The position numbers and the translations under genes were made by a program. Under the pieces are notes generated by a model. The model did no database searches. It was not told where the DNA came from and was given only the letters and a program-made list of their open reading frames with translations. A stretch of DNA of 64,000 bases from the NCBI RefSeq assembly GCF_000023905.1, contig NC_013192.1:1426001-1490000 (forward strand). The letters run 5' to 3'. Source of the DNA: Leptotrichia buccalis C-1013-b (lineage in GTDB: Bacteria > Fusobacteriota > Fusobacteriia > Fusobacteriales > Leptotrichiaceae). Shown here one piece after another: positions 1 to 64,000 of this stretch; position 1 is the first letter of the stretch; each line of letters begins with the position of its first letter.

Positions 1-471
1 GATTTTTTTTGCACCAGTAATCCGTGCAACTGCTATTTCTTTCGCTTTTTCAATTCCAATATATTTTGGTGTTTTTCTTATTTCTGTATCGCTTCCATTT
101 GTATTAATGATTTTACCATTATCTCTTATTGTTGTTGAAGCCGATATTCGGTCTTTTTGACTGTAACTCAGAACTTTTCCTGTATTTGCATCAATATTGT
201 ATTTATATTTTTTTCGTTCTGTATAAAATTCTATTTCATAAATAAATTTTCTATTTTCTTTATCTAAACGAATTTTAGTCATTTTTGCAGAATTTTTTGC
301 CACTTTTGAATGATTTAACGCAAGCTGCTTTGCCTGTTCAATCGAAATTTTCACATCAACATTCAAAACTCTTACTGTTTTAGTCTTTTTACCTGTATTT
401 CCATTTGCAAAAACTCCTGTCATTATGATAAAAAATACTATAAGTAGTTTTTTTAAAAAATTATTTTTCAT
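1..471 (-). CDS. PepSY-domain secreted protein, 3' end beyond window
   Basis: 157 codons are visible from the ATG at 471; the C-terminus lies off the left edge. The product begins with a signal peptide (KLLIVFFIIMTGVFA near residues 8-22). A PepSY-like region follows: a 'SIEQAKQLALNHS' helix, then a strand-rich part ending 'YKYNIDANTGKVLSY', and a second repeat starting at 'IGIEKAKEIAVARI'. PepSY domains are extracytoplasmic and often act as peptidase-inhibitor or sensor modules. The ATG overlaps the stop of the histidine kinase gene as ATGA, so translation is probably coupled. This suggests the protein works with, or is sensed by, the two-component system. No catalytic residues are expected. 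The family assignment rests on pattern only. Confidence 0.8.
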   Translation of the reverse strand, partial: MKNNFLKKLLIVFFIIMTGVFANGNTGKKTKTVRVLNVDVKISIEQAKQLALNHSKVAKNSAKMTKIRLDKENRKFIYEIEFYTERKKYKYNIDANTGKVLSYSQKDRISASTTIRDNGKIINTNGSDTEIRKTPKYIGIEKAKEIAVARITGAKKI

Positions 472-1832
472 TTTCTCTCCTTCTTTAACTTAAATATAAA
501 CGAACTTCCTTTTCCAATTTCACTTTCTGCATAAATTTCTCCTTTGTGTGCCTCTATAATCCATTTTACCATTGATAATCCAAGCCCTAGATTTTCTGTC
601 GTTCTGGAACTTTCAACCTGATAAAACCGTCCCCAGATTTTAGGTATATTTTCTTTTTCTATACCGATTCCATCATCAATAACTTTACATATTGCAAAAT
701 CTTTATCCTGCGTTAATTTTATCCATATATTACCGTTTTCGCGGCCATAGTTAATTGCATTTGAAATTAAATTTACAAAAATTCTCATAATCATCGTCTC
801 ATCACCAACAATAAAAATATTTTCCTCTATTTCAGAATGAATTTTTATATTTTTACTGTCTGCATTATGTTGCTGGCTGTCAGCAATAAGATGTGTCATT
901 TCACTAATATTTATTTTTTCAAAATTAAGTTTCTGATTACCTCTGTCCATTCTTGATAAAGTTAGAAGCTGTGAGATTAATTTTGACATTTTTTTAGTTT
1001 CATCCAATACAGAAGAAATTGTATCTTTTGCATTTTCTATTGAAGTTAGATTTTCAAGACCGTATTCACATTCAGAAATAATAATTGCTACAGGTGTACG
1101 CAACTCGTGTGAAACATCTGATGTAAACTGCGCTTCTCTTTCAAAGGAGTTTTGCAGCCTGTCAAACATTGTATCAAATGTATTTGCCAAAGTATAAATT
1201 TCATCATTTCCTTCTCCAATGTTAATTCTTTGTGTCAAATCGTTTCCTTCATTGATTTTTTCCACTGCTTCCCTTATTTTTTCTATTGGTTTAAATGCTT
1301 TCTTTGTTATAAAGTATCCGCTTATTGCCGAAAATACAAGGAAAAACGGTAATACAATCAAAGAAATCAAAACAATTGTTTCAATAACATTTTCCACTTC
1401 TGTTGCAGGAGCAATTCCACGAATATGAATAATGCCATAGCCTGAAAAATTCTTTTTACTGTCAAAAATATACCATTTTTTATTTTTATGTTTTATAATT
1501 CTCACATCATTTTTATCGGAAAAAGTTTCATCATATTCAAAATCCAGCGGAATATCCCCATAAATAAATCCTGTTTCATCATCATAAACCGACAAATGGA
1601 CATTATTGTTAAAAATAATAAAATCATTGTCAATCGTAAGTTCACCATCATAAACTTCAATTTCGTCGAATGCCGAAACTACAGAACTTTTTAAATTTTT
1701 ATAAGCGTCTGCACGTACAAGATTTTCACTGATATAAATTATTGTTATAAGAAATATGACTATAAGACTTATCATAAGACCGATATACCAGAAAGTTATT
1801 TTGGACTTTATAGAAAGTTTATTCATTTTCAT
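468..1832 (-). CDS. Membrane sensor histidine kinase
   Basis: The product is about 454 aa with two membrane segments: near the N-terminus (YIGLMISLIVIFLITIIYI) and near residues 150-175. They flank an extracytoplasmic sensor region of about 110 aa. A HAMP linker follows, then the HisKA phospho-acceptor box 'FTSDVSHELRTPV', an N box 'NLISNAINYG', and the G boxes 'DDGIGIEKENIPKIWGRFYQ' and 'GLGLSMVKWI'. All core catalytic motifs are present. An open frame begins at a TTG at 1838, but the ATG at 1832 has a well-placed GAGGG ribosome-binding site and is preferred. It overlaps the end of the response-regulator gene, which argues for coupling. The layout matches OmpR-type two-component systems; the signal is unknown. 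Confidence 0.93.
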   Translation of the reverse strand: MKMNKLSIKSKITFWYIGLMISLIVIFLITIIYISENLVRADAYKNLKSSVVSAFDEIEVYDGELTIDNDFIIFNNNVHLSVYDDETGFIYGDIPLDFEYDETFSDKNDVRIIKHKNKKWYIFDSKKNFSGYGIIHIRGIAPATEVENVIETIVLISLIVLPFFLVFSAISGYFITKKAFKPIEKIREAVEKINEGNDLTQRINIGEGNDEIYTLANTFDTMFDRLQNSFEREAQFTSDVSHELRTPVAIIISECEYGLENLTSIENAKDTISSVLDETKKMSKLISQLLTLSRMDRGNQKLNFEKINISEMTHLIADSQQHNADSKNIKIHSEIEENIFIVGDETMIMRIFVNLISNAINYGRENGNIWIKLTQDKDFAICKVIDDGIGIEKENIPKIWGRFYQVESSRTTENLGLGLSMVKWIIEAHKGEIYAESEIGKGSSFIFKLKKERK

Positions 1833-2502
1833 TATCAACCCTCAGGACATAACCCAATCCACGAATGGTATGAATAAGTTTTGGAGTATAGCTGTCATCA
1901 ATTTTTTTCCTCAAATATCTGATGTAAACATCTATAACGTTGGTTCCACCTTCGTATTCATAATTCCATATATGGTCTTCTATTCGTTCTCTTGGTAAAA
2001 TTTTCCCTTTATTCCGTATCAAATATTCCAAAATTGAATACTCTCTGCCTGACAGCTTTATAAGTACACCATCTCTAAAAACTGTTTTAGCATCAAGATC
2101 AACTTTAAGATTAGCTACTGTAATTACATTGTCGGCATTTCCAGAATTACGTCTTAAAAGCACACGAATACGAGCCATAAGTTCTTCAAAGATAAAAGGC
2201 TTTACAAGATAGTCGTCTGCTCCATAATCTAACCCTTTCACTTTATCATCTATATTGTCTCTTGCAGTTAAAAGTAGTATCGGAACTTTATTTTTCTTTG
2301 CCCTTATTCTTTTAATCACTTCAAATCCATCAAGTTTTGGAAGCATAATATCTAGAATTATTGCATCATATTCAGTTCCTTCCACATATCTGATTGCCTC
2401 TTCTCCGTCAAAACAGCTATCAACTCCATAGTATTCCTTTTCTAGCTTTTTTGTAATAAGGCCATTTAACTTTTTTTCATCCTCTACAACTAGTAATCTC
2501 AT
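1819..2502 (-). CDS. OmpR/PhoB-family response regulator
   Basis: The 227-aa protein has an N-terminal receiver domain. Visible are the acidic pocket 'VVEDEKK', the phospho-acceptor Asp in 'YDAIILDIMLPKLDGFEV', the Thr in 'LLLTARD', and the Lys in 'DDYLVKPF'. A C-terminal winged-helix DNA-binding domain follows ('LSGREYSILEYLIRNKGKI' to 'IRYLRKKID', 'IHTIRGLGYVL'). It is the cognate partner of the histidine kinase immediately downstream. Its ATG shares one base with the stop of the small upstream gene (TAATG), so the genes are probably co-translated. The full order is DUF2628 protein, small protein, regulator, kinase, PepSY protein. Confidence 0.95.
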   Translation of the reverse strand: MRLLVVEDEKKLNGLITKKLEKEYYGVDSCFDGEEAIRYVEGTEYDAIILDIMLPKLDGFEVIKRIRAKKNKVPILLLTARDNIDDKVKGLDYGADDYLVKPFIFEELMARIRVLLRRNSGNADNVITVANLKVDLDAKTVFRDGVLIKLSGREYSILEYLIRNKGKILPRERIEDHIWNYEYEGGTNVIDVYIRYLRKKIDDSYTPKLIHTIRGLGYVLRVDNENE

Positions 2503-2726
2503 TATCTTTCACTCTCTTCCGTTTCCATTAGTGTACACTGATTCTTTTCACAAAATAATTTTAACTGCTCCATTCCTATTTTTTTCTCACACTTTTTCAA
2601 ACTTTCTGTAAATAATTCATCTTTATTATACCTCATAAATACCATTAAAAACATAGAAAGAATAAAAAATTTTTTTATTAGGTTTCTATAATTTTCAGAT
2701 TCAATTAAATATTTTCTTATTTCCAT
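2502..2726 (-). CDS. Small protein, unknown function
   Basis: A 74-aa reading frame lies between the DUF2628 gene and the response regulator. It overlaps the former by 10 bases and touches the latter as TAATG. The tight packing is the main reason to regard it as real. The middle holds one hydrophobic stretch (KKFFILSMFLMVFMRY) that could be a single membrane segment. The C-terminal half is charged, with two cysteines and the pattern 'CEKNQC'. I do not recognise a family. It could be a small membrane accessory to the sensor system, or only a translational bridge. Confidence 0.5.
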   Translation of the reverse strand: MEIRKYLIESENYRNLIKKFFILSMFLMVFMRYNKDELFTESLKKCEKKIGMEQLKLFCEKNQCTLMETEESER

Positions 2727-3415
2727 TTTATCTTATCCTTATTTTTTACTGCCAAAAATGTTCCTCCGCCTGTCAACCCTGCTCCTAAAAGAATTAAAAT
2801 AATATTTGCTGTGAAAACTCCTAAAACAAGCGAAACAAATCCTCCACCAATTAACCTTGCTACAAATTTCTGAATCGTACGGTTTTTATAATTCATTTTC
2901 GGAACATTTGGATTACCATTATGGAAATTATCAGTATTCATATTATCCATACTGTTATTACTCGTATCATAAAAATCATTACCACTATCACTTTTCTTAA
3001 ATTCAATAACCTCAGTTTTTTCTGATGGCTGCATCTCGTAATACTCAACTTCTTTTGCCATTCTTTCCCTATTATTTTCATAGGAATTATTTTTGTCATT
3101 AAAAAGAATTCTATTCATTCTCAGAACCTGTGCATCTTCTTCTGTAAACGGATGCCATCCTTGTTTAATCAGCATTCTAACATACATTTTATTGTATAGA
3201 AAACCGAATACCATTGATAGAACAAATATCAATGGGAAAAATATCATACTTGCCACACCAATTACGGCAAAAGAAATTCCAGCCACCATATAATCCCCTT
3301 TAATTAATGGATATATAAATCCTAGAAAAAATGCCCCCCATGAAAATCCAAATTTCACTTCTTTTCTTAAAACTCCATTTTCTAAAACTGCTCTTTTTCC
3401 ATCTACTTGTTTCAT
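2717..3415 (-). CDS. DUF2628-type membrane protein
   Basis: The protein is 232 aa. The N-terminal half has the DUF2628 pattern: 'VKFGFSWGAFFLGFIYPLIK', a basic GDY turn, two hydrophobic segments, and the 'YNKMYVRMLIKQGWHPFTEE' tail that follows the last helix. A long, polar, Asn/Asp-rich linker of about residues 120-175 leads to two further membrane segments (FVARLIGGGFVSLVLGVFTA and NIILILLGAGLTGGGTFLAV). It is the first long gene of the run leading to the two-component system. DUF2628 proteins are inner-membrane proteins of unknown function. No catalytic motif is visible. Confidence 0.75.
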   Translation of the reverse strand: MKQVDGKRAVLENGVLRKEVKFGFSWGAFFLGFIYPLIKGDYMVAGISFAVIGVASMIFFPLIFVLSMVFGFLYNKMYVRMLIKQGWHPFTEEDAQVLRMNRILFNDKNNSYENNRERMAKEVEYYEMQPSEKTEVIEFKKSDSGNDFYDTSNNSMDNMNTDNFHNGNPNVPKMNYKNRTIQKFVARLIGGGFVSLVLGVFTANIILILLGAGLTGGGTFLAVKNKDKIKWK

Positions 3416-3439
3416 TAATAATCATCTCCTTTTATTCTA

Positions 3440-3918
3440 TTATTTTTCAATATATGGCTCACTTAAGAAAAAATTACCATAATCTCCCACTCTTACTCCT
3501 TTTAATTTAGGATTTACAAGATAATATCTGTATACATCGTCGTCAATTAATAAAAATGGAATTTTTTCGGCTAAAATTCTATCTATTTCTGTAAGCATTT
3601 TTATCTTATTTTCTTCTGTATCTTTTTCCACTTTCAAATCCTTCATTCTTGTTTGTTCTGATATTGGCATTGAATTTGCTATTTCAATAAATTCATAGTC
3701 AGTATTTTTTCTCTTATCTTCAAGTTTAAGAGCATAAGTTTTTTCATATTTTTTGATATATTTTGAAATTATTTTTACTTTTATTACCAGATACTTATCT
3801 TCATAAAATTTTTGCTATTTTTCCATTTACTGAGAGTTCCCAAAAAATCTTCTAAAGTTATAAGCAATACATTAGAATACTTAAAATTATCCTTTAAATA
3901 AAAAGTAATTTTTTTCAT
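3440..3918 (-). pseudogene. Decayed fusion ending in an OppA-like solute-binding protein tail
   Basis: An ATG at 3918 with an AGAGG ribosome-binding site opens a 44-codon frame that stops at 3784. Moving one frame over near the A/T run at about 3805, coding-like sequence continues ('FYEDKYLVIKVK' onward) through to 3440. The last 76 codons resemble the C-terminus of peptide-binding ABC proteins ('IDRILAEKIPFLLIDDD', 'YYLVNPKLKGVRVGDYGN'). The first 90 residues do not look like that family, so this may be a deletion scar joining two genes plus a 1-base frameshift. The reading is inferred from translation only. A separate small gene starting at 3670 is less likely. Confidence 0.5.
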
Positions 3919-4035
3919 AACTTTTGACCTCTTTTCTAAATTTTAAAGTATTGAAAGATATTCATATTTTCAAAAATATGATATTATTAAAACATTAAAA
4001 TAAAATGAGAGTTTTAATTTTTATTGATTGCATAA

Positions 4036-4072
4036 TAAAAAAAGCCGAATAAAAATTCGGCTAATTTTTTTG
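4036..4072 (-). terminator. Rho-independent terminator (distal)
   Basis: An 8-bp stem AGCCGAAT (4043-4050) pairs with ATTCGGCT (4055-4062) around a 4-base loop. Runs of A on the left and T on the right make it potentially bidirectional. On the minus strand it lies downstream of the M18 aminopeptidase gene and backs up the closer hairpin. Confidence 0.75.
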
Positions 4073-4123
4073 TATAATATATTTATCACATACATTATGT
4101 AAAAAATATGAATTTAATTTCCT

Positions 4124-4158
4124 TAAAAATAAAAAAGATAGTCAAGGTTTGACTATCT
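4124..4158 (-). terminator. Terminator of the M18 aminopeptidase gene
   Basis: A perfect 10-bp stem, AGATAGTCAA (4136-4145) with TTGACTATCT (4149-4158), has a 3-base loop. It is followed on the minus strand by a T-rich tract. It begins 19 bases after the stop codon of the aminopeptidase gene. Confidence 0.88.
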
Positions 4159-4176
4159 CGCTAAAAATAATACTTT

Positions 4177-5529
4177 CTATCTTTTTGAAAAAAATTCTTT
4201 CGCTAATTCCTTCAAGTAAAACACATCAAAAATTCCACATAACTCACGTACCGAGTGCATCGCAAGCATCGGAACTCCCAGATCTACTCCATCTATATCC
4301 AGATGTGTTGATGAAATTGGACCGATTGTGCTTCCTCCAAGCTCGTTTGACTCATTAACAAAAGGCTGAATCCGTATCTCTGTTCCTTCAATAAGATGTC
4401 TGATTACCGCAATTGAATATCCATCAGAAGTATATTTCTGTTTTGCACTTATTTTTATTGAAATCCCTTCATTTATTTTTCCACGGTTTGTAGGATCTGT
4501 TTTTCCTAAATGTGCAGGGTGTGCTGCGTGTGCCGCATCAGCTGATAAAATATAAGAACTTTCTAGCATTTGTAAAAAATCGCTTCTATCAAGCCCAAGT
4601 GCTAACGAAATTCTTTCAAGCGTATTTAATAAATAATTGGAATCTGCCCCCTGTTTTGTGGCACTTCCTATCTCCTCATTGTCAAAAGCTACAAAAATAT
4701 TGATTCTATCCTGATTTTCTTCAGCTTCTACAAGTCCGATTATCCCTGTATAGACAGAAGCAAGATTGTCAAGTTTTGGTGACGACATAAATTCCTCATT
4801 TACTCCCAAAAGACATCCTTTTTCAGTTGCATATAAATACAAGTCAAAATCAATTATATCTTCTTTTTTTATCCCTGTTTTTTCCAAAATAACTCTCTCA
4901 AGATATCCTTTTTTCTCAAAATTTTTATTAATAAGTGAAATTACAGGCAAAACATCATTCTGTTTATCAATTTTTACACCGTTATTGACTTCTCTATTTT
5001 GATGAATTGCAAGATTTGGTATTGTTAAAAGTGGTTCGTCTATCTTAATCTTTACAGTTTTTGGAAAAAATGGATCTTCTCCTTTCACAATAACACGTCC
5101 AGCAATGGAAAGCGGTCTATCAAACCAAGTACTTAAAATAGGCCCTCCATAGACTTCTGTATTTAATCTCACTATATTTTCCGTAACTATTTCAGGATTG
5201 GGCTTTATTCTGAAACAAGGAGAATCCGTATGTGCTCCAAAAATCTTAAAACCTTTTTTCACATCAAAATTTTCTCCAACTGTAAAAGCAATTATTGTGG
5301 AACTGGACTTTTTAAAAAAATACTTCCCTCCCTTTTTAATTTCCCATTTCTCACGTGGCATAATTCTCTCGAATCCATTTTCATCTAAAATATCCGAACA
5401 ATTTTTCACAACGTGATAAGTGCTTGGACTTTCATCAATAAACTCAATAACTTCCCTTGCAAAACTTTTCACTTCCATTTCAATAAAATTTTTCTGTATC
5501 TCTTCCAGCTCTTTCGTTGTGTGTATCAT
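4177..5529 (-). CDS. M18-family aminopeptidase
   Basis: This 450-aa cytosolic metallopeptidase removes N-terminal residues from peptides; the M18 family uses two zinc ions and forms dodecamers. Visible motifs are 'GAHTDSPCFRIKPNPE' (first metal His), 'SPKLDNLASVYTG' (bridging Asp), 'VAFDNEEIGSATKQGADS' (catalytic Glu-Glu), 'LSADAAHAAHPAH' and the C-terminal 'MLAMHSVRELCG' (last metal His). The length is normal for bacterial M18 enzymes of the ApeA/aspartyl-aminopeptidase type. The start has a GAGAGG ribosome-binding site. The gene stands alone, followed by two terminators. Confidence 0.95.
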   Translation of the reverse strand: MIHTTKELEEIQKNFIEMEVKSFAREVIEFIDESPSTYHVVKNCSDILDENGFERIMPREKWEIKKGGKYFFKKSSSTIIAFTVGENFDVKKGFKIFGAHTDSPCFRIKPNPEIVTENIVRLNTEVYGGPILSTWFDRPLSIAGRVIVKGEDPFFPKTVKIKIDEPLLTIPNLAIHQNREVNNGVKIDKQNDVLPVISLINKNFEKKGYLERVILEKTGIKKEDIIDFDLYLYATEKGCLLGVNEEFMSSPKLDNLASVYTGIIGLVEAEENQDRINIFVAFDNEEIGSATKQGADSNYLLNTLERISLALGLDRSDFLQMLESSYILSADAAHAAHPAHLGKTDPTNRGKINEGISIKISAKQKYTSDGYSIAVIRHLIEGTEIRIQPFVNESNELGGSTIGPISSTHLDIDGVDLGVPMLAMHSVRELCGIFDVFYLKELAKEFFSKR

Positions 5530-5661
5530 CTTTATTCATTCCTCTCGATTTCTAATTTCAATTATTTAAAAACATTTCCCTATTAACAATATTGTACCCC
5601 ATAATTTCAGATAATCAAAAAAAATTTTGATATTTTTTTAAATTTTTTTCTTCTTGCGTTA

Positions 5662-5679
5662 TACTATTTCCCATTAAAT
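5662..5679 (+). repeat. Short dispersed repeat, copy A
   Basis: The sequence is TACTATTTCCCATTAAAT. It shares the core TACTATT-CCC-TTAAA with copies at 5698, 6304 and 43656. Three of the four known copies in the window bracket the cas2/CRISPR remnant. Confidence 0.45.
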
Positions 5680-5697
5680 TACAAATTATTATATTTA

Positions 5698-5722
5698 TAC
5701 TATTCCCAATTTAAATAGCGAA
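5698..5722 (+). repeat. Short dispersed repeat, copy B
   Basis: It begins TACTATTCCCAATTTAAAT and continues AGCGAA. This is closest to the left arm of the palindromic element at 43655-43756, which has GTTTAAAAAGCGAA in the same place. Confidence 0.5.
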
Positions 5723-5770
5723 TGTTTAGATTTTTTAGATGAAAATTTTTTCCATAAATTTTTTAAAAAT

Positions 5771-6000
5771 AGCTTTACAGTTGTCGTAATTTATGATATT
5801 ATAGATGACAGGAGAAGAGTTTTTCTAAAAAACTTCTAAATTCTTTTGGGAATAGAATCCAAAGATCAGCTTTTGAATGTTTATTGACTAGAGAAAAATA
5901 TGAAATTCTTTTAAAAAAAGTAGAAAGATTTGCACAAAAAGGTGATGTAATAAGAATACACATACTTAACCAAAATGCAAAAATTGCCACGATACTGTAA
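5771..6000 (+). pseudogene. cas2: Frameshifted cas2 remnant
   Basis: Plus-strand translation gives 'FTVVVIYDIIDDRRR', the classic Cas2 first strand with the catalytic Asp, running into a stop near 5845. One frame over, past the T run at about 5820, the rest of Cas2 appears: 'KKLLNSFGNRIQRSAFECLL', then 'LLKKVERFAQKGDVIRIHIL', ending at TAA 5998-6000. The two parts together give almost a whole Cas2 (integration-complex ribonuclease-fold subunit) with one indel and no clear start codon. No cas1 or effector genes are nearby. Two CRISPR repeats follow about 120 bp downstream. Confidence 0.85.
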
Positions 6001-6117
6001 AAATGGGACTTAGAACATATTTTTTACTTTTTCGGAAAAGAAAACTGAAAATTTAAGCAAGTCTCACGCAAATAGTCAAATAACATACCATAAAATAAGG
6101 GTTTAATTGCAGGTAGG

Positions 6118-6220
6118 GTTATATAACTCCGAGAGGAGACGGATACTTTCTAAGATCAAATTCTAAGTTTGTATGGTTATCGAACAAGTCTAGTTATATA
6201 CTCCGAGAGGAGACGGAAAC
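6118..6220 (+). CRISPR. Degenerate two-repeat CRISPR remnant (type III-like repeat)
   Basis: Two near-identical units sit at 6118-6146 and 6193-6220. They share TATA(A)CTCCGAGAGGAGACGGA(T/A)AC, and their 3' ends are 74 bases apart, as expected for a repeat of about 36 nt plus a spacer of about 38 nt. Each has the small CTCC-gaga-GGAG hairpin, followed by an 8-base tag (ACGGAAAC in the second). The tag and hairpin resemble the type III-A repeats of streptococcal Csm systems. The first copy has an inserted A and a changed tag, so the array looks dead. It lies downstream of a broken cas2. Confidence 0.8.
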
Positions 6221-6303
6221 TAAGAAAGCAGAAATAAATTATGTTTTAAAATTAAAAATGTCTATAATAAGGCATTTTTTTATTTAGTATTTTCCAAATT
6301 TAA

Positions 6304-6329
6304 TACTATTCCCCATTAAAACAATGGAA
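6304..6329 (+). repeat. Short dispersed repeat, copy C
   Basis: It begins TACTATTCCCCATTAAAACA and shares the CCC-TTAAA core of copies A and B. It lies 20 bases before a GGGGTC palindrome, on the right flank of the CRISPR remnant. Confidence 0.5.
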
Positions 6330-6348
6330 TTTTTATAATTCCGTTTAG

Positions 6349-6368
6349 CAAGGGGTCAAGACCCCTTG
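6349..6368. repeat. GGGGTC palindrome, copy 1
   Basis: A 9-bp perfect inverted repeat, CAAGGGGTC-AA-GACCCCTTG, is the most GC-rich patch for kilobases around. An identical unit in inverted orientation lies at 11372-11391. The match extends outside the arms (GC...TCAGAAAGT here, GC...TTAGAGAGT there). Confidence 0.8.
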
Positions 6369-6491
6369 TCAGAAAGTAAAGATGAATTTTTAACAAATTT
6401 TTCTAAAATCAAAAATAATAAACACTGATTTTATCGTGATTTGTATAATTTATAAAATCAAAAAAATATTAAAAATAACATAAATTTTAAA

Positions 6492-6509
6492 TTTTCAGAC
6501 ACAGCCTAG
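6492..6509. repeat. Solo end of an IS5-type element
   Basis: TTTTCAGACACAGCCTAG closely matches the right end of the IS5-type transposase remnant (TTTTCAGACACTCCCTAA at 13890-13907). No transposase sequence is visible beside it. It is probably a relic of an excised or decayed copy. Confidence 0.5.
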
Positions 6510-6532
6510 CAGAAAAGGCAAATATTAATAAT

Positions 6533-6560
6533 AAAAAAACTGGATTTTACTCCAGCTCTT
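6533..6560 (-). terminator. Terminator of the lys/dap operon
   Basis: On the minus strand, GCTGGA pairs with TCCAGT (one wobble) around GTAAAA, followed by a run of seven T. It lies about 40 bases after the dapA stop. Confidence 0.75.
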
Positions 6561-6595
6561 TTCATAAACTAAAAATTTTTTCAATAAACAAAAAA

Positions 6596-7480
6596 CTATA
6601 AAATTCCTTTTTCTTTAAATACTTTAGTCAATTTTCCATACGTATCTGCCTCAGCCGCTACTAATGGCAATCTCACTATGTCATTATCCATTTTTCCAAG
6701 TATCTTCATAGCTGCTTTCACAGTTACAGGATTTCCTTCTACAAACATATTTCTACTTACATCATACAGTTTTGTATGCAGTTCAAATGCCTTGTCAAAG
6801 TTCTTGTTTAAGAATGAACTGATTAAGTCGCTCATTTCCTGTGGCATTATGTTAGCAACTACTGAAACGACTCCTTTTGCTCCGATTGACAGCATTGGCA
6901 GGATTAGGTGATCTTCTCCTGAAAGAATTTCAATTTTATCTCCGCATAAATCCTGAATTCTTATCATTTGTTCAAGGCTTCCTGTTGCTTCCTTTACAGC
7001 TACAATTTCAGGCAGTTCAGCCAGTTTTGCAATTGTTTCCGCTTCAATGTTTGTTCCTGTTCTTCCAGGCACGTTGTAAAGCATTATAGGGAATTTCGCT
7101 TCTTGTGCAATTGTTTTATAATGTTCGTAAAGCCCTCTTTGGCTAGGTTTGTTGTAATATGGGCAAGTGCTTAGTGCTGCATCTGCTCCTAGTTCTTTTG
7201 CGTATTTTGTGAGTTCTATTGCTCTTGTTGTGCTATTTGATCCTGCTCCAGCGACTACTTGTATTCGTCCCCTTACTTCCTCCACAACAATTTTTATCAC
7301 TTTTTCATGTTCTGCAAATGTTAAAGTTGGAGCTTCTCCAGTCGTTCCACAAGGTACGATTCCAGATGTTCCATTTTCAATGTGATAATTTACCAATTCT
7401 CTCAATTTATCCTCATCCAATTCCATCCCATTGTTTTTAAATGGCGTAATTAACGCTACATATGAACCTTCAAATTTCAT
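6596..7480 (-). CDS. dapA: 4-hydroxy-tetrahydrodipicolinate synthase
   Basis: This 294-aa TIM-barrel enzyme condenses pyruvate with aspartate semialdehyde, the first committed step to diaminopimelate and lysine. Visible are the start 'GSYVALITPFKNNGMELDED', the substrate loop 'CGTTGEAPTL', the Tyr in 'IMLYNVPGRTGTNI', and the Schiff-base Lys in 'IVAVKEATGSLEQM'. It has the normal length and an AGAAGG ribosome-binding site. It is last in the order lysA-lysC-dapF-dapA, which is controlled by the upstream lysine riboswitch. The lysine-feedback state cannot be judged from sequence. Confidence 0.97.
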   Translation of the reverse strand: MKFEGSYVALITPFKNNGMELDEDKLRELVNYHIENGTSGIVPCGTTGEAPTLTFAEHEKVIKIVVEEVRGRIQVVAGAGSNSTTRAIELTKYAKELGADAALSTCPYYNKPSQRGLYEHYKTIAQEAKFPIMLYNVPGRTGTNIEAETIAKLAELPEIVAVKEATGSLEQMIRIQDLCGDKIEILSGEDHLILPMLSIGAKGVVSVVANIMPQEMSDLISSFLNKNFDKAFELHTKLYDVSRNMFVEGNPVTVKAAMKILGKMDNDIVRLPLVAAEADTYGKLTKVFKEKGIL

Positions 7481-7607
7481 TTTATACCTTCTTTCCCTTA
7501 CTTAATTTTTTTATTTTTACTTTATTTACTTCTAAATTAAACTAAAATATACCTAAAAATGATTATTTGGACATTTTCAAATAGGTTTTAATTAACTATG
7601 GAAATTA

Positions 7608-8459
7608 TTATCTTTGATATTTATACAATCCCTCAGCAATTTTTTCACTAGGCCCTGTCATAAAGGCATCATTTTCTCCACCTTCATACTCAATAACAAG
7701 CTGTCCACCTGGAACTTTTACGTTCACTTTTGTATCAACAAATCCAAAAGTTTTTGCTAGTACTGCCGAAGCAGTTGCACCTGTCCCACAAGCCAATGTT
7801 CTTCCTGCCCCACGTTCCCAAGTGATTACTTCCATATGTTCCCTGTTATACACTTTGACAAAGTTCACGTTGACTTTTTTCGGAAATAAGTTAATATAAT
7901 TCTCAATTTTTTTACCAAATTCATCAATATTGTAATCATTAAAATCATTTACAAATATTACAGAATGATCTGTTCCCATAAAAATATACGAAATTTCAAT
8001 TTCTTTTCCGTCAATATTGATTTTTTCTCTTAAAAACTGCTCTTTTTCAGTATTTATTAATTCTTTTACATTAAAAACAGGTTTTCCCATATTTACTCTA
8101 GCCGAAAAATCATCTTTTTCCTCATCATAATTCACTTTTATCGTCAAATCCCCGGGAACTGTTTTTACAACAAATTCATTACCTTCAACCAAATGATTAT
8201 TTACAAGATAGTTAGAAAAACATCTTATCCCATTTCCACACATAGGAGCCTGACTTCCATCTGCATTAAAGAAAAACATAAATGGCATGCTTGCCACATA
8301 TTTCAAAATAATCAGCCCATCCGCACCTATTCCGAAATGTCTATCGCAAACCTGACTTGCAAATTCCCCATATTCAGGTATCCCCTTTTCGATCAAGTCC
8401 TTTTCCGCAACAATAACAAAATCATTCCCTGCACCTTGATACTTCTCAAATTTTAACAT
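7608..8459 (-). CDS. dapF: Diaminopimelate epimerase
   Basis: The 283-aa enzyme interconverts LL- and meso-diaminopimelate without a cofactor. It has both catalytic cysteine motifs: 'APMCGNGIRCFSNYL' in the N-terminal half and 'ERGAGRTLACGTGATASAV' in the C-terminal half. The opening 'FEKYQGAGNDFVIV' is also typical. A GGGAGG ribosome-binding site precedes the ATG. It lies between the lysC and dapA genes in the lysine-riboswitch operon and supplies meso-DAP for the cell wall and for the lysA product. Confidence 0.97.
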   Translation of the reverse strand: MLKFEKYQGAGNDFVIVAEKDLIEKGIPEYGEFASQVCDRHFGIGADGLIILKYVASMPFMFFFNADGSQAPMCGNGIRCFSNYLVNNHLVEGNEFVVKTVPGDLTIKVNYDEEKDDFSARVNMGKPVFNVKELINTEKEQFLREKINIDGKEIEISYIFMGTDHSVIFVNDFNDYNIDEFGKKIENYINLFPKKVNVNFVKVYNREHMEVITWERGAGRTLACGTGATASAVLAKTFGFVDTKVNVKVPGGQLVIEYEGGENDAFMTGPSEKIAEGLYKYQR

Positions 8460-8523
8460 TTCAAAAACCTCCCTTTATTTTTTTTAATTAACAATTTTTA
8501 TTTTAAAATTAAATACATTTCTT

Positions 8524-9741
8524 TTATAAATCAAACTCTTTAGCAAACAATTCTGCAATTCTTTTTCCCATAACCTCATCTACAACTAGTGAAATACTTA
8601 TTTCAGATGTAGAAATCTGATGAAAGCTTATGTCATTTTCCGCTAAAGTTTTGAACATTTTTGCGGCTACTCCAATGTTGCTTATCAGTCCAATTCCTAC
8701 AATTGAAACTTTTGTAACGTATGGATTAATTATGAACGATGTTTGTGGAAATTCTGATTCTATTTCTTCTCCAATTTTTTCGAGTGCCGCTATATCTGTT
8801 TTTGGACAAGTGAAGGCAAAACTTCCGTGATGACTAGTTACGTCATTTTGACTTATCATATCAATGTTTATTCCGCTTGCTTCTGCTTTTTCAAAAATTT
8901 CATAGATATTTTGTGCATTTGTTGTAATTTCTTCTACATTTACCATTACCATATTTTCATTGATTGATACTCCTGTTATGACTTTTTCTTCCATTTCCTT
9001 ATTCTCCTTTACTTTTTCTACTGATGTTATTATCGTTCCATTTTTTTCTCCCAGCGATTTTCCAACATAAATTTCTACGCCATATTTGCTTCCCAGCTCA
9101 ACAGCTCTTGGCTCCATTACCCCAGCTCCCAGAAAAGCCAGCTCCATCATTTCATCGTAAGAAATTACAGGTAATTTCTTTGCTTTTTTATAAACTCTAG
9201 GATCAATTGTATAAATTCCGTCAACATCTGTATAAATCTCACATTTTCCACCAAGCGCCGCCGCCAGTGCAACTGCAGATGTATCTGAACCTCCACGCCC
9301 TAGCGTTGTCACATCTCCCGCTTCATTAATTCCTTGAAATCCAGCTACAACTACGATTTTTCCTTGAGACAAATGTTCCTTTATCTCTTTCCCATTTATA
9401 TCTGCAATTTTATTTTTCGTATAATGTCCGCTAGTTTTAATTCCAGCTTGTGCTCCTGTAAGCGAAATAGCTTCATATCCTAAAGTCTGTAAAGCTATGC
9501 TCAAAAGAGCAATTGTCTGCTGTTCTCCAGTCGACATAAGCCTGTCCATTTCCCGAGAATCAGGTTTATCTGTAATCTCTCTTGCTAATTTAATCAAAGC
9601 ATCTGTGGTTTTTCCCATTGCAGAAACCACAACAACTACATCATTTCCAGCATCTTTCACGCTTCCCAGATATTTTGCAATATTCATTATTTTCTCAGTT
9701 GTAGCAACCGAAGTTCCGCCATATTTATGCACGATAATCAC
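8524..9741 (-). CDS. lysC: Aspartokinase
   Basis: The 405-aa enzyme phosphorylates aspartate, the entry step of the pathway. Its kinase domain has 'VHKYGGTSVATTEKIMNIA' at the N-terminus, 'VVSAMGKTTDALI', 'TLGRGGSDTSAVALAAAL' and 'CEIYTDVDGIYTIDPR'. Two C-terminal ACT domains start near residues 260 and 340 ('VSIVGIGLISNIGVAAKMF'). This is the monofunctional, feedback-regulated type. The start codon is GTG, with a GAGGTG ribosome-binding site. The gene sits directly after lysA, and its expression should fall when lysine binds the upstream riboswitch. Confidence 0.96.
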   Translation of the reverse strand: MIIVHKYGGTSVATTEKIMNIAKYLGSVKDAGNDVVVVVSAMGKTTDALIKLAREITDKPDSREMDRLMSTGEQQTIALLSIALQTLGYEAISLTGAQAGIKTSGHYTKNKIADINGKEIKEHLSQGKIVVVAGFQGINEAGDVTTLGRGGSDTSAVALAAALGGKCEIYTDVDGIYTIDPRVYKKAKKLPVISYDEMMELAFLGAGVMEPRAVELGSKYGVEIYVGKSLGEKNGTIITSVEKVKENKEMEEKVITGVSINENMVMVNVEEITTNAQNIYEIFEKAEASGINIDMISQNDVTSHHGSFAFTCPKTDIAALEKIGEEIESEFPQTSFIINPYVTKVSIVGIGLISNIGVAAKMFKTLAENDISFHQISTSEISISLVVDEVMGKRIAELFAKEFDL

Positions 9742-9774
9742 AATAAATTCACCTCTTCCTTTCTTATTCTTTCT

Positions 9775-11112
9775 TTATAATTCAAAAATTTCATCATTTC
9801 TAATCAAATCATCCAATGTTTCCCTTTTTACCGCAACTTTCGCTTTTCCATCCTTTACAAATACAACTGCTGGACGCATCATTCTGTTATAGTTGCTTGA
9901 CATTGTGTAGCAATATGCTCCTGTTGTCGTTACCGCCACAATATCTCCTACTTCCGTTGATTTTGGCAATTTTCCTTTTTCAATGATAATGTCTCCAGAT
10001 TCACACAGCTTTCCTGCCAAAGTTACATCTTTTACATCGGTATCATTTATCTTATTTACAACTCCAGCCTCGTATTCTGCCTGATATAATGCCGTTCTTA
10101 TATTGTCCGACATTCCTCCATCTATAAACACATACGTTTTTCCACCAACTGTTTCCTTAATTCCTCCAACTTCATACAAAGTCGTTCCCGCATTTCCGAC
10201 AATGCTTCTTCCCGGCTCAATACAAAGTTCCTTAAATCCAATCTGATATTTAATTTCCATTGCTTCGGTATACGTTATTATTTCACTCAGAACTTCCTCT
10301 ATCGGTTTTGGATCATCACCTTCCTTATAGTAAACTCCAAATCCTCCACCCATATTTACCGTGTGAACTACTATTCCCAATTCTTTTTTCAATTTATCCA
10401 AATATTTAAAAATTTCATCAAGTGCAAATATAAAGAACGCCGACTGGAAAATTTGTGAACCAATGTGTGTATGGAAACCTTTAAATTCAATCCATTCACT
10501 GTCATTCAGCCTTTTTATTATATCAAACAAATTATCCTGAAACAATGAAATTCCAAATTTTGAAGTAAGTCCAGAAGTCTTGATATAATGGTGCGTATGT
10601 GCCTCTATTCCTGGATCAATTCTCACAAGTACAGCCTGCTTCTTCCCTTTCTCACGGCAAATTCTCTCAATTTTATCAATTTCGTCCTCATTATCAACAA
10701 CAATCGTATCAATCCCAAAATCAACAGCCATTTCAATTTCGTTCACCAATTTATTATTTCCATGTAAATGCACTTTATTCATTGGAAATCCAGCCTTGTA
10801 AGCAGTATAAAGCTCTCCGCCTGAAACAACATCCAAGTCCAGCCCTTTTGATTCAACCAGTTTAATCATCCCTGTTGACAAAAATGCTTTTCCAGCATAA
10901 GCAATTCTCGTGTTAAATCTTGACGACTTAAAAGCCTTTTTCATCTTATCTATTGTTGTTTCAATAAATTCCTGATCCATTACATAAAGCGGTGTTTTAA
11001 ACTCCTTCACAAGTTCAGTTGTATCCACTCCTCCTATTGATAAATTCCCTTTTTCGTTAACTTTTGATGTTCCAAATAATTTCATATTTTTACAGAAATT
11101 TTTTATTTTCAT
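9775..11112 (-). CDS. lysA: Diaminopimelate decarboxylase
   Basis: This PLP fold-type III decarboxylase converts meso-DAP to lysine. Visible are the PLP Lys motif 'RIAYAGKAFLSTGM' (normally YAxKAN), 'GFHTHIGSQIFQ', 'VNMGGGFGVYY', 'CIEPGRSIVGNAGTTLYEVG' and the 'LCESGDII' Cys motif of the second active-site half. The length is 445 aa from the ATG at 11112. A second ATG at codon 10 (11085) is an equally good start, and neither has a clear ribosome-binding site. It is the first gene after the lysine riboswitch, separated from it by about 350 bases of unexplained leader. Confidence 0.95.
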   Translation of the reverse strand: MKIKNFCKNMKLFGTSKVNEKGNLSIGGVDTTELVKEFKTPLYVMDQEFIETTIDKMKKAFKSSRFNTRIAYAGKAFLSTGMIKLVESKGLDLDVVSGGELYTAYKAGFPMNKVHLHGNNKLVNEIEMAVDFGIDTIVVDNEDEIDKIERICREKGKKQAVLVRIDPGIEAHTHHYIKTSGLTSKFGISLFQDNLFDIIKRLNDSEWIEFKGFHTHIGSQIFQSAFFIFALDEIFKYLDKLKKELGIVVHTVNMGGGFGVYYKEGDDPKPIEEVLSEIITYTEAMEIKYQIGFKELCIEPGRSIVGNAGTTLYEVGGIKETVGGKTYVFIDGGMSDNIRTALYQAEYEAGVVNKINDTDVKDVTLAGKLCESGDIIIEKGKLPKSTEVGDIVAVTTTGAYCYTMSSNYNRMMRPAVVFVKDGKAKVAVKRETLDDLIRNDEIFEL

Positions 11113-11465
11113 TAATTTAACTTTAAATATTAAAATTTATTGTTTTTTCATTTATATTTCTTAATTTTTTACTTAAAAATTTATAATAATTATAAAAAAA
11201 TCTATATTTACAATACAAAATAAGTTAAAAAAACATTTACAACAATAAAATTTAAAATAAAAAATCCCCTTCTCCTTTCAGTAGTTTTGATAGCCATTTG
11301 TAAAAGTCTAAACATCCCAATAAACACAGTATTTTTTATGACTGATTTTATTGTTTTTCTCGACTCTCTAACAAGGGGTCTTGACCCCTTGCAGTTATAA
11401 ATACTGTTGTTATTCAATATTTATCATTTTTACTTTTACAATCGCCTAGTAGTTTTGATTCTGGA
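11113..11465. other. Long leader between the riboswitch terminator and lysA
   Basis: About 350 bases without a convincing gene. The stretch holds GGGGTC palindrome copy 2 (11372-11391). A 12-base direct repeat AGTAGTTTTGAT (11280-11291 and 11448-11459) flanks a 156-bp segment centred near the palindrome. This could be the footprint of a small insertion. A 69-codon frame (11208-11417) reads through the palindrome and is not convincing. Confidence 0.5.
11372..11391. repeat. GGGGTC palindrome, copy 2
   Basis: CAAGGGGTC-TT-GACCCCTTG is the exact reverse complement of copy 1 at 6349-6368. The flanking bases also match (TGC... and TTAGAGAGT on the minus strand). It lies inside the segment bounded by 12-base direct repeats in the lysA leader. 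Confidence 0.8.
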
Positions 11466-11500
11466 TAATAAAAAATGCTGATAACAAGCATCAGCATATA
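11466..11500 (-). terminator. Expression-platform terminator of the lysine riboswitch
   Basis: On the minus strand, ATGCTGAT and ATCAGCAT form an 8-bp stem around GCTTGTT, followed by TTTTTT. It lies about 70 bases after the aptamer, where the lysine-induced terminator of L-box leaders is expected. The anti-terminator pairing was not worked out. Confidence 0.8.
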
Positions 11501-11572
11501 AAACATATATCTAAAAATTTTTATTATTTTTACTTTAAACTAAAAAACTTAAAAAATTTATATGAATTATAT

Positions 11573-11743
11573 CTGACAGCTCCCCATTATCCATTGATAA
11601 TGACAGTCCTATGGATATTTTCCATAGCCCCAGCAATAAAGATAGTCAATCCTTATGCTTCGGCAATTATTCCTTTCAACTTATTTCACAGAATTGACTT
11701 TTCTCCGTAAATTTACTTTTAATAATTGCACCTCTATCATATA
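11573..11743 (-). promoter_or_regulatory. Lysine riboswitch (L-box) aptamer
   Basis: Read on the minus strand, the conserved L-box blocks appear in order: GATAGAGGTGC, then GGAGAAAAGTC, TTCTGTGAAA, GTTGAAAGGAAT, TTGCCGAAGC, TTGCTGGGGC, GGACTGTCA and GGGGAGCTGTC. These match the five-helix lysine aptamer known from Bacillus lysC leaders almost block for block. A sigma70-type promoter lies just upstream and an intrinsic terminator just downstream. The controlled genes are lysA-lysC-dapF-dapA. Lysine binding should favour termination and so repress lysine synthesis. Confidence 0.96.
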
Positions 11744-11751
11744 TATTCATT

Positions 11752-11780
11752 ATTATAACTAATTTTTTCACATTTGTAAA
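11752..11780 (-). promoter_or_regulatory. Promoter of the lysine riboswitch operon
   Basis: On the minus strand a -35 TTTACA (11775-11780) and a perfect -10 TATAAT (11752-11757) are 17 bases apart. Transcription would start a few bases before the L-box aptamer. Confidence 0.85.
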
Positions 11781-11973
11781 GCACTTTTGATAAAAAACAT
11801 CCATAAAATAACAATTTTTTTAACTTCCAACATATTTCCTAAAAATTTAGAGTTAAAATAATAATTTAAAGTAGAATAGCACTCCTTACTATAAATTTAC
11901 CTTGCAATGTGATAAGTTCCAATAATTATGGTAAAAATTATCAAATAAATTAGTTTTAAAATCCTAGAAAAAA

Positions 11974-11982
11974 TGTTATAAT
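11974..11982 (+). promoter_or_regulatory. Extended -10 promoter of the MATE gene
   Basis: TGTTATAAT (TGn plus a perfect TATAAT) lies 37 bases before the ATG of the MATE gene. No good -35 box is visible, as is usual for extended -10 promoters. It fires away from the lysine operon promoter. Confidence 0.65.
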
Positions 11983-12018
11983 ATAAAATACAACAATTTT
12001 TGAAAGGAGAAAAATAAG

Positions 12019-13386
12019 ATGTTGTTTAAAGTTCAATCCAACGAAGAGCGACGTAAAATGATTTTAAATGGAAAAGTTATAAATACTTTGCTTTTTTTAT
12101 CTGTTCCAACATTGCTGGTCGGAATTATTCAGGCACTTATCCCGCTTTCTGATAGCTTATTCCTGAATAGGCTGACAAGTGTGGAAGTTGCCAGTTCTGT
12201 TACATTTAGCCAGCCTGTACTGAATATTATGATTGCATTGTCGCAAGGGCTGGGTGTGGCTACTCTTGTTATGTTGGGACGGCTTTATGGAAAAGGGCGA
12301 ATGCTGGCGTTAAAGGAAACTATGCTGCAGATTTTTGTGTTCAGCTTTATCATTGGGCTTTTTCTTATTCCAGTATGTGTGTTTTCAGCTTTTGTAATTT
12401 CTAAATATACAACTTCTGAAATTCGTGATAATGTTTATATTTATATTTCACTTTATTCGCTTATAATGCCTTTTGTATTCTTAGCCGCTATTTATAATTC
12501 TTCTAAAAATGCGATTGGAAGACCTGAAATTACGTTTATTAGAATTTTTTTATTATTAATTCTGAAAATAATTTTTAATTCAATTTTTTTATATGCTTTA
12601 AAAATGGGAATCACAGGTGCTGTAATGGCTTCACTTTTTTCATATGTAATTGTTACGATTTGGATGTTTTATGATTTATTTTTAAAAAATGGAGATATAA
12701 AACTTAATTTACGAAGTTATTCAGTAAAATTGCCGATTATTAAAAGACTTCTAAAAATTGGGCTTCCTTCAATGTTAAACTATGCTTTCCTGTATCTCGG
12801 ATTCTTTCTCATAAACAAGGAAATGGAAAAATTTGGAGCAATCGCCTTAAATGCACAGGGAATTGCTTCCAATATCAATGCAATCTGCTTTATTCTCCCA
12901 TCTTCAATCGGAACTACAGTTTCATCAATGATTAGCATAAATATGGGAGTTGGGAATATAAAAAAATCAAAGGAAGTATTCAATGTTGGATGGCTTACCG
13001 GAGTTACCATTTCAGTTTTAACAATTTGCTTAATTTTGCCAATTTCATCTACACTCGTGCTAACTTTTACAAAAGTTCCCAAAGTAATTGAAATTGCTGA
13101 TAAAGCTTTACACATTTACACGTATTCCGTAATCGGATTTAGCATTTTTATGATATCCCAAGGAGTTTTTATTGCACTTGGAAGAACAAAAGTTCCTTTA
13201 GTTATGTCAATTTTAAGAATATGGCTATTGCGATACATTTTTATTCTAGTCACTCAAAAGTATTTGGGACTTTACTCTATTTTCTGGGGAAATCTATTTT
13301 CAAATACATTGGCAGGAATAATATTTTTCATTTTAGTTAAAATTATTAACTGGAAAAAAGGAGGAATTTCGGAGTTGGGCAAATAA
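12019..13386 (+). CDS. MATE-family multidrug/cation efflux transporter
   Basis: The 455-aa inner-membrane protein has about 12 hydrophobic segments and the two-fold repeat of MATE exporters. The first repeat opens 'LFLSVPTLLVGIIQALIPLSD' (quoted in part: LSVPTLLVGIIQAL), the typical MATE start. The second opens 'LLKIGLPSMLNYAFLYLGFF' near residue 240. Such proteins export drugs or metabolites using Na+ or H+. A GAAAGGAG ribosome-binding site precedes the ATG, and the gene has its own extended -10 promoter. It is monocistronic and unrelated in function to the divergent lysine operon. The substrate cannot be predicted. Confidence 0.92.
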   Translation: MLFKVQSNEERRKMILNGKVINTLLFLSVPTLLVGIIQALIPLSDSLFLNRLTSVEVASSVTFSQPVLNIMIALSQGLGVATLVMLGRLYGKGRMLALKETMLQIFVFSFIIGLFLIPVCVFSAFVISKYTTSEIRDNVYIYISLYSLIMPFVFLAAIYNSSKNAIGRPEITFIRIFLLLILKIIFNSIFLYALKMGITGAVMASLFSYVIVTIWMFYDLFLKNGDIKLNLRSYSVKLPIIKRLLKIGLPSMLNYAFLYLGFFLINKEMEKFGAIALNAQGIASNINAICFILPSSIGTTVSSMISINMGVGNIKKSKEVFNVGWLTGVTISVLTICLILPISSTLVLTFTKVPKVIEIADKALHIYTYSVIGFSIFMISQGVFIALGRTKVPLVMSILRIWLLRYIFILVTQKYLGLYSIFWGNLFSNTLAGIIFFILVKIINWKKGGISELGK

Positions 13387-13520
13387 AAGTTGTAGTCTAG
13401 CCATAGTTATTGCGTAGCAATCTTGCCACAATTTTAATTATCAGGATAAACCTTTATTGCAAGATAAGGATTTGCAGCAATGAGTAATCCTGCGAAAAAA
13501 AAGAAAAAAACTAGGGTCAG
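13387..13520. other. MATE downstream region
   Basis: No gene is visible. A weak AGGATT/AATCCT inverted repeat lies near 13466-13491. It has no T tract, so a terminator is not convincing. Confidence 0.3.
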
Positions 13521-13853
13521 ATGAACAGCATATGTTTCCCAAAGCTAAGACAGGACGTCCAGGCAAGGATTTACGCCTGATTGTTCAATGCTGTGCTATA
13601 GATTGCCTGCAGTAGTGCAAACGTTTCGATTCATGAAAGATGGTCATTCCCGTTTCTGCAAATGGCGTGACGAGGAAACTCTACTTAAAAAGGATGGAAA
13701 TGCGATTACCATATCTACAAGGAAAGACATCTTGTGGAATGTTTTTTCAATAAGTTTAAACAGTTCCGCAGAATAGGGACACGCTATGATAAGCTGGCAA
13801 GCACATTCATAAATTTTATTTATATAGAATGCATAATGATTTTAATAAAATAA
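13521..13853 (+). pseudogene. Decayed IS5-type (IS427-like) transposase
   Basis: Fragments of a DDE transposase are spread over frames. 'FPKAKTGRPGKDLRLIV' is the usual N-terminal motif of this group. A middle piece contains 'FRFMKDGHSRFCKWRDEE'. A C-terminal piece 'YKERHLVECFFNKFKQFRR' then 'GTRYDKLASTFINFI' ends at TAA 13851-13853 and carries the catalytic-Glu region. Frameshifts and deletions remove most of the core, so the element cannot be active. The base composition is more GC-rich than its surroundings, as expected for an acquired element. Its right end is the motif at 13887-13905. Confidence 0.85.
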
Positions 13854-13886
13854 ATTTAAGTAATCATTAAAAATATCATTGATTTT

Positions 13887-13905
13887 GAGTTTTCAGACAC
13901 TCCCT
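13887..13905. repeat. Right end of the IS5-type remnant
   Basis: GAGTTTTCAGACACTCCCT reads AGGGAGTGTCTGAAAACTC on the other strand, a typical terminal inverted repeat for IS5/IS427-group elements. A related solo end is at 6492-6509. No matching left end was found. Confidence 0.6.
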
Positions 13906-13914
13906 AAGTAAAAA

Positions 13915-14802
13915 CTAAAATTTTCGTAATTTTTCAATCGGAAACTTCCATTCAGGTGTTACAAGTACATCTTTTCTTTTCAATGAATACCAAACTCCAC
14001 CATTTTCTGGGTTTACCAAAATTTGAGTTTGCTGTGCAGGCATATATGACTGAGCAAGCATAAATATTTTTTCACCTTTTTCATTTTCAGCCATATCCAC
14101 TACAATAACAGCGTGTCCTGGACTGCCACCCATAATAAATACATCTCCAATTTGCATATTTTCAATTTTTTGCGGTATCATTTCCTTTTCAAGCGACAAT
14201 GTTCCAGCATATCCAAAAACAATATTCATAAAGTTTCTAAAATCCTTGTATGTATTAGATGGAGCAGATTTTTTGTAATAACTTCCTTTTCCATTAGGAT
14301 TTATCCGATAGCCTTGCATCCATTTGGAATACTGTGCATTAAATCCTGTCACAAATTTAAAGTTGATTTTATTATATTCTTTTTTCCTGTAAAAATATTC
14401 CGCACGTAAAAGCATTATCGCATCAGCACATTGATGTAAATCTCTATCTCCTATCTCCACATCAAATACACTGTCATAAATCCCTTCACTTCGTTTGTAA
14501 TTTCCATTGAAATATTGTACTTTTTCTCCATAAGGCTTTAATTTCTGATTTCTTAAAAATTCAGCAAAACTGCCTTTTTCTACCGCTATTCTTTTATAAC
14601 CTTGTGGAACGCCATATCTCGTTTCTATCGTCATTCCTCCTGAATTTATCAATTTTTCAGATTTAATATTTCTTTCTGAATTTATTTCTTTAGACTTATC
14701 TTTCACTTCATTACTACATGCAAATTGAAAAATTATTAATAAACTCACTCCAGCAAGTAATTTCCATGATTTTTTCTCTTTTAAAAAAAACATTCTCAAC
14801 AA
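13915..14802 (-). CDS. DUF4846 lipoprotein
   Basis: The 295-aa protein has a lipoprotein signal (LLAGVSLLIIFQFACS, lipobox FAC). The mature part follows the DUF4846 pattern: 'RYGVPQGYKRIAVEKGSFAE', 'GDRDLHQCADAIMLLRAEY', and the C-terminal 'IGDVFIMGGSPGHAVIVVDM' with 'FMLAQSYMPAQQTQIL'. The conserved Cys (HQCADA) and His (PGHAVIVVD) resemble a papain-like Cys-His arrangement. A peptidase or amidase role at the envelope is therefore possible, though this is inference; the family is uncharacterised. The gene begins about 30 bases after a broken ORF and a tnpB element. Its 3' end abuts the IS5-type end. Confidence 0.85.
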   Translation of the reverse strand: MLRMFFLKEKKSWKLLAGVSLLIIFQFACSNEVKDKSKEINSERNIKSEKLINSGGMTIETRYGVPQGYKRIAVEKGSFAEFLRNQKLKPYGEKVQYFNGNYKRSEGIYDSVFDVEIGDRDLHQCADAIMLLRAEYFYRKKEYNKINFKFVTGFNAQYSKWMQGYRINPNGKGSYYKKSAPSNTYKDFRNFMNIVFGYAGTLSLEKEMIPQKIENMQIGDVFIMGGSPGHAVIVVDMAENEKGEKIFMLAQSYMPAQQTQILVNPENGGVWYSLKRKDVLVTPEWKFPIEKLRKF

Positions 14803-14828
14803 CTCCTTCTAAAATACTCAAAAAATAA

Positions 14829-14927
14829 TTATTTATTATTGGGATTATTTCCGTACCCTTTCAGTAATTCATCATTTTCCATGATAAATGGTCTAGCTAC
14901 AGGCTATCCCCATGCAGTATTATTTAT
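14829..14927 (-). pseudogene. Orphan C-terminal gene fragment
   Basis: A short minus-strand reading, 'PVARPFIMENDELLKGYGNN', ends at TAA 14829-14831. It continues upstream across an in-frame TAG at 14904-14906 ('AWG*PVARP'). It looks like the tail of a real protein truncated by the nearby tnpB element. I do not recognise the family. Confidence 0.35.
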
Positions 14928-14960
14928 TCATAAGATAATCATTCAATTCTGTTCTGTTGG

Positions 14961-15130
14961 TGAACTACTCCCGCTTTTAGAAGCGGAAGCTTCTTGGGAA
15001 GTATCTTCTTTTGTTAGCCAAATATATTTACCAAGCTCTTCGGGCAGTTCCTACCCTGTCTTTTTATTTCCTAATATTTCAACATCTCTTTTCCAATGTT
15101 TTTTATATTCAGTGCCGCATTGTAATCTCT
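14961..15130 (-). ncRNA. Predicted TnpB guide RNA (omega RNA) scaffold
   Basis: In IS605-type elements a non-coding RNA overlaps the 3' end of tnpB, runs to the right end and carries a guide copied from the flank. Here the region after the tnpB stop contains several GC-rich hairpins in otherwise AT-rich DNA: GCCCGAAGAGC near 15035, and CCGCTTCTAAAAGCGG at 14971-14988, ending TAGTTCAC. The 5' limit is a guess. The predicted guide starts CAACAGAACAGAATTG on the minus strand, in the flanking DNA. Confidence 0.5.
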
Positions 15131-16168
15131 ATCAATCTCAATTCCACAGCACTCACATTTATAACTTCTTTCTGATAATTTCAGTTCCTCTTTAACATTT
15201 CCACATTTACTACAAGTTTTCGACGACGGAAACCACTTATCTATTTTTAAAAATTGCTTTCCTAAAAACATCAACTTATACTCAAGCATCCTCAAAAACA
15301 TTCCCCATCCATTATCTCCTACACTTTTTCCAAAATTTAATGTCTGGCTCATCCCTTTCATATTCAAATCCTCAACAACCACAGCATTATACTCTTCAGA
15401 TAATTTTTTCGATAATTTATGCAAGAAATCTCTTCGACAATTTTTGATATACTCATGTAATTTTGATATTTTCGATCTTTGCTTATACCAATTTTTAGAA
15501 AATTTTACTTTTCTTGATAATGATTTTTGTAATTTTTTCAATTTTTTCTCCAACATCCTAAAATATTTTGGATAATCAGCCCTTTGATTTTCAGAACTGA
15601 CAAATAATTCAGACATTGAAAAATCAAGTCCAATCACTTTATCATTACTTGGCATTTTTTGAATTTTTTTTTCAAATTCCGTCAAAACAGAAACATAGTA
15701 ATTTCCATTACTATTTGTCAATGTTACCGACTTTATTTTATAATCCTTTGGTATTTCTCTATGATATTTCAATTTTACTTTTTTCAATTTTGGCAAAACC
15801 AAATATTCGTTTTCCTCAATTCGTATCGAATTATTTACACAATTTGTTGTGTAGCTTTTAATATTATTCTTTTTAGATTTGAACTTTGGAAACTTCGCTC
15901 TCTTCTGAAAAAAATTTGTAAACGATCGTTTTACATTCAATTGAGCATTTGAAAGTGCCAGACTGTCAACTTCTTTCAAAAATTGGTTTTCACTTTTCAA
16001 ACTGGCAGGTGTAATTATTTTATTTTTTCCGGTTTTTTCATAAATTTTATTAGCAGTATACAAAATTGTATTGTAAACAAAACGAACACATCCAAAAGTC
16101 TTGTTTATCAACAATTCTTGCTCCTTATTTGGATAAATCCTGTATTTGAATGCTAAATTATATTTCAC
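15071..16168 (-). CDS. tnpB: TnpB RNA-guided nuclease, intact
   Basis: The 365-aa protein is the ancestor-type relative of Cas12. The N-terminus 'AFKYRIYPNKEQELLINKTF' and 'CVRFVYNTIL' are typical of the RNA-binding WED/HTH region. The three RuvC acidic sites are visible: D in 'IGLDFSMSELFV', E in 'AVVVEDLNMKGMS', and D in 'IDRDYNAALNIKN'. A zinc ribbon 'CSKCG' plus 'CECCG' lies between the last two. There is no frameshift, so it could be active. The start codon is GTG with a strong GGAGGTG ribosome-binding site. A TTGAAA-17-TACAAT promoter lies inside the left end. Confidence 0.95.
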   Translation of the reverse strand: MKYNLAFKYRIYPNKEQELLINKTFGCVRFVYNTILYTANKIYEKTGKNKIITPASLKSENQFLKEVDSLALSNAQLNVKRSFTNFFQKRAKFPKFKSKKNNIKSYTTNCVNNSIRIEENEYLVLPKLKKVKLKYHREIPKDYKIKSVTLTNSNGNYYVSVLTEFEKKIQKMPSNDKVIGLDFSMSELFVSSENQRADYPKYFRMLEKKLKKLQKSLSRKVKFSKNWYKQRSKISKLHEYIKNCRRDFLHKLSKKLSEEYNAVVVEDLNMKGMSQTLNFGKSVGDNGWGMFLRMLEYKLMFLGKQFLKIDKWFPSSKTCSKCGNVKEELKLSERSYKCECCGIEIDRDYNAALNIKNIGKEMLKY

Positions 16169-16235
16169 AAAATTACACCTCCTTTTGCTTTTGAATATTA
16201 TTTTTAATGACTTCTCTTCAATATTTTATACAAAA

Positions 16236-16264
16236 ATTGTATCATAAGTGTATTCTTTTTTCAA
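16236..16264 (-). promoter_or_regulatory. Promoter of tnpB
   Basis: On the minus strand a -35 TTGAAA (16259-16264) and a -10 TACAAT (16236-16241) are 17 bases apart, about 70 bases before the GTG start. It lies within the element's left end. Confidence 0.7.
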
Positions 16265-16393
16265 TTTTTTTTACAAAAAAATCAATTCATTTCCCACTTA
16301 TAGAAGTCAGAGATTTCTTGCTATCTTTTTATTAAAAAAATGTAAATAGCCAAAATATAAAAATTTTATTATCTACTTTTATTATATTCGATT

Positions 16394-17575
16394 TCATTTT
16401 TTCTTTTCAAACTCTTTCTCAAACGAACTCAAATCCATATTTTTCAACACTCTCTCAAGTAAAAGCGGCAATTTTTCAGGATTACAAGCAAAACACGGAA
16501 TTCCAAGTGAAGCAATTTTTCCAGACATTTGTGAGTCGTAATAAGGTTTTCCATCTCCAGATATTGCTAAAAGACAAACTACTATTACTCCCGAATCTTT
16601 CATTTCTTGTAATCTTCTTAACATTTCACCACGATTCCTACCTTCAATTAAATCAGAAATTAGAAAAAATATTGTTTTTTTCGGATTTTCAATATATTTT
16701 GTACAATATTTAATTGATTTATTGATATTTGTTCCACCACCTAGCTGAAATCCGTATAGCAAATCAACTGGATCATCTGATTTTTCTGTCAAATCCACAA
16801 TTTCAGTATCAAAAGCTACTACTCGTGTTTTCAGTGAAGCGATACTTGCTAAAATACACGCCATTACTGAAGAATAAATTACAGATTCTCCCATCGATCC
16901 ACTTTGGTCAATATCCAAAATGACTGTAAATTTACTTGTAGGGTTAACGCTTGCTCTCTCAAAAAAATAATAATGCTCTGGAACAATTTTTTTTAATTCC
17001 CTGTTGTAATTTTTTATCCCTCTTCGTATCGTTGTTTTAAAATCCAAAGATGACGCAGATGGAATTGGCGAGTGTTGTTTCTTGTTAAGTGCTGCTCTAA
17101 CTGCTCTTCTAATATCACTTTCCAACAATTTATTAATTTCCTCTACAATTTTTTTTATAAAATTTCTAACACTTTCTTTACTTTTTTGTGGAATTTGCTC
17201 TTTCAAAAGCATAATTGTTGAAGCAAGGTTTATGTTAGGCTCTACTTGATCCAATATTTCAGGCTCAAAAAGTAATTGTTTCAATCCACATCTTTCCATC
17301 GCATCCGTCTGAATAATTTTCACCAACTCTTTATCAAACAAAGTTCTAACATCTCCGAGCCATCTACTAATTTGCGGATTAGACGGACCTTGCCCAGCAG
17401 AATCTCCACCCATAAATTGTCCTGTCGGATTATAAATCGTATCCAATGCCTTATCCATCAACCAATCTTCCTCTGTAAAACTTGGAATAGCTTCTGAATC
17501 CATAGACGAAAATTCTTCTTCTGTATCTTTTCCAAGAATCAATCGCCAACGTTTTATATTTTCTTTATAGTCCAT
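16394..17575 (-). CDS. VWA-domain protein of the SWIM/MoxR cassette (CoxE-like)
   Basis: The 393-aa cytosolic protein has an N-terminal helical region of about 200 residues and a C-terminal von Willebrand A domain. The metal site (MIDAS) is complete: D223-Q-S225-G-S227 in 'ILDIDQSGSMGES', T282 in 'GGGTNIN', D308 in 'FLISDLIEG'. Such VWA proteins pair with MoxR ATPases to remodel or activate a client. It is the last gene of a five-gene minus-strand cassette and starts 76 bases after the DUF5682 gene with a GGAGGTG ribosome-binding site. The intact MIDAS argues for an active partner-binding role. The client is unknown. Confidence 0.9.
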   Translation of the reverse strand: MDYKENIKRWRLILGKDTEEEFSSMDSEAIPSFTEEDWLMDKALDTIYNPTGQFMGGDSAGQGPSNPQISRWLGDVRTLFDKELVKIIQTDAMERCGLKQLLFEPEILDQVEPNINLASTIMLLKEQIPQKSKESVRNFIKKIVEEINKLLESDIRRAVRAALNKKQHSPIPSASSLDFKTTIRRGIKNYNRELKKIVPEHYYFFERASVNPTSKFTVILDIDQSGSMGESVIYSSVMACILASIASLKTRVVAFDTEIVDLTEKSDDPVDLLYGFQLGGGTNINKSIKYCTKYIENPKKTIFFLISDLIEGRNRGEMLRRLQEMKDSGVIVVCLLAISGDGKPYYDSQMSGKIASLGIPCFACNPEKLPLLLERVLKNMDLSSFEKEFEKKK

Positions 17576-17651
17576 TTTTACACCTCCTTAATATTTTATT
17601 ATTTTATCAATTACCTTATTTTCAATTTTTCTTTCAAAAAATTATTTTCAA

Positions 17652-19931
17652 TCAAATATCATCAAAATCAAATTCTTCTAATCCTGCAATTATTTCTTTC
17701 TCATTTTCTCCCAAATCATCATTTATTACAGCACTTACATCATTTTTATTCAAGCCCCATATTTCTGCAATATTTTCTGCAATATCATGCTTTTCATTTG
17801 AAGTAAAATCAGCAAAAGCTCTTCTTAAAAATAATAATGCTCTTTTAAATTCTTCCTCATCTAAATTTGAAATATAATTTTGGAGTTTTTTCCAAAGTCC
17901 AAGTCTTGCAATTAAGGTGTAATGATTTTTCATCGACAGACCTTCAAACCAAGTTGCCCCTAAATCTGCGGGAACTCCTTTTGACAATCTTTTTTCGACT
18001 TCTTTTCCAAGTACTTCATTATCAATTTTTCCAGCTTCCAGTAATATAGCCATTGCAAGTCCTGAGATTTTTGTATTTAAATCGTCTCTCTTTGAAATTT
18101 CTAAAAGAAGTGAATACCATCTTTCTCTATCTAAAAAATCATAATTTTCAACTACAGTATGCATTATCATTATACTTTTAGCTAGTTCTACTGCTGCATT
18201 ATTGTCGCAAAAAGACTCGCTTGGTAATATTAAGCAAACTCTTAAAAATAGTTGCTCAAGAATAGGGATCAGAACTTTTGTGTCTAATTTTCTGATATCG
18301 CCATAACGAAGCATCAGTGATAAAGTCGACATTGTCTTGGCTATTTCATCAATAGGGACGTCACCTGTTATGAAATTTTGTAACGCTTGAAACGCTTTTT
18401 CTAGTGCTTTTGGCATTCCGCAATAGAAGGCATCTTTCACTATTTCTGCCATTTCTGACAATGTTTTTGCACCTTCTATTCTTTGCATCAATTCAAAAGC
18501 TGTTGCAAATTCAATTGTATCTCCTTTTAAGATTGTTTCCACAATTTCAATTTCTGTTTCTGGTTTCCATTGTAAAATCCATTCTTCTGCCCAAGTTGTA
18601 TTTTCTTGGCGATTCCCAATAAGTTTTGCAAACGAAATATTCAAAACTCTTAATTTATGAAAAAAGAATGAACGTTCCAAGTCCATAAATGCTAATTTTT
18701 CTGATTGAACCCTTAATTTTTCCCTCAAATCTAATTTTATTTCTGTCGCTGTTAATGAACGATATTTTTCAAGTTTCAATTCCTTCAATAAATTATAAAA
18801 ATCAGACTGTATTGACGTTTGAATAGCTTCCTTTGGAATACTTCCTATTTTTTTCCCAACTTCAACATTCGCCATTGCTAAAACTAGTTCTGAGTAGCTT
18901 CCGTGTGCCATACAAGTAATTGCTGCATCTTTTATATCCTTTAACGTCGGTATTTTCCCATCGTGCAAATTTGCCAATGAAGTTGCTAGATGGACTGCCT
19001 CTATAATTTGAGCTGACGATATCATATTCCCATTTTCCCTTTGATATTCTGCAATTTTACTTAAATACATATATGTCGCAAAAAGTGAGTCTCCTTTTTC
19101 TAAACCATTCCACAAAAATTCATAATACCCTGGTGCCTTATTTCCAGCTCCATAATTTGAATAACTCGATAGTTTATAGTAAGAATAAGGCATTAACGTT
19201 TTTTTAGATTCTAATTTTGGTAATTTTTTAATTTCCTTTTCAGTTAAAATCAATTTGCCACTTTCTATTCCTTCAACATGAAAAGCCCCAACAACCATAG
19301 CAATCTCATCCATTTTGTAGCCTTCTTTACACACATCAGAAACGACTTTACACATGTACGACTCTCTAATAATATTTTTCGCATCAGACACCGTATTTGA
19401 TAAAGTCAACTCCCTCAAATATTTCCCATAATCTCTTGCTCCACTACGATATGCCCTATAATCAGAAGCCTGTTCCACTACTCTTTCCCAAAAGACTTCA
19501 TCATCTGAATCTTCCGAATATTCATTAATTTTTCTATAAATGTAGGCATTCAAATTTTCCTCTGGATTCTCATCTAAATTTTTCTTTACACTTTCTACAC
19601 CTAAAAAAATTGAAGATGGCAAATCACAAAATCTACACTCTACTCCATTTTCCTTTGCCCATAAAATAGCTTGATATTCTGGAGAAAACTCTGCAAATGG
19701 ATATACTATTGTCTGGATAGGCGCTTCTAAAGTGTAAGCCATTACGGCAATTGGCGGAACAATATTTTTTCCAGTAATTTCGCTAATAAGGTCATTGAAA
19801 TCAGAAGGCCCTTCTATCAAAACGATTTTTGGCTGTATTTCATCTAAATAATTTTTCAAATAATGTACTCCAGCTGGTGAAAAATGCCTAACTCCGAATA
19901 TATTCGGTTTCCCTTCATTTTGTTTTTTCAT
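17652..19931 (-). CDS. DUF5682 protein, TraB/TIKI-like fold predicted
   Basis: The 759-aa protein has an N-terminal domain with the pattern of TraB/TIKI/EreA-like proteins. This includes 'GVRHFSPAGVHYLKNYL' (GxxH at 13-16), 'PKIVLIEGPSDFNDL' (Glu40), 'FAEFSPEYQAILWAKENGV' with 'CDLPSS', and 'MVVGAFHVEGIE' (GxxH at 215-218) after a 'RESYMCKVV' helix. In TIKI-type enzymes the equivalent H/E/H residues form a metal or catalytic site. The remaining 500 residues are helical and HEAT-like. It lies 14 bases after the MoxR gene. A role as the cassette's enzymatic effector is my inference; the family has no known activity that I can name. Confidence 0.8.
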   Translation of the reverse strand: MKKQNEGKPNIFGVRHFSPAGVHYLKNYLDEIQPKIVLIEGPSDFNDLISEITGKNIVPPIAVMAYTLEAPIQTIVYPFAEFSPEYQAILWAKENGVECRFCDLPSSIFLGVESVKKNLDENPEENLNAYIYRKINEYSEDSDDEVFWERVVEQASDYRAYRSGARDYGKYLRELTLSNTVSDAKNIIRESYMCKVVSDVCKEGYKMDEIAMVVGAFHVEGIESGKLILTEKEIKKLPKLESKKTLMPYSYYKLSSYSNYGAGNKAPGYYEFLWNGLEKGDSLFATYMYLSKIAEYQRENGNMISSAQIIEAVHLATSLANLHDGKIPTLKDIKDAAITCMAHGSYSELVLAMANVEVGKKIGSIPKEAIQTSIQSDFYNLLKELKLEKYRSLTATEIKLDLREKLRVQSEKLAFMDLERSFFFHKLRVLNISFAKLIGNRQENTTWAEEWILQWKPETEIEIVETILKGDTIEFATAFELMQRIEGAKTLSEMAEIVKDAFYCGMPKALEKAFQALQNFITGDVPIDEIAKTMSTLSLMLRYGDIRKLDTKVLIPILEQLFLRVCLILPSESFCDNNAAVELAKSIMIMHTVVENYDFLDRERWYSLLLEISKRDDLNTKISGLAMAILLEAGKIDNEVLGKEVEKRLSKGVPADLGATWFEGLSMKNHYTLIARLGLWKKLQNYISNLDEEEFKRALLFLRRAFADFTSNEKHDIAENIAEIWGLNKNDVSAVINDDLGENEKEIIAGLEEFDFDDI

Positions 19932-19945
19932 TTATTCCACCGCCT

Positions 19946-21046
19946 TTATTTAGTAGCTTTGTTAAGTGCCTTACATTCTTTATAAAGATCCAGCCATTCT
20001 GAACCTCGTTTTTTCATAATATTTTCCAAATATTCTTCCCAAATTTGCCCATCTTTACTATCTTCTTTTACTACAGCTCCCTGCAATCCTGCCGCCAAGT
20101 CATAATCTGATATCTCTCCATCCCCAAAACTTCCAGCCAACGCCATACTATTCGCTAAAAGTGAAATAGCTTCTGCAGTCGATAACACATTTGCAGTCGG
20201 CTTTATCTTTTGTCTTCCATCTAACGTAACACCTTGACGCAATTCTCTAAATACTGTACAAACTTTTTCAATAACTTCCTCTTCAGGCAATTTCGCATTC
20301 AAATCCAAATTTCCTGCAAGTTGCGTAACTCTACTTCTAACAATATCTATCTCTGCTTCAAGGGTATTTGGACTTGGCAATACCACAATATTAAAACGTC
20401 TCTTTAACGCCGCCGACATCTCATTAACTCCCTTATCACGAGTATTCGCAGTTGCAATAATAGAGAACCCTTTTTTAGCTGGAATTTCTACATTCAATTC
20501 AGGCACACTCATTCTTTTTTCTGACAACAAAGAAATCAACGCATCTTGCACTTCTGACGCACAACGAGAAATTTCTTCCACTCTAGCAATCGCCCCATCT
20601 TCCATCGCTTTATAAATCGGACTTGGTATCAACGCATCTTTTGTAGGTCCTTCTGCAATCAACATCGCATAATTCCAAGAATATCTAATTTGCTCTTCAG
20701 TCGTTCCCGCTGTCCCTTGAATAACTCGAGTTGAATCTCCATTTATCGCCGCCGTCAAATGCTCCGACAACCAAGATTTTGCAGTTCCCGGCTCCCCAAT
20801 CAGAAGCAATGCCCTATCCGTAACCAAGGTCGAAATTGCAATCTCAACCAATCTTTTATTCCCAATATATTTAGGTGTTATCACTTTTCTTCCAGCTTTA
20901 CCTCCACAAATATATGTCAGCACTGATTTAGGTGACATTTTCCATCCAGTAGGTATCGGATTTTTTTCTGCCTTAATTAATGCATCAATTTCATCTTGAA
21001 ACATCTGTTCTGCTGTTAATCTTTGTAATTCTTCTTTTTTAGCCAT
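19946..21046 (-). CDS. MoxR-family AAA+ ATPase
   Basis: The 366-aa ATPase has Walker A 'LIGEPGTAKSWLSE' (GEPGTAKS at 84-91), Walker B 'AIARVEEISRC' with Glu157-Glu158 in place of the common Asp-Glu, sensor 1 'FSIIATANTRDKGVN' (N201), and arginines in 'AALKRRFN' (R216/R217). An N-terminal segment of about 60 residues precedes the core. MoxR ATPases usually act with a VWA partner, and one is encoded two genes downstream. It sits 4 bases after the HEAT-like gene with an AAGGAG ribosome-binding site. The Walker B change may be a feature of this subgroup. It retains the catalytic Glu and is probably active. Confidence 0.93.
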   Translation of the reverse strand: MAKKEELQRLTAEQMFQDEIDALIKAEKNPIPTGWKMSPKSVLTYICGGKAGRKVITPKYIGNKRLVEIAISTLVTDRALLLIGEPGTAKSWLSEHLTAAINGDSTRVIQGTAGTTEEQIRYSWNYAMLIAEGPTKDALIPSPIYKAMEDGAIARVEEISRCASEVQDALISLLSEKRMSVPELNVEIPAKKGFSIIATANTRDKGVNEMSAALKRRFNIVVLPSPNTLEAEIDIVRSRVTQLAGNLDLNAKLPEEEVIEKVCTVFRELRQGVTLDGRQKIKPTANVLSTAEAISLLANSMALAGSFGDGEISDYDLAAGLQGAVVKEDSKDGQIWEEYLENIMKKRGSEWLDLYKECKALNKATK

Positions 21047-21049
21047 TTT

Positions 21050-22966
21050 TTACAACTCCTTCACTTTCATTCCATTATTTAACTTTTCTAGCCATTTTTC
21101 ACATAAATTTATAGACACTCTTTTTGTTTTTTTATCCATTTCAAATAATTCTTCAATTTGATTTATTAATTCACTTTCAGATATAGGAACTTCATTTAAA
21201 ATATATCCTATTGACCTTACTCTATTATGTAATTTAGGTGCATTTTTTTCAATATCTATTTTTCCTTTAAGAAAATCTTTATAATCTGTCCATCCTAACT
21301 TATTTAAAAACTCTATATCTTCACTATAAGGAATACGAGAAAGAATAATATTATAGTAAAATGCTCCGTATTTTTCTTTCATTCCCTTTATATCTGGATT
21401 ATATAAGCTCTTTAAATCTCTATGATATGAACTGTAATAATTCCAATTTGTATAGAAATCATCTTCAATATTAAAGATTATATTATACCATTTTTTATCA
21501 AAACCATTTAACTTTATTTTCATAACACTATAATCATTTATATTTTGCCAATATAAAATATATTCTTTATTTTCTTCATCATAGTGAATATGAAAAATTA
21601 CATCAAATAATGTACTAAAATCCTCTTGAACTTTAGCTTCTTCCTTATTTTTAGAAATTTTATTATTAGCAAAGAAGGTATGAAATAATTTTTTTATTCC
21701 TTTTTCATCTTTTCCTGCTCCTGCAAATTTAGAAAAATTCTTATATGTAGTTTCAGGTTTATCTTTAATAAGTGAAATTAAAAATTCTTGTTCTAAGAAC
21801 TCTCCTTCATATACTTTAGACAGTTTCTTTATTAAATTCGTAATTTCTTTATTTATTTCAGTTACTATGTAATGGCTTAAAATTCTTTTTACAGCAGCTT
21901 TATTATAAGGATACAGTTCTTGGTATAATGATAAAGTTTTTTCTGTTCTTTTATTTGAACTAACTGAACACAATTCTGCAACCTCTTCCTGAACTTTTCT
22001 TCTTTCTTCTTTTGTTTTTAATGTTTTATTTTTTAAATCTTCTGTATATTCTTTAATATAATTGTTAATATAATCTGATACCCATTGTTGTTCTGTACCT
22101 TTTAAATATTCAATATTTTCAAATGGCTTTTTTCTAAAAAATTTATCCCACTCTTTTTTGACTCTCTCATCATCCATATACGCAAGACTTTCAAACACTT
22201 TATTTTTCAATTTTCCACGTTCTTTTTTCATTAAATCTAAAAGATAGTCAACATTATCCTGATTATATGCCAAAGCTCCAATTGCAACTTCTTTCACTTC
22301 TTTTCCACCATTTTCAACACAATATTTGTAAAAATCATTTTCCTCGCCTTTACAAATATCCACAATAATTTCCAATCGAGCAACCATTTCCTTTTTACCT
22401 TGGGGATTAAATCCTTCTTTCAATAACGGAACTATTTCTTTCCCCTGTTTCTTTAACATTTGAATCATTAAATCTATAATTCCAGAATAATTATCATTAA
22501 GTCCGTTTATCATAAATTTCTTCACTCTAAAATCACTCACTATTTCAGGATTATCCCATCGCAATGTCGAATCAATAACTCTGAAACGACCACCGCCAGT
22601 TCCTTTAAATGCAGCAATTAATTCACTCAACTCACTGTAATGAAGTTCTTGATAAAAATTTTCTTTTCCAGCAGTCGTTTCTATTTTTTGCAAATTATCA
22701 CCTGAATAAGTTGTCGCTTGGGTACAAAGCACCGCATCAAGCAAAGCCAACAAATCTAAAAATAAATCACATTTATCTTCCTCATCGCCTTCAATCAATT
22801 TTTGCCCCATTTCATAAATTTGTTTAAATACTTTGGCAGCCGAAGCATATCCCTTCATTTGATCAACAGCTCTTTGCAAACGAAAATCATCTTTCACCAA
22901 ATTTATCCCAACGATCGCCACATTTTCAAGCCTGTTCTTCAATTCATATAACGGTTCTAAATTCAT
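21050..22966 (-). CDS. HEAT-like helical protein of the SWIM/MoxR cassette
   Basis: The 638-aa protein has no signal peptide or membrane segment. Residues of about 150-290 have paired amphipathic helices of the HEAT/armadillo type ('VKEVAIGALAYNQDNVDYLL', 'KNKVFESLAYMDDERVKKEW'). Later parts are Lys/Glu-rich and helical with several Tyr/Trp-rich strands. I do not recognise a named family. Its slot between the SWIM and MoxR genes suggests a scaffold or substrate adaptor for the ATPase. Spacing to both neighbours is short, with an AAGGAG ribosome-binding site, so it belongs to the same transcript. Confidence 0.75.
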   Translation of the reverse strand: MNLEPLYELKNRLENVAIVGINLVKDDFRLQRAVDQMKGYASAAKVFKQIYEMGQKLIEGDEEDKCDLFLDLLALLDAVLCTQATTYSGDNLQKIETTAGKENFYQELHYSELSELIAAFKGTGGGRFRVIDSTLRWDNPEIVSDFRVKKFMINGLNDNYSGIIDLMIQMLKKQGKEIVPLLKEGFNPQGKKEMVARLEIIVDICKGEENDFYKYCVENGGKEVKEVAIGALAYNQDNVDYLLDLMKKERGKLKNKVFESLAYMDDERVKKEWDKFFRKKPFENIEYLKGTEQQWVSDYINNYIKEYTEDLKNKTLKTKEERRKVQEEVAELCSVSSNKRTEKTLSLYQELYPYNKAAVKRILSHYIVTEINKEITNLIKKLSKVYEGEFLEQEFLISLIKDKPETTYKNFSKFAGAGKDEKGIKKLFHTFFANNKISKNKEEAKVQEDFSTLFDVIFHIHYDEENKEYILYWQNINDYSVMKIKLNGFDKKWYNIIFNIEDDFYTNWNYYSSYHRDLKSLYNPDIKGMKEKYGAFYYNIILSRIPYSEDIEFLNKLGWTDYKDFLKGKIDIEKNAPKLHNRVRSIGYILNEVPISESELINQIEELFEMDKKTKRVSINLCEKWLEKLNNGMKVKEL

Positions 22967-22989
22967 TTTTGCTCCTTCCTAAACTCATT

Positions 22990-24429
22990 CTAAAATCCAA
23001 AACGAATAATTTTATCATCAGTTACAATACTTTGTGCTTCAGCATAAATATTTCTACCTTCATAAAATAATTTTACGAACATCACTTGATTTTCCAAACA
23101 TTCATTTGGCAAAAGCTCATAAAAATTCTCTGAAAATACCTTGTTTTTTGTATGCTTAAGTTCTATCATTCTTTTATTTTTATCAACTAAAATATACTTT
23201 TTCGTATCTTCCTCTTTAACAAACATAATTTTTTCAAATCCTAGCAGTAAAGCCACTTCATTATTTGCCAAAATATTTTTAAGCTCATTTTTAGCTATTT
23301 TTACAGCCTGTTCTATATTTTGAGCATGCTTTTTTATCTTTTTACAACAAGAACTTTCAATCTTATCAAAACTAGCCGCATCCCATCTTATTCTCTTATT
23401 AACACCACCTGGATAAAAAGTCAATACAGGCACTGTCAATAACGAAAAGTTAGAATTTTCCTGCTTGATATATTTCATTGCCGAACGAGGTCTATAATTA
23501 GCAGTATATGACACTTCCCCTCTTTCCAAGTCAATCCAGTACCCACGATCTGTAAAAATCTTACTAGCCTCATCATAATTTACTTCAAACGAAAGCTGCA
23601 CCAATCTCACATTTTCCCTTTTCAGCCCCAAATCATTCAACTGAGTTAACTTCCATACGCCTCCTAAATCCTCATACAACGTATTATCTGTCAATTCTGT
23701 ATCATTCTTTTCAAGTTGCTCATTCAAAAACTCTCTTCCTTTTTTCTCAATCGCCCTCAACTTTTTCAAACATTCTAAAGCTGTCTGATAATGTATCTTA
23801 TCCTGATCCTCTTTATATGCCTGAATTTCCAAAAGTAGCCTTTGAAACAAAACTTGTGGTCTTGGCAAATAATAATCTCCCAATTGCTTTACAATATCTC
23901 TATACTCTGTAATCGAAATGCTTCCCATTGCAGAAAGTCCAACTTTCAATAATTGCGAACTTATTTTCTTTATCAAATCTAGCCCTTCAAGTTGCTTTTT
24001 AATTTTCTTTGTTCTAGCTGCTTTAGATGTCTTTGAGGGAGATTTCTTTTTAGTTTCCTTTTCCTCGTTTGCCTTTTTAGCCTTCGATTTTTCCTTTTTT
24101 TCTCTCTTTGCTAAAATATCTTCTGGTATTTCACACTCCTCAAATTTTTCTTCTTTCAATATCTCAAATAACAAAGCTAATCCATGCTTACAAGGAAATT
24201 GTCTGCTTGGACAAGTGCATCGTGTAACAGGATTTTCCTCATCAATAAAATCTACTGAAACCGTATAATTCGATTTTCCGCTTCCTTTACATTCACCCAT
24301 ATACAAAGTATCATCAGCAGAACACCATAATCTCAAAAATGCTCCTTTATCGCAAAGTTTTTTTGCATTTGAAATCGCCGAAGCATTCGGAGCCATAGCA
24401 AGAATTCTACTCTCCTCTAATTTCTTCAC
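22990..24429 (-). CDS. SWIM zinc-finger protein, first gene of the cassette
   Basis: The 479-aa protein has a SWIM motif near the N-terminus, CxCx(n)CxH as 'RCTCPSRQFPCKHGLALLFE' (C71, C73, C80, H82). SWIM domains bind DNA or protein partners. A Lys/Glu-rich linker of about residues 105-155 leads to a helical C-terminal half. The frame is open to 24480, but the GTG at 24429 has a near-perfect GAAGGAGG ribosome-binding site and fits the family start ('ILAMAPNASAISNAKKL' follows closely). I therefore chose it. An extended -10 promoter lies about 70 bases upstream. This is the first of five co-directional genes. Confidence 0.88.
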   Translation of the reverse strand: MKKLEESRILAMAPNASAISNAKKLCDKGAFLRLWCSADDTLYMGECKGSGKSNYTVSVDFIDEENPVTRCTCPSRQFPCKHGLALLFEILKEEKFEECEIPEDILAKREKKEKSKAKKANEEKETKKKSPSKTSKAARTKKIKKQLEGLDLIKKISSQLLKVGLSAMGSISITEYRDIVKQLGDYYLPRPQVLFQRLLLEIQAYKEDQDKIHYQTALECLKKLRAIEKKGREFLNEQLEKNDTELTDNTLYEDLGGVWKLTQLNDLGLKRENVRLVQLSFEVNYDEASKIFTDRGYWIDLERGEVSYTANYRPRSAMKYIKQENSNFSLLTVPVLTFYPGGVNKRIRWDAASFDKIESSCCKKIKKHAQNIEQAVKIAKNELKNILANNEVALLLGFEKIMFVKEEDTKKYILVDKNKRMIELKHTKNKVFSENFYELLPNECLENQVMFVKLFYEGRNIYAEAQSIVTDDKIIRFGF

Positions 24430-24501
24430 AATACAAACCTCCTTCTTTTTTATACAAAATTCATTCAATTTTTTATTCAAATTTTTAAATCATTTAGTCT
24501 T

Positions 24502-24510
24502 ATTATATCA
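24502..24510 (-). promoter_or_regulatory. Promoter of the SWIM/MoxR/VWA cassette
   Basis: On the minus strand, TGATATAAT (extended -10 with a perfect TATAAT, 24502-24507) lies about 70 bases upstream of the GTG start. No strong -35 box is present. No operator was recognised. Confidence 0.6.
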
Positions 24511-24554
24511 TAATTTTTTTATAAACTAAACTCTATTTAAAATTATATTTTATA

Positions 24555-24637
24555 ATATTCTCTGTTTAAAAAGCAAATATTTATTTTCATTAAGAACTTG
24601 AATATATTTTTGCTAAATAAAAAATCGTTGCTTTTTA
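24555..24637 (+). repeat. Diverged copy of the palindromic element
   Basis: The left part, TATTCTCTGTTTAAAAAGCA, matches the left arm of the element at 43655 (GTTTAAAAAGCGAA). The right part, TTGCTAAATAAAAAATCGTTG, matches its right half (TTGCTAAAAAATTCGTTG). The inner palindrome is lost. Confidence 0.4.
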
Positions 24638-24655
24638 TCACAACGATTATTTTAA
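24621..24655 (-). terminator. Terminator after the MORN-like gene
   Basis: AATCGTTG (24623-24630) pairs with CAACGATT (24641-24648). It is followed on the minus strand by TTTTTTATTT and begins 11 bases after the MORN-like stop codon. Confidence 0.8.
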
Positions 24656-24665
24656 ATGTTTTATT

Positions 24666-25226
24666 TTAATAATTATATTCCTGAATTATTTTTCCATCTT
24701 CTCCATACTCTTTTTGCAAAAATATTTTTCCATTTTCTAAATGACTTTCCATTTCCAATTTTCCAGTCTTAGAATTATATCTCCAGATAATTCCCGTTTT
24801 ATTAGCCAAACTTTCTTTTTTTACAATTTCTCCTGTATTTATATCATATATTTCATAATATTCCACATAATCTTTAAAATCATCTGGATTACTAAATGGA
24901 TGAAAATTATTTTTCTTTCTCAAAGTAGATTTTCTATAAAGTTTTCCATTATCATAATATTCTTCCATTTCTCCAACAGGTCCACTTTGATTATATTGTG
25001 CAGAAAATTCTAATTTACCAGTTTTTGAATCTCTTGCTTCAAATTTTACCATTCTTCCATTTTTTATTTCAAAAGTTAATGTTCCAGAAATATCCAAATC
25101 ATCAACATAAAGATATCTCAATATAAATACTCTAAACGAAACATTTGTGTTTTCACATTTGTAAATGCCGTTTTTAAAAGGAATATTTGTTTTTCCAGTA
25201 TATGGATTAAATTTTAGTCTTTTTCC
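24666..25226 (-). pseudogene. 5'-truncated MORN-like (YwqK-type) repeat protein
   Basis: The reading frame is open from 25226, just after an in-frame TAA, to the stop at 24666. No ATG lies near the front; the first usable start is a TTG at 25121 without a good ribosome-binding site. Coding-like sequence clearly continues upstream of that TTG ('KRLKFNPYTGKTNIPFKNG'). The repeats have the MORN-like pattern 'YYDNGKLYRKST', 'YNSKTGKLEMESHLENGKI' and 'YGEDGKIIQEYN'. YwqK-family proteins often occur beside toxins, but none is visible here. It is best read as a gene that lost its 5' end, though a TTG-initiated 151-aa product remains possible. Confidence 0.55.
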
Positions 25227-25288
25227 TTAAAAAATCCTATAATTTTGTCTCATCAGCCGCTTCTTCTTTTGAATTTACCTTTTTTCAA

Positions 25289-25342
25289 ACAAAAAATCTC
25301 TAAAAAAGCAGGAATTTTCCAACTTAAATAGAGATTTTTTTG
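25289..25342 (-). terminator. Terminator of the EIIA gene
   Basis: AATCTCTA (25295-25302) pairs with TAGAGATT (25329-25336) across a long loop, followed by a T run on the minus strand. It lies about 30 bases after the EIIA stop. Confidence 0.65.
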
Positions 25343-25370
25343 ATTTAATTAAAATTACTTTTCATTAAAA

Positions 25371-25889
25371 CTATTTTTGAACATTCAATACAACTGTTTC
25401 TCCTGCAGTTGCAGCTCCTGATTCAACTGGATTTAATGAAGCATAATCTTCATAATTTGAAATAATTACTGGCGTGATAATTGATTTTGCATTTGCTTTT
25501 AAGAAATCATAATCATATTTGATTAATGGATCTCCTGCTTTTACTACTGCTCCTTCTTCAGCGATTCTTTCAAATCCTTTTCCTTCCAATTGAACTGTAT
25601 CCATTCCAAAGTGAACGAAAATTTCAATTCCAGCAGGTGTTACAATACTAAAAGCGTGATTAGTATCAAAGATTTTTTCTACTCTTCCAGAAGCTGGTGC
25701 TAACATTACACCTGACGCTGTTGGTTCAATAGCGATTCCATCTCCTACCATTTTTTGAGCAAAAACTTCATCAGGTACTTCTGATAAAGGTAAGATGTTT
25801 CCTGAAATAGGTGCTACTACTTTCCCTTCAAATTCTTGTTTAGTTTCATCACCTTTATTACCTTTTTTGAATAAATCAAATAATCCCAT
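25371..25889 (-). CDS. crr: PTS glucose-type EIIA component
   Basis: The 172-aa cytosolic phosphocarrier relays phosphate from HPr to sugar-specific EIIB domains. Visible are the opening 'VVAPISGNILPLSEVPDEVF', the first active-site region 'NHAFSIVTPAGIEIFVHFGM' with the phosphorylated His in VHFG, and 'MVGDGIAIEPTASGVMLAPA'. It is the stand-alone type, not fused to EIIBC. No other PTS gene lies in the window. The ATG has a GGAGG ribosome-binding site. An extended promoter (TTGACT-17-TAACAT) lies about 50 bases upstream, so the gene is monocistronic. Confidence 0.95.
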   Translation of the reverse strand: MGLFDLFKKGNKGDETKQEFEGKVVAPISGNILPLSEVPDEVFAQKMVGDGIAIEPTASGVMLAPASGRVEKIFDTNHAFSIVTPAGIEIFVHFGMDTVQLEGKGFERIAEEGAVVKAGDPLIKYDYDFLKANAKSIITPVIISNYEDYASLNPVESGAATAGETVVLNVQK

Positions 25890-25936
25890 TTTAATTCCTC
25901 CAATTTATTTATTTTTATTTCAAATATCTCATTTTT

Positions 25937-25965
25937 ATGTTACCACATATAATCAAATTAGTCAA
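25937..25965 (-). promoter_or_regulatory. Promoter of crr
   Basis: On the minus strand, TTGACT (25960-25965) and TAACAT (25937-25942) are 17 bases apart, with a TGG extension before the -10. Confidence 0.7.
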
Positions 25966-26144
25966 ATTTTAATTTAAAAATAAATAATTTTTCTTCATTA
26001 TAATTTGATACAATAAAAACATTAAATATACTAAAAAACTATTTTAAAATCAGACTTAAAACTTATAATTGTTTTACGCAAATCTTAAATTTGGTTAATT
26101 TTTGTTAATTTAATTTTAAAAAAATTTACTAAATTTCTGCTGGA

Positions 26145-26741
26145 TTACATGTTTCCCTTTAAAATTTTCAAATTCCCCTTTGCATGCTTATCTCCAAGTG
26201 CCGCAGCTTTTAAAAACCATTCTTCAGCTTCTTTGAATTTTCCTTCACCTGCTAATATCATTCCTAGATGATTCATTGCATTCGCATCATTTTTCCAGGC
26301 TAAATGTAAATAAATATCCTTTTCCTTTTTAGTCTGATTAGTTTTGTTGTAAAATATTAATAAATTATTTCTTGCACCTTCACAATTTTTTTCAACTGCT
26401 TTTAGATAATATTCTTCCGCTTTTTCATTTTTTCCATTTTGTTCATATAAGACCGCAAGATTGTTTAAGGCATTCAAATCTCCATTTTTAATTGCCATTA
26501 TATAATATTTTTCCGCTTTTTTAGAATTATTTTGAGTAGCATATAAATATCCAAGATTATTGGCATATTCATAATCTCCCGCATCAATTGCCTTTAAAAA
26601 CCATTTTTCCGCTTCTTTATTTTGGTAACTGTTCTGAAAAATAAGTGCTATTTCATTCATTGCCTTTGTATCACCAGCTTGTATTCTTTTCATATACTCA
26701 TCCAGTAACTTATCCATTCTATTTTTTTTCAATATGTTCAC
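26145..26741 (-). CDS. Sel1/TPR-repeat protein
   Basis: The 198-aa protein consists almost wholly of about five 34-36-residue helical repeats of Sel1/TPR type. Examples are 'KNEAEKWFLKAIDAGDYEYA' in consensus form, 'KKAEKYYIMAIKNGDLNALN', 'EKAEEYYLKAVEKNCEGARN' and 'KEAEEWFLKAAALGDKHAKG'. There is no signal peptide, so it is probably cytosolic, unlike the Sel1 lipoprotein at 56746. Such repeats mediate protein contacts. It lies 20 bases after the rph gene and is probably the last gene of the glyA-rph transcript. No specific role can be assigned. Confidence 0.85.
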   Translation of the reverse strand: MNILKKNRMDKLLDEYMKRIQAGDTKAMNEIALIFQNSYQNKEAEKWFLKAIDAGDYEYANNLGYLYATQNNSKKAEKYYIMAIKNGDLNALNNLAVLYEQNGKNEKAEEYYLKAVEKNCEGARNNLLIFYNKTNQTKKEKDIYLHLAWKNDANAMNHLGMILAGEGKFKEAEEWFLKAAALGDKHAKGNLKILKGNM

Positions 26742-26761
26742 CTGCCTTAACCTAAAGTTTT

Positions 26762-27457
26762 TTATAACTTAAACAATTTATCAAAGGCATTTTTTGATAA
26801 TTCAATAAATTTTAAAAGTTCTGTTTGTGTAAAAGTCGCTTCTTCCCCTGTTCCTTGAAGCTCGATAAATTCACCTTTATCATTCATTACGATATTCATA
26901 TCCACATCTGCTCTTGAATCTTCTTCGTATTCTAAATCAAGAAGCAGTTCATTTCGCACCTTTCCAACACTTATTGCCGCAACTTTAGCTTTAATTGGCA
27001 TTTCTTTCAGCTTTCTCTCATCAATTAATTTTTCTATTGCTAGTTCCAAAGCTAGATATGCTCCTGTTATTGAGGCAGTTCTTGTCCCGCCGTCAGCCTG
27101 AATCACGTCACAATCAATCATTATCGTTCTTTCTCCCAATTTTTCCAAATCTATTGTCGCTCTTAAAGCTCTGCCAATTAGCCTTTGGATTTCCATTGTT
27201 CTTCCAGAAAGTTTTCCTTTTGTTGATTCTCTTTGAACACGTGTGTTTGTAGCTCTTGGTAACATACTGTATTCTGCTGTTATCCATCCAGATCCGGTTC
27301 CCCTCAGCCATCTCGGTATTTTTTCTTCAACAGTTGCATTACAGATAACCTTTGTATTTCCAAATTCAATCAGAACTGAACCTTCAGGATGAATAATATA
27401 ATTTTTAGTTACTTTTACTTCTCTCATTTCGTCATTTTTTCTATTATTATTTCTCAC
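26762..27457 (-). CDS. rph: RNase PH
   Basis: The 231-aa enzyme removes 3' nucleotides from tRNA precursors by phosphorolysis. It carries '[20 protein letters not shown]', the RNA-binding '[19 protein letters not shown]', '[19 protein letters not shown]' and the active-site region '[20 protein letters not shown]'. The length is normal. The start codon is GTG (27457) with an AGGAG ribosome-binding site, 20 bases after the glyA stop. It is therefore co-transcribed with glyA. Confidence 0.96.
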
Positions 27458-27477
27458 ATTTTCTCCTAAATATTCGC

Positions 27478-28722
27478 TTATTTTCCTTTATAAAGTGGAA
27501 ATCTTCCTGTTAATTCTGTAACTTGCTCTTTTACTTCGGAAATTTTTTCGCTATTATCTATGTTTCCTAATACAGTCAATATAAATTGTGCCACTTGTTT
27601 AGTTTCTTCTTCTTTAAACCCACGAGCTGTAATTGCAGGTGTTCCAAGTCTTATTCCACTTGTGACAAATGGTTTTTCAGGATCATTTGGAATGGCATTT
27701 TTGTTACAAGTAATTCCAGCTTCTTCAAGTTTTGCTTCAGCCAATTTTCCTGTAACTCCCATTGGACGTAAATCTACTAGCATTAGATGATTGTCAGTAC
27801 CACCACTTACGATTCTAAGTCCACCTTTTACAAGTTCTTCAGCCATAACTTTTGCATTTTTAGCTACTTGTTCCTGATATTTTTTAAATTCTGGACTAAG
27901 AGCTTCTTTAAAAGCAACAGCTTTTGCAGCAATTATATGAACTAATGGTCCGCCTTGTATTCCTGGAAATATTGTTTTATTCACTTTTTTAGATATTTCT
28001 TCATTATTTGTCAAAATTATTCCACCACGAGGCCCTCTTAATGTCTTATGAGTTGTAGAAGTTACAACATCTGCATATTCTATTGGATTTGGATGAAGTC
28101 CAGCTGCCACAAGTCCTGCAATATGAGCCATATCAACCATCAAATATACCCCTATTTCATCAGCAATTTCCCTAAATTTTTTAAAGTCAATAATTCTCGA
28201 ATATGCACTTGCTCCTGCAACTATCATTTTAGGCTTTTCTCTTAAAGCAATTTCTCTAACTGCTTCATAGTCGATTAATTCAGTTTCAGGATTTAATCCG
28301 TATTCTAGACCGATATAATTTTTTCCTGAAAAATTTATTTTATAACCATGTGTCAAATGTCCACCTGCACTAAGGCTCATTCCCAAAATTTTATCTCCAG
28401 CTTCAAGAAGTCCCACATAAACTCCCATATTAGCTTGTGAACCTGAATGCGGCTGAACATTTGCATATTTTGCTCCAAATATTTCCTTTAATCTCTCAAT
28501 TGCCAAACTTTCCACAACATCAGCATTTACACAACCACCATAATATCTTTTCCCTGGATAGCCTTCAGCATATTTATTTGTAAACACTGACCCTGCTGCT
28601 TCCATTACCGCCTTTGAAACAAAATTTTCTGATGCAATAAGCTCGATTCCTTCTTCTTGCCTCTTTTCTTCTTCCACAATCGCATTGTACACTTCCAGAT
28701 CTACATCTTTTACATAACTCAT
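27478..28722 (-). CDS. glyA: Serine hydroxymethyltransferase
   Basis: The 414-aa PLP enzyme interconverts serine and glycine and feeds one-carbon units to folate. Motifs are '[17 protein letters not shown]', '[17 protein letters not shown]', '[15 protein letters not shown]', the PLP Lys in '[17 protein letters not shown]' and '[16 protein letters not shown]'. It has the normal length and a CAGGAGG ribosome-binding site. It is followed closely by rph. Glycine metabolism is also visible in the riboswitch-controlled symporter at 43757, but the two loci are not linked. Confidence 0.97.
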
Positions 28723-28783
28723 TTTAGTTCCTCCTGCTCTTATTTTTTATTATTTATTTTAATTAGCTTCATACTTAAAATTT

Positions 28784-29767
28784 TTATTTTATAATTCTTA
28801 TTTTTCTATAATTATAATAAAGTGCTTTTATCAAATCATACTCAAAAGGCGAATTTAAATCCCCGTATCTCATACTCAACATAGAACGGGCATTTAACCC
28901 TGTAACAATCGGTCTTGTACTTCCATAAATATTTTTATCAAAAACTCCTGTATCAAAAAACAACTTGTCTTCAACTAGACCTCGCACTGCTCCTTCTCCT
29001 AAAGTATCTACTGCCGTTCCAAATGCATCTCTTAAATTACTTGGACCAAATACAGGTAAAATTAAATATGAACCTCCTCTTACGCCATAATGCCCTAGTG
29101 TATCTCCCATTGTTTCAGGATCTTTTTTCATTCCAAATTTTGTAGCGACATCGGCTACTCCCAGAACTCCCACAGTTGAATTTACAAAAAATCTTCCAAG
29201 TGCATTTACTGCTTTTCCAGGTTTTAATTGTAATACTGAATTTACAAATGTAGGTATTTCATTAAAATTATTATAGAAATTTGAAATTCCTTTTCTAATT
29301 GGTTTTGGGACAACTGCTGAATAGACACGTGAAGCTGGGTAAAGTACTTTTCTATCAAGTTGTGTATTAAAAGCATACATTCTTCTATTAAGAGGTTCCA
29401 ATGAATCTTTTATTCCTGTCAGCTCAAAAACTTGGCTGGAAACAATGTAATCTTCATCTAATTCTTCCAAATTTGCTGCTAAAATCCCATAATTATCCTG
29501 TTCAAAAGCAACATATTTATTCTCATCTTTTTTATTTTTTTTATTAGTTTTTAAGTTTGTATATGAAACCACGTCAATATTTTTATCTGGCGCTTTTTCA
29601 TTTTTCTCTTCTGTAAATTCTATAAAAATATCATCATTTGCTTCTTTTTCATTTTCTTCAATAAATACCGCTGTATTTTCATTTTTCAAGTTTTTAGCTT
29701 TAGCTTGACCAACTGTTGCAATAATAAGCATAGTTCCAAATATTAATAATTTATTTTTTCTTGTCAT
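28784..29767 (-). CDS. mlaA: MlaA-family outer-membrane lipid transport protein
   Basis: The 327-aa protein has an N-terminal signal (LLIFGTMLIIATVGQAKA) and an acidic linker to about residue 105. The MlaA/VacJ domain follows: 'DSLEPLNRRMYAFNTQLDRK', 'PKPIRKGISNFYNNFNEIPT', 'RFFVNSTVGVLGVADVATKF' and 'DTLGHYGVRGGSYLILPVFG'. MlaA removes misplaced phospholipids from the outer leaflet of the outer membrane. There is no lipobox Cys near the cleavage site, so anchoring differs from E. coli MlaA. It starts 3 bases after a secreted hydrolase gene, which suggests a joint lipid-handling role. The other Mla genes are not in the window. Confidence 0.9.
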   Translation of the reverse strand: MTRKNKLLIFGTMLIIATVGQAKAKNLKNENTAVFIEENEKEANDDIFIEFTEEKNEKAPDKNIDVVSYTNLKTNKKNKKDENKYVAFEQDNYGILAANLEELDEDYIVSSQVFELTGIKDSLEPLNRRMYAFNTQLDRKVLYPASRVYSAVVPKPIRKGISNFYNNFNEIPTFVNSVLQLKPGKAVNALGRFFVNSTVGVLGVADVATKFGMKKDPETMGDTLGHYGVRGGSYLILPVFGPSNLRDAFGTAVDTLGEGAVRGLVEDKLFFDTGVFDKNIYGSTRPIVTGLNARSMLSMRYGDLNSPFEYDLIKALYYNYRKIRIIK

Positions 29768-29770
29768 ATT

Positions 29771-31069
29771 TTAGTTTTCCTCCAATTTATCTACCATTAA
29801 TTTTGACACATCTTTATGCCATAACACTCCTGTATGCCCACCAAATGGTATTAAAACTCTATTTGAAAATGTTTTCTTTATATAATCCAAATCTTCATCT
29901 TCAAGTAAAATATCATCCGTTGAAGTTATAAATACAATATTTTTATTATTTTTATCTATAAAACTCTGAACATGTCTTAAATCAAACTCGTTTACAAAGT
30001 CATCCAAACTTAAATCAGGATTTTTATTTTTCTTTAAATACGGATATAAAATCTCTGTTGAGTATTCATCAAAAGAAACTGACAATCCTTCCTTAAATTC
30101 TTCTGTAACCGAATCAAATCGTTTATAAGACTTTTTATGAGAAAGCCGACCCACAGCATTTTCTCCACTAAATACTTCTCCAGCAAAAGTCATATTTGCT
30201 GAATAAAATCTGAACATTAGCCCTATCAGCACTTCAAAATCCTTTTCTCCAAGTCCTAATTTTCCTAACGATGTTTTAAGATCTGAAAATTCTATATCTT
30301 TTATCCTTATTGATTTATCGTACATAAGTTTACTAAATATTGTATCTAAATATTTTTCCAAACTTCTCGCATCATATATTCCATTTTTTACTAAGAAATC
30401 ATCTAATTTTCTTGTAGAATTTAAAATACTAACTGGTGAATTTAATAAAAGTGATTTTTCTATCCCAATTTTTCTATTATTTCTATCATCCATTTCATGA
30501 ATTAATATCGACTGGAATCCTCCTAGACTATAACCTCCAGTATATATTTTATCAATCTTCATTCCATTATTTTTCTCTTGTAAAACAGCCTTTTGTATTA
30601 AACTATATAGTTGTTCTGTTTCATCCTTTATATATCCAGCATATCTATTTTTACTTTGACTAACTATGTACGGCATTGTGGTAGGTGAGCTGAATGTAAT
30701 TACATTATAACCCCTATCATAAAATACATTTGCTATATATAGTGATAATCCACTGCTATAGAGTGATCCTGTTCCTGAAATCAAAATCATAAGCGGCGCC
30801 TTTTTATTTTGTGTCCAAACACCATAATCATAATCGCTCCATTGTCTTAATATTTCAGGAATTTTCTTAGTCGTTTTAAATTTTCTAACTTTTGGACCTT
30901 TTGCATTTTTAAACTGATAATGTTGATTAGCTGGCGTTCCAAGAACTGTTGCCATTATTGCGCTGTCTTTGTATGGATAATCACTTGCTATCTGTGAAAT
31001 ATCCGTTTCAGAAAAGCCAATAATCGAAAACATCAGTATTACTGTTAAACCTAATATTTTTTTTAACAT
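29771..31069 (-). CDS. Secreted alpha/beta hydrolase, lipase/esterase-like
   Basis: The 432-aa protein has a signal peptide (ILGLTVILMFSIIGFSE). It carries an oxyanion-loop-like 'LMILISGTGSLYSSG', a nucleophile elbow 'IYTGGYSLGGFQSIL' (GYSLG), a late acidic residue region 'IVFITSTDDILLEDED', and a C-terminal His in 'RVLIPFGGHTGVLWH'. This gives a plausible Ser-Asp-His triad of a periplasmic or outer-membrane lipase. It overlaps nothing but is only 3 bases from mlaA. A phospholipase role linked to outer-membrane lipid balance is inferred. An imperfect palindrome lies between its upstream ribosome-binding-like site and the ATG. Confidence 0.8.
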   Translation of the reverse strand: MLKKILGLTVILMFSIIGFSETDISQIASDYPYKDSAIMATVLGTPANQHYQFKNAKGPKVRKFKTTKKIPEILRQWSDYDYGVWTQNKKAPLMILISGTGSLYSSGLSLYIANVFYDRGYNVITFSSPTTMPYIVSQSKNRYAGYIKDETEQLYSLIQKAVLQEKNNGMKIDKIYTGGYSLGGFQSILIHEMDDRNNRKIGIEKSLLLNSPVSILNSTRKLDDFLVKNGIYDARSLEKYLDTIFSKLMYDKSIRIKDIEFSDLKTSLGKLGLGEKDFEVLIGLMFRFYSANMTFAGEVFSGENAVGRLSHKKSYKRFDSVTEEFKEGLSVSFDEYSTEILYPYLKKNKNPDLSLDDFVNEFDLRHVQSFIDKNNKNIVFITSTDDILLEDEDLDYIKKTFSNRVLIPFGGHTGVLWHKDVSKLMVDKLEEN

Positions 31070-31182
31070 TTCTTTACTCTATGTGAAAATTTTCCACATT
31101 ACTCCTTTCTTATTCAAAAAAATAAATTTTTTTATTATATTTTATCAAAAATATCAAAAAATTACCAGTAAAAAAGAAAAAA

Positions 31183-34100
31183 TTATACATCCACCGATAC
31201 AATCTTAGTTTCCCCAATTTCCTTATTCATCGTAACCCCATAAAGCCTGTGAGAACCTTTCATCGTTTCCTTGTTATGAGTAATCAGGATAAACTGTGAC
31301 TTATCGATAAACTGGTGCAATAATTCCACAATTTTTTTTGTATTTTTTTCATCTAATGCCGCCTCTATTTCATCAAAAAATGTAAATGGGCTTGGCTTAA
31401 ACATAAAGATTGCCATTATAAACGAAACTGCCAGCATTGATTTTTCCCCACCTGAAAGCAGCAGCAAAGTCTGTTCAGGCTTATTTTTATATTTTACGCT
31501 AAGTTCCAGACCTGTCGTTAAAAGATTTTCTGGATCAGTCATCTTAATTATTCCCTTTGCACCATTCAGAATTGTTTCACACATATACGCAAAATTTTTA
31601 TTTATTTCTTCGTAAGCCACCAAAAATTTACTTGTAACTTCCTGTTCAATTTCCCGTATAAATCCAAACAATGCTTCCCGGCTTTCCAGCAAATCCTTTT
31701 TTTGAGCCACAATGTTCTGATAATGCTCATTTTCATGCTCAAATTCTTCAATGGAAGCTAAATTAACTGCCCCTATGTCATTACGATTTTTCTCATTTAA
31801 CGATAATTTTCTTTTCGTTGTCACCAGTTCATTTTCATTAGCAATTTCAAAATACTCTTCGTTATTCAAAATTTCTTCATTTTCCAGTTCATTAAATTCA
31901 GCTTCCTGATTCTTTAACTCATTTTCATTCTGGACAATTTTTTCCATTAATGCTTCATAATCCTTTTGACTTTTAAATATTTTCAATTCAGCATCCTTTA
32001 CTTCGCTAATAAATTTTATCTCTTTTTCTTCGATTTCATAAATATTTTTTTCAGTTTTCTGAATTTCATTCTGAATATTTTCAATAATTACTTCACTTTT
32101 CCCAGTTTCACTTTTCTTATCCGATATTTTTTTCAAAAGCTCATTTCCCAGTAATTCTCTTTTTTTCTGAAATTCATCCAGTTCCAGCTTTTCATTCAGT
32201 AATTTCTTATAATCAGATTCAATTTCTGCAAAACGATTTTTATTATTATCCGTTCTAACTTTCAAAATTTCATAATCTCTATCGGCAATATTTAATTTCT
32301 GAATAAATTCGTCAATATTTTCAAAATTTTTCAATTCTTCATTCAAACTTGTCATTTTTAGATTATTTTCTTTAATATATTTTTCAATATTCTGAATTAT
32401 TTCAAAATTTTCCTGTATTCTTGCCTTTTTTTCTAAAATAAATTTCTCACTTTCCAAAACTTCATAATTCAAAGTTTCAATTTCCCGCTGTTTCCTGTTA
32501 AATTTCATACTAAAATCATTATAATTTTCATTAAAGTTCTGATATTCATTTTTAAAATTTTCAAATTTTTTCTCAAATTCTATTCTTTCAGATTCAATTT
32601 TTTCTCCTTCTGAAACAATTTCTAATAATTTTTTTTCAAATTCTTTTAAATTCTTTTTATTTTTTTCAATTTCACTTTCCAGATGTTTCAATTCCTTTTT
32701 TCGCTCCAGAATTTCATCCTTCCCTTTAAACGAATGCCCGCCAGTCATTCTCCCACGGGAAGTGATAATATCCCCCTCAAGTGTAACAATCCTGTCATTA
32801 AACCCCTTTTTCAAAAGCTCTGTTCCAACTTCCAGATTCTCTACAATAACCGAATTTCCATACACAAACTGAATAACTTTTTCTATATTTTTATTTACAA
32901 ATTTCTTATCAGCTTTCACAATATTTCTTGCAAAATCGATAATTCCATTTTTTCCTTTTGTATTTAAAATTATATTTTGACTTTCTTCCTCTGACATTTT
33001 ATTTTTTAAATTGTTTTTCTGTGAAATTTTTTCAATTTTAGGTAAAAAATCATTCATTTTTGAAACACGAATGTTTTCAATTGGCAAAAATGAAGCTCTT
33101 CCCAGCTTTTTTTCCTTCAGAATCCCAATACATTTCTTCCCAATTTCACTATCTTTTACAACAATATCCTGAAACATTCCGCTTGATAAAGTCTGCACCG
33201 CTTCCTCAAATCCCGCTGGAATATCAATCAAATTAATAAATGCACCAATTACTCCATCAATTTTTTCATTCAGGATGTACTTTATGCTTCGGTTAAAAGT
33301 TTCATTTTTTTCAAGTGCATTCGCAATCGCCTTATGCTTGACTTCAGAACTTTGAAGACTATAGCTGATTTCATTCTTTTTATTATTAATTCTGGAATAT
33401 TCTTTTCGTAATTCATCAGTTTTTTCCCTTAATTTCTGAATTTTTACCTCATTTTCAAGTTTTTCCTTTTCTTTTTCAGATTTTTTATTTTCAATTGTCT
33501 GTTTTTCCTGATTTATCTTGTCAAATTCTATTTCTAAGGACTTTTTTTCGTTAATAAGCCTTTTATTTTCAGATTTTGCTGATAAAATTCTTTTTTCCAA
33601 ATCTTCATTTTCCCCAGAAATTTTTATTTTATCCACTTCAAAATTAGAATTTTTTTGTGTGCATTCTTTTAGTTCAGATACTATTTTCTCATTTTTTCGT
33701 TTAAGCTCTCCAACTTTACTTTCCCACTCAGATTTTTCCTTTTCCTTTGAAAATAAATCTTTTGTTATTAATTCAAGCTCATTTTTAGAATTTTTTAGAA
33801 TTTCCTCTTTTTCCGCAATGTCCTTATCCAAAATATTTTTTCTTTTAGATTTTTCATTTGCTTCAGTTTCTAAATTAGAATTTTGATTAACTAGCTTTGA
33901 ATATTCATCTTTTAAATTTTGAATATTTTTTAAATTTTTTCTATTTTCATTTTTTTTATTTTCTAAATTTTTATGCAATTCTTCCTTAATTTCAATCATT
34001 TTTTGAAGTTCATCTTTTTTATGTAAAAGATTTTTTTCGTTTTCTTTCAATAATTCCTTAATTTCCTGATTTTTTTCCTCATATTCATATTTTAAGGAAG

Positions 34101-34812
34101 TTTTTTCATTGACATTGTATTCCAGCACCATAAACCGCTGCAAATCAATCTTTTTCGTATAATCTTTAAAAAGTCTTGCCTTTTCCTGCTCCTTTTTTAA
34201 ATAATCAACCCGCAGTTTCAAGTCCTTTTCTACATAATCAATTTTTTCAATTTCATTTTTCAAGTCCTGCAGCTTTTTTTCAGAATCTTCCTTTTCAATC
34301 TTAGCTCTTTTGACTCCAGCCGCCTCTTCAATAATCTCTTTCAGCTCCTTAGACGAAGAACTAATAATTCTCTCCACACGCCCTTGCCCAATTATTGAAT
34401 AAGCCTGCTTTCCAATTCCTGTATCCATAAAAAGATTATGAATATCCTTAAGCCTAGACTTCTTATTATTTATCAAATACTCATTTTCCCCAGTCTTAAA
34501 AATTCTTCGAGTAATCTTAACTTCCGAAAAATCCACATCCAAATATCTATCCTCATTATCAATAATAAGACTAACTTCCGCCATAGACTTTGGCTTTTTA
34601 TTCTTTCCGCCAGAAAAAATAATATCCGAACTCTCTTTCGCCCGTATATTCTTATAACTCTGCTCTCCCAAAACCCACAAAATCGCATCCAGAATATTAC
34701 TCTTTCCACTCCCGTTAGGCCCGACAATCGAAGTAATCCCATTATCAAACTCCACAACAGTTCTATTTGCAAACGATTTAAACCCTGTCAGCTCCAATGC
34801 TTTTAAGTACAT
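31183..34812 (-). CDS. smc: Chromosome segregation ATPase SMC
   Basis: The 1209-aa protein has the SMC architecture. The N-terminal Walker A is 'IVGPNGSGKSNILDAILWVL'. Two long coiled coils (about 170-510 and 660-1020) flank a hinge (about 515-640, 'IDGVIGAFINLIDIPAGFEE'). The C-terminal part has the ABC signature 'LLLLSGGEKSMLAVSFIMAI' and Walker B 'FTFFDEIEAALDEKN'. It compacts and separates chromosomes with ScpA and ScpB, which are not in this window. Lys/Glu/Asn richness of the coils fits the AT-rich genome. The length is normal. Confidence 0.97.
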   Translation of the reverse strand: MYLKALELTGFKSFANRTVVEFDNGITSIVGPNGSGKSNILDAILWVLGEQSYKNIRAKESSDIIFSGGKNKKPKSMAEVSLIIDNEDRYLDVDFSEVKITRRIFKTGENEYLINNKKSRLKDIHNLFMDTGIGKQAYSIIGQGRVERIISSSSKELKEIIEEAAGVKRAKIEKEDSEKKLQDLKNEIEKIDYVEKDLKLRVDYLKKEQEKARLFKDYTKKIDLQRFMVLEYNVNEKTSLKYEYEEKNQEIKELLKENEKNLLHKKDELQKMIEIKEELHKNLENKKNENRKNLKNIQNLKDEYSKLVNQNSNLETEANEKSKRKNILDKDIAEKEEILKNSKNELELITKDLFSKEKEKSEWESKVGELKRKNEKIVSELKECTQKNSNFEVDKIKISGENEDLEKRILSAKSENKRLINEKKSLEIEFDKINQEKQTIENKKSEKEKEKLENEVKIQKLREKTDELRKEYSRINNKKNEISYSLQSSEVKHKAIANALEKNETFNRSIKYILNEKIDGVIGAFINLIDIPAGFEEAVQTLSSGMFQDIVVKDSEIGKKCIGILKEKKLGRASFLPIENIRVSKMNDFLPKIEKISQKNNLKNKMSEEESQNIILNTKGKNGIIDFARNIVKADKKFVNKNIEKVIQFVYGNSVIVENLEVGTELLKKGFNDRIVTLEGDIITSRGRMTGGHSFKGKDEILERKKELKHLESEIEKNKKNLKEFEKKLLEIVSEGEKIESERIEFEKKFENFKNEYQNFNENYNDFSMKFNRKQREIETLNYEVLESEKFILEKKARIQENFEIIQNIEKYIKENNLKMTSLNEELKNFENIDEFIQKLNIADRDYEILKVRTDNNKNRFAEIESDYKKLLNEKLELDEFQKKRELLGNELLKKISDKKSETGKSEVIIENIQNEIQKTEKNIYEIEEKEIKFISEVKDAELKIFKSQKDYEALMEKIVQNENELKNQEAEFNELENEEILNNEEYFEIANENELVTTKRKLSLNEKNRNDIGAVNLASIEEFEHENEHYQNIVAQKKDLLESREALFGFIREIEQEVTSKFLVAYEEINKNFAYMCETILNGAKGIIKMTDPENLLTTGLELSVKYKNKPEQTLLLLSGGEKSMLAVSFIMAIFMFKPSPFTFFDEIEAALDEKNTKKIVELLHQFIDKSQFILITHNKETMKGSHRLYGVTMNKEIGETKIVSVDV

Positions 34813-34840
34813 CTTTTTCTCCTAAAATTTGCTTTTGATT

Positions 34841-36127
34841 TTATCTCCCTTTTCCAAAAATCACAATCGTAACTGTCTTTAACAATATTTTCATATCAAA
34901 AATAATGTCATGATTTTTTATATAATACAAATCATACTGCAATTTTCTGTAAGCATCCTCAATACTCGCCCCATATGGATACATCACCTGTGCCCACCCA
35001 GTAAGTCCCGGTTTTACAGTATGTCTTAAATTGTAGTACATAATTTCCTTTTCCAGCTGCTTTATAAAAAATTCCCTTTCTGGACGCGGCCCTACAAAGC
35101 TCATTTCTCCACGTAATACATTCCATAATTGTGGCAATTCATCAATTCTTGTAAGACGCATAAATTTACCAAATTTTGTGACACGGTTGTCATTTTTGGT
35201 TGCCCATTTTGGTCCGTCTTTTTCCGCATCAGTTGTCATTGAACGAAATTTTACTATTTTAAACGGCTTGTTTCCTTCCCCAATTCTTTCCTGAATAAAG
35301 AATATCGGCCCTTTTGACTCTAGTTTTATTATTATTGCAGCAATAATCATAATCGGAATTACACAGACTCCAATTAAAAGTGCAAAAATTATGTCAAGAA
35401 TCCGTTTTGCCTTCAAGTTAAAGCTGTTATAATAAATTTCAAAACCTGTATTTTCCAAGAACCATTTTGGGCTCAAGTTTGAAACTGGCAGTTTATTTTC
35501 ATACATTTCGTAAAATTCGAGGTAGTTATAATATTGCATTCCGCCAAGTTTATACTGCAAAAGTTTATCCACAAGTTTTGTATCATATAAAAGATTATTT
35601 GTAAAATCCACAATTATGTCAACTTTTTTATTTTCACATAGATTCAATAATTTTTCTGTTAAAATATCCATATTTTCTTCTTCTTCTTTTAAAAAGTCCG
35701 ATAATTTATATTGACGATCTTTCTTTATGCTTTCTAGCAAATCATCTGTATATCCATTTTCTCCAATAAAAACAATTCTTTTCTTTTCGGCTAATCCAAT
35801 CATTATAATATAACGATATATAATCTGAAACATTGTAATCAGCCCAAATAAAATTATTGCCTCATTTAAAATAAACAAATGTAAAAATAACGTTATCACA
35901 ACAAGTATAAAATTAATTCCAACAACAATCACAATATCTCTTAACCTATATCTGCCAGTCATATTATAAACATTTGCCACATAATAAATTATCATTGAAC
36001 ACACAATTACAATTACATTTTTAAATCCAAGCCCACGATTTATAAGTAGCAATCCTACTAAATACATCACAATTGTCAATATCCCAAACAAATAGGAATA
36101 ATTTTTTTTCATTCCACTTACTGCCAT
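34841..36127 (-). CDS. Polyprenyl-phosphate sugar-1-phosphate transferase
   Basis: The 428-aa membrane enzyme is of the WbaP/WcaJ type. It has about four N-terminal membrane segments, a nucleotide-binding-like middle domain (about 115-210), a fifth membrane segment near residue 245, and the C-terminal catalytic domain. The catalytic domain shows '[20 protein letters not shown]', '[16 protein letters not shown]', '[20 protein letters not shown]' and 'GPRPER'. It loads a sugar phosphate onto undecaprenyl phosphate to start capsule, O-antigen or exopolysaccharide synthesis. No other glycan genes are adjacent, except the acyltransferase two genes upstream, which might modify the same polymer. Confidence 0.93.
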
Positions 36128-36208
36128 TCTAAACTACACTTCCTTTTTTTATTTTTTCTTAAAAATATACTCAATTACTAAAATCTTCATCATTTTTACC
36201 AAAAAAAT

Positions 36209-37867
36209 TTATTTTTCCATTATTTCATATTTCATCTTAATTTTTTTTCTATAAAACGCAAGTCCAACACAGACGATTCTGTCTGTTCCTCTATTTCTTA
36301 ATTCCACATCGTACTCTTTCTCTTTTATCTGCTCAAATCCAGCTATTGCATAATTTTCCAGCTCATCTTCATTATTTACAGCTTTAAATTCAAATATATA
36401 CGCTGGATTTATTTTATTTTTAGGTTCTAAAACTAAATCTGCCCTTCCGTAGCCACTTTCTCTTTCTGATAGTCTAATGTAGTCATTTGCGAGTATTATA
36501 AATATTCCGATTAAAAATATTTTGTAATACTTTTCATCTTTTTCTGTATCAAAATAACTAAGCGAAGAAAGTATTTCATCTTGAAGTCCCTTTGCAAATT
36601 CTTCGATTTTTCCATTTTTTAAATTCTCTACAATATTTGAAAACTGTGTATAATTTCCAACAAATCTATCTATAAAAGTTTTTCTAAAAAAAGTCTGTAT
36701 TTCTTTATTTGGAAGTCTTAATGGATAAAGTTCGCCCTTTTTCTCCCCGTCGGTTGTCAAATATCCGCTGTACAAAAATAATTCCCATATATCACTTGCA
36801 TTAAATACATATTCCATATACTCATTTATTGCCTTATAAACTGTTTTCCCAACAAAAAGTTTTTCCAGGTCTTCTATTACTTTTTTATCTGCTTTCCCTA
36901 ACAAATCATATATTGTCTTATTGCCTGAAACTCCTATCCAGTAGGGACGTAATTTTTTTTCATCCAAAAAGTTAATAATTGACCAAGGATTATAAATTTC
37001 AGTTTCTCCAAACTGATAACCGTCATACCATTCCCTAACATCTTCCATCTTATATTCCAGCCCATAATATTTCACAGCCTCAACAACTTCATTTTCAGTA
37101 AGTCCATAATACTCTGAATATTTTTCACTAAAGATATTATTTACTTTCAAATTATTTAATCCTGAAAAAATTCCTTCTTTTGCAATTCTCAATATTCCAG
37201 TCATAATTCCAAACTGTAAATACTCATTATCTTTCATTGCATCTCCATAAAACTTCTTAAAAAAAGAAATTGCCTGTTTATAATATCCCTCCTGATAAGC
37301 CTGTATTATCGGCGTATCATATTCATCTATCAGCACAACAGCTTTTTTCCCATAATATTCATACAAATATTTTGTCAACGCTTTCAACGAACCTTTCCAA
37401 TCTGCTATATCTTTATTAAACCAGACATTATCAAAATAAAATAATTCCCTTTCATCCATATCTTCTCTTATGAATTTAAATTCATCATACATATTACTTA
37501 TTAATTGTCTAATTGCAATATAGGAATTTTCCCAGCTAACTTCTTCCATGTTCCTAAAACTTATATATATAACAGGATATTGCCCTTGCTCCTGCATGTG
37601 TTCACTTTCAGAAATACTTAATCCTTCAAATAATTTTCGGTTTCCTTCTTTATTTTCTATATCAAAAAAATATTTAATCATTGACATATTAAGGGTTTTT
37701 CCAAATCTTCTTGGACGTGTGAATAAGTTTACTTTTGCTCTGTAGTGTAAAATATCTTCAATTAGCTTTGTTTTATCAATATAATAATAATTATTTTCTA
37801 TAATCTCTTTAAAATCAGACACCCCTATTGGCAAAGGCTTTCTATTTCTAGTCTTTTTTTCCGCCAT
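36209..37867 (-). CDS. AAA-ATPase-like / PD-(D/E)XK nuclease-like protein
   Basis: The 552-aa protein begins 'LPIGVSDFKEIIENNYYYID' and has the P-loop 'LFTRPRRFGKTLNMSMI' and Walker B-like 'AVVLIDEYDTPIIQAY'. Its C-terminus carries the nuclease-like core 'GRADLVLEPKNKINPAYIFE' followed by FKA (D...ExK). This is the AAA-ATPase-like plus DUF1703 family that is very numerous in anaerobes. The function is unknown; defence or mobile-element roles have been proposed. Its start lies inside the end of the acyltransferase gene (20-base overlap) and has a GGAGGG ribosome-binding site. Confidence 0.9.
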   Translation of the reverse strand: MAEKKTRNRKPLPIGVSDFKEIIENNYYYIDKTKLIEDILHYRAKVNLFTRPRRFGKTLNMSMIKYFFDIENKEGNRKLFEGLSISESEHMQEQGQYPVIYISFRNMEEVSWENSYIAIRQLISNMYDEFKFIREDMDERELFYFDNVWFNKDIADWKGSLKALTKYLYEYYGKKAVVLIDEYDTPIIQAYQEGYYKQAISFFKKFYGDAMKDNEYLQFGIMTGILRIAKEGIFSGLNNLKVNNIFSEKYSEYYGLTENEVVEAVKYYGLEYKMEDVREWYDGYQFGETEIYNPWSIINFLDEKKLRPYWIGVSGNKTIYDLLGKADKKVIEDLEKLFVGKTVYKAINEYMEYVFNASDIWELFLYSGYLTTDGEKKGELYPLRLPNKEIQTFFRKTFIDRFVGNYTQFSNIVENLKNGKIEEFAKGLQDEILSSLSYFDTEKDEKYYKIFLIGIFIILANDYIRLSERESGYGRADLVLEPKNKINPAYIFEFKAVNNEDELENYAIAGFEQIKEKEYDVELRNRGTDRIVCVGLAFYRKKIKMKYEIMEK

Positions 37868-38975
37868 ATTTCTCCCTCCATTTATTCATTCCAGCTAAAA
37901 AATTATATATTCCATCTAATATTTCGCTTGTAAAAAATGATAGCAAAAATACTATTAAAAACGTAATAATTATATATAAAAAATAATTCATTCTGGACTT
38001 TAATATTCTTTCACAAAAAAATAAAAAAATCGGATGAATTAAATAAATATCGTAAGTTTTTGCTGATACAGATTTTATAATTTCTTTTACTTTGCCTAAA
38101 ACTTTTTCTCCATCAAAAACATTTACAATATAATCATAAAGAAAAACTGTGGCTGTAAATACACTAAGTGAATGATAATCATAAAAATAATCAAAAAATT
38201 TTCCACTTGATTTTGTAAATATATAAGTTAAAAAGATTGTTAGTGATACTGTTATTAAAAAAACTGTATATTTTTGCCATTTTTTCATATTCAAAGGCTT
38301 TTCTGCAAGTAAATAGCCAATTAAGAAATAACCCACATATTGCCCAGCTGGAGAATATACTTTTATATTTTTCTTAAAAATCACATTTAGAAATGGTACT
38401 AAAATCATAAATATTATCCACACAAAAACTAAGTAATTAATACTTTTTCTATCAACTTTTGCCACAACTTTTCGTAAAAATGGCGTTATCAAATAAAGCG
38501 ACAATATCATATAAATATACCACAAATGATAGTAAATTTTCCCTTGAAAAAAGTTTGAAAAAAAATTATGATAACTTTCTTTCTGAAAAAAAATTGAAAT
38601 CATAGTCTTATAAGTTGATTTTCTAAAAAAAACTGAAAATAATTCATTATCTTTAACATCTTTAAAAATTATTGTAAATATAAAAAAAATAACAGAATAT
38701 ACAAAAAACTTGGGCAGAATTTTTGCAAATCTTTTTTTAAAAAATATTTTCACATCCTCATCTTTTCTCAACAGAAAAAATCCACTAACCATAACAAATA
38801 TCGGCACACACATTCTGCTAAATGAATCTGCAATATTTGCCATCATCCATCTATTTCCAGATATTTTCCCATAATTATATAACTCACTTGCAACAATATG
38901 AATAAATAAAACCATACTAATTGCAGTACATTTTAAAATATCAAAATTAAAAAATCTGTCCTTATTTTTTTCCAT
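37848..38975 (-). CDS. Membrane acyltransferase (acyltransferase-3 family)
   Basis: The protein is 375 aa with about ten membrane segments. The family opening is visible: 'FFNFDILKCTAISMVLFIHI' with the His that acts in acyl transfer, then 'SFSRMCVPIFVMVSGFFLLR' and 'YYHLWYIYMILSLYLITPFL'. Such proteins O-acetylate or acylate surface sugars. The frame opens at a TTG (38990), but that codon is part of a GGAG ribosome-binding site for the ATG at 38975, which I take as the start. It could decorate the glycan started by the nearby sugar transferase. That link is inferred. Confidence 0.88.
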   Translation of the reverse strand: MEKNKDRFFNFDILKCTAISMVLFIHIVASELYNYGKISGNRWMMANIADSFSRMCVPIFVMVSGFFLLRKDEDVKIFFKKRFAKILPKFFVYSVIFFIFTIIFKDVKDNELFSVFFRKSTYKTMISIFFQKESYHNFFSNFFQGKIYYHLWYIYMILSLYLITPFLRKVVAKVDRKSINYLVFVWIIFMILVPFLNVIFKKNIKVYSPAGQYVGYFLIGYLLAEKPLNMKKWQKYTVFLITVSLTIFLTYIFTKSSGKFFDYFYDYHSLSVFTATVFLYDYIVNVFDGEKVLGKVKEIIKSVSAKTYDIYLIHPIFLFFCERILKSRMNYFLYIIITFLIVFLLSFFTSEILDGIYNFLAGMNKWREKYGGKKD

Positions 38976-39195
38976 TCTATAAATCTCCAAATTTCTCAGA
39001 TTCTTTCAATAAAACATAATTAATTTTACCATAGTTTAAGGTAATTTTCAATTGGTTTTACCTTTGCAGTTTTTATGTAAAAATGAATTTAAAAATAATA
39101 ATTATTCTATTCGAATCCTAAATTTATTTAATTTTGACAGCCTAATAAAAATTCTTACTTTTTACATAGAATTTACTTTATTTTGATATTAAAAA

Positions 39196-39224
39196 TTTGC
39201 ATTTTGAATAAATATGGGTATAAT
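39196..39224 (+). promoter_or_regulatory. Promoter of the methyltransferase-ABC operon
   Basis: TTTGCA (39196-39201) and a perfect TATAAT (39219-39224) are 17 bases apart, about 45 bases before the methyltransferase ATG. The rest of 38976-39270 holds nothing else recognised. Confidence 0.7.
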
Positions 39225-39270
39225 TTTATTAGATGATTTGTAAGTCAAAATATTTGAGGAGGAAATAAAT

Positions 39271-40065
39271 ATGAGAATAAAATTAAACAATGTTTCTGAA
39301 ACTATGCTTATTACTTTGTATATGCGGGCAACCGATGCTAAAAGCGAAAAACCGATTTTGAATGACAAAAAATCTGAAGAAATAATTTCACAGATAGATT
39401 ATGATTTTTCAAAATTTAAACATGCATGGGCTTCCTACTATGGTGTGCTTTCACGTGCAAAAATGATGGATAATGAAGTAAAAAAATTTATGGAAAAATA
39501 TCCTGATTGTGTGATTGTGTCAATTGGCTGTGGACTAGACACTAGATTTTTACGAATAGATAACGGAAAAATAAGATGGTACAATCTTGACTTGCCAGAA
39601 GTTATTGAAAAACGAAAATTATTTTTTGAACCTAATGAACGAGTTACAGATATTGCAAAATCCGCATTTGATTCAGCGTGGGTAAAAGATATTAAGCTGG
39701 AAGGAAAAAAATTACTTATTATTTCAGAAGGTGTATTAATGTATTTTGAAGAACAGCAAATTAAACAGTTCTTGGAAATATTGACTGATAATTTTGATTC
39801 TTTTGAAGCACAGTTTGACTTGCTCTATAAAGGAACTATTAAAATGAGCAAAAAACATGATACCTTAAAAAATATGAAAGTAAAATTTAGTTGGGGCGTG
39901 AAAGATGGAAGCGAAGTTGTAAAATTGAATCCAAAATTAAAGCAAACTGGACTTATTAATTTTACTGATGAAATGAAACATCATCTTCCTGGCTGGAAAA
40001 AATTGTTTATTCCATTCTTTTACATTTTTAATAACAGACTTGGAATTTATACTTTTGGAAAATAG
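39271..40065 (+). CDS. LCM/PPM1-type SAM-dependent methyltransferase
   Basis: The 264-aa cytosolic protein has the leucine-carboxyl-methyltransferase-like pattern: an N-terminal 'ETMLITLYMRATDAKSEKP', the SAM site 'VIVSIGCGLDTRFLRIDNGK', an acidic 'WYNLDLPEVIEKRK', and 'LIISEGVLMYFEEQQIKQFL'. Family members methylate carboxyl or hydroxyl groups of proteins, polyketides and other small molecules. It starts with a GAGGAGG ribosome-binding site and is followed at 41 bases by two ABC transporter genes. This suggests it modifies the molecule they move. The substrate is unknown. Confidence 0.9.
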   Translation: MRIKLNNVSETMLITLYMRATDAKSEKPILNDKKSEEIISQIDYDFSKFKHAWASYYGVLSRAKMMDNEVKKFMEKYPDCVIVSIGCGLDTRFLRIDNGKIRWYNLDLPEVIEKRKLFFEPNERVTDIAKSAFDSAWVKDIKLEGKKLLIISEGVLMYFEEQQIKQFLEILTDNFDSFEAQFDLLYKGTIKMSKKHDTLKNMKVKFSWGVKDGSEVVKLNPKLKQTGLINFTDEMKHHLPGWKKLFIPFFYIFNNRLGIYTFGK

Positions 40066-40106
40066 AATTATTCTATTTTCTTTAATAAAGGAATGGAGGA
40101 ATTATT

Positions 40107-41843
40107 ATGAAAGAATTGAAATACTTGCTAAGTTTATCTGGTAAACATAAGATGAAGTTGATTTTTTCAGCAATATTCAGTATAATCGGTACAACATTGT
40201 CTGCTGTGCCTTATCTTCTTGTGTATCAGATTGTTTTGGAGCTTTTTAAGGCGAATATTGATTATTCAAGAATAAAGTTCTGTGTTTTTATTGCGATATT
40301 TTTTATAATTGTAAAAATAATTATGCAAATTTTATCAGGGGTATTTTCACATATTGCGGCTTTTTCGATTTTGTATAAAATTCGAATTGATTTGATTGAG
40401 CATTTGTCAAAACTGAATATGGGATTTTTTAAGAAAAATATGTCTGGAAAGCTAAAAAAGATTATTAATGAGGATATAGAAAAATTGGAACTTTTTATTG
40501 CACATCAGATTCCAGATTTATCTTCAGCTCTTGTAACTCCGATAATATTTTTGGGGATTATGATTTACTTTAACTGGAAATTGACACTTGTTTTATTTAT
40601 TCCAATTATTTTGAGCATAATGGCACAGGGAAAAATGTTTCAAAGTTATGGAAGTCGTGTTGAACATTATTACACTCTTCTTGCAAACTTAAACGCTACT
40701 ATTATGGAATACATAAATGCAATGAACGTTATGAAAGCATTTAATCTTACTGCTAAATCATTCAAGGATTATCGGGATATTACTCAGGAATATGCAGATT
40801 ACTGGATTGAGCTTACAGAACTAAGTGTGCCGTTTTACTCGATTTTTCTCTGTCTAACTGATTCGGGCCTGCTTTTCATTATTCCAGTTGGTGGACTTAT
40901 GCTGTTTCATAATCAAATTTCAGTATCTGTGTATATTTTATTTATTTTGATGAGTACAATTTTTTTAAGCTCATTAAAGGCATTATTTGACTTGGCACAC
41001 CATCTTTCAGCATTAACTAAAGGACTAGGGAAGATTATGGAAATTAATGGGGAACAGGAGCAAAAATCGGGAAGTGTAAATTTTCCTTCTAATTTTTCAG
41101 GTTTTATAAAATATGAAAATGTAAATTTTGCATATAAAAATAAAAATGTTATAAATGACTTTTCCTTGGAAATAAAGGCTGAAACTTCAACTGCACTTGT
41201 AGGGCCTTCTGGCTCAGGAAAAACAACGATAGGACTTCTGCTTGGAAGATTCTGGGATATAAATAGCGGGAAAATAACGATTGATGGAACTGATATTAAG
41301 GATTTTGCTTACACAGGATTGGCTGACAATGTTTCGTTTGTTTTTCAGGATACATTTATGCTTCACGATACTATTTTTGAGAATATAAGAATGGGAAAGG
41401 ATTATTCGCTGGAAGAAGTGGAAAATGCTGCAAAAAAGGCACAAATTCACGATTTTATAATATCCTTACCTCAAAAATATGAAACTGTGATTGGAGAAGG
41501 CGGGATTAAATTAAGCGGTGGGGAAAAACAGAGAATTTCAATAGCTCGTGCCATTTTAAAAAATTCTCCAATTATCGTTCTGGATGAAGTTACTTCCTAC
41601 TCCGACATTGAAAACGAAGCCAAGATTCAGGAGGCTTTGCGTACTTTATTAAAAGGAAAAACTGCCATTATCATTGCTCACAGGCTTTACACAATAAAAA
41701 ATGCCGATAATATCGTTGTAATGAATAAAGGACGTATTACCGAGCAAGGTACTCACAAGAAGCTTCTGCAAAATAAATCTGAATACTGGTATTTATGGAA
41801 TTTATATAGCGATAATGATTTGATGGAAAATAAGGAAATCTAG
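40107..41843 (+). CDS. ABC transporter half, permease-ATPase fusion 1
   Basis: The 578-aa protein has a six-helix type IV (exporter-fold) membrane domain (about 1-310) and a C-terminal ATPase. The ATPase has Walker A 'LVGPSGSGKTTIGLLLGRFW', signature 'KLSGGEKQRISIARAI', Walker B 'PIIVLDEVTS' and H-loop 'AIIIAHRLYT'. The D-loop is unusual, SYSD where SALD is common. The GRFWD form and the pairing with a second half resemble YbtPQ/IrtAB-type transporters, which have the exporter fold but import siderophores. Export is equally possible. A GGAGG ribosome-binding site is present. It forms an operon with the methyltransferase and the next gene. Confidence 0.93.
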   Translation: MKELKYLLSLSGKHKMKLIFSAIFSIIGTTLSAVPYLLVYQIVLELFKANIDYSRIKFCVFIAIFFIIVKIIMQILSGVFSHIAAFSILYKIRIDLIEHLSKLNMGFFKKNMSGKLKKIINEDIEKLELFIAHQIPDLSSALVTPIIFLGIMIYFNWKLTLVLFIPIILSIMAQGKMFQSYGSRVEHYYTLLANLNATIMEYINAMNVMKAFNLTAKSFKDYRDITQEYADYWIELTELSVPFYSIFLCLTDSGLLFIIPVGGLMLFHNQISVSVYILFILMSTIFLSSLKALFDLAHHLSALTKGLGKIMEINGEQEQKSGSVNFPSNFSGFIKYENVNFAYKNKNVINDFSLEIKAETSTALVGPSGSGKTTIGLLLGRFWDINSGKITIDGTDIKDFAYTGLADNVSFVFQDTFMLHDTIFENIRMGKDYSLEEVENAAKKAQIHDFIISLPQKYETVIGEGGIKLSGGEKQRISIARAILKNSPIIVLDEVTSYSDIENEAKIQEALRTLLKGKTAIIIAHRLYTIKNADNIVVMNKGRITEQGTHKKLLQNKSEYWYLWNLYSDNDLMENKEI

Positions 41844-41855
41844 GGGGTGCAGATA

Positions 41856-43595
41856 ATGATTAACGATATTAGAAATATAAAAACTCTTGCTGGAAATAAA
41901 TATAAAAATCTTAAAAAGCCAATATTTTTTCTAACAATAGATTCTATATTTTATATGATGAACTATGCAATGTTTTATTTTACAATTATTGATTTGATGA
42001 ATAATAATTTTACGATGAAAAAGTTGATAATCTATACTTTTATTATGATTTTTGCAATCATTTGCAGATTTGTATTAAATCGTATTGGATATATTGGAAT
42101 TCAAAGTGAAGGGGCTAAAATTATTCAGGATTTGAGAATCAGGATGGGGGATCATTTGAGAAACTTGAATCTGGGATACTTTAACAGTCATAACATTGGG
42201 AACATTATTAATATTATGACAAATGATTTACAGGATTTTGAGCAGGTTATAACTCACAGCACATCAGAAATTATAAAGTTATCCATACTGACAATTTATC
42301 TTCTGTTAATTATATTTACAATTTCTCCCCTACTTGCCATACTACAACTAATAATCTCGCTGACTGGATTAATATTTGTCATTCTGGGAACGAAAAAAGG
42401 TGCAAAAATAGCATTGAAAAAAAAGCATACTATGGATAATGTTGTTTCACGTATGGTGGAATATATCGCTGGAATGGAACTTTTTAAAGCATATAATCTG
42501 ACTGGGGAAAAATTCAAAAGACTAAAGGACAGCTTTAATGATTTGAAAAGGGAAAGTATAAATACTGAAATTGCTCTTGCCCCCTATGTTATGATTTTTC
42601 AGCTTATTACGGATATTTCCTTTGCCTTGCTTCTGCTTGTGTCTACACAACTTTTTATGGCTTCTTCTATTAATAAAGTTGAATTTTTTTCATACATAAT
42701 TATTGGGCTTTCACTTTCAAACGTGCTAAAATCCTTTTCGACACAATATACTTTTATCCAATACTTGAAACTTGCCACAGATAAACTGATAAATGTGCAT
42801 AATGAAAAGGAAATTTCCTATGAACTTGAAAAAGTTACTTTACCAAATTACAATATAAAATTCCAGAATGTAAGTTTTTCTTATGAAAAAGATACTCCTG
42901 TTCTAAAAAACATCACTTTTGAAGCAAAACAGGGGACAAAAACTGCCCTAGTCGGCTCGTCAGGCTCTGGAAAAACAACTGTTACCAGCCTTATTGCAAG
43001 ATTCTGGGACTGCCAGTCTGGCGAAATTACCATTGGTGGAATAAATATCCAAAAAATATATCCTGAAGAGCTGCTTACAAATATAAGCATGATTTTTCAA
43101 GATGTCTACTTGGTAAATGACACTTTTGAAAATAATATAAGGCTTGGAAAACCAAAGGCTACAAGGGAAGAAGTAATAAATGCGGCTAAAAATGCCAATT
43201 GCCACGATTTTATAATGGAAAGCGAAAATGGATACGACACTATAATTGGAGAAGGGGGCTCTACTTTATCTGGTGGAGAAAAACAGAGAATTTCAATCGC
43301 AAGAGCTTTATTAAAAGATACCCCAATTATCCTAGTCGATGAAGCCACAGCCTCACTTGATGCCGACAACGAACACGAAATAAGAAAATCACTAAGTATT
43401 CTTACAAAACACAAGACTGTAATTACAATCGCTCATAAACTCAACACAATAAAGGATTATGACAAAATTATAGTTATGTCCAACGGAATAATCGAAGAAA
43501 TTGGAAATCATGAGCAGCTTATGGAAAATAAAAGGCGATATTACAAAATGTATACTGAAATGGAAAAGGCACAATCAGAATTTGAATTAATTTAA
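41856..43595 (+). CDS. ABC transporter half, permease-ATPase fusion 2
   Basis: The 579-aa partner of the preceding gene has six membrane segments followed by an ATPase. The ATPase has Walker A 'LVGSSGSGKTTVTSLIARFW', signature 'TLSGGEKQRISIARALLKDT', Walker B 'PIILVDEATASLDADNE' and H-loop 'VITIAHKLNT', all canonical. A GTG at 41847 opens the frame, but it lies in the GGGGGTG ribosome-binding site for the ATG at 41856. I chose that ATG. The 12-base gap after its partner and the matching architecture indicate a heterodimer. A terminator follows at once. Confidence 0.93.
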   Translation: MINDIRNIKTLAGNKYKNLKKPIFFLTIDSIFYMMNYAMFYFTIIDLMNNNFTMKKLIIYTFIMIFAIICRFVLNRIGYIGIQSEGAKIIQDLRIRMGDHLRNLNLGYFNSHNIGNIINIMTNDLQDFEQVITHSTSEIIKLSILTIYLLLIIFTISPLLAILQLIISLTGLIFVILGTKKGAKIALKKKHTMDNVVSRMVEYIAGMELFKAYNLTGEKFKRLKDSFNDLKRESINTEIALAPYVMIFQLITDISFALLLLVSTQLFMASSINKVEFFSYIIIGLSLSNVLKSFSTQYTFIQYLKLATDKLINVHNEKEISYELEKVTLPNYNIKFQNVSFSYEKDTPVLKNITFEAKQGTKTALVGSSGSGKTTVTSLIARFWDCQSGEITIGGINIQKIYPEELLTNISMIFQDVYLVNDTFENNIRLGKPKATREEVINAAKNANCHDFIMESENGYDTIIGEGGSTLSGGEKQRISIARALLKDTPIILVDEATASLDADNEHEIRKSLSILTKHKTVITIAHKLNTIKDYDKIIVMSNGIIEEIGNHEQLMENKRRYYKMYTEMEKAQSEFELI

Positions 43596-43598
43596 TAT

Positions 43599-43650
43599 AA
43601 AATATACCCAATCTTGAATTTTTCGATCAAAAATTTGGGTATATTTTTAT
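43599..43650. terminator. Bidirectional terminator after the ABC genes
   Basis: AAAATATACCCAA (43599-43611) pairs with TTTGGGTATATTTT (43633-43646), followed by T. It is 4 bases after the stop of the second ABC gene and can also serve the converging symporter gene. Confidence 0.85.
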
Positions 43651-43654
43651 TGTA

Positions 43655-43756
43655 GACTATTCCCCGTTTAAAAAGCGAAAATTATATTTTAATTATTTAG
43701 CAATATTAGGCTTTTATCCATTGCTAAAAAATTCGTTGTTTGAATGGGATTTAGTA
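43655..43756. repeat. Long palindromic element (MITE-like)
   Basis: Outer arms are GACTATTCCCCGTTTAAAAA (with GCGAA following, 43655-43679) and, reversed, TACTAAATCCCATTCAAACA (with ACGAA following, 43732-43756); they match at about 17 of 24 positions. Inside is a perfect 9-bp stem TTTAGCAAT/ATTGCTAAA (43696-43704 and 43720-43728). The element ends exactly at the stop codon of the symporter gene. Related pieces lie at 5662, 5698, 6304 and 24555. Confidence 0.6.
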
Positions 43757-45106
43757 TTAATCACTAATCTGCAACAACGGATCCTTCTTCGTAACTTCAA
43801 CTACCAATTTATGCAGCCCAATCAATGCTATCAAATTTGGAATTACCATAAGCCCATTAAACATATCAGCCAATTCCCACACTAATTCTACTTTTTGAAG
43901 CGAGCCTGCAACTATACAAATCATTACTAGACTTCTATAAACATTTAACGCTTTCTTTCCAAATAAATATTTTACATTGGCTTCCCCAAAAAAGTACCAG
44001 CCAATTATTGTAGAAAATGCGAAAAAGAATAATGCAACTGCAACAAAAATCACTCCAAAATGCCCTAATACTGCCTGAAATGCCTGCTGGGTCAATGAAA
44101 TTCCTGTTCCTGTTGCTCTTCCATCTGCAATTAAAATTACTAATGCTGATAATGTCAAAATCACAAACGTGTCAATGAAAACTGTAACAATAGCCACGTG
44201 TCCTTGATCTTCAGGATTTTTTACTTTTGCAATTGCATGTGCATGTGGTGTTGATCCCATTCCAGCCTCATTTGAAAACAATCCTCTTGCCACTCCAAAT
44301 CTTATTGCCTTTCGCATTCCAGCTCCTGCAAATCCACCTAGAACAGCTTTTGTAGAAAAAGCATTTACAAAAATTGCCTTAAATGCCAAAGCTGCATTTC
44401 CAATATTTAATACAATAATAACCAAACATATTGCAACATATAAAACCGCCATAATTGGCACAACTTTCTCAGTAACTGAAGCAATTCTTTTTACCCCTCC
44501 GAAAAATATAAATCCAGATAAGATTGCTAAAAATAATCCTGTTACCACTGTTGGCACATGAAACGCATTATGAAAGGCATCTCCAACTGAATTTGCTTGA
44601 ACCGCATTTCCCATAAATCCAAGCGAAAGAATACAGGCAACTGAAAAAAATCCAGCTAGAAATTTAGCGGCTTTTCCACCATTAAATAAAGTTTCAATAT
44701 AATAAGCAGGTCCTCCTGTCATTTCATCGTCTTTTTTTTGTTTAAAAATCTGGCTTAATACCGCTTCTGAATAAATAGTTGCCATTCCAAAAAATGCACT
44801 TAACCACATCCAGAATATAGCTCCAGGTCCTCCAGATACAATCGCTGTTGCAGCTCCTGCAAGATTCCCTGTTCCAACTTGTGCCGCAATAGCTGTTGCC
44901 AAAGCCTGAAACGACGACATTCCATTATTATCCGCCTTTTCTCCACTCAAATCAAACCCGCTCGTCAACTGCTTCAAACCGCTTTTAAACTCCCTAACCT
45001 GAATAAATTTTAACCGAAAAGTATAAAATATACCTGTTCCAACTAATAAAACAATTAAAATAACTCCCCAAAAAAATCCATTAAAATTCTTGATAATTTC
45101 TAACAT
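43757..45106 (-). CDS. Alanine/glycine:cation symporter (AGCS family)
   Basis: The 449-aa inner-membrane carrier has about 11 helices and the AGCS signatures 'MSSFQALATAIAAQVGTGNL', 'GGPGAIFWMWLSAFFGMATI', 'AVLSQIFKQKKDDEMTGGPA' and 'RGLFSNEAGMGSTPHAHA'. It takes up small neutral amino acids with Na+. A tandem glycine riboswitch lies upstream, which points to glycine as the physiological substrate. Such transporter-linked riboswitches often act as off-switches. An AAGGAG ribosome-binding site precedes the ATG. Confidence 0.95.
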   Translation of the reverse strand: MLEIIKNFNGFFWGVILIVLLVGTGIFYTFRLKFIQVREFKSGLKQLTSGFDLSGEKADNNGMSSFQALATAIAAQVGTGNLAGAATAIVSGGPGAIFWMWLSAFFGMATIYSEAVLSQIFKQKKDDEMTGGPAYYIETLFNGGKAAKFLAGFFSVACILSLGFMGNAVQANSVGDAFHNAFHVPTVVTGLFLAILSGFIFFGGVKRIASVTEKVVPIMAVLYVAICLVIIVLNIGNAALAFKAIFVNAFSTKAVLGGFAGAGMRKAIRFGVARGLFSNEAGMGSTPHAHAIAKVKNPEDQGHVAIVTVFIDTFVILTLSALVILIADGRATGTGISLTQQAFQAVLGHFGVIFVAVALFFFAFSTIIGWYFFGEANVKYLFGKKALNVYRSLVMICIVAGSLQKVELVWELADMFNGLMVIPNLIALIGLHKLVVEVTKKDPLLQISD

Positions 45107-45200
45107 TTAAGTTTTTCTCCTTCGTTTTTTATTTTCTGAATTTTAAAATGAATAGAAAAGTTTAAAGCATTTGAATACAAGATTTGATTATAAATTAACT

Positions 45201-45243
45201 AAAAAAAGGCTGTCTTTTACTTAAGATAAAGTTAAAACAACCT
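45201..45243 (-). terminator. Expression-platform terminator of the glycine riboswitch
   Basis: On the minus strand, GGTTGTTTTAACTT pairs (with wobbles) with AAGTAAAAGACAGCC, followed by TTTTTTT. It lies between the aptamers and the symporter ATG, so ligand binding can decide read-through. Confidence 0.75.
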
Positions 45244-45301
45244 CTTTAGATTTCTTTTGTATAAAAAAAGAAATATAAAATCTACAATTTTATATGTATA
45301 T

Positions 45302-45480
45302 TCTCTGTTCTTTTACCTGAGAGTTTAGGGAATTAAAATTCCTTTGCTCCTTCGGTGCTGTCACTTAAGACAGTCTCTCCAGAGGCTCGTCCACTATGAG
45401 TCCTTTTACCTGAAAGATTCGCTTCTTCGGTGTTTTAATTTCATCAAAATTGTTTAATGAAATCAAAATCTCTCCTCATA
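45302..45480 (-). promoter_or_regulatory. Tandem glycine riboswitch
   Basis: On the minus strand two glycine aptamers follow each other. The first runs from TGAGGAGAGATTTTG through CACCGAAGAAGCGAA and CTTTCAGGTAAAAGGACTCA to GGACGAGCCTCTGGAGAGAC. The second has CACCGAAGGAGCAAAGG and CTCTCAGGTAAAAGAACAGAG. These are the hallmark blocks (CCGAAG.AGC and TCAGGTAAAAGGAC) of the cooperative tandem class. The promoter is just upstream and the terminator just downstream. The target gene is the AGCS symporter. Confidence 0.97.
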
Positions 45481-45507
45481 CCTTCATCCAATTTATTCAT
45501 TTTTTAT

Positions 45508-45536
45508 ATGTTATCATATTTTTCCTATTATGTCAA
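45508..45536 (-). promoter_or_regulatory. Promoter of the glycine riboswitch transcript
   Basis: On the minus strand a perfect -35 TTGACA (45531-45536) and a -10 TAACAT (45508-45513, with TGA before it) are 17 bases apart, about 25 bases before the aptamer. Confidence 0.8.
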
Positions 45537-45640
45537 AAATATTTTTCTTGCCATATTCTAAGTTAATTCAATTATATTTAGATTATTTTCTAATTTTTCA
45601 AATATCTTTTAATTTTAAAATTTAAAATTATTCTTTTTAA

Positions 45641-46288
45641 CTAATCCACTTTCACTTTCGCTAAATCAGGATATACTCCCTCAATAAAAAATTTAAAATC
45701 TTTATCAACATTGATAACATACCATTGATTTTCATCTTCAAATGCAATTGATTTTCCCTTTGTTTCTACTGTCCGACCATTAACTTTCATTAAAGCAGTT
45801 GTTGGAATAATAGCATACTTTCTTCCTGTTTCAGTTTTTCCAACCTTGGCATTTTCAATATCATAATTATTTTTAATAATTTTCATTCCACTTGTTAAAT
45901 TATCAAACGCTTTTTTTGTCATTTCTCTTAATCGTTCCATCGACATTGAAACTTTATCAGATTGATATTTCAAATATTTTTCTGGAACTTCATTCATACT
46001 CGCTGTCAAATCTCCAGCTTCCAATGCTTTTGAAACTTTATCAAGTCTTTCCTTAATTTCAGGTTTTACCTTATTCCAAGCCTCCTGTAGCAACTCATTC
46101 TGTACCTGTTCTAAATTTTTACAAATCTTTTCTTCATATTTCTCTTTACATTTTGCAACTGTTTCCTTCAACAATTTATTATCTTTTTTCAAATTTTCAG
46201 TGCTGTATTTATCTTCACAGGCTGTTAAAACTGCTATTGAAGTTATGACTAGAAATAATAATTTTAGCTTTTTCATTTTTTTCTCCAA
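45641..46288 (-). CDS. Lipoprotein, paralogue A
   Basis: The 215-aa protein has a lipoprotein signal (KLLFLVITSIAVLTACED). A short coiled region follows, then the segment 'EAWNKVKPEIKERLDKVSKA' and a C-terminal strand-rich domain ('VGKTETGRKYAIIPTTALMK', 'FEDENQWYVINVDKDFKFFI', 'VYPDLAKVKVD'). The next gene upstream encodes a clear paralogue. The C-terminal part resembles NTF2-like or DUF4878-like folds, but I cannot name the family. It is envelope-located. The two genes are 15 bases apart and co-transcribed. Confidence 0.8.
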   Translation of the reverse strand: MEKKMKKLKLLFLVITSIAVLTACEDKYSTENLKKDNKLLKETVAKCKEKYEEKICKNLEQVQNELLQEAWNKVKPEIKERLDKVSKALEAGDLTASMNEVPEKYLKYQSDKVSMSMERLREMTKKAFDNLTSGMKIIKNNYDIENAKVGKTETGRKYAIIPTTALMKVNGRTVETKGKSIAFEDENQWYVINVDKDFKFFIEGVYPDLAKVKVD

Positions 46289-46303
46289 ATTAATTCTTTT
46301 AGA

Positions 46304-46885
46304 TTATTTTTCTTTTATTTTAACTAAATCTGGATATACGTCCTTTAATAATATCATTTGATCTTTGTCATAATTGATAATGTACCATTTTCCCTCATCT
46401 TCAAATACCATTATTTCACCAGTATTAGTTAATTTTTTCCCATTGTATAGTGCTGTTACTTTTATTGGAATAATTACATAATTTCTTCCAATTCCAGTTT
46501 TTCCTAGTCTAACATTTTCCAAATCATAACTGTTTTCAACAATTTTTAATTCTTTTACCATCTTAGACATCATTTCTACTATTAACTCTTTAGCTTTAGC
46601 AGTTGATATTGAAAATTTATTTGCTAAATATTTTAATATTTTATCTGGCATTTCATCAAAACTTTGCTTGTAATTTCCTGCTATAGTCTCTTTTGAAAGT
46701 TTGTCCAATCGAATTTTAATTTCAGGTTTTATTCTATTCCAAGTTTCTTGTGAAGTTTCATTTTTTTTATTTATTTGTCCAGAAATTTTGTTATTTTTTC
46801 TTAGATTTGTATTTACATCTTTACTTCTTGGTGACGCAAAAATTGTCATTGAAACTATTATTAATAGTATTACTATTTTTTTCAT
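46304..46885 (-). CDS. Secreted protein, paralogue B
   Basis: The 193-aa protein has a cleavable signal peptide (IVILLIIVSMTIFAS) but, unlike paralogue A, no lipobox Cys. The mature part matches A along its length: 'ETWNRIKPEIKIRLDKLSKE', 'VRLGKTGIGRNYVIIPIKV', 'VFEDEGKWYIINYDKDQMIL' and 'VYPDLVKIKEK'. It arose by tandem duplication with loss or gain of the lipid anchor. The ATG has a GGGAGG ribosome-binding site. Function is unknown. Confidence 0.8.
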   Translation of the reverse strand: MKKIVILLIIVSMTIFASPRSKDVNTNLRKNNKISGQINKKNETSQETWNRIKPEIKIRLDKLSKETIAGNYKQSFDEMPDKILKYLANKFSISTAKAKELIVEMMSKMVKELKIVENSYDLENVRLGKTGIGRNYVIIPIKVTALYNGKKLTNTGEIMVFEDEGKWYIINYDKDQMILLKDVYPDLVKIKEK

Positions 46886-47017
46886 CTATCCTCCCAAATT
46901 TACTTTTTTATATTATAATCTTAGTTTTTAAAATTTTCAAGATTTTATTTAATTTCTTCGTAAAAGATTTTTGATTAATAATATTTTATTTTCTCCTTAA
47001 TTAGAATGAATCAAAAT

Positions 47018-47668
47018 CTATTTTCTCAATAATTTATTTTCCAAAAATTTCAATGCCTTATCGACATCTGCCTCTTTTCCTTCCTCAGATACGTATTCAA
47101 TATATTTTACATTATTATTTTCATCCACTATCATCAATGCTCTTGTTAAAAGTCCTTTTTCTTTTATGAAAAATCCATTTTGAATACCAAATTGATGATA
47201 TTTAAAGTCAGAAACTGCTTTTAATCCATTAATTTCATTGGCTGTACAGAATCTTTCCTGAGCAAATGGAGTATCAACTGTCACAGAGTAAAATTTCACA
47301 TTTGTGTGAGTTTTGGCAGCTTCATTTAACTGTTTTGTCTGCAGTGAACAAACTTTTGTATCAAGCGATGGTGCTGTATAGATTACTTTTATATTTTTAT
47401 CTTCAAAAATATTTTTTTCTTCCAATTTCGTATTTATAACTAAAGGCACTTCCTTTATTTTATCTCCAACTTTTAATTCTTTTCCAACAATTGTTATGGG
47501 AACTTTTCCCATTGTGATTTTTAAATTATTATCAGCTTTCAAAGTGTCTAAATATTGTGTATATTCAGCATTTTGTCCCGCCTGTCCTATTTCATTTTGT
47601 GTTTTGGGCTTATTTCCACAGGCAGCTAAAACTACTGCAGCTATTCCTAATAATAATATTTTTTTCAT
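47018..47668 (-). CDS. tpx: Thiol peroxidase-like lipoprotein
   Basis: The 216-aa protein is a peroxiredoxin of the Tpx type behind a lipoprotein signal (LLLGIAAVVLAACGN). It shows the Tpx pattern: 'ITMGKVPITIVGKELKVGD', the peroxidatic Cys in 'IYTAPSLDTKVCSLQTKQLN' (TxxC), the resolving Cys in 'TPFAQERFCTANEINGL', and the Arg in 'GLLTRALMIVDENNNVKYIE'. It should reduce hydrogen or organic peroxides at the envelope. The lipid anchor is unusual for Tpx, which is generally a soluble protein. The reductant partner is not in the window. Confidence 0.9.
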   Translation of the reverse strand: MKKILLLGIAAVVLAACGNKPKTQNEIGQAGQNAEYTQYLDTLKADNNLKITMGKVPITIVGKELKVGDKIKEVPLVINTKLEEKNIFEDKNIKVIYTAPSLDTKVCSLQTKQLNEAAKTHTNVKFYSVTVDTPFAQERFCTANEINGLKAVSDFKYHQFGIQNGFFIKEKGLLTRALMIVDENNNVKYIEYVSEEGKEADVDKALKFLENKLLRK

Positions 47669-47768
47669 TTATTTCCTTCTTTCATAATTTATCTATTGCT
47701 TTTAAAAATCTAAATTGTATAATTTTTGCAATTTTAATTTAAACTATTTTTATCTAATTTTATCATTT

Positions 47769-49199
47769 CTATTTTGATACTTCTCTAATTAAACTCGGAT
47801 TATACAATAAACTTTCATTTTTTCTTACTTCTTCAAAAGTATATGTTTTTAAAATTTTTCCATTTTCAAAAACACATTCCATTACGGAATCTTCATGATA
47901 TTGATTTTCAGGTAAATCTGAAATATTTACTGTTTCAAATTCTCCATTTTTATTCTTTATCAAGTCAAGCCGTCCTTTTTTACTGACTTTTCCTTTATCT
48001 GTAACAGGATTTTTGTAAACATCTCTAACTTCATTTCCAATTTTTATACAGCTGCATTTCATGGCAAATTTATGAGTATCCCTGTTAATGCTAGATTTTT
48101 CATTTCCTTGCAAAAGTGAGCCTCCACAGCCTAAAGTAACATTTTCAGCAGAATATTTATTATCTTTTAAAGATTTATAAATATCCCAGATTGTATCTTC
48201 ATTAATTCCATCACCTTGTAAAATACGAACTTTGTTAATTACTTTATATCCTTTGGAGTTTATAGTATAGCCAAAATTCTTTTCCAGACTTTCAAGTGCA
48301 AATAGAATATTTGTAATCGCATCTCCACTATCTGGACGTATTGTAACCATTCCATCTCTTGCCAATATTTTTTCACGTAAATCTTTTCCGATAATATTTT
48401 CTACCGCATTAAAAAAATTATAGCTGTCAAGAACGATTGAAACAATTCCTTTTGGAAATTTATCAAGCATATTTTCGTATGCCTCTTTTTCAAATTTTTG
48501 AGTCCATGAAGTCATTGTGCTATGTTCAGAAGCAGGCACGCTGTAAGCGGCTATTTTTTCATTATAATATTTACGGGCAAAAACAAGTGCATTTAAAGTA
48601 TCCGTTCCATAAAAATTGGTAAGATGAGCCATTCCTCCAATTCCCGCACTTTCCTCGCTGGAAACACCACGATAACCAAAATCATGCAATTTAAACTTCA
48701 ATTCTGACTCCACATTATCACTTGTTTCTTCTAAAAAGTGTTTTATAATCTGTTTTGCCTTGTATGAAAATGTCGCAACTGTAATTGGATACCATACTTT
48801 TAACAGCAATGTTTCCACCCAGCCTACAATCCAAGGTACATTTTTGTCAGTTGATTCAACTGTAACCAGCACATTATGATTTTTTACAACACTGCCTTCT
48901 GGCACAGTTCTAATTCTAAGTGGCAATTTTCCATCCAGTTTTTCTACAATATACCTCCATCCCTCTTCAAAAAACGGCAATCCATGCAATTCGCAAATTT
49001 CCTTAGCCTCATCTATCATTTCATTTGTAATTTTTTTTGTTAAATATTCCATTAAGTAATATTGCAATCCAAAAAATTTTACATATCCGTATAAGCCACC
49101 ACGACTTTCGATATAATCGTGCATATACGTCATATTTTCTGGATATTGAAATGGATGTGTAATTTTATAAGAATCTGTCGATAGTATTAAATTTTTCAT
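47769..49199 (-). CDS. nadV: Nicotinamide phosphoribosyltransferase (NAMPT/NadV type)
   Basis: The 476-aa enzyme makes NMN from nicotinamide and PRPP for NAD salvage. It begins 'ILSTDSYKITHPFQYPENMT', then 'YIESRGGLYGYVKFFGLQYY', 'KLHDFGYRGVSSEESAGIGG', 'YSVPASEHSTMTSWTQK', 'VTIRPDSGDAITNIL' and 'ILQGDGINEDTIWDI'. The Asp that selects nicotinamide over nicotinate in NAMPT fits 'THPFQYPENM' and neighbours. Length and motifs separate it from PncB. It stands alone, with no obvious ribosome-binding site before the ATG. Confidence 0.92.
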   Translation of the reverse strand: MKNLILSTDSYKITHPFQYPENMTYMHDYIESRGGLYGYVKFFGLQYYLMEYLTKKITNEMIDEAKEICELHGLPFFEEGWRYIVEKLDGKLPLRIRTVPEGSVVKNHNVLVTVESTDKNVPWIVGWVETLLLKVWYPITVATFSYKAKQIIKHFLEETSDNVESELKFKLHDFGYRGVSSEESAGIGGMAHLTNFYGTDTLNALVFARKYYNEKIAAYSVPASEHSTMTSWTQKFEKEAYENMLDKFPKGIVSIVLDSYNFFNAVENIIGKDLREKILARDGMVTIRPDSGDAITNILFALESLEKNFGYTINSKGYKVINKVRILQGDGINEDTIWDIYKSLKDNKYSAENVTLGCGGSLLQGNEKSSINRDTHKFAMKCSCIKIGNEVRDVYKNPVTDKGKVSKKGRLDLIKNKNGEFETVNISDLPENQYHEDSVMECVFENGKILKTYTFEEVRKNESLLYNPSLIREVSK

Positions 49200-49366
49200 T
49201 TTTGTTTTGTATGATAATTACAAGTTATGTAAAAACCATACTCTCCTTCCCTATACTTTTTTATTTGTATATTCAATTATAACTCTTTTCCCTTTGAAAA
49301 TATGCAAAAAATACAGTAAAACCTCTTTGAATTAAACAAAAAGATTTTTACTATAATAAGTTTTTT

Positions 49367-51574
49367 TTATTTTTCTAAAATTTTATCCGCCAAAACCAAC
49401 GCTATTTTCTTTTCTCCAACCATAAATTCCACAATCATGCTTTTCATATCCACTTTTTTTATTTTCCCACGTCCAAATTTTTTGTGATTAACCACATCCC
49501 CAACTTTATATTTAGAATTAACATTTGAAGTTGTTTGAGAACCTGATTTTTTACCAAATGTTCCCAACTTATCTTTAGAAAATGGATTAAAGTTTTCTAT
49601 TTTCGGTGTAAAACTTCTTGGAGCTGAAGATTGTCCTTTTAGGCTTGCGTATTTTCCGCCCACATATTCCAGATTGTCTTGCTTCATTTCATAGATAAAT
49701 CTTGATGGACGACGTAAATTGTCATCTTTTCCCCAAATTTTTCTTGATGAAGAATAAGAAATAAACAGTTCTTTTTTAGCACGAGTTATCGCTACATAGC
49801 AAAGCCTACGCTCTTCTTCCAGCTCTTCTTCAGGAGAATCAAAAGAAATTGACGGAAATAGCCCATCTTCCATTCCCGCAAGAAAGACATAGTCAAATTC
49901 TAGTCCTTTCGAGCTGTGAATTGTCATAAGTTTTACATAATTTTCATCATCTTCCATTTCATCGGTTGACGAACTTAAAGAAATCATATCAAGATATTCA
50001 TTTAAACTCATATTAGGATTTTGTTTTTCAAGTTCTATAATACTATTTAACAATTCTTCGATATTTTTAACTCTATCTTCTTTATTATCTTCAATCGAGT
50101 CAATATAACGAGTTCTAATTAATATTTCATCAAATATTTCCTTAATTGACATTTCTTCAAGACTTGAGTAAATGCCTTGCATTAAATTGTAAAATTCCTT
50201 TAATGCCAGCTTTGTAGCTGCTCTTACTGGAATTTCATCAATGTAGTGAAGTGCTTCAAGCATGGAAATATTTTTTTCATTTGCAACTTCCTGTATTTTT
50301 TCCAGCGTCTTTTCTCCAACAGAACGTTTTGGAACATTAATTATACGATAAAAATTATGATTATCATTTTTATTATTTAAAAGACTTAAATATGCCAAAA
50401 TATCCTTTATTTCCTTACGTTGAAAGAACTGCATCCCACCGTAAATTTTATATGGAATATTTGCCGACAGCAGTTTTTCCTCCAGCACCCTTGACTGTGC
50501 ATTCGTTCTGTACAAAATCGTCATATCCTTATAATCGGCACCATCTCTTTTCTTTTTCTTCATCTCTGTCACAATAAAATCTGCTTCATCATAAACAGTC
50601 ATTGCATTATAAATCTTGATTTTTTCCCCATCTGAGCCATCTGTCCAAAGTGTTTTCCCTTTTGAACTTTTATTATTTTTAATAAGCTCATTTGCTGTAT
50701 CCAGTATTTTTTTTGTAGAACGGTAATTTCTTTCCAATTTTACCGTAAATGCTTCCTTGTAATCTCTTTCAAAATTCAGAATGTTATTAATATTTGCCCC
50801 ACGAAACGCATAAATACTCTGATCCTCATCTCCTACGACACAGATGTTTCGATATTTTGCTGCAATCATATTAATCATTTCATACTGAATATCATTGGTA
50901 TCCTGATACTCGTCCACCACAATATACTTATACCTTTCCTGTATTCTTTCCAGCACAAAAGTATCATCCAGTAATTTTCTCGCATTCAAAAGCAAATCCG
51001 AAAAATCCATCGCATTATTTGCCTTCAAAACTTCATCATACTTCTGATAAATCTCTCCAAAAAGCCTGTTTGCAGGAATTCTCATATCAATTTCACGTTC
51101 AAGCTCCTTAATTCCTATCCCCTGTTCCTTCAATTTACTGATTCTATTTGCAAGTTTTCCCGGCTGAACATTGTCATTATCCTTAATTCCCATTTCTTTT
51201 TTTATTTTTGTAATAATCGACTTCTGATCATCCACATCATAAATATTAAAATTTCGTCCATATCCAATTCTTTCAGAATAAGTTTTAAGCAATCTTACCG
51301 AAAATGAGTGAAATGTAGAAACTACAAGATTATTTGCCTCATGTCCAATAAGTGCCGCAGCCCTTTCCTTCATCTCTCTTGCCGCCTTATTCGTAAAAGT
51401 AAGTGCCAAAATATTAAGCGGCGAAATCCCTATTTCTTTTACCATGTGTGCAATTCTATAAGTAACTGTCCGTGTTTTACCGCTTCCCGCTCCAGCCAGT
51501 ATCAATACAGGCCCTTCTATTTTTTCCGCAGCTTTTCTCTGCTCTTCGTTTAATTCATCTAAAATACTGCTCAT
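49367..51574 (-). CDS. pcrA: UvrD/PcrA-type DNA helicase
   Basis: The 735-aa SF1A 3'-5' helicase has all main motifs: Q motif 'LNEEQRKAAEKIEGPVLILA', Walker A 'AGAGSGKTRTVTYRIAHMV', Ia 'ALTFTNKAAREMKERA', II 'YIVVDEYQDTNDIQYEMI', III 'VVGDEDQSIYAFRGANI', IV 'LERNYRSTKKILDTANEL', V 'LMTIHSSKGLEFDYVFLAG' and VI 'EERRLCYVAITRAKKELFIS'. The C-terminus carries the Tudor-like tail 'YKVGDVVNHKKFGRGKIKKV' that binds RNA polymerase in PcrA. It starts 25 bases after the thymidine kinase gene with a GGAG ribosome-binding site. Confidence 0.97.
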   Translation of the reverse strand: MSSILDELNEEQRKAAEKIEGPVLILAGAGSGKTRTVTYRIAHMVKEIGISPLNILALTFTNKAAREMKERAAALIGHEANNLVVSTFHSFSVRLLKTYSERIGYGRNFNIYDVDDQKSIITKIKKEMGIKDNDNVQPGKLANRISKLKEQGIGIKELEREIDMRIPANRLFGEIYQKYDEVLKANNAMDFSDLLLNARKLLDDTFVLERIQERYKYIVVDEYQDTNDIQYEMINMIAAKYRNICVVGDEDQSIYAFRGANINNILNFERDYKEAFTVKLERNYRSTKKILDTANELIKNNKSSKGKTLWTDGSDGEKIKIYNAMTVYDEADFIVTEMKKKKRDGADYKDMTILYRTNAQSRVLEEKLLSANIPYKIYGGMQFFQRKEIKDILAYLSLLNNKNDNHNFYRIINVPKRSVGEKTLEKIQEVANEKNISMLEALHYIDEIPVRAATKLALKEFYNLMQGIYSSLEEMSIKEIFDEILIRTRYIDSIEDNKEDRVKNIEELLNSIIELEKQNPNMSLNEYLDMISLSSSTDEMEDDENYVKLMTIHSSKGLEFDYVFLAGMEDGLFPSISFDSPEEELEEERRLCYVAITRAKKELFISYSSSRKIWGKDDNLRRPSRFIYEMKQDNLEYVGGKYASLKGQSSAPRSFTPKIENFNPFSKDKLGTFGKKSGSQTTSNVNSKYKVGDVVNHKKFGRGKIKKVDMKSMIVEFMVGEKKIALVLADKILEK

Positions 51575-51599
51575 ATTTCTCCTTTTTTCTCATTATTTT

Positions 51600-52679
51600 T
51601 TACAATTCTCTATATTTAACTTCCGTTATTTTCGATATTTTCTCAATAACACCATTTTCTTCCTTTTCTTCCCCAGCGTGACTACTCCCATTCTTATAGA
51701 CAATTTCCTTCAAGTTCAAGTCCGATTTTTTTAGCAGATCCACTGTTAATAAAATCTGATTAAGTACACCTTTTTTATTTTTTGAAACAATAATTACTTC
51801 CGAATTTTTTCTAAATTCACACATAAAGTCCAGAATACTGTAGCTTCCTTCTAGCTTTAACAAAAGTCCGCCAGTAATTCTGACAAAAATATAGTCATTT
51901 TCAACTAATGCCAAATTTATTTTTTCACGCAATTTTATTAAATCACTTTTTTCATTTTCATCCATCTGACCTTTTATAACAATACTTTCTTTTTTTTTCT
52001 TGTCAACTAGCTGTTCTTCATACATTTTTTCAACAAACTTCTTACCAACGTTAATTTCAGTTCCGACTATAAAATATATTTTCCCTTTTTTATCAGTTCT
52101 ATGTCTCACAATGTGATGTCTTCGGCATCTTGCCTCGTAATTTTCATTTGCACCAACCATAACCAATGGATCGTCATAATACGCAGGCTCTCCATTTATA
52201 AGACGCTGGCTCGCATAAGCAGGCTTTCCACAGACTGTACAAATTGCATGCAGCTTGTCAACTTGATCAGCAATGCTCATCAGTTCTGGCACAGGCTCGT
52301 AAGGTTCAGCTCTAAAGCTCATATCCAGCCCAGCGACAATTATCCTTTTCCCATATTCGACATATTTTTTACAAAAATCAACAACTTTTTCTCCAAAAAA
52401 CTGTATTTCATCAATTCCAATCACTTCTGCATCAATGTTTTTTGCCATAATTTCTTCCATTTGGGAAACATCGCTCACAGGATAAGCCCTAAAACTGTTA
52501 TTCCCATGTGAAAACGCTCCATTTTCACCATATCTGTTATCGATGGCATGCTTAAATGCCACTATTTTCTGCTTTGCATACTCAGCCCTTCTAAGTCTTC
52601 TTATAAGTTCCTCGCTTTTCCCTGAAAACATACTTCCAGTAACAACTTCCAATGTTCCAATTTTAGAATTTTGTATCAT
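51600..52679 (-). CDS. tdk: Thymidine kinase fused to a degenerate BioD-like domain
   Basis: Residues 1-200 form a complete type II thymidine kinase: P-loop 'VVTGSMFSGKSEELIRRLRR', 'IGIDEIQFFGEKVVDFC', lasso 'CTVCGKPAYASQRL' and a final Cys-His near 185-188. Such enzymes usually end here, at about 190-200 aa. Another 160 residues follow, which look like dethiobiotin synthetase: 'IYFIVGTEINVGKKFVEKMY' (BioD: GTDTxVGKT), 'YIFVRITGGLLLKLEGSYSI', and 'KKGVLNQILLTVDLLKKSDL' with 'KEIVYKNG'. The P-loop Thr after Lys is replaced by Lys, and the catalytic loop is poor, so the tail is probably not a working BioD. A regulatory or oligomer role is possible. Confidence 0.9.
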   Translation of the reverse strand: MIQNSKIGTLEVVTGSMFSGKSEELIRRLRRAEYAKQKIVAFKHAIDNRYGENGAFSHGNNSFRAYPVSDVSQMEEIMAKNIDAEVIGIDEIQFFGEKVVDFCKKYVEYGKRIIVAGLDMSFRAEPYEPVPELMSIADQVDKLHAICTVCGKPAYASQRLINGEPAYYDDPLVMVGANENYEARCRRHHIVRHRTDKKGKIYFIVGTEINVGKKFVEKMYEEQLVDKKKKESIVIKGQMDENEKSDLIKLREKINLALVENDYIFVRITGGLLLKLEGSYSILDFMCEFRKNSEVIIVSKNKKGVLNQILLTVDLLKKSDLNLKEIVYKNGSSHAGEEKEENGVIEKISKITEVKYREL

Positions 52680-52731
52680 TTTATCTATTCCTTTTTTTAA
52701 TTTTTTTTATATTTAAAGTGTAATTTACGTT

Positions 52732-52756
52732 TTAAAAAGGGGCTTTTTGCCCCTCA
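52732..52756 (-). terminator. Terminator of the GH13 gene
   Basis: On the minus strand, AGGGGC and GCCCCT form a tight stem around AAAAA, followed by TTTTAAAA. It lies 10 bases after the GH13 stop. Confidence 0.9.
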
Positions 52757-52764
52757 TATATTTT

Positions 52765-55338
52765 TTAATTTTTATTTTGTCTAAATGAATCAAACATATT
52801 TTTTGCATTACTGTATAAAACCTTGACTTCATAAGGTTTTACGTTAATTTGAATTTTTTTATCAGAAATTGCATAATTTTCCTTTAAATTTAGCTGATTT
52901 CTATAAAATCCAAATAATTTTGGCACTTGCAATGATAATGGGTATTCATCTGCACCATTATTTACAACAATTATCATTGATTCATTTCCAGCTGAAATTT
53001 CATAGGAAATAAAGTCCGTATTTGGTCTTGCAGGCGTGAAATCACGTCCCTGATACAGTTTTGCACGTCTGTTCTGGTCAGCTAAATAGGCTGTTATTTC
53101 TGAATCAACACGTCCTTTTGTTTTGGGATCGCTATAAACTTCTAGGATTCTTAATTTCCCATTTTTAAATAAATTTTTATGTTCTTTTCTTATTTTCAGT
53201 AATGCCCTATAATGATTTTCAATATCAGAATTGCTATTTACAGGATACAAAATCCATTTTTGAACTTCATTCACTTCAACAGAATTAGGAAAACTTCTAA
53301 GTCTGTTCATATATTTGCTGATATTGTCAGTTTCTGGTTCATAAGGCTCGTAATCTTCCCACAGCATTGGTTTTCTGTTTCTTGGAGAATCCGCTCCCCA
53401 CATTCCTTTTTCATCTCCATAATAGATAATTGGTGTGGCAGGTAGCATCATTTGCATTGAAACTACTCTTTTTACCTTATTTACTGCTGTTCCATCATAT
53501 AAATCAGGTCTTATGTTCAAGTATCCTTGATCTGACTGATTATTTCTGTCATAAACTCTGTTTGGATTTATCATTCCGCTAAAAATTCTATCTGTATCAA
53601 GCGAGCCTATAAACACTTGCGTCATATTAAAACGAGCACTTGAATATCTATTGTAGATTTCATTTAATTTTGTTGCAAATTCTACTCCGTCAATACGGTA
53701 ATTTGGATTAGTATTTACCGTATATTTTATAATATTATTAACAATGTTGTAATCTGCACCACTGTCATAAACTCCATCTTCAATATCTTTTGTAATATTA
53801 TTTGAAACTTCTCCTGTAATTAACAAATCAGGCTTATATTTTTTCAAATTTTCAGTAATACTTGCGATGTATTCCTTATTCTTATTATCATAATAAACAT
53901 AACGGATTCCATCAATTCCATCATCATATATTTCCTGTTTAAATTTCTCATCAGGTCCTAAAACCCATTTTTTCATTGAATTTTCAAAATAATTTCTAAC
54001 TTCTGGATTGCTTAAATCTAACACAGTATCTTTCATATACCAGTTTGAAAATTCCTTATTATTTATGGCAAAAAATCTACTAGAAGTAATATCTGGAGCT
54101 ACTTCCAGAACTACTTTCAGACCTTTCTGGTGAGCTATTTTCACAAGGCTTGCCAATTGCAAATCGGAATCTGTCCAGACCCACGTTCTTGTATCTCGCA
54201 AATCTTCATCAAGTAAGTTTTTATCAGTTTCAGGATTGAAAATAAGTAAATTTAATTCCATATCTCCATTATTATTGTGAACTTTTGCCTGTATATCAAG
54301 TCCTTTTACTGTTCCAGTCTGTTCCATACTTCCAAAATACGGGTCAACGTGATTAAAATAAATCGTATCGTATTTATGATTTGAAAGCGAATAAAATGGT
54401 GATGACAAAATTATATATTCTACACCTAAATCTTTAATATAATCTAATTTTTCAATAACTCCCTCCAAATCTCCACCGTAATAACGTGTATAATTCTGCA
54501 TATCATTTAATGTATTTTCTTCCCATTCACTTTTTTCCTCATAGTTACTGTTCCATTCGTTTAATGAAAACTGTGGCTTTTCGTTTCCACCCCAATATGC
54601 CATAACCAATTCCCTTTTAGATGTTCCTGAACGTATTTCTCCAGACGGCTCTGAAAAGTCATCTGTCCCAAATTCATTAAAAATCGCATCATTATCAACA
54701 TCGCCATTTCTAAATGAATCAATATAAATCTGGTATCCGACAGAACCTTTTGCCCATTCAGGAATATGCGTCAACTTAGTAGGGCGTGAATATTCAAATT
54801 TATTTACATTTTTAGGATCTTTTGAAATATTTCGTCCCATATAGTATCTTGTCTTGTCATCCGTAAGGACAAAATAGTAGCTTGAAATGCTATTTGGAAC
54901 TTCTGCCATAAAGATTTCATTTCCACCATAATTTCCTATTCCACGCATCATTTTTTTTCCGCCATTGTAAACAACTTCTGCAGAATAAACGTCATTATTT
55001 TTCGTTCTTAACATAATTTTTACATTATTCCCGTCAGCTACTCTGTATTCAGAATCTTCCTTATGAACCAGTGAATTTAAATCAATGACTCCATCATTTC
55101 TTTGACTGTATTTAATTGATTCATTTGATTTTACAGCATCTTCTATTTCATTACTAACACTATTTTCTTCTTCAGTTTTGTTTTTCAAAGTATTTTCTTT
55201 TTTTGCACTAATTAAATAATTTTCATAATTTTCTGGATTATCATTATTTTTTTGTAATTCTTCATTCTGTCCAGAAAATGAAACAATTGAACCTATTAAA
55301 AACAGTAAAACTTTCAGTTTTAATTTAAATAAACTCAT
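52765..55338 (-). CDS. Secreted GH13 amylase homologue with degenerate active site
   Basis: The 857-aa protein has a signal peptide (LKLKVLLFLIGSIVSFSG), a low-complexity Asn/Glu linker, an N-terminal strand-rich module (about 100-180), and a GH13 barrel close to neopullulanase/cyclomaltodextrinase ('GYQIYIDSFRNGD', 'GGDLEGVIEKLDYIKDLGVE', 'VSMQMMLPATPIIYYGDEKG'). Key positions differ. Region I is 'VVLEVAPDI' (usually VxxDxVxNH). Region II is 'DGIDGIRYVYYDN' with Val481 where the nucleophile Asp belongs. Region III keeps Glu510 ('LLITGEVSNN'). Region IV is 'FIGSLDTDRI' with Leu for His and Asp581 kept. It is likely non-hydrolytic and may bind maltodextrin. Confidence 0.9.
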   Translation of the reverse strand: MSLFKLKLKVLLFLIGSIVSFSGQNEELQKNNDNPENYENYLISAKKENTLKNKTEEENSVSNEIEDAVKSNESIKYSQRNDGVIDLNSLVHKEDSEYRVADGNNVKIMLRTKNNDVYSAEVVYNGGKKMMRGIGNYGGNEIFMAEVPNSISSYYFVLTDDKTRYYMGRNISKDPKNVNKFEYSRPTKLTHIPEWAKGSVGYQIYIDSFRNGDVDNDAIFNEFGTDDFSEPSGEIRSGTSKRELVMAYWGGNEKPQFSLNEWNSNYEEKSEWEENTLNDMQNYTRYYGGDLEGVIEKLDYIKDLGVEYIILSSPFYSLSNHKYDTIYFNHVDPYFGSMEQTGTVKGLDIQAKVHNNNGDMELNLLIFNPETDKNLLDEDLRDTRTWVWTDSDLQLASLVKIAHQKGLKVVLEVAPDITSSRFFAINNKEFSNWYMKDTVLDLSNPEVRNYFENSMKKWVLGPDEKFKQEIYDDGIDGIRYVYYDNKNKEYIASITENLKKYKPDLLITGEVSNNITKDIEDGVYDSGADYNIVNNIIKYTVNTNPNYRIDGVEFATKLNEIYNRYSSARFNMTQVFIGSLDTDRIFSGMINPNRVYDRNNQSDQGYLNIRPDLYDGTAVNKVKRVVSMQMMLPATPIIYYGDEKGMWGADSPRNRKPMLWEDYEPYEPETDNISKYMNRLRSFPNSVEVNEVQKWILYPVNSNSDIENHYRALLKIRKEHKNLFKNGKLRILEVYSDPKTKGRVDSEITAYLADQNRRAKLYQGRDFTPARPNTDFISYEISAGNESMIIVVNNGADEYPLSLQVPKLFGFYRNQLNLKENYAISDKKIQINVKPYEVKVLYSNAKNMFDSFRQNKN

Positions 55339-55396
55339 ATTTCTCCTCTATTCACTTTAATTTCCCTAGCTGCAGCCAGACAAAAAACAGTTATTT

Positions 55397-56071
55397 TTAT
55401 ATTACTAATTTTTTATTTATTATACTATTTTCAAAATTTTTATTTTCATTTTTATTCGCAAACTGCTCTAAAATGCTATTTTTTATTTCTCTAAGTGTAG
55501 CTCCTGTCGTTACAATATCATCAAGTATCAAAATATTTTTACCTCTAAAATCAACATTTCCAGAAATTCTAAAAGCACCTTTTATATTTTTATTTCTTTC
55601 CTCTTCATCCAAAATTTCAGCCATTTTTTTCGTATTTTTAACTCGCTCAATTTGAACATAATTTACTTTCAGACAATTTAAAATTTCGTCAACCTGATTA
55701 TACCCTCTCTCATTTTTCCTTTTTCTGCTGACAGGCACGTTTACAACAATATCAATCTTTTCTCTTTTTAAAATATAATAAAATTCATCCTTTATTAATT
55801 CAGCAATTAATTTTGCCATAATTTTTTTTCGATTGTATTTATATGAAAAAATAAGTTTCTTAAATTCTTTATTGTAATCCCAAACATAATAAATATTGTT
55901 TAATTTTCGTAATTTTTTTAGACTTTTCAGAATATTTTTCGTATCTTTCGATACAATGCCGTACTCAACTAACTCCTCCCCAGAAATTATATCCCGATTT
56001 CTAAATAAAACACTCTTAAAATTAAATATTATTTTAGTAAAAATTTTAGCAACTCTCGACTGGATCTTCAA
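55397..56071 (-). CDS. comF: ComF-family phosphoribosyltransferase-like protein
   Basis: The 224-aa protein has the ComF core 'VWDYNKEFKKLIFSYKYNRK', 'VNVPVSRKRKNERGYNQVDE', a KKMAEILDEEERNKNIKGAF segment, and the PRPP loop 'ILILDDIVTTGATLREIKNS'. ComF supports DNA uptake and replication restart. The usual N-terminal four-Cys zinc finger is absent. Instead a separate small zinc-ribbon gene ends inside its 5' end. The frame opens with a TTG at 56071 and no ribosome-binding site, so it may rely on coupling from the upstream gene. The true start is uncertain. Confidence 0.85.
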   Translation of the reverse strand: MKIQSRVAKIFTKIIFNFKSVLFRNRDIISGEELVEYGIVSKDTKNILKSLKKLRKLNNIYYVWDYNKEFKKLIFSYKYNRKKIMAKLIAELIKDEFYYILKREKIDIVVNVPVSRKRKNERGYNQVDEILNCLKVNYVQIERVKNTKKMAEILDEEERNKNIKGAFRISGNVDFRGKNILILDDIVTTGATLREIKNSILEQFANKNENKNFENSIINKKLVI

Positions 56072-56246
56072 CTTTTTGAATTATTTTAGTTGAGTACATT
56101 TCTGTATAACCACAATTTTTACATATTTTCAAATAAAATGTATCAATTGCAATTTTTGTTCCGACTACTTTCTTTGTTGGAATTGCCACTTTTTTTATTT
56201 CAAATATTTCTGCTCCACATTTACAGCATTTTTCATCATTTCTCAT
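56046..56246 (-). CDS. Small zinc-ribbon protein
   Basis: The 66-aa protein has two CxxC pairs, 'CCKCGAEIF' near the start and 'LKICKNCGYTEMYSTKI' near the end. This makes a treble-clef or ribbon of the nucleic-acid-binding type found in many small anaerobe proteins ('CKNCGYTEFY' type). Its 3' end overlaps the 5' end of comF by 26 bases in another frame. It starts 9 bases after the YraN gene. No signal peptide or membrane part is present. Function is unknown. Confidence 0.8.
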   Translation of the reverse strand: MRNDEKCCKCGAEIFEIKKVAIPTKKVVGTKIAIDTFYLKICKNCGYTEMYSTKIIQKVEDPVESC

Positions 56247-56255
56247 AAAACCACC

Positions 56256-56603
56256 TCAAAACGCATTCTTTAACCACTCAATTTTATCAAAGCCCCTATT
56301 TAACCCAATAATATCATATCTCACATTCTTATCCCAATTTTTTTTCAAAAGATAAATCTGCGAACTGGCAAGAATCTTATTCTGCTTCTCCTCCGTCACC
56401 ATCTCAATCGCCGATCCAAAAAAATCATTCTTCCGATATTTGACCTCCACAAACACCAGCGTCTGACTCTTTTTTTCAAAAAAAATCAAGTCAATCTCCC
56501 CAAATCTAGTATAAAAATTACTCTCAACAAACGTAAGTCCCTGCAAAATCAAATATTCTTTCGCCATATTCTCATACTTAAACCCAATTTCCCTTTTATT
56601 CAT
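56256..56603 (-). CDS. YraN/UPF0102-family nuclease-fold protein
   Basis: The 115-aa protein matches the UPF0102 pattern: 'REIGFKYENMAKEYLILQG', 'NFYTRFGEIDLIFFEKKSQT' (GEID), 'LVFVEVKYRKNDFFGSAIEM' (EVK) and 'NVRYDIIGL'. D/ExK residues typical of an Endonuclease VII or RecB-like fold are present. The length is normal. The family often sits next to rnhB, as here within 3 kb. The exact role is unknown. Confidence 0.92.
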   Translation of the reverse strand: MNKREIGFKYENMAKEYLILQGLTFVESNFYTRFGEIDLIFFEKKSQTLVFVEVKYRKNDFFGSAIEMVTEEKQNKILASSQIYLLKKNWDKNVRYDIIGLNRGFDKIEWLKNAF

Positions 56604-56745
56604 ACTATTTCTCGTCCCATCCCCTTTTTTTATATTGTATCATAAATATCTATATTTATTCTTTTAATTTTATATTATATGATACCAATTTTTCACTTAT
56701 TTTTCAAGACTGGAAAATTTTTCTTCTTTTTTTATTTAAATTTAT

Positions 56746-57960
56746 TTAATCATATAAAAACACTTTTGTTGCTATATTATTCAAATTTAATGAATTATAT
56801 AATAATCCTTTTTCCTCTAATATTTTTTTGGCTAACTCTTTTATTTTTTTATCATTCCCTTTTTTCTGATAATAACCCATCATTCCTAATATTGCTTCCG
56901 CATTCTTCTGTTCAATGCCTCTTAAAAATAGTTCTTTAGCTTTTTCTTCATTACCTTCGGATATTTCTAACATTCCTAATGTACTTGCTGATTGTGAATT
57001 TCCTGCATTTATTCCTGCTTGATACCATTTTTTTGCTTCTAATTTATTATTTTTCTCTTCATAAACATTTCCAATCTTATATGCCGCCATTCCCATATTT
57101 CCTTTTTTATAAGCGATTTCGTAATACTTCATAGCTTCTGAATTATTGTCTAAAAATTTATACATATTTCCTAGAAAATAGTATCCTTCAAATCCATACT
57201 CTAATAATTTTTCATATTTTTTCTTTGCTTCTTCGTATTTATTTATTCTTATCAAGGAATCTGCTTCATCAATTAATTCAAATTTTTTATTTTCATTCTT
57301 ATTTCCTAACATCAAGTCTATTTTTAACATTATTTCATCATCTATTCCATTCATTTTATTTTTTCCAAACATTTTTTCCTTTAAGCTATGAATCTTACTC
57401 TTATTTCTTTCTCTATAATAAATCGTCATAAGATAATATATTCCTTCAGCATCATTTCCATCTTCCACTTTTAACAAATATTTTTTTGCCTCATCAATTT
57501 TATTTTCACTTATTAATAATTTCCCCAAATCAATGTTAGAAAATTTATCGCCTTTTTCAATACCTTTTAAATACCATTTTTTCGCCAAATTAAAATTCCC
57601 TTTTCTATAAGCAATACTCCCCAATATATATGCTGCTTGAGAATTTCCTTTATCATATGCAATTTTGTATTTCTTTTCACCTTCATTCTTATCAATAAAA
57701 TTGTAGTATAAATAAGCAATACTTAAATATGCACCATTATCATATTTTTTTGCTTCCTCATAATATTTTTCAGCATTTTTATAATTACCTTCATCTCTTT
57801 CTACATCTCCTAACGATATTAATTTCAGATATTTTTTATCCTCATTTTTAACTCTATTTGCGGGTTTAGAGCAACTTATTATAGTAAAACTTAATAACCA
57901 TAAAAATAAAATAGTTAGTAAATATTTACTATAAAATTTTTTTAATTTCCACAAAATCAT
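56746..57960 (-). CDS. Sel1/TPR-repeat lipoprotein
   Basis: The 404-aa protein has a lipoprotein signal (LLTILFLWLLSFTIISCSKP, lipobox ISC). About ten 35-residue Sel1/TPR repeats follow, for example 'KNAEKYYEEAKKYDNGAYLS', 'NLAKKWYLKGIEKGDKFSNI', 'SEAMKYYEIAYKKGNMGMAA' and 'LEAKKWYQAGINAGNSQSAS'. It is membrane-anchored and likely a protein-interaction scaffold at the envelope. It is related in repeat pattern to the cytosolic protein at 26145. It has no close operon partner. Confidence 0.88.
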   Translation of the reverse strand: MILWKLKKFYSKYLLTILFLWLLSFTIISCSKPANRVKNEDKKYLKLISLGDVERDEGNYKNAEKYYEEAKKYDNGAYLSIAYLYYNFIDKNEGEKKYKIAYDKGNSQAAYILGSIAYRKGNFNLAKKWYLKGIEKGDKFSNIDLGKLLISENKIDEAKKYLLKVEDGNDAEGIYYLMTIYYRERNKSKIHSLKEKMFGKNKMNGIDDEIMLKIDLMLGNKNENKKFELIDEADSLIRINKYEEAKKKYEKLLEYGFEGYYFLGNMYKFLDNNSEAMKYYEIAYKKGNMGMAAYKIGNVYEEKNNKLEAKKWYQAGINAGNSQSASTLGMLEISEGNEEKAKELFLRGIEQKNAEAILGMMGYYQKKGNDKKIKELAKKILEEKGLLYNSLNLNNIATKVFLYD

Positions 57961-58022
57961 AACAGTTCTCCTATTTTCTAAACTTTCTTTTTAAAAAATA
58001 CTATTTTTTAAGATTTGTATTC

Positions 58023-58575
58023 TCATTTTATTATTTTCTCTTTTCCCAAAAATTTTTCCTTATCTTTCCACTCTACTCCACTTTCTTCAAATATTTTCTC
58101 AATTTCATTTACAAAATTTTCATTTACTTTAAAATTTTCTATTTCCTCATCAATTTTATTTGGATTAATATACCAGACAGAAATATAGTCCATATCATTC
58201 TCATATTTTGTTATAAGTTCTCTGTATTTTTCTTTTGGATAAATATAAGGTTCATGAGCATAATCATTTTTTCTGTATTCAAATCTAGTTGCTAATAAAT
58301 AACAAAATTCTTCTATTGAATTAGAATAAAATTCTTCTAAATTTTTAGTTCCCACTAACATTCTTATTGGAAATTCTTCATGTGGAAATTCAATCATATC
58401 ACACTTATAAAGTTTGTAAATCATTTCTACAAAAAATATCCAATATTCTTTTGTATCCTTTAATGGTTGCATTTCCTAATGTCATACCGATAAATATCCA
58501 TTCTCTATCATCGTCTACATCCATAATAAACCATTGTGAAAATTCTTGTAATGCAACTGCTTCCCATTTTTTCAT
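58023..58575 (-). pseudogene. Frameshifted hypothetical gene
   Basis: An ATG at 58575 opens 'MKKWEAVALQEFSQWF' and 'DVDDDREWIFIGMTLGN'. One base out of frame, 'MQPLKDTKEYWIFFVEMIYK' continues at 58472 and reads to 58023. The two parts join naturally after 'MTLGN', so a single-base change in GGAAATG probably broke one gene of about 183 codons. The last 149 codons alone could still be made from the ATG at 58472. Acidic and aromatic-rich; no family recognised. The style resembles small immunity-type proteins, but that is only an impression. Confidence 0.55.
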
Positions 58576-58613
58576 ACCTAAATTCCTTTTTAATTCTCAT
58601 TCAAAATATTTTC

Positions 58614-59018
58614 TTATAAAAATTCAAACGAAAGTTCACCTTCAAAAAAAATAACATCATCTTTTTTATAAGTCACATCATTTTCAAATTCAACTAAAAT
58701 TTCTGAATCTGAAATAGATGATTCTAGCAGTAAAGAATCTGAATTTATATGTTTTACCACTCTTACTACAGCTTCTATATGTGGCGATTTTGGAAAAGGC
58801 TGTACAGCTCTCAATTCGCTATCCACTTTCAAACTTTCGCATACATATTGCATAAATAATTTTCCTTTGACAATATCTCCTTCTTTAATAAAATTTTTTA
58901 CATCAAATTCTACAAATGAAACATTCCATTTTTTGTCATTATTTTTTAGTTCTTTTACTACTGCCATATCGTAGTCATATTCAAATGTCCATAACTTCTC
59001 TATTAAATATTTTTTCAT
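58614..59018 (-). CDS. Hypothetical protein, 134 aa
   Basis: The soluble protein has no signal peptide or membrane segment. It appears rich in strands: 'FEYDYDMAVVKELKNNDKKW', 'FIKEGDIVKGKLFMQYVC', 'IEAVVRVVKHINSDSLLLES' and 'YKKDDVIFFEGELSFEFL'. The 'GDIVKGKL' and 'VVRV' pattern suggests a small beta-barrel. I do not recognise a family. It lies between the frameshifted gene and rnhB on the same strand. Confidence 0.6.
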   Translation of the reverse strand: MKKYLIEKLWTFEYDYDMAVVKELKNNDKKWNVSFVEFDVKNFIKEGDIVKGKLFMQYVCESLKVDSELRAVQPFPKSPHIEAVVRVVKHINSDSLLLESSISDSEILVEFENDVTYKKDDVIFFEGELSFEFL

Positions 59019-59061
59019 ATGAAACTTTCCACCTTCTTATTTATACTAAATAAATAAAAAT

Positions 59062-59706
59062 CTACTTTTTCTTCTCACTTCCATCCAATATTTTCTTCAA
59101 AAACGTCTTCCTATGATACCTACAAGCCCCTTTTTCAAGCAAAATTTCTCTATGTTTCTTAGTTCCATATCCTTTATGTTTCTCAAATTGATACTCAGGA
59201 AATTCTTTTGCTATTTCACAAAGCATTCTATCCCTTGTAACCTTTGCCACAATCGAAGCTGTCGCAATAGCTAATGACTTGCTATCTCCCTTCACAATGC
59301 ATTCCTGCTCTCCTTCATACTCACGAATCAAATGATTGCCATCAACTAGAACTATATCAAATGCTGATTTTTCAGCCACTTGATTAATCGCTCGACGCAT
59401 TGCTAGAAATGTTGCATTCAAAATATTCATCTCATCAATTTCTTTTTCTGAAGCAATTCCGATTCCCACGATACAATTTTTTTCTATTGCTTCAAACAAT
59501 CTTTCCCTTTTTTTCTCAGTCAACTTTTTTGAGTCATTAATCTCCTGCAATTCTGGAAAATCCTGAATCACAATTACAGCTCCAGCCACAACTGGTCCCG
59601 CCAAAGGACCTCTCCCAGCTTCGTCAACCCCAACAACAATCTTATTATATTTTTCGTCAAATTCCATTAATTCATTTTTTTGGTTTTCTAATTTGTCTTT
59701 ACACAT
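59062..59706 (-). CDS. rnhB: Ribonuclease HII
   Basis: The 214-aa enzyme nicks RNA in DNA hybrids and removes misincorporated ribonucleotides. It has 'VVGVDEAGRGPLAGPVVAGA' (DEAGRG, first two acids), 'NDSKKLTEKKRERLF', 'IVLVDGNHLI', 'GDSKSLAIATASIVAKVTRD' and 'YGTKKHREILLEKGACRYHR'. All catalytic acids are seen. The length is normal. It lies 24 bases after the pseudouridine synthase gene and is probably co-transcribed with it. Confidence 0.97.
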   Translation of the reverse strand: MCKDKLENQKNELMEFDEKYNKIVVGVDEAGRGPLAGPVVAGAVIVIQDFPELQEINDSKKLTEKKRERLFEAIEKNCIVGIGIASEKEIDEMNILNATFLAMRRAINQVAEKSAFDIVLVDGNHLIREYEGEQECIVKGDSKSLAIATASIVAKVTRDRMLCEIAKEFPEYQFEKHKGYGTKKHREILLEKGACRYHRKTFLKKILDGSEKKK

Positions 59707-59730
59707 AAATTTTTCCTCTTTTTTATTATT

Positions 59731-60711
59731 TTATAAAGTTTCAAATTCCAGTCCACATTTTTTCAATGCTTTTTTAAAATCTTCTGGCAATTTTGCAATA
59801 AATTCTAAATTTTCTTCTGTAATCGGATGTTGAAATTCAAGCTTATAGGCATGAAGCATTTGGCGTTTTTCTGTGTCTGTTCTGCCGTAAACACTGTCGC
59901 CTAAAATTGGGTATCCTAAATGTTTCATGTGAACTCTTATTTGATGAGTTCTTCCAGTTTCAATATGAACTTTAACAAGCGTAAATTTTTCCGTCTGAGA
60001 AATTACTTCGTAATTTGTAATCGCAGTTTTTCCTGAATTTAAGTCATTTATTACAGTCATTTTCTTCCTATCGTTTTTATCACGTCCGATTTGTGTTACA
60101 ATTCTTCCGCTTTTCTGGTTTAGTTTTCCTTTTAAAATTGCAAGATAAATTTTTTTTACAGTTTTATCGTGAAACATTTGTGACAATTTTAGATGTGCCT
60201 TGTCATTTTTGGCGATTATTAAAAGTCCACTTGTGTCCTTGTCTAGCCTATGCACAATGCCAGGACGGATTTCTCCATTTATTCCTGACAAATCTTTGAT
60301 GTGATACAAAATTGCATTTACAAGCGTTCCCGAATAATGCCCATTTGCAGGATGTACGACAATTCCAGCTTTTTTATTGATAACTGCCAAATCATTGTCC
60401 TCGTAAATTATTTCAATATCAATGTTTTCAGGTTTAATTTCAACAGTTTCCAGTTCTGGAATTACAACTTTTATTGTATCATTTTCTTCAATTTTATAAG
60501 CAGGCTTTGTCTTTTTTTCATTTACCAAAATATTTTCATCTTTTATAAGCTGTTGAATACGTGTCCGTGTCAACTCGAGCCTTTCCGACAAAAATTTATC
60601 AATCCTGCTCCCTGCCTCTTCCTTCAAAACAACAATATTTTCCTCATTTTCACTATTTTCAACATCTATTTCATCTTCAAATTCATTTTCAACTTCATAT
60701 TTTTCTTTCAT
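59731..60711 (-). CDS. rluD: RluD-family rRNA pseudouridine synthase
   Basis: The 326-aa protein has an acidic N-terminal extension of about 25 residues and an S4 RNA-binding domain ('SRIDKFLSERLELTRTRIQQ'). The synthase domain shows 'GIVVHPANGHYSGTLVNAIL', the catalytic Asp in 'IVHRLDKDTSGLLIIAKNDK', 'LVKVHIETGRTHQIRVHMKH' and 'GYPILGDSVYG'. It converts uridines in 23S rRNA. RluD versus RluC/A specificity cannot be told with certainty from sequence reading. Confidence 0.93.
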   Translation of the reverse strand: MKEKYEVENEFEDEIDVENSENEENIVVLKEEAGSRIDKFLSERLELTRTRIQQLIKDENILVNEKKTKPAYKIEENDTIKVVIPELETVEIKPENIDIEIIYEDNDLAVINKKAGIVVHPANGHYSGTLVNAILYHIKDLSGINGEIRPGIVHRLDKDTSGLLIIAKNDKAHLKLSQMFHDKTVKKIYLAILKGKLNQKSGRIVTQIGRDKNDRKKMTVINDLNSGKTAITNYEVISQTEKFTLVKVHIETGRTHQIRVHMKHLGYPILGDSVYGRTDTEKRQMLHAYKLEFQHPITEENLEFIAKLPEDFKKALKKCGLEFETL

Positions 60712-60761
60712 AATTATCTATTTTCTTTCTTTTATAATATAATTTTTTATTTCCCAAAATT

Positions 60762-61430
60762 CTATTCTCTTTTAAAATTTATCCCATCAATGCAATGATT
60801 ATAAATCAATTCCTTAATTCCACTCGTATCATTAGTTTCATAAAATTTGACAAGCAGTTCCAAAAATTTCTCTTGCTGTTTTATCGGTACAGAAATAATT
60901 CCAGCACCATTTTGAATCATCACGTGATTTGCTGTCATCATGCTTGTCCTTTTATTTCCATCATAAAAAAGCTGACTTCTCATTAAATATAGCATTAAAT
61001 TTATTGCTTTTTCTGTTGCAGAGTTTTCACTTTCCAAAATTTTATTCAAATTATCATTCACTTTTTTCTTATCTGGAATTTCAGGCTCCCAATCTGTTCC
61101 ACCCATACTTACATCCGAGAATCTCAATTGTCCTGGAAAAGGATTTACATTTGCCTCCCCCATTAGCTGATTAATTTTGCAAATATAGTTTAAATCAAGA
61201 GGATATTCAATATTTTCCAAAATAAATTCCCACGAATGTTTTAAATTAACAATGGCATTTATATCCTTAACTTTAATATTCTGAACTCCCAGCCCTTGAA
61301 AAATCGTTTCTGTCTGAGGATAAGTCACAGCTATTCCTTCCAGATTTGCCGATTTCCAAATTGAATCCACTATATTTCTTTTCGCAACAAAAATATTCTC
61401 CTCCAATGTCATTTTATACTTGTCTTCCAT
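60762..61430 (-). CDS. Fic-domain protein lacking the motif histidine
   Basis: The 222-aa protein has the Fic fold. An N-terminal inhibitory-helix motif S27-A-N-L-E31-G32 in 'IWKSANLEGIAV' matches (S/T)xxxE(G/N). The core motif is 'RSQLFYDGNKRTSMMTANHV', where Gln153 takes the place of the His of HxFxxGN(G/K)R. The 'HSWEFILENI' and 'PFPGQLRFSDVSMGG' segments are typical. AMPylating Fic enzymes need that His, so this one may be inactive or use another chemistry. A similar substitution may characterise a subfamily. It lies between rluD and an HD-domain gene. Confidence 0.88.
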   Translation of the reverse strand: MEDKYKMTLEENIFVAKRNIVDSIWKSANLEGIAVTYPQTETIFQGLGVQNIKVKDINAIVNLKHSWEFILENIEYPLDLNYICKINQLMGEANVNPFPGQLRFSDVSMGGTDWEPEIPDKKKVNDNLNKILESENSATEKAINLMLYLMRSQLFYDGNKRTSMMTANHVMIQNGAGIISVPIKQQEKFLELLVKFYETNDTSGIKELIYNHCIDGINFKRE

Positions 61431-61466
61431 AAAATCACTCTTTTCTAAAAATTTTTCATCAATTTC

Positions 61467-61883
61467 TTAACTCTCATCATCACATTCCTGAAAAGCGTCC
61501 ATTTCCTGCGAATAATCTCTATTATGATGATTTTTCGCCAAAACTGCTACTTCCTCATCTAATTTTTCCAGCTTTTCAAAACTTCTTTGTGCGTGATTTT
61601 GCAACTGCGTTTTAAATCCTAATTTATGCAAAACTCTCGTTATAATCGACACATTTTCTTTTCCACAGTCGTGCAGAAGTGCCAATTTTAAATATTTCTC
61701 ATTATTTTTTAGTTCTGTTTTTTTTATTTTTTTATAAACTTCAAGCGAATGAAACTTATCATAATCAGACATTTCCAAAAATATTTTCTTTTCTTTTTCT
61801 GTCAATTTTTTCAAAGCCTCATTCATATAAGCCTTGTTAATTTTCGGTTTAAAATATTCCATTGCTTTTCTAATTATATACAT
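61467..61883 (-). CDS. HD-domain phosphohydrolase-like protein
   Basis: The 138-aa protein has metal ligands in HD order: H45 in 'KFHSLEVYKKI', H70-D71 in 'LKLALLHDCGKENVSI', and a later 'VLAKNHHNRDYSQEMDAFQE' with two His and an Asp. HD proteins hydrolyse phosphate esters, often nucleotides. It is close to the minimal size for the fold. It starts about 170 bases after the TruA-like gene and 36 bases before the Fic gene on the same strand. The substrate is unknown. Confidence 0.85.
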   Translation of the reverse strand: MYIIRKAMEYFKPKINKAYMNEALKKLTEKEKKIFLEMSDYDKFHSLEVYKKIKKTELKNNEKYLKLALLHDCGKENVSIITRVLHKLGFKTQLQNHAQRSFEKLEKLDEEVAVLAKNHHNRDYSQEMDAFQECDDES

Positions 61884-62054
61884 TTTCTCACTCTTTTCCT
61901 AATCTTGATTTTTCTTATTTTTCTACATTTTCTGACAAAATATATTAATATCCTGTTATCAAATTTCATCATTCGATATTTTTCTATAAACAGTATCTAA
62001 AAACTTTTAAAAACAATAAATTTCTACATAATCTATAAAATATTTTCAATTTTT

Positions 62055-63077
62055 TCAAATCTCTTTTACAACTATATCTCCAAAAATCTTCTTTAACTTC
62101 CTAATATTTTTCCCTCTTTTCCCAATAAATTCTCCTTTATCTTTCTTTTCAACGAAAAATACCGTAAAATAACTATTTCTCTCAATTTTTTTAACCTTAT
62201 CAATGCTTTTTAATTGTTCATTCAAATCGTCTATTTTGATTTTAGAATTTCCTATTTCCAAATTTTCATTATTATTCTTTTTCAAATTTATCAATTCTTC
62301 AATATTTTTCACATCAAAAAAACTAATTTTCTCCAATTCCTCTGAAAAATCAACTTTCATAAGTGTCAAATATTTCCCATCAAGTGGTTTATCTTTTATC
62401 CCCAATTTCCTATTTTCAAAATTTTCATCAGTTAATTTTTCAATATCAAACTTTGTATTATTTAAAATAAAATTGCTCATAATCCGCACCTGTTGTGGTA
62501 AAAATCCATCTCCTACAAAATACAGCTTATCATTTTCATATTTCACAAAAATTTCTCTTCTATGGTTTTTTAATTTTTTCCCCTTTTCCGAAGTAAATTC
62601 GTAAAAATTTTTTTTCCCAGATACTTTCTTACAAATCTGATTTATTCTCTCTTCATCGTTTTTCCTAAGTTTTTTTGGATATTCATAAATATAATATCTT
62701 TTTTCAATCATTTGTGGAAATTCAAGAAACGGCAATGTTCTCACTATTTTATTGATTTTCAGCCCTTCTGTTTCCAAAAATTTTAATTTTGAAAAATCAA
62801 TTATCCCTTTGGAATTTATATAAAGAATATTTTCTTTTGCACTCACATTTGCATCAGTCCTTCCAGCCTGCTGAATACCTTTAAAAATCTTGATTTTGTT
62901 ATTTTCCAGAATTTTCCTAAATTCTGATTTAACACTTTTTTTATTAGGATTTTCATCAAAAGATTCAAATTTCTGTCCATCATATTCTACAAAAAACATA
63001 TATCCAAAATATTTTGTATTCTCAAAATCTCTTATTAATTTATCCATTTTTGTCTTCTCCGTATCAATTTTTTCCAT
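62055..63077 (-). CDS. TruA-like pseudouridine synthase with a C-terminal KH-like tail
   Basis: The 340-aa protein has TruA hallmarks: an opening 'FVEYDGQKFESFDENPNKKS' with SFD for the usual GWQ, the catalytic Asp75 in 'IQQAGRTDANVSAKENILYI' (canonical AGRTDAGVHA), and 'IEKRYYIYEYPKK'. The C-terminal domain is also present ('GDGFLPQQVRIM' is like GxxFLxxxVR). After about residue 260 an extra region ends with 'GEFIGKRGKNIRKLKKIFGD' (GKRG at 319-322), a KH-type GxxG loop. TruA modifies positions 38-40 of tRNAs. A KH tail is not part of ordinary TruA. This may be a second, specialised copy. Confidence 0.82.
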   Translation of the reverse strand: MEKIDTEKTKMDKLIRDFENTKYFGYMFFVEYDGQKFESFDENPNKKSVKSEFRKILENNKIKIFKGIQQAGRTDANVSAKENILYINSKGIIDFSKLKFLETEGLKINKIVRTLPFLEFPQMIEKRYYIYEYPKKLRKNDEERINQICKKVSGKKNFYEFTSEKGKKLKNHRREIFVKYENDKLYFVGDGFLPQQVRIMSNFILNNTKFDIEKLTDENFENRKLGIKDKPLDGKYLTLMKVDFSEELEKISFFDVKNIEELINLKKNNNENLEIGNSKIKIDDLNEQLKSIDKVKKIERNSYFTVFFVEKKDKGEFIGKRGKNIRKLKKIFGDIVVKEI

Positions 63078-63315
63078 TTTTTATCCTCTAGCTATTCTCA
63101 TTTCATACCTAACTTTATTATTTTAAAAAAACTTAAAAATTATGATTATTTCCCCAAAACCCTTTATTTATTTAACTTTTATTATCTCAAGTTTATAAAA
63201 TAAGTATATCAAATTTCTTTTAGAAATACAATTTTGATTTTTGTAAATTTTGACAGAGTAAAAAATATAGGGGCAGTCATTAAATACCACAACAAATCTT
63301 TTTTGACTGCTTTTT
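63078..63315. other. Intergenic stretch with an IS-end hairpin
   Basis: No gene is visible. An inverted repeat GCAGTCA/TGACTGC (63273-63279 and 63304-63310) lies directly after the UPF0236 gene. It is probably the right end of the ISLre2-type element and may also stop transcription. Confidence 0.5.
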
Positions 63316-64000
63316 TTAAAATATTTTACTTTGTGATATTTCTTTCAAAATTTCCCTAATCGGACATTCTCCTCCTCTCAAATATGGCATATTTGTGCTT
63401 TTTCCTGTTTCATTAATAATTTCTGGCAAGCATTCCATCTCTATTCCCTTTTCTAGTGAACTCGTTCTTTTGCCGCTAAAGTACAATTCATACGCCTTTT
63501 CCCTGTTTTTTCTATAGTTTGCAAAAAAGGTGTGATATAATGCTCTTGCCTTTATCTTCCTTCTTGAAAACGCTTTTGGCCTGCTTGATAGAAATCTTGA
63601 GCATTCGTGGGACACTAGGGCTTCCGTCCTTGAGCCTATGTAGTCCTCCTTGGTGTATATTCTTCTTATCTTCTCATACTGGTTAAACAGCATCTTCGTC
63701 TGGTCTTTTCTTCTCTGACTTACATTCTCCTTTTCCTTGAAATTTTCATAAAAATTCTCAAGTTCTTTAAAATCGTCTCCCTTTAGCCATTTGTAAAGAT
63801 TTTTTGATATTTCCTTGTTCCTTTTAGAAATTTCAGCTATGGCTTTTACTAAATGGAACTTGTCATAGATGTGTATTGGCTTGTAAATTCCAAGCTCTTT
63901 TACAAAGCTGTCTATCATCAGAGTTCACAATTAGTTTCTTTTTGTCCATATTGTATCTTTTTTCAAGATAGTTAAGTACATACTCCGACACTTCCTCAAG
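63316..64000 (-). pseudogene. UPF0236/ISLre2-type transposase, frameshifted and cut by the window edge
   Basis: A 200-codon frame from 63918 carries the ISLre2 C-terminal half: 'YKPIHIYDKFHLVKAIAEIS', 'YIGSRTEALVSHECSRFLSS', 'RPKAFSRRKIKARALYHTFF' and 'MPYLRGGECPIREILKEISQ'. Upstream, in another frame, 'VSEYVLNYLEKRYNMDKKKL' and 'IVNSD' is the family sequence that should come just before. A 1-base change near 63925 (TCTGATGATAG) therefore breaks the gene. The N-terminal half lies beyond the right edge. The element is probably dead unless the shift is programmed. Confidence 0.8.

What the first reader, a model, noticed from the sequence alone, without database searches (positions are those of the whole stretch)
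52765..55338. Secreted GH13 protein without its catalytic nucleophile
The barrel is clearly GH13, but region II reads 'GIRYVYYDN', placing Val481 at the nucleophile Asp. Region I has lost the NH pair and region IV the His. Glu510 and Asp581 remain. The 857-aa frame is intact with a good ribosome-binding site and terminator, so it is kept, not decaying. A maltodextrin-binding or adhesin role is possible.
Basis: partly seen in the sequence, partly recalled or inferred. Interest (0 to 1): 0.62.

Follow-up and report, generated by a model that had tools for sequence, protein, structure and literature searches.

The report
Inactivated secreted amylase relative, Leptotrichia buccalis
A mouth bacterium and its relatives export a starch-enzyme look-alike whose cutting residues are gone, yet evolution keeps the rest of the protein almost unchanged, so it probably holds on to sugars or partner proteins instead of digesting starch.

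Summary
Window 52765-55338(-) of the L. buccalis C-1013-b chromosome encodes an intact 857-aa protein with a signal peptide, a CBM34-like domain and a GH13 barrel nearest neopullulanase. No acid occupies the nucleophile position: it is Val481, or a one-residue deletion, depending on the alignment. CSR-I Asn-His is Asp-Ile, CSR-IV His is Leu, and the TVAII Asp465 equivalent is Ser; Glu510 and Asp581 remain. This is a family trait: all 22 Leptotrichiaceae orthologues found lack the nucleophile, while Glu510 and Asp581 are not strictly kept. Pairwise dN/dS is 0.06-0.19, close to the intact cytosolic paralogue (0.04-0.14).

The family extends across Fusobacteriota, mostly as lipoproteins, most of them also dead. 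Two other genera share the RluD-RnhB-YraN-ComF gene order. One relative (G095) keeps every catalytic residue and is sister to the rest. In the five of 98 genomes that carry Glucodextran_C (PF09985), such a protein lies directly upstream of the GH13 gene. Best reading: an exported GH13 pseudoenzyme, derived from a surface neopullulanase, that binds alpha-glucan or a partner. Loss of catalysis is well supported; ligand binding is inferred. Both AlphaFold models were poor.

The parts
52765..55338 (-). Coding sequence, 857 aa, exported GH13-derived pseudoenzyme (end includes the stop codon)
55273..55338 (-). Signal sequence, about residues 1-22 (MSLFKLKLKVLLFLIGSIVSFS), no lipobox Cys
   Evidence: read from the sequence; relatives outside the family carry a lipobox at this place
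55114..55272 (-). Asn/Glu/Lys-rich linker, residues 23-75, no invariant residue, near-neutral substitution
54802..55077 (-). CBM34-like N-terminal domain (PF02903), residues 88-179
   Evidence: 24.2 bits against cut-off 23
54688..54714 (-). Residues 209-217 FRNGDVDND, retained equivalent of the TVAII metal-site residues
   Evidence: site names from my knowledge of TVAII
53239..54759 (-). GH13 (beta/alpha)8 barrel, about residues 194-700
54088..54114 (-). CSR-I, residues 409-417 VVLEVAPDI; Asn-His pair lost
53884..53919 (-). CSR-II, residues 474-485 GIDGIRYVYYDN; Arg479 kept, nucleophile Asp lost
53803..53820 (-). CSR-III, residues 507-512; acid/base Glu510 kept here (Asp in some orthologues), following Trp lost
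53587..53604 (-). CSR-IV, residues 579-584 SLDTDR; His lost, Asp581 kept
52804..53238 (-). C-terminal region, residues 701-845, helical stretch then beta domain
   Evidence: secondary structure (low confidence); aligned to TVAII domain C
55343..55348 (-). Ribosome-binding site GAGGAG
   Evidence: read
52738..52754 (-). GC hairpin after the stop codon, possible terminator with a short T tract on this strand
55397..56071 (-). comF, upstream neighbour; part of the shared RluD-RnhB-YraN-ComF order

Best explanation
This is an exported pseudoenzyme of the alpha-amylase family. An ancestral surface lipoprotein neopullulanase of Fusobacteriota lost the sugar-gripping residues of subsite -1 (CSR-I His, CSR-IV His, Asp465 equivalent) and, in most lineages, the nucleophile. 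The fold and the substrate-side loops stayed under strong purifying selection. In Leptotrichiaceae it became a protein with an ordinary signal sequence. It cannot form the glycosyl-enzyme intermediate of the retaining GH13 mechanism. Most likely it now works by binding: alpha-glucan or maltodextrin held by the CBM34-like domain and the remains of the cleft, without cleavage. Shown by sequence: the losses, their conservation, the purifying selection, the relation to an intact lipoprotein, and the Glucodextran_C pairing in other lineages. Inferred: no activity, export, glycan binding, and any gain for the cell.
For: Nucleophile absent in the window protein and in all 22 Leptotrichiaceae orthologues found. 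Seven subsite -1 positions tabulated in 32 sequences. Pairwise dN/dS 0.06-0.19 against 0.04-0.14 for the intact paralogue in the same six genomes. Fast linker but conserved barrel. Cleft-side loops 56% invariant against 32% for opposite loops and 33% for helices. PF02903 (CBM34) retained. G095 relative L068 with an intact active site as sister of the pseudoenzyme clade, 96/85 support. Synteny RluD-RnhB-YraN-ComF shared with genera g24 and g25. Glucodextran_C gene directly upstream of the GH13 gene in all 5 of 98 genomes that hold that family, and GH13 fused to Glucodextran_C in one G095 protein.
Against: The three lost subsite -1 residues grip glucose in TVAII, so sugar affinity in the cleft may be lost too. 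Some relatives (g25) also lost the stacking Tyr and the CSR-II Arg, so the ligand may not be a sugar in all lineages. Leptotrichiaceae lack the Glucodextran_C partner. The neighbours in Leptotrichia are housekeeping genes, not sugar transport. No usable structure. No binding or activity data.
Confidence: 0.5

Rival explanations
1. Pseudoenzyme whose barrel is a scaffold or partner for another protein (an envelope protein or transporter), as 4F2hc and rBAT are for amino acid transporters. The conserved cleft side is a protein interface and no sugar is bound.
For: Subsite -1 sugar contacts lost across the family. Housekeeping gene neighbourhood in Leptotrichia. Precedent: the GH13-type ectodomains of 4F2hc and rBAT, where no glucosidase activity was shown and glycan binding was not detected for 4F2hc (PMC8537225).
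Against: CBM34-like domain retained. The partner gene in five distant genomes is a carbohydrate-module family. No candidate protein partner found in Leptotrichia.
Confidence: 0.3
2. Still an enzyme, with a rearranged active site using other acids (for example Glu510, Asp581, Asp416 or Asp484).
For: BmaN1 of Bacillus megaterium lacks the canonical nucleophile and stabiliser yet hydrolyses starch; its nucleophile may have moved one residue (PMC5347038). Glu510 and Asp581 are kept in most orthologues, Asp416 and Glu412 in all.
Against: No acid lies at residues 480-483, and Asp484 is Ser, Lys or Arg in orthologues. Glu510 is Asp in four orthologues and Asp581 is Gly in one. Both subsite -1 His and the Asp465 equivalent are also gone.
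Confidence: 0.1
3. A decaying gene, intact only by recent loss.
For: Catalytic residues are missing, and Leptotrichiaceae genera with small genomes lack the gene altogether.
Against: Open full-length frames in orthologues of six genera, dN/dS 0.06-0.19, and losses shared at family depth.
Confidence: 0.03

Closest known systems
Neopullulanase / TVAII group of GH13 (PDB 1jf6, 1bvz, 1j0h)
   Same: Best sequence and fold matches: CBM34-like domain, barrel, C domain, metal-site motif, YYGDE segment.
   Different: Nucleophile, CSR-I Asn-His, CSR-IV His, the Trp after the acid/base and the Asp465 equivalent are lost; the CSR-V MPKLN-type motif is not present; carries a signal sequence and large insertions.
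Intact lipoprotein relative in Fusobacteriota genome G095 (L068:5120-7720)
   Same: Same domain order, 40% identity over the barrel, lipoprotein, shared 591-615 segment.
   Different: All tabulated catalytic and subsite -1 residues kept.
4F2hc and rBAT ectodomains (SLC3)
   Same: GH13 fold without demonstrated glucosidase activity; 4F2hc lacks all three catalytic residues (PMC8537225).
   Different: Animal membrane proteins bound to a transporter; no CBM34; weak sequence match only.
BmaN1 group of GH13_45
   Same: Bacterial exported GH13 protein without the canonical nucleophile (PMC5347038).
   Different: BmaN1 is active and has an Asp one residue downstream; here there is no acid at 480-483.

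Membership tests
GH13 fold superfamily (PF00128) | Match to the family profile above its cut-off, barrel fold | tested here: met
   91.3 bits against cut-off 22; VIA-align Z 22.1 to TVAII over 475 residues, rmsd 9.7, on a low-confidence model
GH13 active retaining enzyme | Asp nucleophile on beta4 in CSR-II | tested here: not met
   Val481 or a deletion at that column; absent in all 22 orthologues
GH13 active retaining enzyme | Glu acid/base on beta5 in CSR-III | tested here: met
   Glu510; Asp in L022, L024, L025, L026
GH13 active retaining enzyme | Asp transition-state stabiliser in CSR-IV | tested here: met
   Asp581; Gly in L023
GH13 active retaining enzyme | His residues of CSR-I and CSR-IV at subsite -1 | tested here: not met
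   Ile417 and Leu580
GH13_20 neopullulanase subfamily | CSR-V motif MPKLN or close variant (motif given in PMC11239784) | tested here: not met
   Window protein reads VLDLS there; the intact relative L068 reads LPKLD
GH13_20 neopullulanase subfamily | N-terminal CBM34 (PF02903) | tested here: met
   24.2 bits, cut-off 23
BmaN1-type aberrant triad (GH13_45) | Acid one residue downstream of the lost nucleophile | tested here: not met
   Residues 480-483 are Tyr-Val-Tyr-Tyr
Alpha-glucan-binding protein | Measured binding of starch or maltodextrin | not testable with these tools
   needs purified protein
Lipoprotein | Lipobox Cys at the end of the signal sequence | tested here: not met
   No Cys in the signal region of the window protein; Cys present in most relatives outside Leptotrichiaceae

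The most novel reading that the evidence does not exclude
A phylum-level family of exported GH13 pseudoenzymes in Fusobacteriota acts as a non-cleaving alpha-glucan receptor or envelope scaffold. It arose from a surface neopullulanase that once worked beside a Glucodextran_C lipoprotein, and its nucleophile was lost more than once while the fold was kept.
Probability: 0.35. Interest if true: 0.6.

Novelty: new variant of a known kind. Interest (0 to 1): 0.42.

Why it matters
Pseudoenzymes of the alpha-amylase family are best known from animal transporter subunits. Here is a bacterial exported one, kept under selection close to that on an intact paralogue, with an intact sister and intermediate relatives in the same phylum. 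That makes it possible to ask step by step how a secreted hydrolase turns into a non-catalytic protein. It also cautions that gene annotation would name these proteins as amylases in oral bacteria although their catalytic residues are missing.

Tried and rejected
AlphaFold2 on the full protein with the 6 sequences that the tool admits: mean pLDDT 52.6. On residues 76-857: 45.8. The about 200-aa neighbour in other genera looked like a partner but is a general Fusobacteriota protein absent from Leptotrichiaceae, so it was dropped. Asp484 as a shifted nucleophile: rejected, not conserved. Plasmids hold no relative at E 1e-20. First orthologue extraction script ignored strand and failed, redone. 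Literature searches in the open-access library found no description of this Fusobacteriota family; subscription papers were not searchable. Foldseek or VIA matches do not exclude other GH13 subfamilies.

Full report
What is there. The window lies in a single 2,465,610-base chromosome. That length is the published one of Leptotrichia buccalis C-1013-b (PMC3035221), so I take the organism to be that strain. The ORF 52765-55338(-) is intact, 857 aa, with an ATG start. GAGGAG lies 4 nt before the start codon and a GC hairpin follows the stop codon. The protein has a signal sequence without a lipobox Cys, a variable Asn/Glu/Lys-rich linker (23-75), a CBM34-like domain (PF02903, 24.2 bits, cut-off 23), a GH13 barrel (PF00128, 91.3 bits) and a C-terminal region. 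The nearest solved structures are TVAII and neopullulanase by sequence and by fold comparison of a low-confidence model.

The active site. Against TVAII the region II alignment is ungapped and Val481 faces nucleophile Asp325. Against the intact Fusobacteriota paralogues the alignment prefers a one-residue deletion at that column. The finding's 'Val481 at the nucleophile' is therefore one of two readings; in both no acid is present. CSR-I Asn-His is Asp416-Ile417 and its Asp is Glu412. CSR-IV His is Leu580. The Trp after the acid/base is Ser512 and the TVAII Asp465 equivalent is Ser651 (TVAII site names are from my knowledge, placed by the alignment). Glu510, Asp581, Arg479, His321 and Tyr323 remain. 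Asp484, the nearest Asp downstream, is Ser, Lys or Arg in some orthologues.

A family trait under selection. The family search found 22 Leptotrichiaceae orthologues in six genera (named records include L. hongkongensis and Leptotrichia oral taxon 879). All 22 lack the nucleophile; the CSR-IV comparison leaves out one, L027, whose sequence stops before it. Glu510 is Asp in four and Asp581 is Gly in one. Pairwise Nei-Gojobori dN/dS over six genomes is 0.06-0.19, against 0.04-0.14 for the intact cytosolic paralogue in the same genomes. The linker evolves near-neutrally and the barrel slowly. Cleft-side loops are 56% invariant, opposite loops 32%, helices 33%. The loop assignment comes from the low-confidence model, and some cleft-side residues are structural, so this is only consistent with a kept binding face.

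Relatives across the phylum. A profile search of 98 Fusobacteriota genomes found further relatives outside Leptotrichiaceae. Most begin with a lipobox, for example LFMGC, IAGC, LGGC, ISSC, FSGC; for L083 the longer reading frame from 1370 and for L082 the contig end leave this open. G095 (L068) keeps all tabulated active-site residues. The rest show altered sites: g25 reads GYYV, L069 GYRIEAS, L079 GYVIK. L070 keeps the nucleophile Asp but has lost the CSR-IV pair and has Asp for the acid/base Glu. In a tree built without the four catalytic regions, all altered sequences form one side of a branch with 96/85 support, with L068 between them and the paralogues. Several branches are long and the program warns about them. 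CSR-I His, CSR-IV His and the Asp465 equivalent each need one change on the tree; the nucleophile needs two, meaning loss plus regain in L070 or more than one loss. The different residues and gap lengths at region II favour repeated loss, but this is not proven.

Context. Genera g24 and g25 carry the GH13 lipoprotein after RluD-RnhB-YraN-ComF, and L. hongkongensis carries its orthologue after the same four genes (families checked). In the window the same order holds with three extra ORFs between RnhB and YraN. This supports orthology across families. In all five genomes with Glucodextran_C (PF09985), one copy lies directly upstream of the GH13 gene on the same strand, about 30-150 bases apart. 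These copies have lipoprotein-like starts by eye. G095 also has a lipoprotein with GH13 and Glucodextran_C fused. Leptotrichiaceae lack Glucodextran_C. The about 200-aa neighbour of the other genera is a general phylum protein and is not counted as a partner.

Mechanism. The retaining GH13 mechanism needs an Asp nucleophile, a Glu acid/base and an Asp stabiliser (stated in PMC8537225). With no nucleophile and the subsite -1 contacts gone, classical hydrolysis is not expected. I estimate about 0.9 that the protein does not hydrolyse alpha-glucans at a physiological rate. The caveat is BmaN1, reported active without the canonical nucleophile, with an Asp one residue downstream (PMC5347038); no such acid exists here. 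For what the protein does instead, I commit to non-cleaving alpha-glucan binding at 0.5, on the retained CBM34-like domain, the conserved cleft side and the ancestral pairing with a carbohydrate module. A protein-scaffold role as in 4F2hc follows at 0.3. The housekeeping neighbourhood and the loss of sugar contacts speak for the second.

Novelty. GH13 pseudoenzymes are known, so the kind is known. I found no report of this exported Fusobacteriota family in the library searched, which lacks most subscription journals. I rate it a new variant of a known kind, interest 0.42.

Noticed in passing
window 51600-52679 (-): Thymidine kinase with a C-terminal extension of about 170 aa that weakly matches AAA_26 (E 2e-5, below the family cut-off).
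   Followed up: no
window 56746-59018 (-): Three ORFs (a TPR-repeat protein and two without a Pfam match) sit between RnhB and YraN, where L. hongkongensis (L037) shows none.
   Followed up: partly
L093:3999-6677 (-), genome G095: Lipoprotein with a GH13 domain fused to Glucodextran_C.
   Followed up: partly
L104:8065-11118 (+), L. buccalis chromosome: Intact 1017-aa GH13 paralogue without a signal sequence, with an AMPK1_CBM glycogen-recognition domain, between an aminopeptidase gene and radC; present in every Leptotrichiaceae genome searched.
   Followed up: partly
L071:4378-4986 and relatives: About 200-aa uncharacterised protein found in 58 of 98 Fusobacteriota genomes, absent from Leptotrichiaceae, no Pfam family.
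   Followed up: partly
L080, L081 (GH13 genes; L039 is another record of L080): Most degraded members: CSR-III is missing from the alignment and only the YYGDEKGMWG segment is strongly kept.
   Followed up: partly
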